This document shows, piece after piece, positions 1 to 64,000 of a stretch of 64,000 bases of DNA. The translations under genes and the position numbers were made by a program. Under the pieces are notes generated by a model that was given only the letters and a program-made list of their open reading frames with translations, was not told where the DNA came from and searched no databases. Numbering within the stretch: the stretch's first letter is position 1; each line of letters opens with the position of its first letter. Origin of the DNA: Phanerodontia chrysosporium (taxonomy: Eukaryota > Basidiomycota > Agaricomycetes > Polyporales > Phanerochaetaceae); assembly GCA_001910725.1 (NCBI GenBank), contig MJGA01000025.1, positions 248,001-312,000 on the forward strand, given 5' to 3'.

Positions 1-3000
1 ATTACGTCTTGTCAGAGCATCACAACCTCGTCAGACCTCACCGGTCGAATTCTGACCGAAGAACGCCGCCGCAAGGAGCGCGACACGTCCTCCACGGCAC
101 TCGTTGCTCGCCAGCGCCCAAAGAAGTCCAAATTCCGCAAGGGCGTCTACTGCCACGGATGCGGAAAGGAAGGTCACATCAAACCCGAATGCCGATCCGG
201 CGGCAACCAGAAGTCTGGCTCCGGAGGCAAATCTTCGCGCGCGCACGTCGCTGTAGCCGCGGAGACCGACGGCGACTCCTACATGTTCGCCACAATAGAA
301 GAAGTCCCCCAAGACGTGCGCGCCCTCCTGGTCAAGGGGGAAGTTTGGCTCGGCGATTCCGCCACCGAGCGCCACATTGTACGCGACCGCAACGCGTTCA
401 GCAACTACATCGAGACCCCCAACCACACGGTCACCGGCGCAGGTGTCTGCAAGGCCTTAGGCCGCGGTGACGTGCAAGTTACCTTCAATACGAAGCAGGG
501 GGAAGTCTCAGTCAAGCTCACCGACGTTCTACACGCGCCGGACATGGAGTTCAATCTCCTGTCCCTCGGTCGCCTCGCTAGCGCAGGCATGACCTTCGTC
601 GGCACTGGTCCGGACTTGTTCATCAAAGACCGCGATCGTACGATCTGCCACGGTCGACGCGTCGGACATCTCTATCACATGGATATGAGACTTCGGTATC
701 CGGCGCGATCTCGAGCGCTCGCCGTGCGCACTGCGCGCACTTGGTATGAATGGCACTGCGCTCTGGGACACATTAATCGCCAGCAGCTGCAGGAAATCCA
801 TCGCAAAGACCTCGTAGAAGGCATGGAAGTCGACACCTCGTCGGATATCGACTTCGACTGCGACGCCTGCATCCAGGCCAAGCACTCTCGAGCGCCATTC
901 CCCGATACCGCCGCCGATCGCGCTCTAGCCGTCGGCGATCTCGTCTTCTCAGACATCTGGGGCCCGGCGCGCATCGCCTCTCTGCAGGGCAATACGTACG
1001 TCATCACATTCACCGATGCCGCTTCGCGCTACGTCGTTATTTTCTTCATGAAATCACGCGACGCCGCCCTCGACCGCTTCAAGAAGTATGAAGCGCTCCT
1101 CGAGCGTCATCTCAACGCGAAGATCAAGACGGTTCACGTCGACAACGCGAAGGAATATACTCAAGGCCAGTTTCGCGACTACGCCGCCTCTCGCGGCATT
1201 CTCGTCCGCACCACGGCACCATATTCCCCTTCGCAGAACGGCATCGCTGAACGCCTAAACCGCACTCTCGCGGAGCGCGCGCGCGCCATGCTGATCGCGC
1301 GCGACTTACCGAAATTCCTTTGGCAGGAGGCCTGGGCATACGCCACCTATCTCAAGAACCGCACGCCTACGCGCACTCGCGATCTCACGCCCTACGAATT
1401 ATTCTGGGGCCGCCGCCCTGATATCAAGGACGCGCAAGAGTTCGGCACGCCCTGCTGGGTCCTCGTGCCCGAAAATCGTCGCTCGAAGCTCGAGCCGAAG
1501 TCCGAGCGCTACATCTTCACCGGGATTTCGGACAACAGTGCCGGCTGGAGGTACTTCGTCCCTGGCATGCGCCAGATCCTGGTTTCTCGCGATGTCATCT
1601 TCGAGCGTAAGGCTGAACCACCTCGTAGCATCCCCTTCACCCTTGAGGGGGAGAGTCCGACACCTTCTCGAGCCAAATCGCCGCCTTCAGTTACCACGAC
1701 GCCACCACCGGCATCAGCGCCTCAAGCGCCCGACTCTTCGAAGGCATCCAAGGCTGAACCGTCTGCTACGACGACCAAATCACGTTCCCCCTCAGTCGCC
1801 CTTCCTCGCTCGACATCCTCTAGCGTTCCCCCCGAGTCTACGCGCAAGTCCGAGCGCAACACGCCTCGCGTCGACTACAAACGTCTTCACCAGACCGGAA
1901 CCATCGCTCCGAAGTCGACGGATCACGACGCTAGCGCTCACGCCCACATCTGCTTCGCAGTACGCGGAGATTGGGACCACCCGTCCTCTATTGAGGAGTG
2001 TAAGGCACGGGACGACTGGCCGCAATGGCAGGCCGCCATGGACGTTGAAATGTCACAGCTCAGGGGGAGGGGAACTTGGGAGATGGGCGACCTTCCGGAC
2101 GACCGGAAGGCCATCGGCTCACGCTGGGTCTTCGCCATCAAACGCCACCCCGACGGCTCGATCGACAAGTACAAGGCACGTCTTGTCGCACAAGGTTTCT
2201 CCCAGATCCCCGGGCAAGATTACCTTCAAACCTTCGCCCCCGTCGTCCGCCTCGAATCCTGGCGCGCCGCATGCGCCATCGCCGCCCGTTACGACCTCGA
2301 CGACGACGGTCTCGACATCACCGGCGCGTATCTCTACGGCCCCCTCGAGGAGACCATCTACATGCGTCAGGCACCCGGCTACGACGACAACTCTGGCCAA
2401 GTCTACGTCCTGCGCAAGGCCCTGTACGGTCTCAAGCAGGCCGGACGCGCCTGGAACAACGTCCTCAACCACGTCCTCGTCAATCTGATGGGATTCACTC
2501 GCTCCGAGGCCGATCCGTGCGTTTACTTCAAACGTTCCGACGCTCTAACGCTCGCACTCCTTCATGTCGACGACACTACCCTTTTTGGGAAGCGCGCTGC
2601 CTTAAACGACTTCAAGGCCGATATCGCCGCCCACTTCGCCATCACGACCTCAGGCGCGCTCACCACCTTCGTCGGCATTCAGGCCATTCGCGACCGCACC
2701 GCTCGCACGCTCACCATCAAGCAGTCGCACTACATCAAGCTCATTCTCGAGCGTTTCGGCATGCAAGACTGCAATCCGGTCTCGACGCCGCTTAACCCGA
2801 ACATCAAGCTTGGGCCGATCTCCGAAGATGAGACGCCCGTTGATGCGCCCTACGCCGCCGCCATCGGTTCCCTCATGTACGCCGCTGTCGGTACACGCCC
2901 CGACATCGCCTTCGCTGTTCAAGCACTTTCCCAGTTCACCTCTCGACCGTCCAACACTCACTGGACGGCGGTCAAGCACGTCTTTCGCTATCTCAAGGGC

Positions 3001-3480
3001 ACACTCGACCTCGGCATCACCTACGGTCCCGACGATCAAGATTTGATCGGATACTCGGACGCAGACTGGGCACAGTCCCTGGTCGACCGCCGGTCCGTGT
3101 CCGGCTACGCCTTCAAGCTTGCCGGCGGCATCATCAGCTGGTCCTCGAAGAAGCAAGCTACGGTCGCCCTCTCCACGATGGAAGCGGAGTACATCGCCCT
3201 CTCACACGCAGCCAAGGAGGCCATCTGGCTACGCCGCCTCCTCGCCGAACTCGGTATTCTCGGCGACACCGCTACCACCATCCTCACCGACAATCAAGCC
3301 GCCATCACTTTCGCGCACGACAGTCAATTTCACGCGCGCTCCAAGCACATCGACATTCGCCATCATTTCATTCGCGAACGCGTCAAGGACGGCGACATCG
3401 ACATCACGCATTGCGCCTCCGCCGACAATTGCGCCGACATGCTCACCAAAGCACTCGCCAAGCCGACGCATCTCAAGTAG
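1..3480 (+). CDS. copia Gag-Pol polyprotein (5' partial)
   Basis: The frame is open from base 1 to the TAG at 3478. An internal Met at 283 is not the true start, because the upstream in-frame part encodes a CCHC zinc knuckle (first Cys codon at 151, pattern CX2CX4HX4C). In order come: knuckle; protease-like segment WLGDSATERH; GAG-pre-integrase and integrase zinc region (CALGHI ... CDACIQAK); integrase core with SDIWGP, HVDNAKE and ERLNRTL as the D, D, E positions; reverse transcriptase with ALLHVDD in place of the usual YVDD; and RNase H (GYSDADW, MEAEYIAL, DNCADMLTKAL). No stop or frameshift is seen in the visible 1160 codons. The protease active site reads D-S-A where most copia elements have D-[ST]-G-A. 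The intact sister element shows the same change, so I read it as a family trait. Confidence 0.95.
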   Translation: MTSCQSITTSSDLTGRILTEERRRKERDTSSTALVARQRPKKSKFRKGVYCHGCGKEGHIKPECRSGGNQKSGSGGKSSRAHVAVAAETDGDSYMFATIEEVPQDVRALLVKGEVWLGDSATERHIVRDRNAFSNYIETPNHTVTGAGVCKALGRGDVQVTFNTKQGEVSVKLTDVLHAPDMEFNLLSLGRLASAGMTFVGTGPDLFIKDRDRTICHGRRVGHLYHMDMRLRYPARSRALAVRTARTWYEWHCALGHINRQQLQEIHRKDLVEGMEVDTSSDIDFDCDACIQAKHSRAPFPDTAADRALAVGDLVFSDIWGPARIASLQGNTYVITFTDAASRYVVIFFMKSRDAALDRFKKYEALLERHLNAKIKTVHVDNAKEYTQGQFRDYAASRGILVRTTAPYSPSQNGIAERLNRTLAERARAMLIARDLPKFLWQEAWAYATYLKNRTPTRTRDLTPYELFWGRRPDIKDAQEFGTPCWVLVPENRRSKLEPKSERYIFTGISDNSAGWRYFVPGMRQILVSRDVIFERKAEPPRSIPFTLEGESPTPSRAKSPPSVTTTPPPASAPQAPDSSKASKAEPSATTTKSRSPSVALPRSTSSSVPPESTRKSERNTPRVDYKRLHQTGTIAPKSTDHDASAHAHICFAVRGDWDHPSSIEECKARDDWPQWQAAMDVEMSQLRGRGTWEMGDLPDDRKAIGSRWVFAIKRHPDGSIDKYKARLVAQGFSQIPGQDYLQTFAPVVRLESWRAACAIAARYDLDDDGLDITGAYLYGPLEETIYMRQAPGYDDNSGQVYVLRKALYGLKQAGRAWNNVLNHVLVNLMGFTRSEADPCVYFKRSDALTLALLHVDDTTLFGKRAALNDFKADIAAHFAITTSGALTTFVGIQAIRDRTARTLTIKQSHYIKLILERFGMQDCNPVSTPLNPNIKLGPISEDETPVDAPYAAAIGSLMYAAVGTRPDIAFAVQALSQFTSRPSNTHWTAVKHVFRYLKGTLDLGITYGPDDQDLIGYSDADWAQSLVDRRSVSGYAFKLAGGIISWSSKKQATVALSTMEAEYIALSHAAKEAIWLRRLLAELGILGDTATTILTDNQAAITFAHDSQFHARSKHIDIRHHFIRERVKDGDIDITHCASADNCADMLTKALAKPTHLK

Positions 3481-3517
3481 CTCGAACTCGCTCAGCTCGT
3501 CGCTCGCTGAGGGGGAG

Positions 3518-3836
3518 TGTTGTCATCCCGAGGCGCCCGCCGCCGAGGTGACCCACCTCAGACGCAGGGCGGCATGCCATAAAAGGCACCCGTCGGTAGT
3601 AATCTCCATTTTCTTATCTTCATTACGATCCACTTTATCTTATCTGAGTCTTCCGCCTTTGTAATAACTCAAAACCCACATTTCATTTCCTTTCTGGTAG
3701 TTACAAGAAAATGTATAAAATCCTAGTTACATCTCGCCGAATGTGATCGTTCGTTCACCGCATCTCACCCCCGCTCGATTCTTCAAGCTCACCCCCGCTC
3801 GATTCTTCAAGACTAAATATCACTACTTCTGCAGCA
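3518..3836 (+). repeat. 3' LTR of truncated copia element
   Basis: Begins TGTTG directly after the purine tract that follows the Gag-Pol stop. It contains an exact 24-bp tandem duplication (3764-3787 and 3788-3811, unit starting CTCACCCCCGCTCG). A TATAAA-like stretch lies near 3714. The right end is placed at GCAGCA and is approximate. Confidence 0.7.
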
Positions 3837-4216
3837 ACCTAGGCCTCTCAATTTGTTCTATGTTTTAATATGCACTTTGCTCAAAAGTGCTACTGTAAAT
3901 ACAGGATCTCATCCGAATGGTTCAGGAATGCCATGAGCTAACCCGTCTAACAGAACATCCAAGGGAACAGGATGAAAGTGGCCAATTCCATAGTTACAGT
4001 AGGTGCACTGAACTTCAGTTAAGCTCTCTAGGGCTCTGCCGACCTGTTATGTCCAGCCCCTACAGATTCGAGGATGAGACTCAACATAGTAGCAGGGAAC
4101 AGTGTCCGGATATTTTAGAACTTGAAGATGTGGTTGAAGGGAAAATTGCTTTCATCATGGTATGCATATGCAGGTTCCCGCGACTATATGACAACCCCGG
4201 AACTGGCTTGGGATGA
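3837..4216. other. Intergenic, nothing recognised
   Basis: A short open frame (3917-4216) has no recognisable domain and unconvincing codon use. I see no repeat or RNA gene here. Confidence 0.5.
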
Positions 4217-5244
4217 TCACAGAATAGTTGTCTCCACTCGAGAGCTTGTCTTTGGCAATTCGGCTACGATACCGAGCTTGACTGCCCAGCTATTATCCGG
4301 GTAATGCAGCACTTCCGACGTCTCCTTGAGAATGTCGTCCGCCATGTCTTTGCGGCGGACGTACGGCGTGTCGGCGACGACGCTGACGACGCAGCCGAAC
4401 ATCCAGAGCTTCGACGTCGTCGCGTTGCACACGCCGAGGAGCGCGGCGGAGAGCACGAACAGGCCCGCGGTGAACACGCTCCCGAGCGCGGACGCGTTCC
4501 CGCGAACGCGAGCGCGCCGTACGCGAGGAACGTCGCCGCCGTCGCGAGCGCGCTCTCGGCCGGCTCGGGCTCGCGCAGCCAGTGCCCCGCGGTGACCGCC
4601 TTGAGGTCGTCGACGAGCCCGCGCATGCGGATCCAGCGGTCCTGGCTCACGAGCACGAGCAGGTCGCCGTAGACGCCCGGCTCCGCGGCGCCCTTCCAGC
4701 CCTTCGTGGCGCGCCGCTTGAGCACGGCGACGTGCAGCAGCCGCGAGAGCATGAGTGTGCCCAGGAACAGCAGCGCGGGCACGTCGTGGATCCTGATGAG
4801 CACCAGGACGACGGCAACGGTGGATGCGACGCCTGCGAGGTAGCACAGCGACGCGACGGGGTCTATGTGTGAGATGTCCCGTGTCTGCTTGACCTCGACG
4901 GTGACGAGGTGCCCGGTGACGCCGACACGCTGGAGGAATGCGACTGTCGCCTGGTTCTCGACGCGGAAAATGTATCCGGATGTCATTGCCGCCGTGGCGG
5001 GGTACTCGCCGTTGTTAACCTTGGCGGAGTCCTGCTGCGCGAGGAAGCCGGGCACGAGGAAGAGTGCGTCGAGCAAGGACGCAGAGCCCATGAGAGCAGT
5101 GCGTGTCATGACCGCGGGGAAGGGCGCCAGCGCGATGAGGTTCGCGGCTTGTGGATAAATATATTTGAGCACGCTGTGCTCGGAGGACGCGAAGGTCTCG
5201 ACGAATCTGCGGGCTTCGAGGGATTTTGCTGCGGGAATGAACAT
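4217..5244 (-). CDS. Predicted multi-pass membrane protein, paralogue A, frameshifted
   Basis: Translation from 5244 gives a hydrophobic protein nearly collinear with the gene at 6083-7078. Shared blocks include TRTALMGSASLLD, FLVPGFLAQQD, KVNNGEYP, GVTGHLVT and LVSQDRWIR (LVSEDRWIR in B). Near residue 248 the frame breaks: after YGALAFA the match continues in another frame (NASALGSVF ... AVKLGIVAELP) to a stop at 4217. The paralogue has Trp (TGG) there; here one T appears to be missing near 4501. About 342 residues would result without the break. Several hydrophobic stretches (AVVLVLIRI, LLFLGTLML, TAGLFVLSAALLGV) look like membrane helices. I recognise no named family. The lesion could be a pseudogene mutation or an assembly indel; the high conservation on both sides favours the latter. 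Confidence 0.75.
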
Positions 5245-6082
5245 GGCTACAGGAAGGCGTTGAGTGAGTGGGAATGGAAAGGTGCCTCGATAGTACGTCG
5301 GACGGAGTTATATACTGCCAGTGCATCGTGTCGGCCGCGCGATAACAGCATGCACGCCATTGGTAATAAGATTGAAACCTTGTGTTATGAACGGGAAAGG
5401 CGCTGCACGGGGTGAATGGATGCTCGAGGGCCTGATAAGTATCCCATGGCGGTGCATACAAGGTTGGATCTCACAGCCTCCTCGACAGGAGGACCGTCGT
5501 CGAACGGGGGCTGTAGCCTCGGACCGGATGAACTGATGCGATATCCAAACTGGGCACCTGGGACGCGCTTGACACTGTATGTGCTCGCACTAGTCAAAAA
5601 GGTAGGTATATGCTGTGCTTCGCCGTAAGGTGCATACGGAAATCATTGCTCTAGATTCCATAAGCAATGAGCGCGGCAATATGGGCAAAGGACTCCAAAC
5701 AGACATACTGGCAGTGTCAGAAGGGCATCGACATCTCCCTGTTCGCGCTTTTACGCCTGCGTTGTGAGACGATGTGTCATGGGCACAGGATCGAGTATAC
5801 CTGCGACACGAGGCGCAATGAGCTTTGAATACAACAATATCCTGGATGGCTGAATTTTTGGAACAGAAGACACAGAAACCACCATATATTCTGCGCGAAG
5901 CCTCGGATGAGACATCCATCGGTCGTCGTAGCATGCTAACAGAAGCGTCTACAAGGGCGTCGGCTAAATGAGCGCACAGCATGTCCGCGGTCAGGAAAGC
6001 AGATACACAGAAAGTGATGATGGAGACACAATGCCTGGATGGCCCAAGCGTAGTGGAACATGGCGGAAAGTAACATCAAATA
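5245..6082. other. Intergenic between membrane-protein paralogues
   Basis: About 0.84 kb with no convincing frame. It contains the upstream region of paralogue A and the downstream region of paralogue B. No repeat was recognised. Confidence 0.5.
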
Positions 6083-7078
6083 CTAGAGCGTGAGGGTCTC
6101 AGCGTGCGGCTGCGCCTCAGGTAGCTCGTTGACCAGGCCCAGCTTGACGGCCCAGTGGGTGTCCGGGTATCCCAGCTCGCTCGTCTCAGAGAGGATGTCC
6201 GCGGCCATGTCGAGGCGCCTGCCGTACGCCTTGTCGCCGACGACGGACACGGCGCGGCCGAACATGCGGAGGCGCGTCGTGGACGCGTTGGACACGCCGA
6301 GGAGCGCGGACGACGCGAGGAGCAGGCCCGTCGTGAGCGCGCTCCCGCGCGGCGACGCGTGCCACGCGAACGCCATCGAGCCGTACGCGAGGTACGTCGC
6401 CGCGGCAGACAGGACGTGCTCGAACGTGCGCATCTCGCGCAGCCAGTGCCCGCTGATCGTCGCCTTGAGGTCGTCGACCGCGCCGCGCAGCCGGATCCAG
6501 CGGTCTTCGCTCACGAGGATCAGCAGGTCTCCGCGCACGCCCGGCTCCGGCGCGCCCTTCCAGCCCTGCGCGGTGCGCCGCTTGAGCGCGACGACGTTGA
6601 GCAGCCGCGCGGCCATGAGCGTCGCGAGGAAGAGCACCGCGGGGACGTCGCGCATGGTGACGAGCAGCGCGAGGACACCGGCGGTGAGCGCGACGCCGAC
6701 GAGGTAGCACAGCGCCGCGAGCGGGTCCGTGTGGAAGACGCTGCCGGCCGCGGCGACCTCGAGCGTGACGAGATGCCCGGTGACGCCGACGCGTTGGAGG
6801 AAGGCGGCCGCGGCCTGGTTCTCGACGCGGAAGACGTAGCCGGTGGTCATCGCGGCCGTCGGCGGGTACTCGCCGTTGTTGACCTTGGCCGCGTCCTGCT
6901 GCGCGAGGAAGCCGGGCACGAGGAAGAAGGTGTCGAGGAGCGACGCGGACCCCATGAGCGCGGTGCGCGTGACCACTCCGGGCCTAGGGGCGAGCGCGAT
7001 GACGCTTGCGGCTTGCGGGTACATGTGCTTGAGGACGCTGCTGGAGGACGCAACGGTGCTTGAGGATGGGAGGTACAT
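6083..7078 (-). CDS. Predicted multi-pass membrane protein, paralogue B
   Basis: Single uninterrupted frame of 331 codons from ATG 7078 to stop 6083, strongly GC-biased in third positions. It matches paralogue A over the whole length, including its C-terminal AVKLGLVNELP. Hydrophobic segments (LCYLVGVALTAGVLALLV, AVLFLATLMAARLLNVVAL, TTGLLLASSALLGV) suggest several transmembrane helices, with a conserved polar stretch around KVNNGEYP and DRWIRLRG. No intron is needed, unlike most genes here. The two genes are in tandem on the same strand with about 0.84 kb between them, so they look like a local duplication. The function is unknown; nothing suggests an enzyme motif. Confidence 0.82.
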   Translation of the reverse strand: MYLPSSSTVASSSSVLKHMYPQAASVIALAPRPGVVTRTALMGSASLLDTFFLVPGFLAQQDAAKVNNGEYPPTAAMTTGYVFRVENQAAAAFLQRVGVTGHLVTLEVAAAGSVFHTDPLAALCYLVGVALTAGVLALLVTMRDVPAVLFLATLMAARLLNVVALKRRTAQGWKGAPEPGVRGDLLILVSEDRWIRLRGAVDDLKATISGHWLREMRTFEHVLSAAATYLAYGSMAFAWHASPRGSALTTGLLLASSALLGVSNASTTRLRMFGRAVSVVGDKAYGRRLDMAADILSETSELGYPDTHWAVKLGLVNELPEAQPHAETLTL

Positions 7079-7483
7079 CTCTTGCTGCTGGCGAAGATAC
7101 GCCCCGCACGACCAAGGTTGATATACGCGCTCCAGCGTGAGAGTCCCGCTGGCGGAGGTTTGTCACCGCCGACGGCCCACGCGGTGCAGAGGCGCCGCGC
7201 GCAGCCCCGGTGCGAGCCACGATATCGCCAGGTGGAATGCGCAGATGGCGGGGCCGCGGATGGCGGACGCGTAGTGCCCCGTGTTCGACTGGCTACGACA
7301 CGTTGACGTCCAGTTGCATGCCGAAAGAATAGCCCATTCGCGAAAACAGGCAGAGGTGCACGCGGTATGACGGTGTGCTTTGGGCGTGCTTCAACGTCTC
7401 GTCGGAGGGACATCGTGGCTTGCTATCGAGAGGAGCTCCTATAAGTACCACACCCTCTGGGCCCTCCATCTTGTTTGCACATA
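7079..7483. other. Upstream region of membrane protein B
   Basis: GC-rich intergenic DNA between the minus-strand gene and the left flank of the TIR element. Short frames lack any domain. Nothing else recognised. Confidence 0.5.
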
Positions 7484-7493
7484 CGTTCCCCCC
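7484..7493. repeat. Left 10-bp target-site duplication
   Basis: CGTTCCCCCC, repeated exactly at 8691-8700 on the other side of the inverted repeats. Confidence 0.6.
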
Positions 7494-8690
7494 GAGGTTG
7501 CCCAAAGTAACTTGAGAGCCTAACTTTCCGTAACTTTCCCGCGCGTTCTACCAGGCGCTTAAAGTAACTAACTTGGGACAAACTAACTGAATATTACTTG
7601 AACCCCAATCCCACTTGCGGGATACCACTCTGCCTTATATTCTGCCTCTATAAGGTCGTTCGTGCCTCTATTGGACCTTGTAGATGTTATATAATGAAGA
7701 TCTTCTTGTGAACGCTGCTCCTTGTCACCTCTCGCACCTCAGTTCTGCCACGGTGGTCCTGGTCTGCTAGCGCCAAGATTCTGTGATCCCTGCAGCAGTC
7801 TGCCATTTTGTTTCAGCATGCCCGCCGGCCTACGGAGATATGAAAAATCCAGCCCTTGCCCTTCTCGACAGAGCGTTCGCGCAAGGCACGCATCATCTGA
7901 GCGGGACGTGAGCGCCATCATGGGACCCCTAGCACTGCGGACCCGGTGTACTCTGTACCGAGAAAGCTGCCAGCCTTCGTTCTCATCGTTCATCAAATTG
8001 CTAATAACATGTAGGGCTTCTTGCTCAATAAGTTTACTATGAAACTTGAATGAACCTGTCTCACTTGTATCAATTTGTGCTAACTTGCATTCGGTTTTGC
8101 TAACTTGTGCTCACCCACACCCACTTACAACACTTGTGCTTACTTGGCTAGCCTAGAGCCATATCTCTGACTTTATCCAGCTTGAGTACACTCAATACAG
8201 ATTGTATCAACTGACGCTTGGCGGCTGGTGTGAGTATTGACCGCAGCGCCGCAGTGAGAAGTGGGTCTGGAGTGCCAGGGGTCACACACTGCCGCCAGCG
8301 GCTATGCAGCAGCGATGTCCATGTTAAGCACCGCTGACACGTCTGCACCAAGCTATCCATTCCTGACACTAGACAGCATCCATGTGAAGTATAGATGATC
8401 GCGTGTCATGCCAGACCGCAATTTGTGAGGTGCGAGACGTGTGCCGTGAGCGACAAGTGTCTGAGTCCCCAAAATGGTAATTGCCATCACCCGCAGCTCA
8501 GCCCAGTTCGCGGGGGTCAACGCTGGGCTCATACATCTCGGGCTTTGGAACGTTATAGACAACTTCTGTGGCCCATACAAAGTAACTTTGTTGACATTTT
8601 TATGCTTTAATTTACTGGACGTCACAGAAAGTAACTTTGGTGAGAAAAAGTTAGCAAAAGTTAGCCGCTCAAGTAACTTTTGATACCATC
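7494..8690. mobile_element. Candidate non-autonomous TIR transposon (MITE-like)
   Basis: The ends form an imperfect inverted repeat: the left begins GAGGTTGCCCAAAGTAACTT, and the right, reverse-complemented, begins GATGGTATCAAAAGTTACTT, with matches continuing through CTAACTTT (about 34 bp, roughly 70% by eye). The DNA immediately outside each end is the same 10 bp, CGTTCCCCCC (7484-7493 and 8691-8700), as expected for a target-site duplication. The interior encodes nothing recognisable but has many AACTTG/CTAACTT repeats near both ends. A 10-bp duplication with subterminal repeats would fit a Mutator-like or similar superfamily. The C-run makes a chance match somewhat likelier than for a complex 10-mer. 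Confidence 0.6.
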
Positions 8691-8700
8691 CGTTCCCCCC
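8691..8700. repeat. Right 10-bp target-site duplication
   Basis: Exact copy of the 10 bp at 7484-7493. Confidence 0.6.
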
Positions 8701-8908
8701 TCGTCCTCGTCTGCCAAAGTTTCTCACTCCCTACGCCGTCTGTCTCCGCTCACCAGCGTCCTTCAAGTGAATCACTCTCGCCACGTATCCAGTTATCAAT
8801 GTCCAGCATACCATGTCCGGGACATGACAGCGTACCTTCATGTTGGTGGGTGTGCTCTCGGTTGACGGAAAACAACCGAGGGCCACATTAATTGATGCGC
8901 CAATTGCC

Positions 8909-8917
8909 ATATATAGA
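8909..8917 (+). promoter_or_regulatory. TATA-like box of the SNF2 gene
   Basis: ATATATAGA lies about 105 bp upstream of the ATG at 9021, a plausible core promoter distance. No other evidence. Confidence 0.4.
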
Positions 8918-9020
8918 CACCGTGCGCATCAATCTTCGATATAGGCATCCGTTTTGCGGGGAGGTGGCCTCCGCCTTGACCTCTCCGTCTCTTTTGTTCT
9001 TGCCACAAACGCCGTTTCAA

Positions 9021-12838
<3,818 letters not shown>

Positions 12839-13077
12839 AGAAATACTTACCCCCGGAAGTAACACCCGGATTGGCCTTGTCGAACTTGCTTTCTTGCACC
12901 GTCATCTTGCTCTCGAATGTTGTACGTATATTACCTGAATATCCTTACGTATACCCTGGCTACATATACAGCAGGCGAGTCCATAGTGCCAATATTAATG
13001 GAGTCTATACACGGTGGGCAAGCGCAGCGAACCCTGATGACGAGAGTCTAGGGTGGGTATCGTTCTTTTTGATGTTC
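12839..13077. other. Convergent intergenic region
   Basis: A 240-bp AT-richer spacer between the 3' ends of the SNF2 gene (+) and ICMT-like gene 1 (-). It probably contains both polyadenylation regions. Confidence 0.5.
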
Positions 13078-13843
13078 TCACAACAGCCCTGGGACAAACC
13101 AGTGCGGCACCCTCGCCGCATACTGCTCCCACTCCTCCCCAAACCGCTTCTTCAGCTCGGCGTCCTCTGCACGGCAGCGGGTGATACCCACGGAGAGCCA
13201 CCATCCGAACCACGCCGCGACGGCCGCGGCCCGGAGAAGTGTCGCGATGCCCCCGCGCGGGAGGACACCGCACTCGACCGCCCAGCTGCCGGGCGTGAGC
13301 CCGACGAGGGCAATCCCAGCGTACATCGCGAGCGAGCCTGTGTAGGCTGGGTGGCGCACCCACGCGTACGGCCCGCCGGTGACGAGCGAGTGCGCGGGGA
13401 GGATCGTGAGGTCGAACGTGAACAGCTCGCCGAGCGCGCGGTAGCACCCGAGGCGGAGCACGCTCCCGAACGCGACCAGCGCAAGGCCTGCGAGCGCGGC
13501 GGGCGGCACGCGCAGGCGCGGGGCGTGCGCGGCGCAGAGGGCGGGCGCGAGTGCGCGCGCGGATTGCTGGGTGCTGTCGTGCGCGGCGGCGAGGAGCAGG
13601 AGCTCGGCGGCGCTGCAGGCCCAGACGAGCGCGGCCTGGAGCTGTGTGGAGGCGTCAGTGGGCGGCGCACGCGGAGAGCGCGGAGAGCGCAGGGCGTGCC
13701 TTCATGACGAGCGGCGCGATGCGGATGAACCACGGGTGCGCGGCGTCGTAGCGCGCCTTCTGCGGCGTTGCGTTTGGCGGCGTGCTCGCGAGCTGGTAGA
13801 AGACGCCCTGGGCGACGACGAGCAGGGCGCGGGCGAGCGACAT
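13078..13843 (-). CDS. ICMT-like isoprenylcysteine methyltransferase family protein 1
   Basis: Two exons, 13843-13700 and 13641-13078, give 235 aa. The C-terminal half carries the hallmark of the isoprenylcysteine carboxyl methyltransferase / phospholipid methyltransferase fold: GPYAWVRHPAYTG (cofactor-binding RHP), then EDAELKKRFGEEWEQYA near the C-terminus. Hydrophobic helices flank these motifs, so it should sit in a membrane, classically the ER, where ICMT methylates the carboxyl group of prenylated cysteines using S-adenosylmethionine. The intron follows a conserved Lys (PLVMK|), the position used in the second copy at 44853-45646. Here the donor is GC rather than GT. Basidiomycetes often hold several divergent ICMT-like genes, so the true substrate is uncertain. 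Confidence 0.85.
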
Positions 13844-15407
13844 GGCAGAGTGCGGCGCGGGTGCGAGGGGGCAGGGGGGCGGTGGTTGTGCCAACGGACG
13901 GTCTTCGCTGCGTCTTCAGCTCCCTGGAGCTATTATATCCCGGCCAAGCCGTCCATCTGTGTGTGCACGCACACGCACGATCGCTCGCACGATCTCTCGA
14001 GGGAGGGAGGGGCGCACGGATGTCAGGAAAAGGGGCGTGGATTCGCGGGCTCGGTGTCTGTGTGCGGTCCTGCGTTCACACCCTCCGGGCGGGGATGATT
14101 GCCACTTGCGCTTCTCTTCTGCGCGGGAGAGGCCTCTGTCCCATGGTCGCCGCTCCTGCATGCGCTCTACGCACAGCCAATCTCACCGTGCGGCTGCGAT
14201 GTGTCGTCCGCGCCGCTGCCAGCGCTGGACTCGCGCACGGCGATGGGCGGCATCGATAGCGCTTGCGCCCCGCGGTGACCTCGCAAAGTGGCATACCACA
14301 AGGCTGCCTCCGGGCCAGAAGACGCAGGATGTTGCCGTGGGGATATGAAACCGCGGGAGGTGCCTCCTCGGAGTCCAGACCCGCGGGTAACACGCCCTGA
14401 GAACAGCGCTGGACAGGCGTGCGACCGCAGACGTCCCGTTGAGTGTTTAACTCAGACTTGGCCTTGCGCACGCCGCCGATGCCGCTCTCTGTCGCGATGC
14501 CGTTTGTATGTGTGGGAGGGCCCTTCCCCGCGCTGCGTAGCACGGCAGATTGGGTGGGGTGGGATTAGGCTCACGAAACAAGCTTGGGATCACAGGTCTC
14601 TGCGGTGGTGGAAAAGAAGCGTGCGGGAAGTCACGAGAACCCGTTCATCTGAGCACGCGGATTTAGGAAGACCAAGCCTATTTGCTCTGTGTCAAACGAG
14701 CTGCGAGCCCTGGGCCGCTGATTTGTAGTGTACTTACACGCTCCCGCACGCCAGCATTGTAAGAAGCACTGCCCAGACCCGGCGTAAAGCATACGAGCAC
14801 GATGTATGATGACGAGGCATGATGTCGAGATGTAGCATTTACGAGCAAGCAAAGAGGACATGGGTGCTGCTGCCTGATCCGTTTGTCAGAGGCAAGAGGC
14901 AATGAGACAGGAGTACAAGACGGATCATACCAACTGATCCGAAACGCCACAAAGTGTGAGAGGGTAAAAGGAAAAAGGCCGCCCAAAATCAGCCTGGACT
15001 CACCATGGATTTTCGGAGAGTGTGGTCGAGGACATGACGGTACGTTCCACTGCTTGAACACTGACAAAAGGTACGACTACGGTCAGTTGCGGGTCTCAGA
15101 TCTCATGTTGTAACGAATACCTCCGTCACTTCGGCGATGATCTACGTCGTAGCCGGGGGCCAAAAGTATGACCTATAACGGATTGACTTCACCAGCTTTT
15201 TGGCGTACGAAGTCGCCACACATGTCAATCAAGAGTCGTCTTATGGAAGGGGGCCTGTGGTCGCAAACTGTGGCACGTCAGTTTCGTGGTCACTCTGATG
15301 CTAGGTTGGTTGCAAGAAGTCGTCTCTAACCCGCGCTACCACTGATCGGGGTTCCGCGAAGGACACAGGAGTCGTTCTTCTCGGTCGACTATCACTCAAT
15401 GGAGTCT
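13844..15407. other. Intergenic, nothing recognised
   Basis: About 1.6 kb upstream of ICMT-like gene 1, reaching the copia insertion. Short frames on both strands show no domain or convincing splice structure. No RNA gene or repeat recognised. Confidence 0.5.
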
Positions 15408-15412
15408 ATAGG
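15408..15412. repeat. 5-bp target-site duplication (left) of copia element
   Basis: ATAGG directly before the 5' LTR, repeated at 20203-20207 directly after the 3' LTR. Confidence 0.95.
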
Positions 15413-15752
15413 TGTTGTTATCTCCGAGGCGCCGGTGGGATGATGCGCCGAAGGCGCACGCGCACTTGGGCGGATGCCCCAAGATGGCAGGTATCGGGAC
15501 TCGGTAATTACGCCCTCCGGGGCACGGCCATTGGATCGAGTAGCACATTTCATCCTGGCTCACAAATGTTTGATATTCACTTAATAATCCTTTCTCGTTC
15601 TAGTTATCCGCCTTTTTCACTTTGGTTTCAGAAACCGGTATACTCTCTTTAGTAGTGCTCGGGTACTATTATTTACAGTATAAGTACTTGTCGAAAATAG
15701 CTAGAAAATCATCAGTCGTTTTCCCCCTTCACTCCTGCGTGAAACTACAACA
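15413..15752 (+). repeat. 5' LTR of copia element
   Basis: 340 bp, TG...CA ends, same as 19863-20202. It should contain the promoter and polyadenylation signals. Confidence 0.97.
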
Positions 15753-15764
15753 GGTTATGAGCCC
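15753..15764 (+). promoter_or_regulatory. Primer-binding site, internal initiator tRNA-Met type
   Basis: GGTTATGAGCCC directly follows the 5' LTR. It is the complement of GGGCUCAUAACC, the anticodon stem-loop of initiator tRNA-Met, not of a tRNA 3' end. Drosophila copia uses the same half-tRNA priming scheme. Confidence 0.8.
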
Positions 15765-15904
15765 CGGCTCGCTCTAACCGTTCACGACGATCACCCTCTC
15801 GCTGCAGATCCAGTGCGGATCACGCTAGCTGTCGATCCATTGCGGATCAAAACTCTACGTCCAGTACGGACCTCATCTAGACGCCCACGCGATTACCGCA
15901 CCGA
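15765..15904 (+). other. Untranslated leader of copia element
   Basis: 140 bp between the primer site and the Gag-Pol ATG. It contains degenerate tandem units of the type GATCCAGTGCGGATCA, GATCCATTGCGGATCA and GTCCAGTACGGA, which could form hairpins for packaging or dimerisation. The role is a guess. Confidence 0.5.
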
Positions 15905-18900
15905 ATGTCCGACATGCCCAAGATCGAGCCTCTCAAAGGCGCGGAGAATTACTTCTCCTGGCAAATCCTCGTCCAAGACATCCTCACCGAACAAGACATC
16001 TTAGAATACGCCCTCGGAAAGAAGACACGCCCTGCAGACACAGCCCTCGTCCCTGCTTTCGAGAAGAACGATCGCAAGGCGCTTAGCGCCATCCGGCTCC
16101 GATGTTCCCCCGCGATTGTCACCCACATCGCAAGCGCGACTTCCTCCAAGGACGCGTGGGACACGCTCAAGAACATCTACGCTACGCAAGGCACTCAGTC
16201 GAAGGTCACTGCGACAAGGAGGCTGCAGAGGTACAGGATCGAGGAAGGGGCAGACATGGAGGCAGAGATCAGAAAGATGGGTCAGTGGCGGGAGGAGATT
16301 ATCTTGGCGGGCGGCACCGTCAATGACGAAGAGTACGCTTTCAATATCTTGTCTGCGCTTCCCCCTTCGTGGGATGCCTTCGTCACCTCCATGCCCAGCA
16401 CAGTCTCGTCCGCCGACGTCATCGGACGCATCATGACTGAGGAACAACGCCACAAAGAACGAGGGCAGGCGACCGCGACCGCTCTGGTCGCTAAGCGCGG
16501 CAAGGGACAGGGTCCGCGCAAGAAGAAGCCGAAATTCCGAACCGGCGTCTTCTGCCACGCGTGCAACAAGGAGGGGCACATCAAACCCGAGTGCCGCTCC
16601 ACGAACCAGCAGTCCGGCGCTGCCGCCGGCAAGGGCAAATCATCCGCCCACGTGGTCGAACTCGACGACAAAGACGAGTCCTACGCGTTCGTCGCGCACC
16701 AGGACACGAAGGTCTACGCTGTTAAGAATAACAATGGGGAGATTTGGCTGGGAGATACCGCCTGCGAATCTCACATCGTACGTGACCGTGATGCATTTAT
16801 CTCTTACACCGAGACTCCAGGAAGCACCATCAGCGGTGCTGGCGCTTGTGCAGCGCTGGGGGTCGGCAATGTGCGCGTAACATTCGTTACGGCGGCCGGC
16901 CCCGTTTCCGCAATTCTGAAGGACGCGCTGCACGCGCCCAGCATGGAATATAACCTGCTGTCCCTCGGGCGTATGACCGGTCACGGCCTGACTTTCGCAG
17001 GCAAGGGGGACGAGCTCCAGATCCTGGATGGTTCGCGCGTTATCGCTACCGGGCGCAAGGCTGGGAACAACCTATACTACATGGCTGTTCAAGGACGCCG
17101 CGCCGGTAATTCCCCCACCTCTCACGCACTCGCAGTCCGCACCTCTCGTACCTGGTACGAATGGCATTGCGCTTTGGGGCACATTAACAAGGGACAGTTG
17201 CGCGAAATGCACCGTCTGAACCTTGTTGATGGAATGACGGTCGATGACACGTCGGACCCTGATTTTGATTGCGAGACTTGCATCCAGGCGAAGCACGCGC
17301 GCGCTCCATTCCCCGAGATCGCTACACCGCGGATCCATCAAATCGGAGATCTGGTCTTCTCCGACATCTGGGGCCCTGCGTCCATTGCCTCCCTCCAGGG
17401 CAACCTCTATATTCTCAGCTTCACAGACGCGGGCTCCAGGTACGTCATGATCTATTTCCTCCGCACACGCGACGCTGCTCTCGATCGCTTCAAACAGTAC
17501 GAGAAATTACTCGAGACACAGCTCGGCAAGCGCATCAAAACCGTCCATGTGGACAACGCCAAAGAATTCACGGAAGGACAATTCAAGTCTTACCTCGACG
17601 GGCGCGGCATCATTCTTCGGACCACCGCTCCGTATTCCCCTCCCCAGAACGGCGTCGCCGAGCGGCTCAACCGCACACTCGCTGAACGCGCGCGCGCTAT
17701 GCTACTCGCGCGCGACCTGCCGAAGTTCCTTTGGCAGGAGGCTTTCGCCTACGCGGTCTACCTCAAGAACCGCACGCCCACCCGTGTACTTCGCGGCACC
17801 ACGCCCTACGAGCAGTTCTGGAACAAGAAACCGGACTTACAAGACGCGCAAGAATTCGGCATTCCTTGCTGGGTCTTAGTACCCGCGGCGCGTCGCGCCG
17901 GGAAGCTCGACGCGAAGTCGGAGAAGTTTATCTTCACCGGCATCTCGGACAACAGCGCGGGATGGCGCTACTACATCCCAGGTATGCGCAGCATTCAGGT
18001 CTCGCGTGACGTCATTTTCCAGAGACAGAAGCCGTACACCGTCCCCCTCGTCGACGGTCCCCTCAGGCTTGAGGGGGAGAGTTCCACGGCACCGACTTCG
18101 GCTACGCCTACGCCTCCGCCATCCAAGCCCGAGGCTCCCGTCACGCAGAAAGCTTCCGCGAAGCCCACGACCAAGCCGGCACCCGCGCCGACGCGCACGT
18201 CATCCCGATCGACCACTCGCGTCGATTACCGACAACTCCACGAAACAGGCAAGATCACTCCGAAGTCCGATCAGCCGTCTGGCGCCCAGGCACACCTGTG
18301 CTTTGCAGCATACGATCCCGACCACCCGACATCGATTCAAGAAGTCAAGAACAGGGACGATTGGGCGGAATGGCAGAAGGCCATGGACGCGGAGATGCGA
18401 CAGCTGGAGGCCAGGGAGACCTTCAAGCTGGGGGAGCTGCCGGAGGGGAGGAAGGCTATTGGCTGCCGATGGGTTTTCGCCATCAAACGCGACGCGTCCG
18501 GCGCGATCAAGAAATACAAGGCACGTCTCGTTGCTCAGGGTTTCTCACAGATCCCCGGACAGGATTATTTCGCGACCTACGCGCCAGTCGTGCGCCTCGA
18601 GTCGTATCGCGCCTGCGCCGCCCTCGCCACCATCCTCGACCTCGACGACGACGATCTCGATTACGAGGGCGCCTACCTCAACGGGCCGCTGCAAGAGACG
18701 ATCTACATGCGCCAGGCACCCGGCTATGACGACAACTCGGGACGCGTCTACATCATGCTCAAGGCGATCTACGGCCTCAAGCAGGCGGGCAGAGTCTGGA
18801 ACGACCTGCTCAACCACGTCCTCACTTCTACTCTGGGCTACACTCGCTCACAGGCTGACCCTTGCGTTTATTACAAGCGCGCAGACACGCTCACGATGGC

Positions 18901-19855
18901 TCTCCTTCACGTCGACGACACGACGCTGTACGGGAAGCGCGCAGATCTCGACGCGCTCAAGCTCGACATATCCCATCATTTCGCCATCACGTCATCGGGC
19001 GGCCTCCGAAACTTCATCGGCCTGCAGATCGAACGCGACCGCACTGCGCGCACACTCAAGCTGCACCAAGCGCGATACATCAACGTCATCCTGGAACGTT
19101 TCGGCATGACCGACGCCAATCCGGTCTCGACCCCCCTCGACCCGAACGTCAAACTACTTCCGCTCTCGGAAGACGAGGAACCCGCCGACGTTCCCTACGC
19201 CGCCGCGATCGGATCGCTCATGTACGCCTCCGTCGGCACTCGTCCCGACATCGCTTTCGCCGTCCAGACGCTCTCGCAATTCACCTCGCGTCCCTCGCTC
19301 ACGCACTGGACCGCTGTCAAACACGTCCTCCGGTACCTCAAGGGAACGCGCGACCTCGGCATCACTTTCTCCGCGGCCTCCGAGCCGACACTGATCGGAT
19401 ACTCAGACGCCGACTGGGCTCAAGGCTTCGACCGCCGCTCGGTCTCGGGCTACGCTTTCAAGGTCGGCACCGGCACCGTCAGCTGGAGCTCGAAGAAGCA
19501 ACCGACCGTCGCCCTCTCCACTATGGAAGCCGAGTACATTGCCCTTTCCCACGCGGGCAAAGAGGCCATCTGGCTTCGTCGCCTACTCGAAGAGCTCGGC
19601 GTTACCTCGGACGCGCCCACACAGCTCTTCACGGACAATCAGTCCGCCATCGCTTTCGCCCACGACAATCAGTTCCACGCCCGGTCGAAGCACATCGACA
19701 TCCGGCATCATTTTATTCGCGAACGCATCGACGCCGGCGACATCGAGGTCCGCCACTGCGCCTCTGAAGACAACTGCGCCGACATGCTCACGAAGGCGCT
19801 CGCCAAGCCTACGCACACCCGGCAGCTTGCACTCGCAAGCATGGCTGCTCGTTGA
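15905..19855 (+). CDS. copia Gag-Pol polyprotein, intact
   Basis: 1316 codons in one frame. Gag occupies about residues 1-205, followed by a CCHC knuckle (Cys217, Cys220, His225, Cys230). The protease site is Asp284 in WLGDTACESH. The integrase has a zinc region (CALGHI ... CETCIQAK) and core residues Asp487, Asp550 and Glu586, the D-D-35-E spacing of retroviral-type integrases. Reverse transcriptase contains KARLVAQGFSQIPGQD and the catalytic pair at Asp1004-Asp1005 (LLHVDD). RNase H has Asp1168 (YSDADW) and MEAEYIAL. Gag and Pol share a single frame with no shift, so the Gag excess must be achieved another way. The ATG at 15905 is the first Met of the frame after the leader. The protein is collinear with the partial element at 1-3480. 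Confidence 0.97.
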   Translation: MSDMPKIEPLKGAENYFSWQILVQDILTEQDILEYALGKKTRPADTALVPAFEKNDRKALSAIRLRCSPAIVTHIASATSSKDAWDTLKNIYATQGTQSKVTATRRLQRYRIEEGADMEAEIRKMGQWREEIILAGGTVNDEEYAFNILSALPPSWDAFVTSMPSTVSSADVIGRIMTEEQRHKERGQATATALVAKRGKGQGPRKKKPKFRTGVFCHACNKEGHIKPECRSTNQQSGAAAGKGKSSAHVVELDDKDESYAFVAHQDTKVYAVKNNNGEIWLGDTACESHIVRDRDAFISYTETPGSTISGAGACAALGVGNVRVTFVTAAGPVSAILKDALHAPSMEYNLLSLGRMTGHGLTFAGKGDELQILDGSRVIATGRKAGNNLYYMAVQGRRAGNSPTSHALAVRTSRTWYEWHCALGHINKGQLREMHRLNLVDGMTVDDTSDPDFDCETCIQAKHARAPFPEIATPRIHQIGDLVFSDIWGPASIASLQGNLYILSFTDAGSRYVMIYFLRTRDAALDRFKQYEKLLETQLGKRIKTVHVDNAKEFTEGQFKSYLDGRGIILRTTAPYSPPQNGVAERLNRTLAERARAMLLARDLPKFLWQEAFAYAVYLKNRTPTRVLRGTTPYEQFWNKKPDLQDAQEFGIPCWVLVPAARRAGKLDAKSEKFIFTGISDNSAGWRYYIPGMRSIQVSRDVIFQRQKPYTVPLVDGPLRLEGESSTAPTSATPTPPPSKPEAPVTQKASAKPTTKPAPAPTRTSSRSTTRVDYRQLHETGKITPKSDQPSGAQAHLCFAAYDPDHPTSIQEVKNRDDWAEWQKAMDAEMRQLEARETFKLGELPEGRKAIGCRWVFAIKRDASGAIKKYKARLVAQGFSQIPGQDYFATYAPVVRLESYRACAALATILDLDDDDLDYEGAYLNGPLQETIYMRQAPGYDDNSGRVYIMLKAIYGLKQAGRVWNDLLNHVLTSTLGYTRSQADPCVYYKRADTLTMALLHVDDTTLYGKRADLDALKLDISHHFAITSSGGLRNFIGLQIERDRTARTLKLHQARYINVILERFGMTDANPVSTPLDPNVKLLPLSEDEEPADVPYAAAIGSLMYASVGTRPDIAFAVQTLSQFTSRPSLTHWTAVKHVLRYLKGTRDLGITFSAASEPTLIGYSDADWAQGFDRRSVSGYAFKVGTGTVSWSSKKQPTVALSTMEAEYIALSHAGKEAIWLRRLLEELGVTSDAPTQLFTDNQSAIAFAHDNQFHARSKHIDIRHHFIRERIDAGDIEVRHCASEDNCADMLTKALAKPTHTRQLALASMAAR

Positions 19856-19862
19856 GGGGGAG
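19854..19862 (+). promoter_or_regulatory. Polypurine tract of copia element
   Basis: GAGGGGGAG abuts the 3' LTR and overlaps the Gag-Pol stop region; it would prime plus-strand synthesis. Confidence 0.85.
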
Positions 19863-20202
19863 TGTTGTTATCTCCGAGGCGCCGGTGGGATGATGCGCCG
19901 AAGGCGCACGCGCACTTGGGCGGATGCCCCAAGATGGCAGGTATCGGGACTCGGTAATTACGCCCTCCGGGGCACGGCCATTGGATCGAGTAGCACATTT
20001 CATCCTGGCTCACAAATGTTTGATATTCACTTAATAATCCTTTCTCGTTCTAGTTATCCGCCTTTTTCACTTTGGTTTCAGAAACCGGTATACTCTCTTT
20101 AGTAGTGCTCGGGTACTATTATTTACAGTATAAGTACTTGTCGAAAATAGCTAGAAAATCATCAGTCGTTTTCCCCCTTCACTCCTGCGTGAAACTACAA
20201 CA
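19863..20202 (+). repeat. 3' LTR of copia element
   Basis: 340 bp, no difference from the 5' LTR found by reading, followed directly by the ATAGG duplication. Confidence 0.97.
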
Positions 20203-20207
20203 ATAGG
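20203..20207. repeat. 5-bp target-site duplication (right) of copia element
   Basis: ATAGG, matching 15408-15412. Confidence 0.95.
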
Positions 20208-20375
20208 GGTGAGGACAAAGGACGCGAATCGCCGCAGTACTCTACAAAGGTTAATCATCGATATACTCAACGGCGCCGACGTCATAAAGACAGAGTAGAA
20301 CAGAGAGAAATAAAGGTGCGGGCTCTGTATCAATTGCATCATATCCCATGAATAGGGCAGCTGGTTGTGCCGTCC

Positions 20376-22549
20376 CACTGCAGGGTTCAGAACCCCGAAA
20401 TTTCGCGAGACTGTCTGGTGACTTTTGCAAATCCGCCCGGAGAACAGGCTAGAAATGGCGAAAATAGGTCAAAGGTGTAATTTCGATAGACCCTTCCGAA
20501 GATAGTAAGATAGCGATTATATACTCAGTTTCCAGCGAAACTCCGCCGCTCGACACCTCTGGGGAAAGTTACGCGTTGGCGCTACCGTGACGTCGACGCG
20601 TACGCGTCAGCCTGGGAGACTTGCATCTTGTTCTCGCACCCTCACTACGTCTTGCATGCGGCCTCCCTCGGTTGTCCTTTGTTGCCTCAAGTGCGCCTCA
20701 AGCTGCTGTGGTCTCGTGCGACTTGTCTGCGCTCTCTGCTTGGCGAAAAGGCGACTACCTCCTCATCTGCTGGCTGCCCACGCGAACGGCGCCCCTGAGA
20801 GCTTAGACGTCCCCTACTTCGTTCATCTCAGGCTCAACTGGATGTCTGCACCTACATCTGCCGGCTCTACTGTCAACCTTGGTCAGCCCCTGCTAGTCCT
20901 TAGGTCTGCTCGAAAACTACGCCGTTTCTGGGATGCTTCACACATGTCACAGAATGCAAGGTAGTGCGTCTATGTATGACTTGTGCAGAGTTATGTTCAC
21001 CATCCTCAGCTGTGATTAGATCTCGCAAGCCCATGCTACGCTGTCCGCTCAGCTGTAATAGGCGGTCACACTGATGGTATGTACATTTGCCCTTTGGGAG
21101 TGCACCAAGGCCACAGGCAGGCAGGGGTCAGACAATGGATCCTAGGTTCCTGTGTACGTCGTGTTTATATGCCCTCTTAGAGTAGACACAAGCTGACTGA
21201 TGCTATGCAGCTAGGGCTTGCTATCTTCGAAGACTGAGCACATGCCCATCCTCCCCCACTGCAAGGTTGCGAAGGTGCGAATTTCGCCCGATGCAGCCGC
21301 GCAAAAAATCACAGGTGAACGCGTGAAGAAGCGCAGCGCGCCGGTGTCGATAGCTAGGTTTCCGGGTGAAAGTGGGGAGTCGAAAATCCCCTCGTAAATG
21401 TTACGTTTCGGCAGGTGCTTTCACCGTGTGCCTCCTAGCGGGATATTCAGGTGAAAATGCAGATCATGTCAAAATCACTACCAAACTTATTGAATTTATG
21501 CGGGCACAGCAAGATATGTAGGATAACCAATGATTTATCATTGCAAATCCAATGACAGCGGGTCGTAATTTACACAGCAGTTCCAGGCGTGTTCACTATC
21601 ACATCGAGAGAGGTGCAGTGCAGATGTGGATGTGGAAGATAGGCACGTACTCTTGGTTCGTCAGATAGGCAGGCCAAATCACAGACAGCAAGCCGTAGCG
21701 GCTGCATAATGCCAGTTAGCTCATGACACTAAGAGGACATGTATATACGACGTACGCAGCAATGTAGAGTCCCTTCTCTAACCTCCTGTTGCTGCTGCAC
21801 ACCGCCCGTGAGCCTTGAGTCGCTTCCATAGGACTACCTGCGAGATCGCTGGTCACGACTGGGCTGACAGCGCAGAATGAACGTTGGGCTTGCACACTGT
21901 AAACATGGTCAAGGGCAGGTGAGCACAACTTTGCGCAAGCCGGACATAACGTTTCACCTTGCATTCATGCGAATTATTCCCAGAGCGCACAGAAATGGCA
22001 CGACCATCTAGAACTAGAGACTAGCCAGGGCTGCCTGAGGTTGATGTGTAGACATACAAGTGACACTCGGATGAGCACGGTAGGGGGCGTCCCGGAACCT
22101 CAGGGCGCTGTTCGCATGACCAGCCAGCAGATGAACAAGTGTACGGCTCCCAGGGTACAGTTTCCAGGTTCCAGAGTAGGTGCCAAGAGGGCCTAGCTGA
22201 TAGAGCACGCAAGCAGCGAGAGCCCAGCCACAGCAGTTTACTTGAGGCGAAAGAGGAGGACCAAGAGAGACTGGAGTGAAGACGCAGTGAGGGTCCGAGA
22301 ACAAGTCTCGCAGGCTGACGCGTACGCGTCGACGTCACGGTAGCGCCGACGTGTAATTTTCCCCAGAGGTGCCAGGCAGCGGACTTTCACTCGAAACTGA
22401 GTCTATGATAGCTATCTTACTACATTTGGGAGGATCCATCGAAAGTACACTGTTCCCCTGTTTTCGCCATGTGTAGCCTGGTCTCTAGGCGAATCTGCAA
22501 AAATCGCCAGGCGGCCGCGCGAAATTCCGGCGTTCTGAACCTTGCAGTG
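20376..22549. mobile_element. Large inverted-repeat element with CACTGCA ends (non-autonomous, CACTA/Plavaka-like)
   Basis: The left end reads CACTGCAGGGTTCAGAAC. The right end, reverse-complemented, reads CACTGCAAGGTTCAGAAC. The two arms (about 20376-21230 and 21690-22549) stay alignable by eye throughout their roughly 855 bp, with a near-perfect block around CGTGACGTCGACGCGTACGC. Dinucleotide CC flanks both ends, compatible with a very short target duplication but weak. No protein is encoded; parallel frames in the arms (20587-20964 and 22338-22021) are reflections of the repeat. Its spacer contains the left end of a second, related element (21257). Confidence 0.6.
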
Positions 22550-22559
22550 CCCGTCGACA

Positions 22560-22800
22560 TTTCTGAAGGCTTTACCCCGCCTGTCTCAAACTGATAGCAA
22601 TCGTTTCTGGAACCGCCGTGTAATCTACAACTGCTGTAATTGAATGTGAATCAATATATCATTGTGTAGTCTACATATCTCACTGCGTCTGTATGCATTT
22701 GACAACTTTAGTGGTAAATTTTGACTGATCTGCACTTTCACTCGAATATCCTGCTATCAGGCGAGCGCCGGTTCCACCTTTACTTCGATGGAGGGCCCCG
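22560..22800 (-). repeat. Inverted copy of the Plavaka element's subterminal region
   Basis: Reverse-complemented, this stretch aligns with 21430-21620 (shared blocks include GGATATTC, TGCAGATCA and GATATGTAG). It lacks the outer CACTGCAAGG end. This shows that the left side of the nest has been rearranged. Confidence 0.55.
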
Positions 22801-24222
22801 CACCCGGAGTCTCACCGCCCTACTTGGGGATCGCTCTCTCCTCCATCCCCTATTCCGATACATACACCGGACCGGACGTTTCAAAGAGCACCTCGGAGAC
22901 GCACCTGTACCCGACGTCTCGACGCCGACCAAGAAATGACCGGCCGCATTTGACAAGGGAAGTTGCCATATTTCCCAGGAACAGACACTTATGCAATACA
23001 CGCAGATAGCTTGCAGACCACCGGACCTTGACTTCACCATCTGCAAAGGTCACTTTTCCAGCGAGGAAAGGGGGCTTGCTCGGTAGGTTGGGCTAGGAAT
23101 GTGAATCCTAGCGAGGGATTCGAAAACTCGCTTATTCTCGTGAGACGACCGCGCGCGCCTCGCGAGATGCCCGGGAGGCAGCGAGGTTTTGAGGTTCTCG
23201 CTAGTGTCTCCTAGGTTTGACTCCCTCCATGGTATCCACACACTTATGCGCAGTTCGCTATCGCGTGCTGACCGATTCCCGGACTATGAGTATTTGCAAG
23301 GTATAGTAGTACAGTTTTGATAAGTTTGTGACTTTTGCAACCGCGGACGGCGGGCGCTAATGCGTTGCGGCCACTGTAGGCTCGGAAGTCTTTTTATGCT
23401 CACTTTGTAGCCAAATGTGGTATTTCCTAGGGTGGGTTATTGGTCCAATAGCCCGTTTATGCCATTTTTAGATACAAGAATTCTTAGCAATTCTGATCTT
23501 TAAATGGATGTTGTCGAGCGCTTTCACTACCTCAGGCTCTGGCGTCACCTCGGGTAGCATGTTCGCTGACGCGCAGAGACAGAGACGCCGGAGCCTTATG
23601 GCCACGTGGCGAGGGACGTCCTGATACAAACTGTAAGCCGATTCCTGGGGAATCGGAATCCTGCGCTCACGCATAGCCGTCATACACGCTCACAGCCCTC
23701 CCCCGACCTCTCTCCTATGCATACCCACTGCAATCCCTGTTCCCGGCGCCGCCCCCCATACACTCACTAGACATGCCCGCGGCCCGCCCATCGGTCTCCT
23801 TCCGCATCCAAGTCTCTGCCGCTGCAGCGGTGCAGCGCGGTGCCGTCCCTCGGCCAACCTTGAACTGGCCAACAGCAAGGCTACGAACCAGAAGCCATCG
23901 CGGTCTGGTTGCAGGCATTGGGGGAGACCTTGCCTTTGCGGACACATCGCGTGCGTGGTCGCGTCGCAGCTCCCGAAGCACAGACAGGTGCGCACTACTG
24001 TGCAATAAGGCCCGTCTCTTGTACTGATCCTGCTCTGAGTCAGCCTGAACTCCTGGTCATAATGGTAGCGTGGGCAGTGGTGAGCCTCAGCCAACCCTGA
24101 TATGACTGCACACACTGACATTTTCCAGGTTTATACGGAGGGGTATCGTGGTCTGTCCCATAGTCAAGCGACACACCGTCCTGTGTATATCATAGAATGA
24201 ATACTCGTAAATAATATATACA
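22801..24222. other. Non-coding left part of Plavaka element
   Basis: No convincing gene. It contains a few CTAGG/CCTAG motifs near 23089-23215, echoing the denser array at the other end of the element, and the 3' flank of the transposase gene. Confidence 0.5.
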
Positions 24223-27200
24223 TCATACACAGCCATCATGAAGTAGGACGAACTGACAGAAAGCATGATAATCTACATATGAGTTTACATGGAAAGTACG
24301 GCACTTGTCTGTGACCTTGTCTGAGGTCCACTGAGGATCTTTCACTTTACCGCATTTCGGCATGAGGTGGCAATTGCGCGCTATGCGATCAACCTCAATT
24401 ATCTCACTATACGGGTGTTGCACACCGTTGCGTGTGCGCGTCGAGCGCGAAACTTGGTACATTCCTGTCACCGGGTCTGGCCTTGTGAACGGTGTGCACC
24501 ACTCGATGTACGCGAGCGGCTGCTCGACACGGACGCCGTAATCTTCGGGAAGTCGGAATATCACCCGAACATGGGCAACACGGAGGCCTGGGCACAAAAA
24601 CCATGATCAACGTCATCTTCAAACCTTACTAATGCATGAACACATACCTTGCAATGCCGTTCCGTCGGTGTAACGATTGGACTCGCCTGTTCGCACCAGC
24701 GCAAAATCGAGATGGGCTGGCTCAGCCGCCTTCCGGCCATCCGCATCAATAGGCGGGCACGCGCGTACGATGTTCTTCAACTTCTCTGGCTTGCTACTGA
24801 CTTGCGGAATGGGAGGAAGCCAGACTACAAGCTGCTTGTATAGGTCAAGAACGTCCCATTCAGCTGGTCTCACGCCTCGGGCTGCGTGCTTCTCGAGATA
24901 CGCTTCGAGCGCAGGCATAAACCAGGACGCACTGTGGTTCCGAACAATGGTGGAGATTGGGATGCAACGCAGCCATTGCGGGTGAGTTGCTGCAACCTTG
25001 TACCGCCTGTGGCTGAGAGACACGCTTACAGATGTTGACGTGCGGACCTGCGGTGATTCTGACTGCCGGGCGACGGTGCCATCCAGAGAGTTGTCGCCAT
25101 CCGACGACTTGTCCACATGTTCGCAAGCTGGTCTCGAGGTTGCTGCCACGTACTCGCCATCCCGCAGCCACTCCAGGTATAGCTCAAAGCGGTCGACAGC
25201 CTCTTGTCGAGACATCCAGACTGTCATCTGACTGACATAGTCCCGCTTGTTGGAGGCTCGGTAAGCTTCCTTCGCGTAGTCGATATGAAGGCGTTCTGAC
25301 CACTCGGTGTTGAACCCGTCTGCAGAGCCGTAGTGCAGGATAAGGTCGCAGTAATGTTCAAGGCTGTGATACTTCGGGATGTTGAAGTGCGCCGGCTGTC
25401 GAGCATTGAACCGGATAAATGCATCCTTGTGCGCATGGAACTCATCAAGGGCCTGTCGTAACGCGTTCAGGGTTGCGGTGGTATGAGCCTGAAGGGAGGC
25501 AAGGTAAATGAAATTGAGCAGGGCTCGGACAGCGTGCACCACGTCGTCGTCAGCGCCTCCTGCCATGAGAGCAAGGAAGATCTTCTCCATCTCCTTGTGC
25601 TCGTGTCCGGTCCATTGCGTAACATGTGAGATGCCGGACTTGAAGTGCCGCAGGTTGTGCAAGGTGGGGGCGTCCTTGAAACGAGCATCCATCTCAGTCT
25701 GACCGAGTATTTTAGATGACCACTTGACGAGGTGATCCTTGAAGACGCCTTTGTGAAGCTGGTGCAAGAGATCGGGGGTGAAGCAGGTGAAGATATCGGA
25801 GTGGGGGAGGTCTCGCCAGAAGGGGTCGCGAATTGCACGGAGGCCAAGCTCCTCAAAGCGTGCCTTCTGTTCGTCGGTAAGTGTTCCATTCTTGTGAGCG
25901 TCGAGCAACTCCAGGGTTTCCGCCTGATTTCGAGAAGTGCAGGGCTGGTGCGAACCACGGTCATCTGGCGCCACCGTGCAGATCGGGCAGCGATTCTCCA
26001 TGCAACCTGCAATGAGGCACTGCTCCGGATAATCGGCCACGTACGCTGCAAGAATTGGCCAAACCCGCCGCACCCATCCATCTGCGCAGGTCATCTCGAC
26101 ACCATTCATGCCGGCTCCTATGAGGCTTTCCAGCATAACTCTCATGCTGTCGTGAAAGGCTTGGTAGCGTGCGAGAGGCCGTGCTTTCTCACTGAAGCTG
26201 TCAAACTTTCCGACAGGCAGGTATCCAATAAGCACCGAGCCATGCATGGAAGGTGAGCGGCGAACTTCCTTTCGAAGATTCCCTATAGTCAAATATACAG
26301 GCCACGCCGCCTTGTCTCCCCGGAAGACTGACAGCTTTGTCTTATCAGACGAGAGAATGACGGGGGCAACTGTAGCACCGCGTGGTAGCTTTGCCTAGGG
26401 CAGACCAGATCAGTCAGGTCCATCCGGGGAAGCCGTTCCGTTGCATACCTGAGTCTCCCACCACCAGTCCGCGGTCCACATTTCATCGACGAACCGGTTT
26501 CGTCGTTCCCGGTCACACCATACTTGCTCAGGTGCGTATGCGAGATGTTGGCGGAACATAGGGTTGCTAATAATTTCCTTGATACACTCGACAGGATCAC
26601 GGAACCACACCTCAAGTGTCTCGACCATGGACTCGCCATCACTGTCCACAAGATCGCCTAGTAAGGAGATCGTCTTACACCTCCATTGCGTACCAGGAGG
26701 TGCGGGAAGCTTGTCAGCTGCTTTAAGAAGCTGATCATTGTTCTGGAACCCCAGGTTTGCCTTTCGTATCTGTAGCTCACACTGTAAGTCAGAATGGTGC
26801 GTTCTTAGCTTTGTTAATCAATGATGCTCTACTGACTTTCGGCAGCTTTAGAAACTCGTCCGCCTGTCCGTGCCCCACGTTCCGTAGCAACCACTTCGCA
26901 ACATCCCAGTTCTCTTCGCTTTGAAAGGGCCCCCACGGTGTGTCTCCCCGCTTCAACTGCTCTTTTCGTATCTCCTCGAATGCTGTACTGGCCGTCCGGA
27001 TTCCTGCACCTGCGAAAGGATGTGGTGATGCCCAATACTGCATCTCAGGCTCGAGAGGTGCGTCTGTGGTGTTTTCTGTTGGGGGAACGGCGTCCTGATC
27101 GACATCGTGTAGCGGTAGCCCACTCATATGTGCTTCAGGCTCACATGCCACAATGGCTGGTGCCAGGCTTTCCCCATCATCCGCCAGAGGGCTGAGATTA

Positions 27201-27550
27201 CGACGCCTGGAGGAAGAGAATGGTGCGTCTTCGTGGTTGGCATCCCATTTTCGTTTCAGCACTGATTGAAGGTTAGACTCATGCTGTTTCTGACAGCGGG
27301 CGGTGTTGGAGATGTGCAGTTTTACTGCATGCTCGTTTCGAAAAGGCCGAAGACAGTAAGAGCATGTAGTTCTGGCATTGCAAGGTGGTAATGAAGGCAT
27401 AGTGGTCGTCGCAGGAGAAGCCAGCGCCTCAACAGGGATTTTGCACTCGGAAGTGCCCGATTTGGGCTGAGTCACCGTCATCCCTGCTCCACACCCATCG
27501 GGAAAGACCGCAACACGTCGTAGTTTTTGTAAGTCCCTAGCTTCATGCAT
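24223..27550 (-). CDS. Plavaka-family transposase
   Basis: Four exons (27550-26837, 26781-26449, 26394-24648, 24587-24223) joined by GT-AG introns of 54-60 nt give an intact 1052-aa frame. A C2H2-like zinc finger near residues 60-90 (CSYCLRPFRNEHAVKLH) is followed by an acidic linker, then the transposase core. Plavaka-like blocks seen are WRDLPHSDIFTCFTPDLLHQ, LHKGVFKDHLVKW, FNIPKYHSLEHY and WSERLHIDYAKEAYRASN, plus a CPIC zinc-binding element. The C-terminal exon (VDYHAFCQFVLL) is also typical. Plavaka proteins are DDE-type enzymes of the CACTA group, abundant in Agaricomycetes. The gene is divergent from the DUF6532-like gene, with only 43 bp between the chosen start codons. Met24 is an alternative start. 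No disabling lesion is visible, so it may be active. Confidence 0.9.
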
Positions 27551-27593
27551 TCACATCCTATCGTCTGACTCGAGGCTCCAGGTTACAACTCCA
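27551..27593. promoter_or_regulatory. Very short bidirectional intergenic region
   Basis: 43 bp separate the predicted starts of the transposase (-) and DUF6532-like gene (+). If both starts are right, promoter elements must overlap the 5' parts of the genes or a downstream start is used. Confidence 0.4.
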
Positions 27594-30500
27594 ATGCGAG
27601 CAGAGAAGCGACGCCGGCAAGATCAAGATTTATTGAACTCAGGCATAGCTCGTGGCGATGACTTTGCGGGAGAAGCACCGCCACCACCTACGGGACGGTC
27701 TATGCGCACACCCAAGGAAACTGACCGATACAGATTATACCGTACGTATTATACCCTTTACCGTCTATAGCTTAGTGTATCAAACGCTAGCATGTAGAGG
27801 CAGAACTGAAAAGAAGCCGTGAGGCTGCAGAACGACGCAATGCAGCACGCAACACTGGAAACGTAGCTCAGCACCGCTCCAACGAACCGTCCAACACCCA
27901 GCGGCTGAGCACTGGACCCAGCGGTATGTCTTCAATCCCAGCTCATCGCTTATAGTGATGGCCTGCTAATCTCTATGACAGAGACTCCCTTGCTCTTACC
28001 TCCTACGTCCACCGCAAGTACATTCGAGACTGACTACTCCAATGAGTTCAACGGCCCACTTGACCCCGCACTCGAACCGCAACTTGATATCAATCCAATC
28101 AGCATTCCGAGCCCAGACCTATACAACCCGTACGACTTCACATTTCAGTTGCCGCCTAGTGCCGGAAGCAATCCACATGGTACGTGACATACTACGATCT
28201 ATACACCTTCACTACTGAGATCCCAGTATAGACAGCTTCCTGCGGCATACAGGAACCGACGTGCATGGCTTAACAGTGCCTCCGAGTCCGGACCTTCAAG
28301 ACGAAGAAGGTGCAAGCTTGCGTAGTATCGCAGATGATATGCGGTCAAGTGGTCTGCCTCCGTTGCCCAGAGCAAGGGTGAGTTGTATGTCTGTCTTTCG
28401 GGTCCGAGACTTAATTTTCGGATTTAGATTTCTCACGACCTGCTAAATGGCCGTGAGCAACAGACCATGACGCCCATGACGAGTCCGCAAGAATCGCGAC
28501 CCAGCCACGCCACCCAACAGCCAACCCGGCAAGTACAACAACCCATCTTCATTCGTCGAACTGCCGCGCATGTACCACAGGGATATCTACCACCTGACTC
28601 AACGGAGCACTCAGCCCGCATGACTGGCAACACTCAGCCCCTTGCAGGCGACTCCCAGATCTTGCTGGGGCCTGCAGGCGCCATGCTGCGCGGGCACGTT
28701 GAACCTCTCGCCAACAATCTCCATGCTCTAAATGGTGGCCAAATAAGTTGTTCAGCCTCACAGGTGCGCGAGGCTTGCCTACAGTTCAAAAAATATGTAC
28801 ACTTACTGCTGTTACAGGGTGAACCAGACCGTGAGCAATCTGCGGCACCTGCTCAACCGGCGGACAACGAATCTCGTTGCAGTAGCGGCGTCGGAGACGG
28901 TGGCAACCGAAGCTGTGATGAGAACAATGAAGACGCCGGATCAATGCCCACGAATAAGAAAAGACGACCGTCTCGGTCAGTCAAACAGCTCGAGAATTGC
29001 CGTCAAGAACTGATTGAGGCTGCGTGGCCTCATGTCCGTGTTCTCATCGCAGTCCAGAACGCATTTCCTAAAGGTTCCGCAAGCGATGAACTCATCCTCG
29101 ATGCGTTCGTCCAAGCCTGGAAAGAATTAGAAGCACGACACGTCGACCTCACGGGGCTCTCACAGCATCCCAGCAAGCAAGAGAGGGCTCTGGTAGGGTT
29201 CTTTTCCGTATTCAGATCAGAGCCGTGTAACTAATGCGGAGCTTGTAGATGCGCGACCGCATCACGACACATCGCGGCGAGGTCAAGGACTTCGCGCGAA
29301 CGGTCTTCGCGACCTATTACCCCAGACTCCTGACCATTCACCCAGGGGCGTGTAGGGCTTTCTCAAGGAGTGTCGTGGCGGTTTGGAGCGGCTGTTATCT
29401 CGCGAATTGATTATCGGGCTTTATCTCGTAATTACCATTTTAATTCTATATGTCAGCACGTTTTATGTCATCTTTCGAAAGCCTCACGCCCCTGGGCGAC
29501 TGGCACTTTATGTTGGCGCCCGCGGGCGCCTGCGTCGGCGGACCTCGAACAAACGTCGCCGGCGGTGGGGTTCCCTGGAAATTCCAACGCGCGGCGATTG
29601 CCGTGCTTACAGCAAGCTCCCAAATTGGATTGGCAGTCTCGACGCCGCAGCGAGATCCATTGATAACACTGCAGCAGCGCGTGCGTGTGTCTTCCGCCGC
29701 CATGGATAGTATCTTGGATGACCTTGCAAACTACCTCTATGACCGCCCCCGCCCTGTATCTCTCGCAGCTGTCCTGAAGCACGCATTGCTTCGAGATGGC
29801 GAGCAGCAATCCTTGTCAGCCGCGGCTGAACGGCTTCGCCGCGACCTGCTGGCCTCTGTGCATGTCTGGATGACCGAGCTTTGTCATCACGAGCCTGTGA
29901 CTCAATGGATTGAAGAGAGGACCTACCGAGTTTGTACAGAAGAGCTTCAAGAGCTCGTCTTGAAGGACAATGGGTGGCAGTTCTCTGCCCGCCATGCACG
30001 AGCTGATCAGATCGAGGAATTCAAACTCGAGACGATGGCAACAAGAGCGCAAGAGGTGGCGCCCAACTTATGGCGGCTGCTAACCGCATTGACGCATGCA
30101 AATCCTCGAACAGGGTACGATGGGACAGATGGCGTGGGAGGAGACCAAGACGACGACGAAGACTTGGAGGGAGATGCCGAGTTGATTGCATGGCAGGAAG
30201 AGCAGGAAGGGGAGAATCTGCTCGGGAGGGCGTCTGAGCAGGCGAAAAGCAGGCGAAAAGTATCACAAAAATGCGCTGCCCTAGCGCCTATACACCAAAC
30301 CAACCAGCAATACTCACTGGCAAAGGTTTACTTGGACTACAAGGGGTGTAGCCAAGCTTGAAGACGAGGTATAGAGACTAGAGAGGTGAGATGCGATGAG
30401 ATTGAAGCTGGGGAGGCACCCCCAGCCCTCAGGGTTTATATACATGTGTACCAGGTCCCCAGGGACCGGTGTTCAGGGTCCTAGCTATCTAATACCTACT

Positions 30501-33500
30501 ACGCTATTGGCTAGTGCCCTACAGGCATTCCTACATTCTCCTACACGTTCCTAAATGTTCCTACGATGTCCCAGAAACCTCCAGAACGTTCCAGCACTTG
30601 TCCGGACCTGTCCAGAGACCTCCAGGGCTTTCTAGTCCATTCCGGAGTGTCTCGGCGCTTCCAGACCCTTGCCTGCTTCTAGACCTTCGACCATGTGACC
30701 CTGGGATACCGCACGTGTGCGCATCATGTGACCGCCGTATCACGTGACCGGCCCCGAGCCTAGGGCTGTCACTCCAGCGCTTTTGCATGTCACAGTTCGG
30801 AGTAATCGCTTCTGTCACCTGCTGCCCCTAACCCTAAGGGTTGAGACGAAAAACTGTGACATTACCCCCAATTCTAGCTGAACCTCCTGGTGAAGCCTAA
30901 ATACCAGTGGAGCCAAAACCATTGCTGCTGCGAATGGTTGAGTCGAGGCGAGAAACCGGAGTTGGTTCGGCGCAGGAGATTCTTTCGAGCACGAGTTGAG
31001 CGACACGATCACCCTTGTGGAATGTAAAGGTGTCGGGCGAGTTGTTGATGAGTAGAATTTTGAGCTCTCCTCGATAATCTCGGTCAATAACGCCTGCTCC
31101 TATGTCGATGCCTCTGAGGCTGAGGCCACTCCGTGGTGCGACTCGAGCGTAGGTACCTGGTGGAGTACACATTCGAAGGCCCGTTGACGCTAGCTTGCGA
31201 TCATGGGGCTTGAGCGTAAGGTCTTCCGTGATGAAAAGATCCAACCCTGCGCTTTCTGGCGAGCCACGTGAGGGGAGTTTTGCGTCCTTGTTCATGAGCT
31301 CGACCTCGAACTGGTCGTCTGCTCCCCAAGATTGGAGTAGCGCGAGTTCGCGCACGAAAAACTCATCCTCCTCGTCGTGGTGGCGTTGCAGAAGGGAAAT
31401 TGCCTTCGGCGCATCTGGGTATTTCCTGTGGAATTGTTTGACCTTCGCCATAGCGTGCTTGAGATTGGGCAAGTATTCCCATGTGTCGCTATGCTCATCG
31501 TAGCCTCTCCACCGTACTCGGTACATAACACGGCCTTTAGAGTCTGGCTGTGCATCTACAATCTGCTCGACCTCGTACTCCTCGTCATCACCCACACGAA
31601 TGGGTGGTAGGGGTTTGCGCGTGCGATTGGCGACCTCATCCTCGACGTGCTTCGTGAGCTTGCTTGCGTGGAAGACCGGGTGAATCTTCACATGGACTGG
31701 TAACTTCAGCTTGAAGGTGACCGGTCCCAGCTGCTCTACGATCTCGTAAGGGCCTACTCGCTTTGGTGCCAGTTTCTTGGAGGGAACCCGAAGGTTCAGA
31801 TCCTTTGCGTCAAGCCAAACACGGTCTCCGACCTTGAACAAGGGTTCTGATTTACCCTGGTCGTAGTACCACTTCATTCGCTCTGCAGCCAGCACGAGCG
31901 CGGCTTTCGCCTGATCTTGGGCCTCCTGTCTAAGCTTCGTCCAGTCGTCCAGTTCTGACAACCTTGTAACACGGTCCTGCTCTGGGAACATGCGTGGATG
32001 ACGGCCATATTCGACGAAGAATGGCGAGTTCTTGGTGCTTTCATGCGCCTGGTTGTTGTACGCAAACTCGGCAGAGGGCAAAAGGTACGCCCAGTCGTCC
32101 TGCCTGAAGCTTGTGTAGCAGCGCAGATATTGCTCCAATGACTGATTAACTCGCTCAGTCTGACCGTCTGCCTGAGGGTGAAACGCTGTAGTCATTGCTG
32201 ACTTGATCCCCAGGAGTCTGCACCATTCCTGGAAGAGTTTCGCGGCGAACTGCGTTCCTCTATCCGAAATGATCTGTCTGGGTAGGCCGTGCAAAGGCCA
32301 AACACGCTCATAGAGCAAATTTCCCAGATCCTTGGCTGAAAACTCCTTGGTGATAGGGAGGAAATGTGCTCGCTTGGTTAAGCGGCAAACGACTACGAAG
32401 ATAGCGTTGTAACCGTCCGACTCAGGCAAGTCCGTGATCATATCGCATGAGATTATCTCCCAGGGTTCCGACGGAACCTCGTTCGGTTGTAGCAGGCCAG
32501 CAGGCTTCTGGTTGACGTTTTTATGCGACTGGCAGACTTCGCAGCCTGCGACGTACTTCTTGACGTAAACTGACATTCCTGGCCACCAGTAGTTGCGCGA
32601 CAGCAACTCCAACGTCTTCCATCGTCCAGGGTGTCCAGCCCCAGGGAAGTCGTGGTGTAACTTGAGTAGATCCGCCCTAATCTTGTCGTCCTTGGGTACA
32701 TACACCTTGCCTCGGTGCAGTAGTAGCCCGTCCTCGAGGTGCCATTCCGCTAAGTCCTTCCCGAACTCTCTTGGTCCTTTCTCGTGGTCCATAACACTTG
32801 ATGACTCTGTCATCCAACTGGGCTTGTATTGATCCTCTTGCTAGCCTCTTGCTAGTGTCCCTTATCACTGAATGGCCAGATTGCCTTGGGCTCGTATCGT
32901 GGAAGATTCTGGCTTCTCAATGTGGTTTCCACGATTATGGCAATCTACCCCCAATTCAGGATATGGCCTCCTGGACATAGGATCAGCCCCTTCTCAGGCT
33001 AGTGCGTCTAATTCCAACGTGTGTAGGCTGACTCCAAGAGTCTATGCATAGCCAATATAGGTAAAAAGCCATTTTGACCCAACTGCTGCAGTCGCTCTCA
33101 ACACCCTGAAGTATCTGGGATTATGCCCTGAATGCTAACTTCAACTAGGTGTTGCAAACATCTTCAGGCTGAGAGACACTGCCCTGTCACTTGCTCGGCA
33201 AGCAACCGAAAACTTCTGCTTCAGTACCCCGAAGCTAAGTTGTGGAGCCCTCCCCAAGGGTACCAGTACCTCGGTGCCTAGGGACCTGCACTATCTGACT
33301 AACTCGTCCAATAAATGGCACAACACTGGGCCTTCTGAGTAGTAATACTCGCCCTACTTTGGTTCTCAACAGTTGAGAGGCTCCAAAGTTCTGTCAGATA
33401 GCCGAAACTGAGGGGCACAACACTGGAATCTTTGATTCCTCCCTTCTGGCAGTTCAACTGCCGAAAACTGTGGCCAATCTGGGGTGGTGTAAGCGACAGT

Positions 33501-36500
33501 TAGAGTCTAAGCTCTGCTCTTTCCTCCTCGAAGTCCTAGTTCCTCAGTTCTTCGGGTTCTGCTTATGCTGCCCATGCTCATCCCAGTCTATTCTTTGACT
33601 AGACCTCTTTGAGCAGCTAAGGCTGAGGAAATGTCCTTTCCACCCAGATCTGTAATGAGGCATGCTTGTCTGGAGACATGGTCCCCTACGGCTATGTCGA
33701 GCCAAGCATACTCCTCAATACTGCCACACTTGTTCCTGGAGCCATCTGCGTTGTAAACGCGTATCTCCCTGGCCAGCTGGTTCGTCTTCAGCTTATGCTT
33801 CTTGACGAAGCGATGGCTAATGAACACAGCATAGGCCCCTGAATCAACCAGCGCGGTAGTCTGCACTCTGATTTCCCTACTCTGACTCAGTGTTACTGGA
33901 ATGATAAAGCTCAAATGAAGGCCTTCCTCAATTCCAAAACATGTTCAATTGAGTCAAGTGGGTGAAGGAAATCGAAAACGGACCAGAGGTCATAACCTCT
34001 ACATCAGTCCCTGCAGAAAATCCTCGTCGTCTGAGAACACCACGCGGTTAATCTTCTGCGCCTTCTCCTTCGAAGACGACTTCTTTTGCTTGGTCTTGGG
34101 GGTGTCTTCTTCTTCTGAGCTATCCGAGCTCGACTCCTCGTCAGAGGCTACCTCCTGGAATCTCTCCGAGTCGCTGGCGTACACCTCGCGCGCACTGCTT
34201 TTCGTGTGGCGAGAGCCCTTATCCTTCTCCTTTCCCTTTGAAGCCGAAGCCTTTGACGAACTGGCCACCGGTGCATTGGTGGTTTTACTCGACGACGTCG
34301 AAGAACCTGAGTTGTTCTTCTTCGATGGACACTCCTTGGCGATGTGGCCTTTGCCTCCACACTGAGCGCAGCAGCCTTTCTTCTTTGCCTCCTCGAACGA
34401 CATGGCAACCTTCTGAACTTTGGCTGTCTTGCCTTTGCCCTGGGCTGAGCCCTTCTTCAAGGCGTCGACATCCATAGCGTCAGGGTCTTTCGACGACTGA
34501 GGCTGTCCAGAGAGTACGGTGCCCGTCAAGAGACGTTGATCCTGCAGAATCTCCTGAACATCCTTCAACCAACCATCCCAGGTCGTAGCCCACTGAGCAC
34601 GACCACGGGCTGCCAGTACATCGGCGGCGGCACGAGGGGTATGGGCATAGGCTTTGACCAACAGTTCCTCGTTGGAGAAGCCAGTTTGGCGAGCCAGCGA
34701 ACGGAAGCGAGCGGCAAACTCGTTGAAAGTCTTCTCGTTCGTCCCTTTCTTGCTGACAAGCTGCTCAAACTCTGCCCTTGCCCTGTCCTTCTTGTCGGTC
34801 TGTTGGAATCCTTTCTGGAGTTCGTTCACAAAGTTGGTCCAAGTACCAAGGGGCTTTGAGTCTGCCACCTTGTCGAAGTACTCTTGCATGACCTTCTTTG
34901 CTGAACCTCGCAGGTAAGTCATCGCTGTCTCTATCTTCTTTTCGTCGTCCATTACGCCACGGTGGCGCAACCAGAGTGCCATCGACTCGAGCCAGTCATC
35001 CAGCTTGCTAGCCTTATCACCATTAAAGGTGTCAGGCTCCTTCATGGTAGGGAACAAAGACTGAGACAACCCAACGTTGCCTCCACTAGTGCCTTGCTGA
35101 ACCAACACTTTCAAGCTCTCGTTCTCCTGCTTCAGCACCTGCATAGCGTTCTGCAAAACGCGATTTTGGTTCTGAGCCTCTGCTATCTGCGCAGACAAGT
35201 GCTGTCTAGTCTGCTCAAGAGTGTCTATCTGCTCCTGAAGTGTCTTGGCCTCAGTTTTGCGTTTGCGAAGGGCTTCCTTCAAGCGAAGGACTTCTGAACC
35301 CATTTCCGACCTTACTTGAGCTATCTCAGCCTTTACCCAGTTACCCAGGCTGTCAACGAGGGCCTTGAAGTCGCCAGGAGTCAGTCCTTCCTGAGCGGCT
35401 TGTACCCATGACTGGCTGTACTCTTCGTAAGAGGTCGAAAGCGGCGCAGCGGCCAAAACTGGGGTAGGGCCTCCCTCAGCCATAGAGCCGAGTTCTAACG
35501 CTCCCCAAGGGTCCATACCACTTGAACTCGCAGCAGAACGCAAACCAAAGTCAACAGGATTTGAATTGAGCGACATCTTGATTCAAAAACGCGCAGATAC
35601 AAAAACTAATCGAGGTTCTTCTCCAAAAACAACCAATCTTCACCCAACTCCTGAATCAGCTCCCTGCAATGCTCAGCGAAGCGTGGCTTAAGCTCAGCGA
35701 AGCTATGTGCGCCTGCCTTCTTCAAATCCCTCGAAATCTTCTTCCACTCCCTCGTGGTGTACTCCTTCGTCTCGACGATGGTCTGAAGGTGTTTGCGAAT
35801 GTTGTCGAACCTCTCCTTGAACAAGCCCAAGGTGTAGAGCTCGTGTTCAGTCAACCCAACTCGAAAACGCTGCTCGTCTAGCTTCTGAAAGAACGGACCC
35901 AAGTGGTTAAGGGTGCCGTTGAACTTTCGTCCGTAGTCGCGCAGCTGATGGACCTGAGTGTTGGTGTGAAAGCGAAGGTCTTTGGGAATGGGTTTGACTT
36001 CGATAGGGGAGTAGGGGGAGGTTCAATACGTTCGATGAGGGGTAGAGGGGGAGGGGCGTTCGCGATGCGATCGAGTAGGCGGCGCTTGCGCTGTTCGTTG
36101 CGATAGTCTTCGAGCTGAAGCTGGTGCTTGAAGTCGTTCAAGTCTGCTTCACGAGCAAGCCTTTCACGACGACCAGGGACAGGGGTGTAGGGTGTAGTGC
36201 GAGGTTTGTACGCAGGGCGCGGCTTCCCAACGTCTTTGAAGCGGTGAAGGTTCGAGATCTTGATGCGCTCAAGCAAGGGTTTGCCAGAGCTCTCGTCCTT
36301 AGCAAGGACAAAACGGTTCCTAGCAGCTTTAGGCACTAGTAAACACGGGTCAGCCTGTGTACACAAGCCAGAAAACTTCTCCACACAGGCAAAGCGCAAG
36401 GCTTTCCTGCCAGCCAACCCTCAACGAAGAGAAAGGGGTATTACTGTGGGTTTCCACGCCACACAGCTAAAACTGGTTGGACAGGGTATTACACCCTTAG

Positions 36501-39500
36501 TCCAGCACTACAACAGGGGTTACTCGTCCGCAGGCAAAGCCCTCTGAGGTGGGTTACACCACGTTCCCCTGTCTGTACCTAAAAAGGTACTATAGTGCCC
36601 ACTTACGCCTGTGGATCGGCAAAAAACTGAACAAAGCGCAAAAGCACTTGTTCAAACAAGCCCCCAGAACCCAAAGCAATAACCTAGGCCACCAAAGGTG
36701 GAGTAGGTTGGCTAGCTTCAATCTTCTATCACATAAATGCGCTGCCCTAGCGCCTATACACCAAACCAACCAGCAATACTCACTGGCAAAGGTTTACTTG
36801 GACTACAAGGGGTGTAGCCAAGCTTGAAGACGAGGTATAGAGACTAGAGAGGTGAGATGCGATGAGATTGAAGCTGGGGAGGCACCCCCAGCCCTCAGGG
36901 TTTATATACATGTGTACCAGGTCCCCAGGGACCGGTGTTCAGGGTCCTAGCTATCTAATACCTACTACGCTATTGGCTAGTGCCCTACAGGCATTCCTAC
37001 ATTCTCCTACACGTTCCTAAATGTTCCTACGATGTCCCAGAAACCTCCAGAACGTTCCAGCACTTGTCCGGACCTGTCCAGAGACCTCCAGGGCTTTCTA
37101 GTCCATTCCGGAGTGTCTCGGCGCTTCCAGACCCTTGCCTGCTTCTAGACCTTCGACCATGTGACCCTGGGATACCGCACGTGTGCGCATCACGTGACCG
37201 CCGTATCACGTGACCGGCCCCGAGCCTAGGGCTGTCACTCCAGCGCTTTTGCATGTCACAGTTCGGAGTAATCGCTTCTGTCACCTGCTGCCCCTAACCC
37301 TAAGGGTTGAGACGAAAAACTGTGACAAAAAGTGAAGGAACCGATCATGCGGCGGCGGGAAACCATGCGTAATATTGTACGCCCAGTGGATCTATAAGCC
37401 TGGCGTGAGAGACTTACTAGCAGTTTTCACAGTGGCAGCTAGTAGTTCTTTCAAACCTCATGATTACCACCAACCAGAGGTGTAATGCTTTACAATCAAT
37501 TCTCGGCATATTTCTTCACGGACACAACACACCCGAGAAGGTGTGCGAAGTTCTAAGCCGCATGGGGATCAGCATATCCATGACCACGGTTCACGCCGCC
37601 ATCAACTCACTGTCAGCAGATGCCATGTGCTACCTATGGAAGCTCGGGCGGCGACGTCTCGTTAGCTATTGCTACGACAACTTCGATGTCACTCTAAAAA
37701 GTGCGAAATGGACGGTGGATTCCCAGAAGACGCCATCTTTGAAGCATCTAACCGCCGCATTGTTGATTTCCCTACCCCCAGGAACACTGAAATCAGATCT
37801 TCGTTGCTCTGACTATCTGTGGAAGAACTCACGCCTGAATGATAGCCTGCCCGGAAACCGACCTGGTCTTGCGCCTGAGCCGAGCTTCGAGCACATGCTC
37901 GCCATCCACCCGCAATACTGGAGTGAGGGGGACGGCTGCGCGAATGGATCCACTCGGTGGCAGGCATGGAAGTTCCTCCACGATCTGGTCCATCACGGAC
38001 CGCCATACTTCCGCCAATTCATTCCCCTTCTGGTGCCACCCGAGACAATCGACGTCGTACCGCTTTCGAAGACTGAGTGCACACCTGCGAAGGCAATGGA
38101 GAAGTCAAACTCGACAGTCTCGGGCAATCTGGAGGCGATTAGAGACTTACTCAACCAGGGAGGAATCGTATCGGGAGATGAGAACCAATCTGATGAATAC
38201 GCGTCAGACGATGAAGACGATGACGAGGAAATGAAGAAACCAAAACCAATCCGCAATTATGCTGTTCTTGTCCACGGCGACCTCGGCACAGGCGAGCGAA
38301 TTGCAGCGGTCCTGGCGCAGCGTGCAATCGAGGACACCGCATGGAGAAGGTTCCAGTTCGTCGTGTACGTCCTGGGGCTTTTCCACTTCAAGATGGCGTG
38401 CGTGGAGGCGATCTGGCGGCTAGTAATCCGACCACTATCAGCGCGGCTGGATAAGACGTCAGTAATGCAGCATGTCGGCATCCTTCGCGAGCGCGAGACG
38501 GGAATTATTGCGAAAGACCCGGGCTTCCGAAGAATGCACCAGGTCATTACTCACGATGGCCGCTGCCGAAGGCTGCACTGCTGGCTGCAAGAGGTCCGCA
38601 ACAGCGGATGCGAGAGCTTGGAGAGATGGGCTGAATCTGCGCAACCCACATTTGATGAGCTCCGTGAACTTGCGAAGCGTCTCGCGAAGACGTACGTTGG
38701 CACCACCTCGCGTATCGAAGAGCTACGAAGCGCTGAGCACCGAGACGAGCAGTTAGAGAACGCATTAGTAATCAACCTATACTACCTTCTCTACGAGGAG
38801 GTGTCGTACGCGATGAACGTCGGCGATATCGGGCGTGTCGAAGCATGCTTCGCACCGTGGACACTAATCTTCAAGACCGTCGGTAAGCACAAGTACGCGG
38901 CAGAGATGATGAAGCACATAACGAACGTACATTTTTTCTTTCCGGAGCGGCTGAAGTAAGTATATTCGAGTGTTGGTCGTCAATGGTACTGACCGTATGC
39001 GCCGTGATAGGCGAGCCGTCCGGTACTCGATGCTTGTGAATCCAACCGGTCTTCCAGGGAAATTTCGGGGCACTGATTGGGTTATCGAGTTGCAGAACCT
39101 CTACACAAAGGTTCGTCAATCATCGGCATGTGTCGGGTGTAATGCTAACATGTGAGCGACGTACGGCAGGCCGTTCTAGTCGTTCCGGGGCCGAATCGAA
39201 CTGTTGAGGCAATCATCAAGGAGTCCACCCTCATTAACATCTTCCGAAACACGCACCTCACATTGGAGAAGAACCTTGCCTTGAATTACCTGTCAACACG
39301 TCATGCTGACCCGGATATGACACAGACCTACGCCATCCTTGAGCAGCATATGAAGCAACACTTACCGTACGGCTTCTGCCAAGGTCGGAAGAGTTCACAC
39401 AAGTTTCAAGATGTCTTCATGATCGGATTGGAGCGGTTGGCGAGGAAAGCATCTACTGATACAAATATGGGTACGAGCTCTACGGGAGATGGGGCGGGTG

Positions 39501-42500
39501 AGGATGGGCAGGCCGATGCTGACAGGGAGTTGTACCCTGATGAAGATGATATCAGCTTAGATCTAGACGACGTGTAAGGGAATACATACCGACGTTGATA
39601 CATTTTGAGTGAAAGGCGACATCTCGCTGTAGTGTAAACCAAGCCATGTACTCGGAGAATACATGGCAGGCGGTGCGGCAGACCTGTCAGCGCCGTTGTA
39701 GAATGCACCACCAGGGTGTCTCAACCGACCTGCCTCCGAGCTCTCAGCATGTGGAGGGGACGGAGGTGCGGGGTCAACGAATATTGACGGTGAGTAATGG
39801 GGGTCGAAGGCGGGGCTGCTCGACCCTGCCATACTCAGGCTAGCGGCGGACGGTGAGGGGACGCGGAAGTGGCGAGGGACTAGATCATTTTGCATGAGCT
39901 AACGGCGTCACAGCATCAGCACGACTTCACGGTACTTACCTTGTCCCGACGCAGAATCCGGCAGTTGCGCAAACGTGGTTGTAGCAGCGAGAGAAGTGTT
40001 TTGATTCGGGGAAGCGAATGGTGTGGCTGATGTGGACAAGAGCGTCGAGGGCGGGGGAAGGGAGGCAAGTGAGTTTGCAGAGGAGGGGGTATCTTCGTCA
40101 TGTGGATGAGTGTTAGTGGAGACCCCGCGAGCGCGAGCAGCAACGTTAGCCGGGTTCTCGGGGTGCACGAGACATTTGGTCTTATTATTCTCTGGGAAAT
40201 AGCTTAGAGTCTATTCATGGAAACATGGAATATACGCACTGTAATGGCCAGTGACCCCACACGCGCTACAACGAGATGGGGCTCGTGTCTTGCCTTGTGC
40301 AGCTCCTTCAGTAGTGTTTGTAGACCCAGTCAGCTCGTCACTTGTCCCCGATGGCGGAGGCGAAGTCGATGGTAGTGTAGAACGCCATGAGGTGATAATA
40401 TCGAGGACTTGTGTTGCGCACCGTGAGAGCTCCTTCCAGCCGCTTAGTTCACGCTCCAGGTCCTCCTGCGTCTCCAGCTGATCTGCGAAGTCGACCACAC
40501 GGTTGAGGATTTCGTCGGTCATGAGTAGACCGACGCCCATGAGTGTGATTTGGCCCAAGCCAAAGCGGTTGACGGCCTCGGTCTTCCGCCATGCATGGAG
40601 GAGGTCGCTGAGCAGCATCTTCTCGGGCTGTCGCACGTATCCCTTCGGTAGGCGGGGACGCTGAGGCTTGCTTTGCTTCTGAAGGAGAGCGGTGACAAGC
40701 TCCTTCTTGAAGTACTTGGGGTTGCAGAGGTCGCAGCAGGAGGGAGATGATGGGAGGAGGCAACGGGTACAGCCAGTGGGGGATGTTGGGTCGCAGCGTT
40801 TGTGATCAGTCTCTGCGTGAGCAATTAGGTGAGTACGAGTTCCCAAAAAGGCAATTCCAGCGATTCTCCTCTCACCTACGCCGTCACTGCTGAAATACAG
40901 CTTGATAGCAGCTCTTCGACAGCGGAGACCCCGGTATCCTGCGTTGATAACGTCTGCGACCTCTAGATCAAGATCCTCTATCGCAGGTCGCTTTCCCTTA
41001 GCCGCTCCCCTTTTGCCGGTTGCGTGCTCTTTCGCCCTCTTCTTTTCGCGTGCCTCTCTGACATACCGAGTCTTCCGCTCATCGTATAGCTGCCTGAGCT
41101 CTTCCTCTGTCTTGTCATCAACCCTCTCGCTTGCCCCACCCTCGTCCGCATTGATCCCCATCACCTCTGTCAGCTCCTCGGCTGCCTCCTCGTCGACAAC
41201 GTCTTCTTCAGCGACGACCCTGTCTAGTTCCATATCATCGTCTTCGACTGGCCCACTGGCAACGTTCCGCATACTTGCATCCTGGTCGGCCAGCTCTACA
41301 GGCTCCGCGATGGGTGTCCCGTGCACATCGACAGCACGGCGCTTTGGGCTCCTTTCCAAATCTATAGGTTGTTGTTTCGCCTTCTTTCGCTTCTGCGCTG
41401 CTTGGGTGGCCCTGGTCGCACGTTTCTGATCCTTAGCCTTGCTTTCTAGATATTTCTCCTCAACGAAGATGATTCCAAATGCGCTATAACGTCTGTCGCG
41501 AGCGCCGCGGCCTAACCGCTGCCATAGAGTAATTAGATTACATCGTGTTCGCCATTGGACGACCAATTTGATGTCAGGAAGATCAACGCCCTAATATATT
41601 CCGTGAGATTCTGATCTTTGGTACAATTTGCACGGCGTACCATGCCAAAAGAGTCTGTGGCGCAGATGCCCCAGATTTCTCCCTTGCGCAGCTTCTCGAG
41701 AGCCTCGGCCTTGAATTCATCAGACATATTTGAGTGGAACCATACAATCTTGCCCCGGTGCTCTGTGTCCCGGATCCTCTGACGCAGGAACTTGCCGGCT
41801 GCAGTGCACTCGCTGATGCTGTCAAAAAACGCCACAAATTTGGGCGGAGCATCATCGCCTTCCTTCCAGTCCTCCGGTACGAGGAAAGCAAGATCTCGAT
41901 AAGAATCAAGGGCATGCACAATCTTTCGAACACCAATATGAATATTGGGCCTGTCATTGGGCCGGCGGATGTGAACATAGTTCCCACCAGCCAGCCCGAA
42001 GGACGTTTTGATCTCATCAAGGATCAGCGGCGAGAACGTCGCAGAAGCAAAAGCAAAAGGAGTCTCCGGAAGCAGATAACGCAACCGTGAGATCTCCGTG
42101 TATTCGGGCCGGAAGGAGCCCCATTGGGTGATGCAGTGAGCCTCATCGAATACTACAGCGAGAACCTGGGAGCGGAATGAAGTCTCTCGAAAGAGCGCTT
42201 CGAAGCCGCCCCCGTACTTCACCAGCTGCTCAGGGCTCGATATGACGACAGTGTACCGGCCGTCTTGAATATCCTTGATCCACTTTTATTAATAATCATA
42301 TACTGAGCTAGCAAGAACTGGACTTACCTTGAAATTTTGTTTCGTAGCCGTATCTCCAGTGATTGCTATGGAGGATATTCCGACAGCTTCCAGTTGGGCT
42401 ACCATCTGCGCCGCAAGGACATTGAGGGCGGTCACCACGACGAGCACCTGGCCGGGCTCGGCAAAGAGCGCCAGAGTATAGAATGCGAGTGTCTTCCCTT

Positions 42501-43783
42501 GTCCAGTACCGACATCGAGGATGACATTCTTGCCGCTCCAGATAGCCTCAGGGAACTCGTACTGCCAATGACAATTGCGCACGCCGAATCGAGCTATCAC
42601 GCGCTGGCGGACCGCGTGGATCGTCGGGGCCCCGGATGATACACAGCTACCAGATTGAGACGCGGTGCGCGCCATCAAGAAGTTTCGGCGGTGGAAGGTG
42701 AGGAGACAGCGTGGCAGAAGACATGAACACGGCAATCGCCGCGCGTTGGAATTTCCAGGGAACCCCACCGCCGGCGACGTTTGTTCGAGGTCCGCCGACG
42801 CAGGCGCCCGCGGGCGCCAACATAAAGTGCCAGTCGCCCAGGGGCGTGAGGCTTTCGAAAGATGACATAAAACGTGCTGACATATAGAATTAAAATGGTA
42901 ATTACGAGATAAAGCCCGATAATCAATTCGCGAGATAACAGCCGCTCCAAACCGCCACGACACTCCTTGAGAAAGCCCTACACGCCCCTGGGTGAATGGT
43001 CAGGAGTCTGCTATTACCCTGGCTTTCAAAGATGCGGACCAGATGACACCGAGAAGAGGAACGCTAATCGAGCGTTGTACGAGGAGCTTATCTCTCCGGA
43101 GAAGCTCCCAATGTACCTTCGTGCAGTAAGTACACTGATCTACATCTCCTCACGGTGTCCCTCTGACATTCAAACGTTGCAGCCTGATACAAATGGTCGC
43201 CGAGTCGGCGTCATCTACGGTGCACCAATGATAAAGCGGATCGTCTGCGCGTGTTGGTTCTCGCATGACGAAGCTCTCGGCCCACGCTATCTCACTCACT
43301 TTGAAGACCCTGATGTCTCTGGCGGCCTCGCACTAGAAGTTATTGCCTTCGTTGCAACCATCGTATGTGCGCTTTCTTCTCTACCATGGAATTCTGCTCA
43401 CTCAGCCACTCTCCTTGTTCTGGACTTAGGTGAGGTTCACACTCGACGACTGGGCATCTGGGTACATCAAGACTGGCAAGAACGCACCGCAGCTGCGCAG
43501 GAATGCATACGAAAGGGTCTACCGCACTCATCTACAAACCTTGAAGAACTGGCGCAAAGCGGACCGAGATAACGGCACCTCGGTTCTCGAGAGCCTACAA
43601 TGCAGCTATTGGAACGAAGCTCTGTGAGTGTTTATCATGATATTTACTCTGCTTACTAACGACTGCTGCATCAGGGAGCATGCTATGGTGCCAGACGGCG
43701 CATCCGCTGATGACGGCAGTGAACCTGAGGACGCCTGCGCTGCAGGTGCTGACTTTGCAGGGGAAAGCTTGGCATTCATGTAG
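27594..43783 (+). CDS. DUF6532-like protein gene, split by a 13.7-kb transposon
   Basis: Exons 27594-27741, 27798-27923, 27982-28179, 28232-28377, 28428-28763, 28818-29192, 29249-29322 then 43020-43125 (one exon interrupted by the insertion), 43183-43362, 43430-43623, 43675-43783. Removing the insertion and one copy of its 9-bp duplication restores 1992 nt in frame (663 aa); every exon phase fits. The N-terminus is basic (EKRRRQ) and the middle is Pro/Ser-rich. The C-terminal domain (HRGEVKDFARTVFATYY ... YLTHFEDPDVSGGLALEVIA ... LDDWASGY ... VYRTHLQTL) resembles DUF6532, a basidiomycete domain of unknown function. It lies inside the Plavaka element, so it may be transposon cargo or an accessory DNA-binding factor. 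As it stands it cannot encode the full protein. Confidence 0.8.
29314..29322. repeat. 9-bp target-site duplication (left) of DUF6589/helicase element
   Basis: CTATTACCC, repeated at 43011-43019; both copies lie in the same exon of the DUF6532-like gene. Confidence 0.95.
29323..29605 (+). repeat. Left terminal inverted repeat, 283 bp
   Basis: Matches the reverse complement of 42728-43010 with no difference seen; translated frames through both copies also agree. Confidence 0.95.
29702..39577 (+). CDS. DUF6589-like protein gene (candidate transposase), split by gypsy insertion
   Basis: Exons 29702-30260 plus 37333-37376 (interrupted by the gypsy element), 37439-38955, 39011-39110 and 39170-39577. 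Removing the retrotransposon and one AAAAG copy restores 875 codons with all phases consistent. Blocks typical of DUF6589 are seen: TTNQRCNALQSILGIFLH, SYCYDNFDVT, LKHLTAALL, LRCSDYLWK, HGDLGTGER and FHFKMACVEAIWR. Asp281/Asp284, Asp482 and Glu487 or Glu524 are conserved-looking acidic residues that could form an RNase-H-like DDE site; that is inference. An acidic tract (DDEDDDEE) lies before HGDLGTGE. The gene starts 97 bp inside the left terminal repeat boundary and its stop overlaps the end of the helicase gene by 15 bp. Confidence 0.85.
30256..30260. repeat. 5-bp target-site duplication (left) of gypsy element
   Basis: AAAAG, repeated at 37328-37332; the two copies flank the LTRs exactly. 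Confidence 0.92.
30261..30861 (-). repeat. 3' LTR of gypsy element
   Basis: 601 bp; differs from 36727-37327 at an A/T near 30267 and at a CATGTGAC/CACGTGAC site. It contains an unusual run of TTCC-rich short repeats (GTTCCTA, GTTCCAG, CCAGA). Confidence 0.93.
30862..30880 (-). promoter_or_regulatory. Polypurine tract of gypsy element
   Basis: On the minus strand AATTGGGGGTAA lies directly before the 3' LTR. Confidence 0.6.
30897..32813 (-). CDS. Integrase-chromodomain-dUTPase polyprotein fragment of gypsy element
   Basis: 638 aa in one frame. The integrase zinc region (LHHDFPGAGHPG ... CEVCQSHK) and core with Asp in SCDMITDLP, Asp in IISDRGTQF and Glu in DGQTERVNQSLE are complete. A chromodomain follows (YEVEQIVDAQ ... 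YRVRWRGYDEHSDTWEYLPNL), which in chromoviruses steers integration to marked chromatin. From about residue 511 the protein continues into a dUTPase with all five family motifs: AGLDL, PRSGLSLRG, GAGVIDRDYRGE, GDRVAQLVLE and GFGSTG. dUTPase hydrolyses dUTP to dUMP, limiting uracil in new cDNA. Upstream in frame a stop (about 32846) occurs before any RNase H motif, so Met 32813 begins just downstream of a lost region. The function is intact by motif; how it is expressed without the rest of Pol is unclear. Confidence 0.9.
   Translation of the reverse strand: MTESSSVMDHEKGPREFGKDLAEWHLEDGLLLHRGKVYVPKDDKIRADLLKLHHDFPGAGHPGRWKTLELLSRNYWWPGMSVYVKKYVAGCEVCQSHKNVNQKPAGLLQPNEVPSEPWEIISCDMITDLPESDGYNAIFVVVCRLTKRAHFLPITKEFSAKDLGNLLYERVWPLHGLPRQIISDRGTQFAAKLFQEWCRLLGIKSAMTTAFHPQADGQTERVNQSLEQYLRCYTSFRQDDWAYLLPSAEFAYNNQAHESTKNSPFFVEYGRHPRMFPEQDRVTRLSELDDWTKLRQEAQDQAKAALVLAAERMKWYYDQGKSEPLFKVGDRVWLDAKDLNLRVPSKKLAPKRVGPYEIVEQLGPVTFKLKLPVHVKIHPVFHASKLTKHVEDEVANRTRKPLPPIRVGDDEEYEVEQIVDAQPDSKGRVMYRVRWRGYDEHSDTWEYLPNLKHAMAKVKQFHRKYPDAPKAISLLQRHHDEEDEFFVRELALLQSWGADDQFEVELMNKDAKLPSRGSPESAGLDLFITEDLTLKPHDRKLASTGLRMCTPPGTYARVAPRSGLSLRGIDIGAGVIDRDYRGELKILLINNSPDTFTFHKGDRVAQLVLERISCAEPTPVSRLDSTIRSSNGFGSTGI
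32847..33587 (-). other. Non-coding gap where reverse transcriptase/RNase H is missing
   Basis: About 0.74 kb with no frame longer than about 60 codons and no RT (YxDD) or RNase H motif. A normal gypsy element would have about 1.5-2 kb of RT-RNase H coding sequence between protease and integrase. Confidence 0.8.
33588..33914 (-). CDS. Retropepsin-like protease of gypsy element
   Basis: 108 codons. TALVDSGAYAVFIS gives the aspartyl protease D-S-G motif, and ACLITDLGGKDI could supply the second conserved segment near the C-terminus. It lies downstream of gag on the same strand but in another position, 84 bp beyond the gag stop, so its translation route is unknown. It would cleave Gag and the integrase protein. 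Confidence 0.75.
   Translation of the reverse strand: MSFIIPVTLSQSREIRVQTTALVDSGAYAVFISHRFVKKHKLKTNQLAREIRVYNADGSRNKCGSIEEYAWLDIAVGDHVSRQACLITDLGGKDISSALAAQRGLVKE
33999..35576 (-). CDS. Gag of gypsy element
   Basis: 525 codons from ATG 35576. A coiled-coil-prone segment (EALRKRKTEAKTLQEQIDTL) precedes the retrotransposon Gag domain (DKASKLDDWLESMALWL ... FVNELQKGFQ ... ARFRSLARQTGF). A CCHC knuckle (CAQCGGKGHIAKEC) lies near residue 400, followed by a long Ser/Lys/acidic low-complexity tail. It should form the virus-like particle and bind the RNA. The frame is intact. Confidence 0.88.
   Translation of the reverse strand: MSLNSNPVDFGLRSAASSSGMDPWGALELGSMAEGGPTPVLAAAPLSTSYEEYSQSWVQAAQEGLTPGDFKALVDSLGNWVKAEIAQVRSEMGSEVLRLKEALRKRKTEAKTLQEQIDTLEQTRQHLSAQIAEAQNQNRVLQNAMQVLKQENESLKVLVQQGTSGGNVGLSQSLFPTMKEPDTFNGDKASKLDDWLESMALWLRHRGVMDDEKKIETAMTYLRGSAKKVMQEYFDKVADSKPLGTWTNFVNELQKGFQQTDKKDRARAEFEQLVSKKGTNEKTFNEFAARFRSLARQTGFSNEELLVKAYAHTPRAAADVLAARGRAQWATTWDGWLKDVQEILQDQRLLTGTVLSGQPQSSKDPDAMDVDALKKGSAQGKGKTAKVQKVAMSFEEAKKKGCCAQCGGKGHIAKECPSKKNNSGSSTSSSKTTNAPVASSSKASASKGKEKDKGSRHTKSSAREVYASDSERFQEVASDEESSSDSSEEEDTPKTKQKKSSSKEKAQKINRVVFSDDEDFLQGLM
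35606..36417 (-). CDS. Leader ORF upstream of gag, frameshifted
   Basis: Two overlapping frames: 36417-35878, rich in basic and Pro residues, and 35902-35606, helical (FFQKLDEQRFRV ... FAEHCRELIQELGEDW). The second frame is open further upstream (HQLRDYGRKFNG), so the two were probably one ORF joined near 36010, where one base of a C-run seems lost. It sits between the 5' LTR and gag. I recognise no domain; it may be an N-terminal Gag-like protein. Confidence 0.5.
36418..36726 (-). other. 5' untranslated leader of gypsy element
   Basis: About 310 bp between the 5' LTR and the leader ORF. I could not assign a primer-binding site with confidence; the sequence next to the LTR on the minus strand reads GAAGATTGAAGC. 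Confidence 0.5.
36727..37327 (-). repeat. 5' LTR of gypsy element
   Basis: 601 bp, near-identical to 30261-30861. Confidence 0.93.
37328..37332. repeat. 5-bp target-site duplication (right) of gypsy element
   Basis: AAAAG, the continuation of the interrupted DUF6589-like exon follows directly. Confidence 0.92.
39563..42675 (-). CDS. RecQ-like DEAH-box helicase with C-terminal zinc finger, transposon-borne
   Basis: Five exons (42675-42328, 42282-41641, 41590-40240, 40191-39940, 39879-39563) give 969 aa with all phases consistent; introns are 45-60 nt. The helicase core shows Walker A (VGTGQGKT), motif Ia region (VVVTALNVLAAQM), the DEAH box (VVFDEAHCITQWG, with the RecQ-like ITQWG), SATFSP, and motif VI (QRLGRGARD). 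RecQ-type enzymes unwind DNA 3' to 5'. The later part is highly charged, with KR-rich stretches, then a CX2C...H...C finger completed across an intron (CSACGVTGHY). It lies 53 bp inside the right terminal repeat and converges on the DUF6589-like gene. It may help process transposition intermediates, similar in principle to helicase-bearing elements such as Helitrons, although no Rep nuclease is present. Confidence 0.85.
42728..43010 (-). repeat. Right terminal inverted repeat, 283 bp
   Basis: Inverted match of 29323-29605, no difference seen. Confidence 0.95.
43011..43019. repeat. 9-bp target-site duplication (right)
   Basis: CTATTACCC, after which the DUF6532-like exon resumes in frame. Confidence 0.95.
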
Positions 43784-43919
43784 TAGCTGCCCTACTCTAG
43801 ATATTATTTCTCTAAATACATACATCTGCTCGTTACATGGTCTGACAGCCTGAATGCGCTGACATTAGTAGGCAGCGACGTCGACGAACGACGGACTGGG
43901 CGCCAAAGCTGCCCGAGGT

Positions 43920-44085
43920 CGGTAGGGCGCTAGGCTCCGAGGCGCAGCTAGGCTTGCGAGGTGTCCGAGGCACACCTAGGCACGAACCTAGCTAGGATTC
44001 GCTAGGAAAGGCCACACCTCGAGAGTGAGGGGGGGTACCTAGCACGCCTAGCCTACCTAGGAATACCTATAGAGGCGCAGCTAGG
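43920..44085. repeat. Subterminal CTAGG/CCTAG array of Plavaka element
   Basis: About ten CTAGG or CCTAG sites in some 165 bp, several as the palindrome CCTAGG, just inside the right end of the Plavaka element. Chance would give fewer than one. CACTA-group elements carry clusters of short subterminal repeats that the transposase binds. Confidence 0.6.
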
Positions 44086-44574
44086 TATGTGCAACTTTCC
44101 TGATGACAACACCCGCCTCCCGACTATGCCCCCGATTCGAAGTTTTCTTCTCATAGTTTGTACGACCCTTGACTTTCAGGCGGTATGGGTGGACACCGGG
44201 GGAGTTCTGACGCGAGACGGGGAACCGTCGAGCGTACCCCACTGCGGCAAGAGGCACACCGACCCAGGAGACCATCGTCTCCATATGCGCAACTGGTTTA
44301 GAACCCAGTGTCCAGCGTAACATGCCGGCCCGTACCGCCTGCGACGTCTTGAGGCTCGCTTTTCTTCGCCGACCCCTTTCCCCCATTATTTTCTTTGTGG
44401 CACTCGCCCTCGTGGCTAACGCCTGTGTTTCACGTCTACCTAGACTACGATACATGTATCTTTACATTAGCCTGGTATCGTCCACCATAGGGCCCTGCCC
44501 TCAAGGACGTAAAACACGGAGTTCAAAAAAAAAAAAAAAAATCAGGCGAGCGGTGGAAACATCTGTCGAAACGT
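44086..44574. other. Non-coding right part of Plavaka element with poly-A tract
   Basis: No convincing gene. A run of 17 A lies at 44525-44541, exactly where the right terminal region stops matching the left one. Confidence 0.55.
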
Positions 44575-44721
44575 AACATTTACGAGGGGATTTTCAACTC
44601 CCCACTTTCACCCGGAAACCTAGGTACAGACACCGGTGCACAGCGCTTTTTCACGCGTTGACCTGTGGCTTTTTGCGCGGCCGGTTCAGGGCGAAATTCG
44701 CGGCTTCGCAACCTTGCAGTG
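44575..44721 (-). repeat. Right terminal inverted repeat of Plavaka element
   Basis: Reverse-complemented it starts CACTGCAAGGTTGCGAAG and aligns with 21257-21430. Confidence 0.7.
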
Positions 44722-44852
44722 GTCCCCTGCTGAATCTTCAGGGTTGCCGAAACTCACGGTCTACTAGCAATTATCCAAGGCTTGCCTAGACAGCCTATGT
44801 GTCAGGACAAAGCATCACAGCATGATCGTTCCACTCACCAGATTACCACCGT

Positions 44853-45646
44853 CTAATATATGCCAGGGACGAGCCGGTACCGCGTCCGACTCGCCCACGC
44901 CTTCCACTCCTCGCCGAACTCCTGCTCCAGAGCGGCATCCTCCTTTCCGACACGCAGAAACACCGTCACGGTGATGTGCACGATCGTCGCGAGCTGAAGC
45001 AGGCCGAGGACGACGCCGGCAGGGTGGTGCCAGAGGCCGAGGCCGCTAAAGAGCCCGCCGCGGGGCGCGAGCTCGGTCGCGGCGACGCCGACGAGGTAGA
45101 GCAGGCCGGAGGCATATCCGGGGTGGCGCACGGCGGCGTACGGGCCGCGCGTGGCGAGCTTGTGCTCGCGCCGGATCGCGAGCTCGAAGGTGTAGCAGTG
45201 CCCGAGCTGCCGGTACGACGCGGCGCGCAGCGCGGCGGCGGCGGCCATGAGGAGCGTGCCCGCCACGAGCGCCGTCGTGGGCGGGCCGTGCGCGAGCGGG
45301 GCCGTGCGCAGGCCCGGGAGCCCGTCGAGGTAGGGCGTGCCTGCGGCCGCGAGCAGCGCGACGAGCGCTGTCGCATTGACGATGTGGACGAGGCACTGCG
45401 TGGGGGAGGGTGCGTGAGCGGGGGCGCGGCGGTACGTCGAGGAGCACGGGGGCGCACCTTGCTCAGCCACGCGGTGTGCGAGATCGTGATGCCGGCCTCG
45501 CCAAAGCGCGGGCCGGGCTGGGTGTCGTACTTGGCGCGTTCTTCCTCGTGCGGCGTGCTGTTCGGCGGCGTGCAGGTGATGTGGCTGGAGACGGAGCCGA
45601 CCGCGAGGAGGGCCGCCTTAGCGAGGAGCGTAGGAGAGAGTGCCAT
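44853..45646 (-). CDS. ICMT-like isoprenylcysteine methyltransferase family protein 2
   Basis: Two exons, 45646-45458 and 45395-44853 with a 62-nt GT-AG intron, give 243 aa. The motifs GPYAAVRHPGYASG and KEDAALEQEFGEEWKAWASR match the cofactor-binding and C-terminal signatures of ICMT-like methyltransferases, and the protein is paralogous to the one at 13078-13843; the intron follows the same conserved Lys. Several hydrophobic helices suggest an ER membrane enzyme using S-adenosylmethionine. The N-terminal exon contains CTPPNSTPHEEERAKYD, echoing STPPNATPQKARYD in copy 1. The true substrate is not shown by the sequence. Confidence 0.87.
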
Positions 45647-46163
45647 TGCTGTTGGCCTCGACCTGGCGGGTCCTGCGCCGCGCCGTATATAGCGGGAACC
45701 TCCCGACACAGACACAGGCTCTGAAGCTTGGATGGTGACTAACGCAGGCTCCACCAAGCGTGTCGACACGCGTTCGGGTTGCGCGCGCGAAGGGAGCCAG
45801 CAAGAGCTCGTAAGGTGTACGGCGGCCTGTCCGAGTGTTGAAGGGTGGCCACCTGATCAATTCCGAGCGTACGGGAATTGAACAGGATACCAGCGGGTCC
45901 CGCGGAGGAAGCCCGAACCTAGCTACGCCACGAGGTACAGTGGTATAGTCTCCGCGTGAAACACGGTGCAGTGGAAACTGCGACACGATTCGGGAGTCAG
46001 GACTTCCTCACAGCTGGCGACCGCGCCACGGAGACTGACGAACAGGAGGACGGGTACTGGATCAAACCGTACGTCAGATCGAACCGTCAAATTCGAACGC
46101 TGATTCCGGAATTCGGCTTGATATTCCACCATGAATCCGCTTACTCATTACACAGCAGAGTGT
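45647..46163. other. Intergenic, nothing recognised
   Basis: Upstream region of ICMT-like gene 2 (a TATATA stretch near 45686 on the plus strand could be its TATA box) and the 3' side of the hydrolase gene. Confidence 0.45.
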
Positions 46164-47349
46164 CTACAGGCTAGCCTTCTTCAGCACCGTTCCGTCGATC
46201 CACTCGCCCAGGTCTCGCGCAAGGGCTTCATGGTGCGAGAGGATAAGCCAGTGGTCGGCATCGTAATCCCGGATAGTGACGCTGTGCTCCTTGAATGGCT
46301 CTGACGCGAACATGGCGTGTCCACTCTGGGCCAGGCAGACCTGGTCTTTCAACGCGCCCCCGAAGAACACGGGAGCGTGCTTGGGCGGGTAGGCACGCTC
46401 GGGCGGGATCTCTATAGGATTGTCAGAGCACGTGAACGGACGCAGACGAAGAGCACTTACGCTGGTCGTCACGCGCAGAGAGCCCGGTGGTCATGACCTT
46501 GTACCAACACGTCGGTGCCTCAAAGCCGTTGCGTTTGAACGTTTCCTTGAAGTGCTGCGCGTCCTCCTCAGACACGTACGGGGGGAGCGGGCCGGAAAAG
46601 TCCTCGAGCAGGCTCTGCTTAAACGCGCCCACGGGCGCGAGACGCGTAAGCCATATATCAGGATCCGCCGGCCAGAGTACCGAGACGAACGCGTCAAGCT
46701 ACTCAAGTCGTGAGCGTCAGCGGCGAATAGATGCAAGACTGAGTAACGCACATGCGCGTCAATCACAGAGGCAGCGTCGGGCTCGCTGAAGAACAGCCAG
46801 TACCCAAACGTCTCGCGCCCAATCTGGGCGCGCTGCTGGGCAATGACCGCCTCGAACGGCACCGGCGGCATGATGGGCATGTACGGGACGGCGAGGAACA
46901 CGAGGCCGCGCACGCGTTCCGGATAGTGGTTCGCGAAGCGAGACACGGCCTTCGTGCCCCTGTTCCAGCATCAGCAGTCTGTCAACGCCAGCAGAGACGC
47001 AGACGCACCAGTCGTGGCCGACGGCGATGACGGCATCGACGCCCGCAGCGTCGAGCACGTCCGCGAGGTCGCGCGACATCGCGCTCGGGACGTACGCCGC
47101 GGGGTCGGTCGGCTTCGCGGTTCCGCCGTAGCCAAGCATGTCTAGCGCGAGCACGCCGCACCCCTGCGCCTGCAGCAGCGGGGCAAGCCGCCTCCAGTCG
47201 TGTGCGGTGCCCGGGAAGCCGTGGCACAGCAGCAGCGTCGGCCGCCCGGGCTGCGCCGGCGCGTGGTAGTAGTGGTAGGTCAACCCTCGCGAGGTGACGG
47301 TGTCCTTGTAGAGCGACGGGTCCATGTGTGTGTGTAGCTGTCGATGCAT
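46164..47349 (-). CDS. Epoxide-hydrolase-like alpha/beta hydrolase
   Basis: Four exons (47349-47009, 46959-46752, 46698-46461, 46411-46164) joined by GT-AG introns give 344 aa, or 336 aa from the second Met (MDPSLYKD), which fits the family better. Key features: HGFPG (oxyanion loop), GHDWG with the nucleophilic Asp (its codons span the first intron), a cap region with YWLFFSEPD and PADPDIWLTRLAP, an acid in GGALKDQ, and the catalytic His in DADHWLILSHH. This Asp-His-Asp arrangement is typical of soluble epoxide hydrolases, which open epoxides to diols. No signal peptide is seen. Fungal copies often detoxify aromatic or fatty epoxides. A broken relative lies at 54386-54661. Confidence 0.9.
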
Positions 47350-47899
47350 TGCGGAGGTGCCGATTTTATGTAGGCCACAGCGCGGTAACCGATGCCGACT
47401 CGGCCATGTATCACATGCATCACGCCCAGCGCAGGACCCGCGCGCGTTGCAGCTTTTGAGACGTTGGTCGAGAATCAGAAAGGTTGATCGCAGGGCGTTG
47501 AACGAATGCCAGCGAGCACTTCGCGTTGACGACGAGGTGTTCACGACTTGCCGATGACCGTGGACGATGTGTCAATTGCTGTGACATAACCGGCACCCGG
47601 CGTCCGGTAAGCATCGCCAAGTAGAAATTCATACAAAGGAAGACTTACTGGGCGCCTGCAGGTAAGCAACGTTACTTATCAGCTTTGAACTCCCTTGTAG
47701 TGCACTCGACTGTATCAGCGGATGCCCAATTCAGAAGCATTGCTTGAATATACGAAGGCCCTCTCACAGCCGCAAGTGGGATCCCGCAACCTCCGTTACC
47801 TGCTGTCCCGCGAAGCCCTCGGTCGCCGGTACTCCTGCGGAATTGTTATAACTGAATAAAGCCGTCACGGTCACTTTGCGCGACGTTCTGGTCCTAGCT
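47350..47899. other. Intergenic, nothing recognised
   Basis: Upstream region of the hydrolase gene; no convincing frame. Confidence 0.45.
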
Positions 47900-48286
47900 A
47901 TGAAAGTGGAGTCCGAGGAGAAGAGCAGCTTGCCCTCCTCCAGTGTTTCCGATGTAAGTTTGCTTTCCCGGCGTTTGGCCTTGGCCGATACCCACGACTA
48001 TGACGTCCCCAGCAATCAGACAGCGCAACCTGATTTTTGCTTCCTGATAAAAGAGCCAAACACGTTACAGACAGCTAATGTACATTCAGGGAGGTAGCAG
48101 TGGCGCAGCGCGGTAAGAACCCTGTGTTGACTGATCCCTTTAAAACTCCAGGTCGGTGTACCCCATACATCAGTCGAGAAGATCCTCCTCGACCCACTCG
48201 ACCTTTGCTCCGGGTCCGTACGCCCTGGTGGAAGTATTCTTGACATGAAGATTGGCATCGCCCTCGTCAGGGCCTTCATAGGCTAG
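47900..48286 (+). CDS. Possible small gene, unresolved splicing
   Basis: ATG 47900 opens an 18-codon segment (KVESEEKSSLPSSSVSD) ending at a GTAAGT donor. A coding-looking last exon after a TCCAG acceptor reads VEKILLDPLDLCSG and DMKIGIALVRAFIG, ending at TAG 48284-48286. Third positions favour C/G as in nearby genes. I could not connect the parts cleanly and recognise no family; it may be two unrelated pieces. Confidence 0.3.
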
Positions 48287-48334
48287 ACGCGGGTTGCATG
48301 TTAGCCTGTATCCGGGGCAAGGCAAATAAACTAC

Positions 48335-49354
48335 TTACGGATAAACTACATGTGCGAAATACGCGGTAAAATACGTCGTCTGTTAGAGCATGTTCTCGGT
48401 GCAATACATGGGTACGGAGACTCACGTAGGCAGTAAAATCCGTAGGATCCTGGTACGAGGCCCTCATGAAGACAATACGGTCATTATTATAGCTGGCGCT
48501 GACGCCACTGGATATGTCCTTGATGTTCTTGAACCATAGTTCCCCTTTGACGGCTGTGACAGTCCTGATTAGCACCTGCCATGCACCACATGTAAAGATA
48601 GCACATACTGAAATCCCCTGAGACCTTCTTCCCATTGAGGTCCTTTTCAGGAATCTTCGCGCTCTTGACGAGGCCTTTGGCAGAGAGTATGATAGAGGTC
48701 TCGTCGGAGCGCTTGTCGACAATGGCAGCTGCGGTGCAGATGGAAAGGTCAACCCACTTTCCCTTGTTACTGTAACCATTCATGCCCATGGCCGCTACAT
48801 CTCTGGTCTGGGCTTTTTGCTTCAGAATATACTCGCCAAAAAGTTTCGTCGAGACGTACATAGTCATGGGCCACAAACTATCGGCAAAAACGAAATGTAT
48901 CAGGGCCTGCAATACAGCCTTCCGCAGAGTATTTGGCATGTGCATACCTCCGCGTGACAATTGTCTACAGATTCTTTGTAGAATCCAATCCACATGTATT
49001 CCTTGCCGTCATGGTTTTTGCTCTTGATTTGGTATGTCACATGACGACCGTGCTTCAGGTCCTGAAGGGAGTCGTAGTACAAGACACCAGCGGGGTCTAT
49101 ATGGCGAGGTATAAACCGTGAGGCGTTGGGTGGAAATGGAGAGGCGCACCTTTGCCGATGGGAACGTTGTCCGTAAACTCCTTGCCAATGTCCGGGGCCT
49201 CGAGACGTAGCCCCTTCGTTACAATCGTATTGTCGCTGCTCGACATACGGAACAACAGGGCCTCAGCGCGGGTGTCGTGCCGATAATCCTTTGAAATAAG
49301 GGTCTTGGAAGCGGCATCAGCCAGACGTGAATAATGACCAGTAATGCTTGTCAT
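48335..49354 (-). CDS. Uncharacterised fungal protein
   Basis: Starts at ATG 49354 (TSITGHYSRLADAASKTLI) and runs through about five exons to TAA at 48335-48337. Splice joins read PIGK|DPAGVLYYDSLQDL, DNCHAE|ALIHFVFADSLWP, KKVSGDFS|AVKGELWFKN and DFTAY|TTYFTAYF. The product is about 290 aa, with mixed alpha/beta character, no signal peptide and no membrane helix. A phrase such as PMTMYVSTKLFGEYILKQKA looks structured but I cannot place it in a family. It converges on the possible small gene at 47900-48286, with 48 bp between the stops. Confidence 0.7.
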
Positions 49355-51868
49355 GGTGGACGGTGGTGACTATCCTGAGATGAATACTCTAGACGAGCGT
49401 GTCTGCTGTTGAGGGCCCAAGGAGCAGCCTTTTATCTGCTCAAGTCCAAAGTTCCGAGCCTATACGTTGCGAATTGAGCGTGGGCGGGTATGGAAGCAGG
49501 CGTAAACTCTACCCATGCTCAACTACAGCGTAAGAGACACGGCAGAATTTGTCGTTCAGTTCTGTCACCGATGATATCGATCGAGAAGCTATATGAGACG
49601 CTTAGGATGAGTTTCGACCATTCAATGACAGTACACGGAGAAGGACATGAGCTTACGATGCACACAAACGCACATACCCTTTCGGCCTTGGCGCATAAGG
49701 GTTGTCCGAAGTCTGCAGATAGCCCCAACCATTCTGGTGGATCCCGTTTCCCCAGCCCTGGCAGTCGCGCTCCTCGCCAAATATGCAAGTCTCTGCCAGC
49801 GGCACAGCGCAGACGAGCGTATGAAGGCTCACAACTGCGAGCAGAGCGGCACTTCCAGTTCATGCTGTCCTGAACATGAGGGTCAGAAAAATGTGGCGTC
49901 CAGCAATACATAGCTTCTCACCTATGCACCGGACCCCTTTTCCATGCTTCCATGCTCTCTCAAGCACGTTCGAATGTCAGTTTTAGGGAGATACTGTCAG
50001 TTTGCCCAACCATCCTCGCCGACCCCGTAATAGCATGCTCACCGTCCTATGCCATCGATTGCGCAAGACGAGGACAAAGCGAGAGCCCTCCGCGAATAGC
50101 TAAGAGTTACGGTAAACCTTGGAGACGATCATATGGTGTAACACCAAGACGTAGCTAGTGTGAGCTATCGTGCCATTACTTCAGCAGCTATCATGGCCAT
50201 GCGCGCAAGAGAGACTACCTGTAAATATATGCCTTAACTTCTGCGGAAGGGCGTACGGAGTAACCTCTTGAGCACGGTGGAACAAAACCTGCAACGCTCA
50301 ATACCATGAGAACACAGCCTAGACGGACAGTAATGCACGATACTCACCATGTTCCCGTAACTCCACATGTGAAGCGCTCTGCTGACATCTCCGGCCACGC
50401 GGTTCGCAGTTCGCGAAGTCTGTTCACGGATATCGCACTGGAAATACAGTAGTTAGACCCTTTACAGCCTTCTACTGTCCTAGAGAATCCTGGAAGAGGA
50501 CCCTAGACAGGCGCCATACTCTCATCATCCACGAGAACGCTACGTCCCACATATACGCCAGAGGGGGTTAGGCGGGTCTGCTTTCGGCGGAGATACTGTC
50601 TTCCATGAAGACGGTGAAGCTCGGCCCGGTGTCTGAGGTGGGGGCGTACAGGGGTTGGATACGTGCAGTAGTCCTCTCGAGTCCAGTGCTTGTAGAGGAG
50701 TAGGGCCTCATGCTCCCAGGCTGGACGCACGGTAAGTCCCCGTAGCCTCGCCACTCAGTACACGCCCTGAAACGTGGTGACATAGTGCTGAGCATTACAA
50801 TATAATCGAACTCATGATACATGTTCGCAACAGCTTAAAGTGGGTGACAGCAACCCCCCTACCAGGTTTGAGACAGTCTACTGGATCCGAAAACGGCCAG
50901 GACAGTATCGGCTGGCGATGTCGAGGCAGTGGCGCATCAGACAGTCTGAGGTGTACGCGGTGCGTCTACGCCTGCGGATTGAGTCAGTCTTGTCTTGGTA
51001 TTGGCCCTGGCAGGAAAATGTCACTCACCTGCAAGGTATTGCGCCGCCTGAAGTTTCCAATACCGCGGACCCTTCGAAATGTAGCATGCTCGCGATACTC
51101 AAATCCGAAGATAAACGCAGCTAACAACTCAAGCACCGTAATGAGAGTTCCCCGGATACGGCTAGCGTTGGCCTTCGTCTACGTTGAACTAGGTGGCGGG
51201 ACGGTGCACAGCTGCAGAATGGACGCAGAGTCAGCTCGGGCTTAAAAAGACAAAATTACCACGCACCAGAGCATATACACTAACCTCTGCCTATAATACG
51301 CGCCGAACCGTCCACACACTGGTAACCCGACTCGAGCGACGTGCATTTCAAGTTTTGGATGGCACGAATATCCCAGGCACGCATGCGGAGGTCATCGGTT
51401 GGAGGGCCATACGAGCAGATATATAGCCTCGCGTATGCTCTGTGCATATTCGAGGAACGCTGAGCAGGAGTCTGAGGCAAGGTCACGCCGACATTGGGGA
51501 GGAGAAGGGTCGCAGCAGGTCGCAGCGAACACGCCCGCGAGGCTTTCCGTAGACGCGGGCTGATGGCGGTGATGGCGGTGATGGCGAGACCCGGCAATCT
51601 GGCGTGACATGCTCATACAGAGACGCCGCGCTTCCTCTAGGCTGCTTCTCTCCCTCGAGGCCCCATTCCCTTCGAGTTCTCCAATGTTATCAGTACCACA
51701 CCAGGCTTGACATTGTACCGGTAGCATTGGCAGACCGGTTATTCCCAGGCTTAACTATCTGCCTCGGACGTGGTGTACTTGTCATGGGTAGGAATATCGG
51801 GCGAAAACGAAATGAACGACGTCCCGCTCCCCGCAGAGATAGCATACATGCACGACACCAGTCTTAGT
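49355..51868. other. Long intergenic region, nothing firmly recognised
   Basis: About 2.5 kb. Frames up to 143 codons occur, but none shows a domain or splice structure I trust. A minus-strand stretch around 51040-51180 has some coding character (TLITVLELLAAFIFGFEYRE) and could be a decayed exon. Confidence 0.5.
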
Positions 51869-53336
51869 CTACACCATGCCTGCGCTCTCACCCTCGCTCT
51901 CATGACTCTCGTGTGCAAGTCCTGCCTTCGGGACATAGTCGGATGACATTCGAGGCGCGTTTGCGGTCACGTCGCTCTCCATGGAGCGGCGCGCATCTCT
52001 GGGAGGCTGGCGGCAAACAACGCATGCTGCACACGCTTGGGACGCGCGCTGAGGACGAGAAGCAGGGTCGGATACATCGCCTTTGTGTGCACGGCCTATC
52101 AGTGCTGGGGAACAAGGGACAGAGCGGAGAGGACGTACGACGATGTCGATGAGCGCGCCGGAGTTGAGCGCGTGGATGCCGCTCACGAAGCCGCTCGTGC
52201 TCTTGCCGTCCCAGATGACGGCGCACCAGGCCAGAATCACGGTCTGCGGCACAAACGCGCTTGGTCAGAACGAGAAGCCTAGAGGTGGCGCCAGACGTAC
52301 CCAGAATGCCGCGTACAAGATGCCGGACTCGAGGAGCAGCTCGACGGCGCGCACTACGCCCTGAAGCCCGTGCGTGCTGTTCATGATCTCGTTCCGGCGA
52401 CGCCTATGCACAATGAATGGTGAGCAGAGGGACTCTGAAGACAGCGGACGCGACGTACCAGATGTCGAGAGACCCGAGGGCCGCAATCCCCAGAGCGATG
52501 ATCCAGGCGATGGTGAGCGCCGCAGTGCCGAAGCCGCTCTCGAGCCCGTCGTCGACGTACGTACCAACGATGCACATTGCTTCAGTCCATGCCAAAATTA
52601 GTCAAGGAGAAGGACAAACGACGGGGAGACCCACGGATGAGTGCCAGAATCGCGACGACGGACACTGCGCCAATGGCCTTCTTGTGCGTCTGCGCACGAG
52701 CGTACTCACGCCAGAGCAGGATCCCGGTGCTCAGCACGATCTGCGCATTCGCTATCAGCACTACGCCTTCTTTTGCTGGTCCACGAACTCACGTTGATGA
52801 CGAGGAACATGTCCAGGATCCAGCCGTGCCCCGCGCGCGCCAGCGAGGCCCTTACCGCATTGTAGTCGCTGCCAAAGTCGAAGCACGTCGCGCCCGAGCC
52901 CTTCATCGCGAGTTCGCGCATGCAGATCGCCGCGATGGCCCGCAGGTTGCTTGTCTGCCCGTAGTCGAACGCGAGCCACCGCAGGCGAAGCGCGAGGTGG
53001 GTCGTCGCAAAGGCGTACATCGCGACGCACACGCCGAGCAGCGTCCAGCCGGCGCGCGTGCGCGGCAGGGCCGGTCTGCGTGCGAGACGGTCAGTGGGGA
53101 GGACGACAGTGGCACTGGTGAGGGACGCACGGGAAAGCGCGGTACGCTCCGAAGGCAACAGTGGTATAGAGGCCTAGTGAACAGTGAAGAAATTAGCTGT
53201 GAGTACACGACGGTGTTGGGGCCGTTGACGCACCAAAAAAGAAGCACTCGAGCATGGTCCCTGGGAGGGACATGCCGAAGCCAGGAATGGCGTTCACGAC
53301 GTTAATGGCGACTTGGAAGGCCTGTGTGGTGCTCAT
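51869..53336 (-). CDS. Multi-pass membrane protein, probable 7TM family of basidiomycetes
   Basis: Starts at ATG 53336 (STTQAFQVAINVVNAIPGFG) and ends at 51869. Readable exons include GTMLECFFFG|LYTTVAFGAYRAF, a segment WTLLGVCVAMYAFATTHLAL, then VLIANAQIVLSTGILLWRE, IAWIIALGIAALGSLDIW and ELLLESGILYAAFW, followed by TVILAWCAVIWDG and a long polar, Ser/Arg-rich cytoplasmic-type tail. At least six hydrophobic helices are visible. The ESGxLY motif in a late helix recalls a large family of Agaricomycete membrane proteins of unknown function. Exon limits in the middle (near 52790) are not resolved: the obvious donor and acceptor leave too short an intron, so a small indel may be present. Confidence 0.7.
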
Positions 53337-54385
53337 CGTTGCGGTAGGCGATGTACGGGGCAGGGCTGGGGAGAGGCGCCGCAGACAGACGGGCTTTAAT
53401 GGAGGTGTTGGGCACGGCTGCGGAGAACAGGGCGAACAATTGACGGGCCCGAATGGTGCGAACTCAACGCGGAGTTGCCTGTGGGCTGGCCTGAATGAGC
53501 GTGTGCATGCAGGTGACGCACGTCGACTGCGCATATGTGCCAAGGCAGGCGGCAAATGCCCGCCCGTTTGATGAGCCTGACATGAAGCGCAGCAGGTCAG
53601 CGTCGTTCTCGAATGCTCGTGAGTACAAGGATGCGTACAGTCCGGGCAGGTCCCCCGGGAGTTGGAGGTGATGTACTGCGGAAGATGAGCGTGCAGGCAG
53701 CGCGGCCCATGAGGTATCGCTGCGGACCCTATCGATGATGCGGAGCCGAGATCTTGCCCTTGGACACCCGCATAACGTCGAGGCGGCCTCGGGCGATTGA
53801 ACGCAGCAAGGGTCATTCCCGAGACACTAAAACGTCTCAACGCGGGAGATGGTGTTGGTGACATTTATGTCAGCATCCGTGGGGCTTTCTTCCTCTTGGG
53901 TAAACCTCGTAAAGTTATCGACACGAGGGTTGTGGGTAATCGAAAACGCTCAGTCGTAGAATTCAGAGCACAGAGGCGTATATATCGCTCTCGGAAAATG
54001 TTGTGGTACCTGCTGACACTGTGATGAGTATTACGACCTGCTGTAGTGTCAGACAGAAGTGGCATATGAGAGGAAGGTGCAACGACTCACTCCGAGGGTC
54101 TAAACTCCGCAGCAATAAACTCGTTTACATTCTATACCTCAGGACCCAGCATACCCCGAAAGTCGCTCGCTTGAGACTTGGAAGGTTAGTCTGCGACAAG
54201 AAGCCTCTCTCTCTGACCAACTACACGTCGCAGCCGGGCTGCGCAAGGCTTCGAGGAAGCCTGCTCCTTCCGTAGGGCTGTAGATGCGCTGAGATGAACT
54301 TTCGGAGTGAAAAGATTCATAAAAAGTATCGAGTGGTAGGTCCAGCGTAAGACTATAGAGGTCGTCGGACTTCGTGAGCTCGCGG
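53337..54385. other. Intergenic, nothing recognised
   Basis: Upstream region of the membrane-protein gene. No repeat or RNA gene recognised. Confidence 0.45.
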
Positions 54386-54661
54386 CTAGTTGATCGTCCA
54401 GGTACTCCAGTATTCGGAATTCAGGTTGCCCGAATGAGTATTGACTAGTGTGATTCTTCTTCTTGGTAAGCTAGAATCATGCCTACGTATACCCGTAGTA
54501 GGCGCAACGGGAGCGTAGTAATACTGGTACTTCAGCCCCCTCGTGGTCACCGTGCTTCTGTACAGCGCTGGGTCGAGGTACTGCGTCGTGTTCGTGATGG
54601 GAACGGCGAGAGCAGAAAGCCATAGGAGCGCGAGTGCAGCCAGAATGCGCAGTGCGTGCAT
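54386..54661 (-). pseudogene. Truncated epoxide-hydrolase-like fragment with signal peptide
   Basis: An N-terminal hydrophobic leader (RILAALALLWLSALAVP) is followed by LDPALYRSTVTTRGLKYQYY, which matches MDPSLYKDTVTSRGLTYHYY of the hydrolase at 46164-47349. The similarity stops after APVAP, just before where the HGFPG oxyanion loop should come, and no further hydrolase sequence follows downstream. A TATATAAG-like box lies about 70 bp upstream (near 54733). The fragment could still yield a 91-aa secreted peptide, but enzymatic function is excluded by the missing catalytic residues. Confidence 0.7.
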
Positions 54662-56650
54662 CTTGGCAGGATGCTGAAGAAAGACGAGACGAAGTGCTGG
54701 GGACTGGGCGACAACAGCGACTCGGTTCGCTCATATAAGCAGTGCGTTTCTGTCCAGCATCACCTGCACTTCGACAGAGGCCAATATCGTCCACGTCCGG
54801 CCCCGTCGCGAGCGCACGGGCACGAGTATGTCGTGTAGCCTAATGATTGCTAAGTCGCTGGCTGTTTCAGCATCGGCGCTGTAGGCAATGTTCAGAACGA
54901 GAAAAGTGGGGGACGCGGTGAAGAACAAAAGCCCAGCAAAGCCCTTTGATCGTGCAGACTTACCAGGCGAAGAGCGTCGCAATGTGCTATGGACATCGCA
55001 GAGCGCTTGGACTCGCCCCGCCAGTGCCGCGGATTGTCCATGGGGTCCACAGGGGTTCAAGTTGAGAATTATAGGGCGTACGCGAAGTACTCCATGATCG
55101 GGATCGCGAGGCCAACAGGAGAAAAGGTATGTAGATTGCTTGGATTTTGAGGACGTCGTGAGCGGTGTGTACTGAGTGCTATCAGTAACAGCATGTGTTG
55201 ATGAAGTGGGTAAGTGGAAAGGGTACACACTACAATCCGTCATCAAATTGAGTGTAGTGGCGAATACTCTCTCTACTTATCTCGGCGTCTACCCAATGTA
55301 ACTCAATAATTACCCTTAACCAACGTTGATCTTATAAGCTGACTAGTGAAGGCGTTTTCGTAGTCTTTGCAACCTCGACTCGGTTTTGCGCCAGCGCCCT
55401 TCTCTCCTCGCGTTTCCTCGCTCAAGTGCCCGTCTTTCAGGCTGTATAGCCTCGATACAAGACATCAGCCTACTGCAACATTAGTGGCCTTGGTTCTATG
55501 CGGAAGAGTTGGTCCCTATGACTAGCGAGTAAAAGTGCTGGAGTCATGCCCCTTCTCAGATTCAGATTCGTCTAGTGAAGATTTGTAGAGGCGGTGTTCG
55601 CTGTACTACATCGACACTATCGATTTGGCCCTCTGACCGATCGACGAAAGCAACGCGCCCACTTCGTCTGTGCCGTATGGTGCTCATCGTCTGCAGCGAA
55701 GGTATGGCGAATATCGCTGCTGCGCAATTCAGACTCATCGATAGTCCGTCAGCGCCGCCTTTTCGCCACGTAGAGAAGATCGCACTCCAATATGGATCTC
55801 GCAGCCTCGTGCAGGCCGCACCGCACAAGGGTCCGTAGCCCAGACTACAAATCGCCCTTTGCATCTGTGATGCTCACAAGATGTGCAGATCTTCGCTCAG
55901 ACCCGGGTTGGGTGGGCCGCCTTCTACCGAACGCCACAAAGGAAGCTTTCAGGGCTCTGTATGGCAATTGTCGTCGGTCGGCATCCACACGTGTCTCATC
56001 TAAACTTCGTGGTCAATGCTTCTCCTCAGGCCTTGATGCACGCAGGTCTCCTCCCAGACACAAGAGTCCAAAGCGCGATGGATTAGCTTGTCGCATCTTG
56101 TTACACTTCCTCCGGGCCTTGAGCAGCATTGCACCTTTGGCGGTGCACACTATATCGATGTCAGATACGGTGTACGTCAACATCTCGAGCTTGTTCAGAT
56201 CTAGGGATCATCGTGTTCAAACCCCTGATGCCACATACACCGGGTATATCTCCGACTCGCCCTTCCATCAGGCACACGACGTTTTCACCTGCTACTCTGC
56301 GCCGAAGCTCCTGTAGCATGCACGTGTAAGTAATATCAACAATATTGTCAACGCAGACGATGAACTTAGATTCTTTTCATGAAACGTTATTCTCTACAGT
56401 TAGGCAGCGACGAGCACTTTGGTGGTCCTCTGACCTCTGCATCCCCGCGCAACGTCACCCAAACTGCGTTGCGTCGTATCGATGGTCTGCGGAGGCTACC
56501 CTCAGACACTCTGCCTTGGCGGGGCGATCATACGTGTTTGGACTGTCCAGCGTCGAGACATGTATAAGTACAGGAAGACCGCCTCACCACTCAGTAGCAC
56601 TTTCACCCCAGGAAGTCGCACCCATCTCCTCCTTGCACTAGGTCCCAAAA
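54662..56650. other. Intergenic, nothing recognised
   Basis: About 2 kb; frames to 174 codons but no domain. Probably regulatory DNA of the lectin-like gene plus decayed sequence. Confidence 0.45.
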
Positions 56651-59600
56651 ATGCCTCTCCCACTTGTGAGTACCTTGGATCTACATGTGTGCCGTCACTG
56701 AAGGGTGGGTGCACAACAGCGCAGCACCACTCTGACCGCCGCGGTCTACGGCAATGGCATCCGCGTCCACACCAAGACGAGTGAGGGCTTCGTTCGCGAG
56801 GTCGGCAACAACATCACCCGGCAGCAGTTCGCGGACGCGATGAGGCGGGGTGATATCGGTAAGGGTCGTCTCTCGTACAGCCAGGCTTGCACGCTGACAC
56901 TACGCCAGACATCGTCAACCACTCCCAGGGCTGGTTCACTGGCGACACTGCGTTCCAGTGCAACCCCGAGAGTGCTCTCTGCTCATTTGGCGTACGTTCA
57001 ATGCTGTTCATTGTCCATCAGATGGCAGATGCTGACGCTACCGTATCCAGTGGGGTGATTCTTCCCTCTCGGTATTCTGCCAGGACGAAAGCGGCGACAT
57101 CCGCGAGCGCCGCTACTCCGATGCCAGCGGCTGGGTGCTGACGGACTACGTGGAGGAGAACACGCTCATGGGCACCAACATTGCCGTAGTGTACGCAAGC
57201 GACGCCAGCCGCGTCATGATCTTCTGGCAGGACATCGACGGCTACGTTCGCGCGCGGTACGCCTCGCCTGTCATACCATGAGACACTGACTGACTGTCAA
57301 ATCTAGGACTGCTCGCAACGGGTTGTGGGAGGCTGCCAGCACCGTGATTGGCAAGGGCCCGTGCGGGTGCGGCATCGGGGCTACAGCATGGAACGGTGAG
57401 GCCGGCGCCCTTTGCTCTGCACACCAGCGCTGAGCCCAATCTAGACCTGAAGGAGATCCGCGTCTACTTCCAAGACGAATTCTTCCGCATCTGCGAGTAT
57501 CGCGGCACCTTCGGCGGCTCATTGTACGTACTTCGTACGCACAATGGGTGTTATTCCTGCTGACAGTCTCCTACCCAGCCAAAACCTGAATACCCAGTTC
57601 CCCTTCAACTTCGACTACTGCGTCGGCGACATCACGGCCGTCTCGTGGAACGAAGGCGCGCAGATCCGGTGAGCCGCTCTCGTGCACGGTGTATGCTCTA
57701 GTGGTGCTGAACAGACTTCGAATGTTTAGGCTCTTCATCCAGGACAAATACAACAAGATCGTGGAATGGTCATACAGCTACCAGATCTGGTCTCGGTAGG
57801 AAACATCCTGCCTCCTGTTTGGCGGTAGTTGACCGAGCATTCAAGCGGCGGATTTGAGGCCGCTGCTCTACCAAATGCAGATGTCATCGCCTTCGTCCGT
57901 GACTCTTACCCTGTTCCCGGCTTCTGCCTGTTCGTTATCTGGGCCGGACAAGATCAGGTATGCTCGTCGTATCAAGATACTATTTCGTTGCTGAAGCAGG
58001 TCTCGCAGAAACTCTACCAGAGCGTGTGGTCTACCTTGCAATCCAAGTGGTCTGCCGCGCAGGAAATCGCCAGTGTGCGTTCGACGGGCAACGTCGTCGG
58101 ATCCTTCATCGGGGACTATTTCTCTGGTATGCTCCGCCCTAGCTCCATGGGCTAATGTCGCTCATGCATATGCGGACAGATGAGGACGAAAACACCGACC
58201 GCAAGGCGATTACGTCCGTCCAGGTCTGCGTCGCCGGCGGTGCCATTGTCGGTATCGCACTGTCGTACACCGATCAGACCAGCACGGGCTGGCGCGGCAG
58301 TGCAAACGGCACCGTCTACACCTTCGACCTCGCCGACACTGAGGACATTACCACAATCTCGTACACCGAGCAGGAGGACCGTCTCCTGGGCCTGAGCTTC
58401 ACCACCTCCAAAGGTAAGCATCCACCGATCGTCGCAGGGCAGGATCGCTCACACAGGACGCAGGCCGCCAGTCGCCCTGGTACGGCCTGCAGCCCACGGC
58501 GACGGCCGTCACCACCTGGTCCTTCGATGGACATGCTCTCGGCGGCTTCTACGGCACGGCAGACACCATGCTGCGTGGTCTCGCGGTGCGACCCTCTGTT
58601 ACTCCTTCTACCGTCCGCGCTGACACGGGCCCATAGCCGATCTGGACGACACGCATCCGCGGGATCGACGCCAAGCGGCTCGACGAGCTCATGCGGCGCG
58701 CGCTCGCGCTCGCAGCAGGCGTGCGCGAGTCCGAGGCGTACTTCGCCGCGCTGCGCACGCGCGCGGACGCGTACCGGATGCGCCCGCGCGGCGGGCTGAC
58801 CGAGCTCGCGGCGGCGGTCATGGACGGCGTCGTCGGCGCCGCGCGGTCGATCGAGTACCTGTACGACCTCGAGGTCGCGCACCGCAAGGCGCGCCTCGGG
58901 CCCGACGCGGACCGCCGCTCGAACCTGCGCGCGCAGACGGGCATCGCGAAGACGAGCGCGGACGAGGTCGAGTTTGCGCTCAAGCGGCTCGTGGACATGT
59001 ACACGACCATTCACTCGGAGGGCACCACGGTGCGTGTCGTTCTTGCAACGGGCGCCGCGTTGCGACTGATTTGCATCTGCGCCTTCCAGCTGTCCCACGA
59101 GGTCGACGCTGCGTACGAGCGCGTGCAGCGCGACACGACGGCGCTGCAGCTCTTCTTTGCCCAGATCGTGACGACCATCCGTGATATCGACCACACGATG
59201 GAGTCTCTCAGGTGAGCATACCTAGTTTTCTCAGTAGTGCTCTTCGCTGAACGTCGCGCAGCGCGAGCATTGCCCTCAGCGAGGAAGAGGAGACAGAGGC
59301 CCGCGCCAAGGAGCAGAAGCAGCGTGCGCTGACAGAGAAGGTAGGCCACGCCTCCCGCCCGCGGCTGCTTCCCGCTGACGATCCCGCACAGGCTGCAAAG
59401 GCCGACCTGCTCAACGTCGCCCGGTACACGCAGCTGCTCAAGAGCGCGCAGGAGCAGCTCGCGGAGGACATGAAGCGCACGCAGGACTTCAAGGCGCAGT
59501 ACGCGCGCCTCGAGGGCGACAAGAACAAGCTGCTCTCCTTCCGCGCCGAGGCCGAGGCCGCGCTCGCACGCATCGAGGAAACGCGTGCGTCGCTGCGCTT

Positions 59601-59838
59601 GCTCATCAACGATGAAAAGGCGTCGCAGCTTTCGAGCGTTGCGCTCTCCGAGTCCCTCCGCGAGATCTACAACTCAACGATCCCGCTCGACGACCACATC
59701 AAGGCTCGCGGGTTTGCCGCCGCGTTGCTGTCTGTCGTCCGGCATGCGCTCGACATCGAGCTCCTCCGGAGCCAGCTGCGCTTCGACGCTGCTCACCTGC
59801 AGCAGGTCCTCTCAGACATTGCCAGCAGCGCATACTAG
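56651..59838 (+). CDS. Multidomain lectin-like protein with helical C-terminus
   Basis: Gene with a short first exon (56651-56665) and ten or more further exons to TAG 59836-59838. The N-terminal part repeats beta-propeller-like strands of the fungal fucose-lectin type (IRVHTKTSEGFVREV, VMIFWQDIDGYVRAR, IRVYFQDEFFRICEY, IRLFIQDKYNKIVEW). A jacalin-like domain follows (ITSVQVCVAGGAIVGIALSY, DTEDITTISYTEQ, GGFYGTADTMLRGL). The C-terminal third is almost purely helical with coiled-coil character (DEVEFALKRLVDMYTTI, VDAAYERVQRDTTALQLFF, and a long segment ending near LQQVLSDIASSAY). No signal peptide is seen, as in many mushroom cytosolic lectins. Two carbohydrate-binding modules tied to a helical region recall defence lectins whose second part acts on membranes; that role is inference and no toxicity is shown. 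Confidence 0.75.
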
Positions 59839-59920
59839 GGGCCGGAAGGGTATCATATCATATCATTTGTACAAGTAGGGTATCAAAACAATGCGAATTT
59901 CTGGGTATTCAATGCTAGAG

Positions 59921-61139
59921 CTAGTTCAGGTCCTGAACTAGGACGCAGCGGTACCTGACCGTGTTGTCACCAACTGCCTCGATGGCCTTCTTAACGTCCT
60001 TCATCGGCATCTCCTCGATCCACGGTTTGACGCCTTTTTCCGCGGCGAGCTTCAGCATGCGTAGGCACTCCTCCTTTGAGCCGATGTGCGACCCGCCAAT
60101 GTACGCCCCGTTCGGGACGAGGTCGAATGCGTGCAGCGTCGGCAGCGGCTTGTCCATGTCGGGGATACCGACGTTCACCAGCCGGCCGTGCACGTAGAGC
60201 ATGCTTAGGAACTCCTTGATGGGCAGCTCCGGGTGTGCGTCCATCGTTGTGACGATGAGGTCAAGCTTGCCCTGGAGCGGCTTTGCGAAATCCTGCGGAG
60301 ACGTCAGTTCGCGCAACCACACAAGTGAGGCATGACACACCTTCTCGTTGGTGTCGATGACGTGGTCCGCTCCCAGCTCGTTGGCGTCCTGCATCTTGTC
60401 CTTCGTGTGGGTGAAAGCATACACCTCCGCGCCAAGTGCCTTGGCAAAGAGGATGGCGTAGTGACCGAGCCCACCGATGCCAATGATGCCGACCTTCTTG
60501 CCTGGCCCGGCCCGTTCGTGACGAGAGGTGAGAATACGGTGAGGCCGCCGCAAAGCATAGATGCGGCGTGCTTAGACTCGATGGCGTCAGGAATGGGGAA
60601 GACGAACTGCTGGTGAGCGCGGATGGCGGTGGAGTAGCCGCCCTGGGAGATGGTGCCGTCAGGATATTCTGCGTTCTGCGCAGGAGCGTCAGCGCGATGT
60701 GTTAATGTGGATGTATGCGCATACATACATAGGTGTCGACCTGCTTCGGGCAGTAGTTCTCGTAGCCGTCCTTGCACTGACGGCACTGCATGCAGCTCCA
60801 GATCTGCGCACCGACACCGACGCGGTCGCCGACCTTGAACTCCTTGACGTTCTTCCCAACGCGTACGGCTTTGCCGACGATCTCGTGGCCGACGACGAGC
60901 GGCAGCTTGCTTTCTCCCCAGCCCTGCTTCAGCGTGTGCACGTCGGAGCCGCAGACGCCGCAGTGCGTGATCGCGATCTCGACGTCGTTGTCGTCAAATG
61001 GCTTCGGCTTGAACGTCTGCACCTTCAGGTCGGTGAAGTTCTTGGGATCTACAGGTACGTCAGAGCGTGAATCAAGAGTCCCAACGTCGGCTAGCATACC
61101 TACGAGGGCGTAACCCTTGAATTCGAGTTGCGACTGCAT
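59921..61139 (-). CDS. Zinc-dependent alcohol dehydrogenase, ADH6/CAD-like, one apparent frameshift
   Basis: Exon 1 61139-61100, exon 2 61048-60729, exon 3 from 60675, last exon ending at the stop 59921. Catalytic zinc ligands are seen in HCGVCGSDVH and GHEIVG, and the structural zinc site in CMQCRQCKDGYENYC. The Rossmann glycine motif is GIGGLGHYA. Block content (DAHPELPIKEFLSMLY, GGSHIGSKEECLRML) fits the NADP-dependent ADH6/7 and cinnamyl alcohol dehydrogenase group, which reduce aromatic and branched aldehydes. Between SPLVTNG and AGPGKKVG the frame changes with no room for an intron; one C/G of a run at 60511-60513 seems missing. It lies divergently from an aldehyde dehydrogenase, so both could serve aldehyde handling during lignocellulose breakdown. 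Confidence 0.9.
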
Positions 61140-61206
61140 AGCTCAGCAAAAATGCGAGTGGTCAGGAGGAAGTCGGAGGTAGAAGACTCTTTCATTAGGA
61201 TCGACC

Positions 61207-61214
61207 CTTATATA
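61207..61214 (-). promoter_or_regulatory. TATA box of alcohol dehydrogenase gene
   Basis: TATATAAG on the minus strand, about 70 bp upstream of the ATG. Confidence 0.6.
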
Positions 61215-62402
61215 CGTTTTGCAGAGGGATGGCATGACGTCGTGTCCCTCCGAGTCCGTCCAGTAGCAGGCATCAAATCGGACCTAGAGCACCAATGCCC
61301 ACTTGGGCAAGGGCAATGACGACCTTGAAATCCGCCTGAAGGCAACAAAGCCAAGCCCGCGGGCAAAACTTCAGACCCGGTGCTTGTCAGGATTCCCAAC
61401 GTCGGCGAGTGCCCAGCCATGATTTCGAACACGCCAGCAGAGCTCTCTCTGTACGCACCTGCTCTCAATAAACACACACTTGTGATGGAAATGAAGTCAT
61501 GGAACATACTCGCTACATGCGTCTCTGAATATGGTCAACAGACTTGTCATCTGGCGACGTGGCGGTTGCAGCCAAGGCCAAGGCGCTTGCCGCCACAAAG
61601 CCCCGATGTAGCCCGAATTTGGTAACAAGGCGCATCACTTTCCCACGAGTGCTCATTTCGGTTGAAATGCGTTCGAGCCGCGAGCGTATCTTCAATTGTC
61701 CTCTTGCCACTTGCACGCTATCCACCATGTACTTATATATCTACGACGCTTTCTTAGTGATTCTGTAAGTACCAAACCTTGGCATCGATACCCAAGCTGC
61801 ACGCTAAAATGAAACGTTGATAGCCCGAACCTCGCTCGGGCCTACACCGCCCATGCCCGCGGTTCCCGCCCGCACATCCTGCCTAGTCGGAACTACTACA
61901 TTAAACGAAGTGGCAACTTACTGTCACAGAATTTACGGGCGCAGGCTAGGTGTCTCATTCAATTTGGAGACGGCGTAAGACGGTATTGAACGTTGTGCGG
62001 GATATACGCGAGCGACAAGGTCAGCACAGCCAACGGCTTTTCCATCATCATGAGCCACGGCCAGTCTAATGCCAATGCCGAACCAGACAGGTCCTAATTT
62101 CTGTTACTGAGCCTGTCAAAGCGTTTCGAAAGGCAGGCACATCCGCGACAACAAGTCGTTCACATTGCTAGACCGCCGCCCGAAGACAGAGCGCGCGTGC
62201 GGGACCAGCAATCCTCACACGCTCTTCATGGTGCTCCTCTCGGACACGCGCCATGTCTGTCGCTTGCCATAGGGCCGTTAATTTTGCTCAAGTCGCCGCT
62301 CTGGCCACCTGTGTCATTCGTTCAATGTCGGATCCGACTCGCGACGTAGCACCCATGACGCACGCACAGCGCGTGTCTCACCTGGAATGCGGGGCGCGAC
62401 GC

Positions 62403-62409
62403 ATATAAA
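62403..62409 (+). promoter_or_regulatory. TATA box of aldehyde dehydrogenase gene
   Basis: ATATAAA about 47 bp upstream of the ATG at 62456. Confidence 0.6.
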
Positions 62410-62455
62410 GTGCGGGGTACGACCCTCGGGGAATCTTCGACCACCGCCTGCGACC

Positions 62456-64000
62456 ATGCCTCAGACATACACCCACCGCTTCGACACGCCCCTCTTCAAG
62501 AAGGATGTCGCGATAAAGACAGGTCTCTTTATCAACAATGAGTTCGTCGATGCGACCGACCCTACGCCTATCGAGTGAGTGCATCGTCGCTCTTAGCCCG
62601 TCGCGTTCTGACTCGCGTGTACCAGGGTGGTCGATCCAAGTACGCATATACCCCATCCGTACCTTTTGCAAGCGTCCTGACCACCATTCTTCTCGTAGCA
62701 ACCGGCAAGGTCATCACTAGCGTCTCTGGTGCCACCGCTCCCGACGTCGACAAGGCAGTAGCCGCAGCACAAAAGGCGTTCGACACCGTCTGGGGCCTGA
62801 AGACGCCCGGCATCGAGCGCGCCCGGCTGCTGAACAAGCTGGCGGACCTCTGGGAGGCGCACCTGGACGAGCTCGCTGCTATCGAGGCGATAGACGGAGG
62901 TGCGCACTATAGCGGAAGGGAGAATAACGGCTGCTCATGAGCACCGCAGGCAAGCAGTTCTTGCAGGTCAAGGCCAATGACCTCATGAACGGCCTCAACA
63001 CACTGCGCTACTACGCGGGCTTCGCGGACAAGATCTTCGGCAAGACCATCGAGGTGCGTGTAGCGCGCGAAATGTTGGCGGATGCTGACGACGATGCTCG
63101 CAGACCGACCCCTCGAAGTTTGTGTACACGCTGCACGAGCCCATCGGCGTCGTCGGCGCCATCATTCCGTGGAACTTCCCGCGTGCGTGCGCCCTCCTCG
63201 GCCGCATACCCCGACACTGACCTCCCGCAGTCATGATCATGGCGTGGAAGCTCGGCCCGCGCTCGCGACGGGTAACTGCGTGATCCTGAAGCCGTCAGAG
63301 GTGACGCCGCTGGGCGCGCTCAAGGTCGCCGAGCTCATCAAGGAGGCGGGCTTCCCGCCGGGCGTCGTGAGCGTGCTGCCGGGGTACGGCAGCAAGGCCG
63401 GCCAGGCGATCATCGACCACCCCGCGGTGCGCAAGGTCAGCTTCACGGGCAGCGTCGCGACGGGCCGCAAGATCATCGAGGCGAGCGGGCGCACGAACCT
63501 GAAGCGCGTGACGCTCGAGCTCGGTGGCAAGGCGCCGAACATCGTGTTCGACGACGCGGACGTCGAGCAGGCGATCAAGTGGACGGCCATGGGCATCTTG
63601 TGCGTCCCCACGCTCTCCGACTCGGACAGTTTGCTGCGGGTGCTGACGAACGCCGCGTCGGTAGCGCGCACGCCGGGCAGATGTGCAGCGCGAGCTCGCG
63701 GATCTTCGTGCAGGAGGGCGTCTACGACGTCTTCATGCAGCACATGGTCGCCGCGGCGCAGGCGATGCAGCCCGGCACGGGCTTCGACACCGACATGACG
63801 AAGGTCGACCCGATCGTTTCAAAGACACAGTACGAGGTGCGTGTCTCCCCCTCCCCTCACCTCTTCGCGCGCACTGACAGCGCCGCAGCGCGTGCTCGGC
63901 TACATCGACGCGGGGCGGCAGGAGGGCGCGACGGTGCTCGCGGGCGGCGCGCCGGCGGGCTCGCGCGGGTTCTTCCTGCAGCCGACGCTCTTCGCGACGT
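62456..64000 (+). CDS. Aldehyde dehydrogenase (3' partial), one apparent frameshift
   Basis: Starts at ATG 62456; exon 1 ends 62574, then a 14-nt micro-exon 62626-62639, exon 3 from 62699, and further exons to the window edge. NAD(P)-binding and catalytic motifs are present: [39 protein letters not shown] (general-base Glu) and GQMCSASSR (nucleophilic Cys), then [10 protein letters not shown] at the edge. This is the class 1/2 ALDH type that oxidises aldehydes to acids. After IMAWKLGP the frame must shift to reach ALATGN: one G appears lost near 63260. Downstream, an intron (GTGCGT...GTAG) correctly joins to AHAGQMC. The C-terminal part lies beyond the window. Confidence 0.9.
62626..62639 (+). 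other. 14-nt micro-exon of aldehyde dehydrogenase
   Basis: GGTGGTCGATCCAA between an AG acceptor and a GTACGC donor joins the flanking exons to read IEVVDPTTGK, the expected ALDH sequence. Confidence 0.7.

What the first reader, a model, noticed from the sequence alone, without database searches (positions are those of the whole stretch)
29323..43010. Candidate new transposon family: DUF6589-like protein plus RecQ-like helicase between 283-bp inverted repeats
The element has long inverted repeats that look identical, a 9-bp target duplication (CTATTACCC) and a precise in-frame empty site in the interrupted exon. It contains only two genes, both reconstructable in full, and neither is a transposase family I know. 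The DUF6589-like protein has RNase-H-fold-like acidic motifs (YDNFD, HGDLGTGE) and is the natural transposase candidate; a partner helicase in a cut-and-paste element would be unusual. Seen: repeats, duplication, both genes. Inferred: mechanism and novelty. I cannot exclude that this association is already described.
Basis: partly seen in the sequence, partly recalled or inferred. Interest (0 to 1): 0.92.

Follow-up and report, generated by a model that had tools for sequence, protein, structure and literature searches.

The report
AcademH-like transposon with DUF6589 transposase
A fungal jumping gene that carries its own likely cutting enzyme (a protein so far labelled only 'unknown function') and a DNA-unwinding helicase has inserted into another gene; it fits a transposon lineage named AcademH that was already described in 2020, and the useful new point is a likely job for the unlabelled protein.

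Summary
In detail: a 13,688-bp insertion with perfect 283-bp terminal inverted repeats (TIRs) and a 9-bp target duplication interrupts a DUF6532 gene in frame. It holds convergent DUF6589 and RecQ-like helicase genes. The two genes travel together: all 15 helicase matches in this 39-Mb genome lie within 11 kb of a DUF6589 match (15 of 17 DUF6589 loci), and 8 hit pairs from seven named Agaricomycetes share a contig length. Both ends were placed at 11 of 14 loci examined: ten with 9-bp duplications (one weaker), one with 8 bp. Ka/Ks is low in both genes (0.05-0.17, many pairs saturated). A predicted DUF6589 structure ranks DDE transposases (Hermes, P, ISCth4, Transib) first, with conserved D-D-E candidates; Foldseek alone was not significant. 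Held papers say AcademH transposons encode a helicase, make 9-10-bp duplications and occur in Basidiomycota, so 'new family' is not supported. Whether DUF6589 is the Academ transposase could not be tested by sequence. Verdict: a new member of a known kind, and a probable function for PF20231.

The parts
29314..29322 (.). left copy of the 9-bp target site duplication CTATTACCC
43011..43019 (.). right copy of the 9-bp target site duplication CTATTACCC
29323..29605 (+). left terminal inverted repeat, 283 bp, begins CAGACTCCTG
42728..43010 (-). right terminal inverted repeat, 283 bp, 100% complementary to the left one
29702..30260 (+). 5' part of the DUF6589 (putative transposase) gene, up to the LTR insertion
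   Evidence: open frame; resembles the N-terminal frame of the C60 copy; start codon read
30261..37327 (-). nested Ty3/chromovirus LTR retrotransposon (LTRs 30261-30861 and 36727-37327, flanking duplication AAAAG); not part of the transposon proper
   Evidence: AAAAG read
37333..38955 (+). DUF6589 gene after the LTR insertion, with the main exon (PF20231); candidate catalytic residues D at 37676-37678 and D at 38279-38281 (exact start of the main exon not settled)
39011..39110 (+). DUF6589 exon with the third candidate catalytic residue, E at 39087-39089 (DWVIELQN)
39170..39577 (+). last DUF6589 exon with stop codon
42328..42675 (-). helicase exon 1 (Walker A GTGQGKT)
41641..42282 (-). helicase exon 2 (DEAH box)
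40211..41590 (-). helicase exon 3 (QRLGRGAR motif, Cys-rich C-terminus); further small introns not excluded
28428..29322 (+). left flank: interrupted DUF6532 gene (the part tested is its end, next to the insertion)
43020..43572 (+). right flank: rest of the DUF6532 gene

Best explanation
It is a helicase-encoding cut-and-paste DNA transposon of the AcademH kind. The DUF6589 protein is the DDE transposase: it binds the long TIRs, excises the element and joins it to a staggered cut that leaves a 9-bp duplication. The convergently transcribed RecQ-like SF2 helicase is an accessory protein, most likely unwinding or remodelling DNA at the ends or clearing the strand-transfer product for repair. Shown: ends, target duplications, empty frame, linkage of the two genes, low Ka/Ks in both. 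Supported by prediction: RNase-H-like DDE fold and triad. Inferred: catalysis, the helicase's step, and identity with the published AcademH transposase. In the window copy the transposase gene is interrupted by the LTR insertion.
For: TIR and TSD; in-frame empty site. In the own genome 15 of 15 helicase matches lie within 11 kb of the nearest DUF6589 match (12 of them within 2.6 kb), at 15 of 17 DUF6589 loci. Both ends were placed at 11 of 14 loci examined: 9-bp duplications at C64, C60, C69, C57, C87, C1, C113:1.20M, C124, C135:614k and, more weakly, C2:414k; 8 bp at C102. Two 1.3-kb elements with the same ends also have 9-bp duplications. Eight DUF6589/helicase hit pairs in seven named Agaricomycete species share species and contig length, two with consecutive gene numbers. 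Ka/Ks 0.09-0.17 (helicase exon, 6 of 10 pairs with finite Ks) and 0.05-0.17 (DUF6589, 6 of 10). AlphaFold model, pLDDT 84.8; the 12 best VIA-align rows are all DDE transposases (Hermes, P element, ISCth4, Transib). D277 50/52, D473 52/52, E728 34/36; the motif around E728 recurs at 7 of 11 divergent loci scanned. Published AcademH traits match.
Confidence: 0.85

Rival explanations
1. A separate, undescribed superfamily of DUF6589/RecQ-like transposons that merely converges on AcademH in helicase content and 9-bp duplications.
For: No paper in the held library names DUF6589 (0 papers; only 4 unrelated hits to the accession letters), and no Academ reference sequence could be aligned. Gene order varies: convergent at the window and most loci, divergent at C124, C135:614k and C2:943k (coordinates).
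Against: Helicase, 9-10-bp TSD and occurrence in Basidiomycota are exactly the traits that held papers give for AcademH.
Confidence: 0.1
2. KolobokH: a Kolobok-lineage transposon with a RecQ helicase, known only from fungi.
For: Also a RecQ helicase with a DDE transposase in fungi (PMC9587614 passages).
Against: Kolobok target duplications are TTAA (recalled), whereas here they are 9 bp and none is TTAA. In KolobokH the helicase is described as downstream of the transposase domain, whereas here it is a separate gene on the other strand.
Confidence: 0.02
3. A Mutator-like element (long TIRs, 9-bp duplications) that captured DUF6589 and a helicase as passengers.
For: MULEs make 9-bp duplications and can have long TIRs (recalled).
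Against: No MULE transposase match in the nine frames scanned or in the seven proteins. The same two genes recur in divergent families with conserved ends and low Ka/Ks, which passengers would not be expected to show.
Confidence: 0.02
4. DUF6589 and the helicase are host genes and the inverted repeats are incidental.
For: None found here.
Against: Near-identical copies with different flanks and different 9-bp duplications (C1/C113 and C124/C135 pairs); interrupted DUF6532 exon.
Confidence: 0.01

Closest known systems
AcademH lineage of the Academ superfamily (Kojima 2020, Mob DNA 11:15; not held, known here through passages of PMC10045372 and PMC10799480 and otherwise recalled)
   Same: Encodes a helicase; 9-10-bp target duplications; low copy number; reported in Basidiomycota.
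   Different: Among the traits I could test, only one locus (C102) with an 8-bp duplication differs. Homology of DUF6589 to the Academ transposase is untested.
KolobokH (fungal Kolobok with RecQ helicase; PMC9587614 passages)
   Same: DDE transposase plus RecQ helicase, fungi.
   Different: Duplication length (9 bp, against TTAA recalled); helicase on a separate, opposite-strand gene.
hAT (Hermes), P element and Transib/RAG transposases
   Same: Predicted RNase-H-like DDE core with a helical insertion; best structural neighbours.
   Different: 8-12% identity over the aligned parts of the rows quoted; duplications of 8 bp (hAT, P) and 5 bp (Transib), and absence of a helicase gene there, are recalled.

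Membership tests
AcademH | 9- or 10-bp target site duplication | tested here: met
   9 bp at the window and at 9 further loci, one of them weaker; 8 bp at one (C102); no ends found at 3 of the 14 loci examined
AcademH | encodes a helicase (SF2) | tested here: met
AcademH | terminal inverted repeats | tested here: met
   window, 283 bp; C57, 142 bp; shorter or diverged elsewhere
AcademH | transposase homologous to Academ DDE transposases | not testable with these tools
   no Academ reference sequence held; Kojima 2020 not held; the rows shown by the two DUF6589 protein searches carry basidiomycete names or none
DDE/RNase-H transposase (general) | RNase-H-like fold with D-D-E at the expected places | tested here: met
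KolobokH | TTAA target duplication (recalled) | tested here: not met
MULE | MULE transposase domain | tested here: not met
   no MULE Pfam match among the nine frames scanned, nor in P0014, P0017, P0043; short frames of the element were not scanned
canonical RecQ helicases | RQC and HRDC domains after the helicase core | tested here: not met
   absent from the precomputed Pfam lists of the 69 nearest hits P0184-P0252, present in most of the 51 RecQ hits P0253-P0303; Pfam names of those accessions recalled

The most novel reading that the evidence does not exclude
DUF6589/RecQ-like elements form a transposon superfamily independent of Academ, in which a dedicated helicase gene is obligatory for DDE cut-and-paste transposition and sets the 9-bp stagger.
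Probability: 0.1. Interest if true: 0.7.

Novelty: new member of a known kind. Interest (0 to 1): 0.38.

Why it matters
PF20231 (DUF6589) has many members in Agaricomycetes (413 hits in one capped search) that are named only 'hypothetical' or 'DUF6589'. Evidence that it is the DDE transposase of helicase-encoding AcademH-type transposons would let annotation pipelines relabel these genes, together with their RecQ-like neighbours, as mobile DNA. It also gives a compact system in which to ask why a DDE transposon needs a helicase and whether that sets the length of the target duplication.

Tried and rejected
Reaching animal Academ relatives through protein searches failed: the rows shown by the three searches were basidiomycete relatives, unnamed metagenome proteins or, for the helicase, RecQ, so the link from DUF6589 to Academ was not tested by sequence. 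An empty allele in the own assembly: the window's left flank occurs once; the right flank's only full match is the window itself, with two 73% partial matches; so no empty site was seen. My first guess that the C1/C113 and C124/C135 pairs are allelic was wrong: the elements match but the flanks differ, so they are separate insertions. The inverted repeat reported first for C1/C113 lay 64 bp inside the true ends. No ends were found at C59, C94 and C113:1.33M; C2:943k, C73 and C83 were not examined for both ends. The end pair at C2:414k rests on a scan with 9 of 12 matching end bases plus a 36-bp inverted match at E = 0.11 and is weaker than the others. For C60 and C69 only the ends and parts of the 31-kb and 23-kb spans were held; the pairing rests on TIR and identical 9-mers. 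Structure search by Foldseek alone was not significant; the VIA-align second look only re-ranks Foldseek's candidates. Literature: 'DUF6589' 0 papers; 'PF20231' 4 unrelated papers; 'Academ transposase' 0; two further multi-term searches gave 0 and 1 paper, the latter on Helitrons. Passages of PMC12730594, PMC12210899, PMC8290104 and PMC10294476 held no Academ transposase sequence or motif.

Full report
OBSERVATION. The inverted repeats at 29323-29605 and 42728-43010 are 283 bp and perfectly complementary, and the match ends sharply after base 283. They abut a 9-bp direct repeat, CTATTACCC, at 29314-29322 and 43011-43019. The element spans 13,688 bp. The flanks belong to one gene: the right flank alone matches DUF6532 (PF20149) at 33.4 bits over profile 81-161, and the joined flanks (with one short intron of the right flank spliced out) at 54.9 bits over profile 52-161 in one stretch.

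CONTENT. The plus-strand DUF6589 gene starts in the frame at 29444-30361 and has its PF20231 domain at 37421-38956 (245.9 bits). Splicing with the homologues as guide gives an open frame from 37442 to the stop at 39577 through exons ending at 38955, 39110 and 39577. The minus-strand helicase reads open through three exons, 42675-42328, 42282-41641 and 41590-40211, as 789 residues with GTGQGKT, DEAH and QRLGRGAR motifs. For its exon 2 the nearest solved relatives are WRN and RecQ, and NCBIfam's recQ_fam is the best family, well under that family's whole-protein cut-off (64.3 against 219.8 bits). Its 69 nearest relatives lack the RQC and HRDC domains in their precomputed Pfam lists.

Between 30261 and 37327 lies a Ty3/chromovirus LTR retrotransposon: LTRs of 601 bp at 99.7% identity, a frame that reads like gag (not scanned), and a frame with integrase, chromodomain and a C-terminal dUTPase, flanked by AAAAG on both sides (read). 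It interrupts the 5' part of the DUF6589 gene. The helicase is open; the transposase gene of this copy is not continuous. Without the LTR element the transposon is about 6.6 kb, close to a relative of 6,195 bp without such an insertion (C57).

THE SAME PAIR ELSEWHERE IN THIS GENOME. The 43 PF20231 matches fall into 17 loci and the helicase exon matches into 15. All 15 helicase matches lie within 11 kb of the nearest DUF6589 match, 12 of them within 2.6 kb; two DUF6589 loci (C73, C83) have none. The first look of that search passed only 15 candidates on, so ordinary host RecQ genes may simply not have been scored. Of the 14 loci for which I held sequence around both expected ends, 11 gave a pair of ends. 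Ten have 9-bp duplications: C64 CTATTACCC, C69 GTCTGCTCC, C60 GCAGCTTGC, C57 TGCACAGCC, C87 GGGTATCGC, C1 ATCATCCGC, C113:1.20M ATGGGGAAG, C124 GGGAAGAAC, C135:614k ATTTTGTGG and, weaker, C2:414k AAGGAATAC. One has 8 bp: C102 GCATCTCA. Three gave none: C59, C94, C113:1.33M. For C60 and C69 the 31-kb and 23-kb spans were not read through. Two 1.3-kb elements that share the window's ends also carry 9-bp duplications, C91 CGGTGGCCT and C135:112k GTGCGACGC, and look like non-autonomous relatives moved in trans. Most ends begin CAGACTCC, TAGTCT or TAGGCTCGG. Pairs such as C1/C113 are nearly identical inside and different outside, with different duplications, which is what transposition leaves.

THE SAME PAIR IN OTHER FUNGI. 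In the protein searches, eight helicase hits out of the 69 that rank above the ordinary RecQ hits (P0184-P0252; at least three are unnamed metagenome proteins) share species and exact contig length with a DUF6589 hit listed (P0001-P0183). They are Phlebia brevispora twice, with consecutive gene numbers (g3330/g3331 and g272/g273), Pisolithus albus, Pisolithus microcarpus, Mycena leptocephala, Mycena galopus, Boletus edulis and Irpex rosettiformis. I matched these by eye; each search shows only its best 120 rows, so 61 of 69 without a partner in the lists says little. On long contigs, sharing a contig does not show adjacency.

SELECTION. Between copies in this genome Ka/Ks is 0.09-0.17 for the helicase exon (6 of 10 pairs with finite Ks, 4 of them with Ks under 1) and 0.05-0.17 for DUF6589 (6 of 10 finite, 1 with Ks under 1); the other pairs are saturated. 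No significance test was made. The least saturated pairs (C60-C69: 0.17 and 0.08) point the same way: both proteins are kept by selection, which argues against passengers.

WHAT IT IS. [quoted passage not shown] Academ elements were also noted in the agaricomycete Marasmius oreades (PMC8290104, passages). The window element meets the traits that I could test. The defining paper (Kojima 2020) is not held, so homology of DUF6589 with the Academ transposase is a defining feature left untested. KolobokH is the other fungal RecQ-bearing lineage (PMC9587614, passages), but its TTAA duplication (recalled) does not fit. I therefore file it as AcademH at 0.85. That the host is a basidiomycete rests on these nearest relatives; the assembly is unnamed.

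HOW IT LIKELY WORKS. DUF6589 protein pairs the TIRs, cuts the element out and joins it at a 9-bp stagger; host repair leaves the duplication. The helicase probably opens or clears DNA at the ends or the joined product. Only the ends, duplications, linkage and low Ka/Ks are shown; the chemistry and the helicase's step are inferred.

NOVELTY. The association is not new if this is AcademH. What I did not find in print in the held library is any mention of DUF6589, so naming PF20231 as the probable transposase may be a useful annotation step; most subscription papers and Repbase reports were not searched.

Noticed in passing
window 30261-37327: Chromovirus LTR retrotransposon whose pol frame ends integrase-chromodomain-dUTPase; a similar frame lies inside the C60 element. 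A 2010 paper on Tcn1-like chromoviruses of fungi and plants mentions dUTPase (PMC2864245, search listing only), so probably a known kind.
   Followed up: partly
L006/L007 (C91:323695-325017) and L058 (C135:112072-113380): Two about 1.3-kb elements with the window family's ends and 9-bp duplications; C91 has inverted repeats of 564 bp, nearly the whole element, like a foldback.
   Followed up: partly
L008 (C60:175953 and 176074): The C60 element carries a second copy of its terminal sequence about 120 bp inside the left end, perhaps a partial end duplication or self-insertion.
   Followed up: no
C2:943k, C124, C135:614k compared with the other loci: DUF6589 and helicase are divergently transcribed there but convergent in the window family, so gene order in these elements is not fixed.
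   Followed up: no
C102:293428-299213: Element with TAGTCT ends but an 8-bp rather than 9-bp duplication, GCATCTCA.
   Followed up: no
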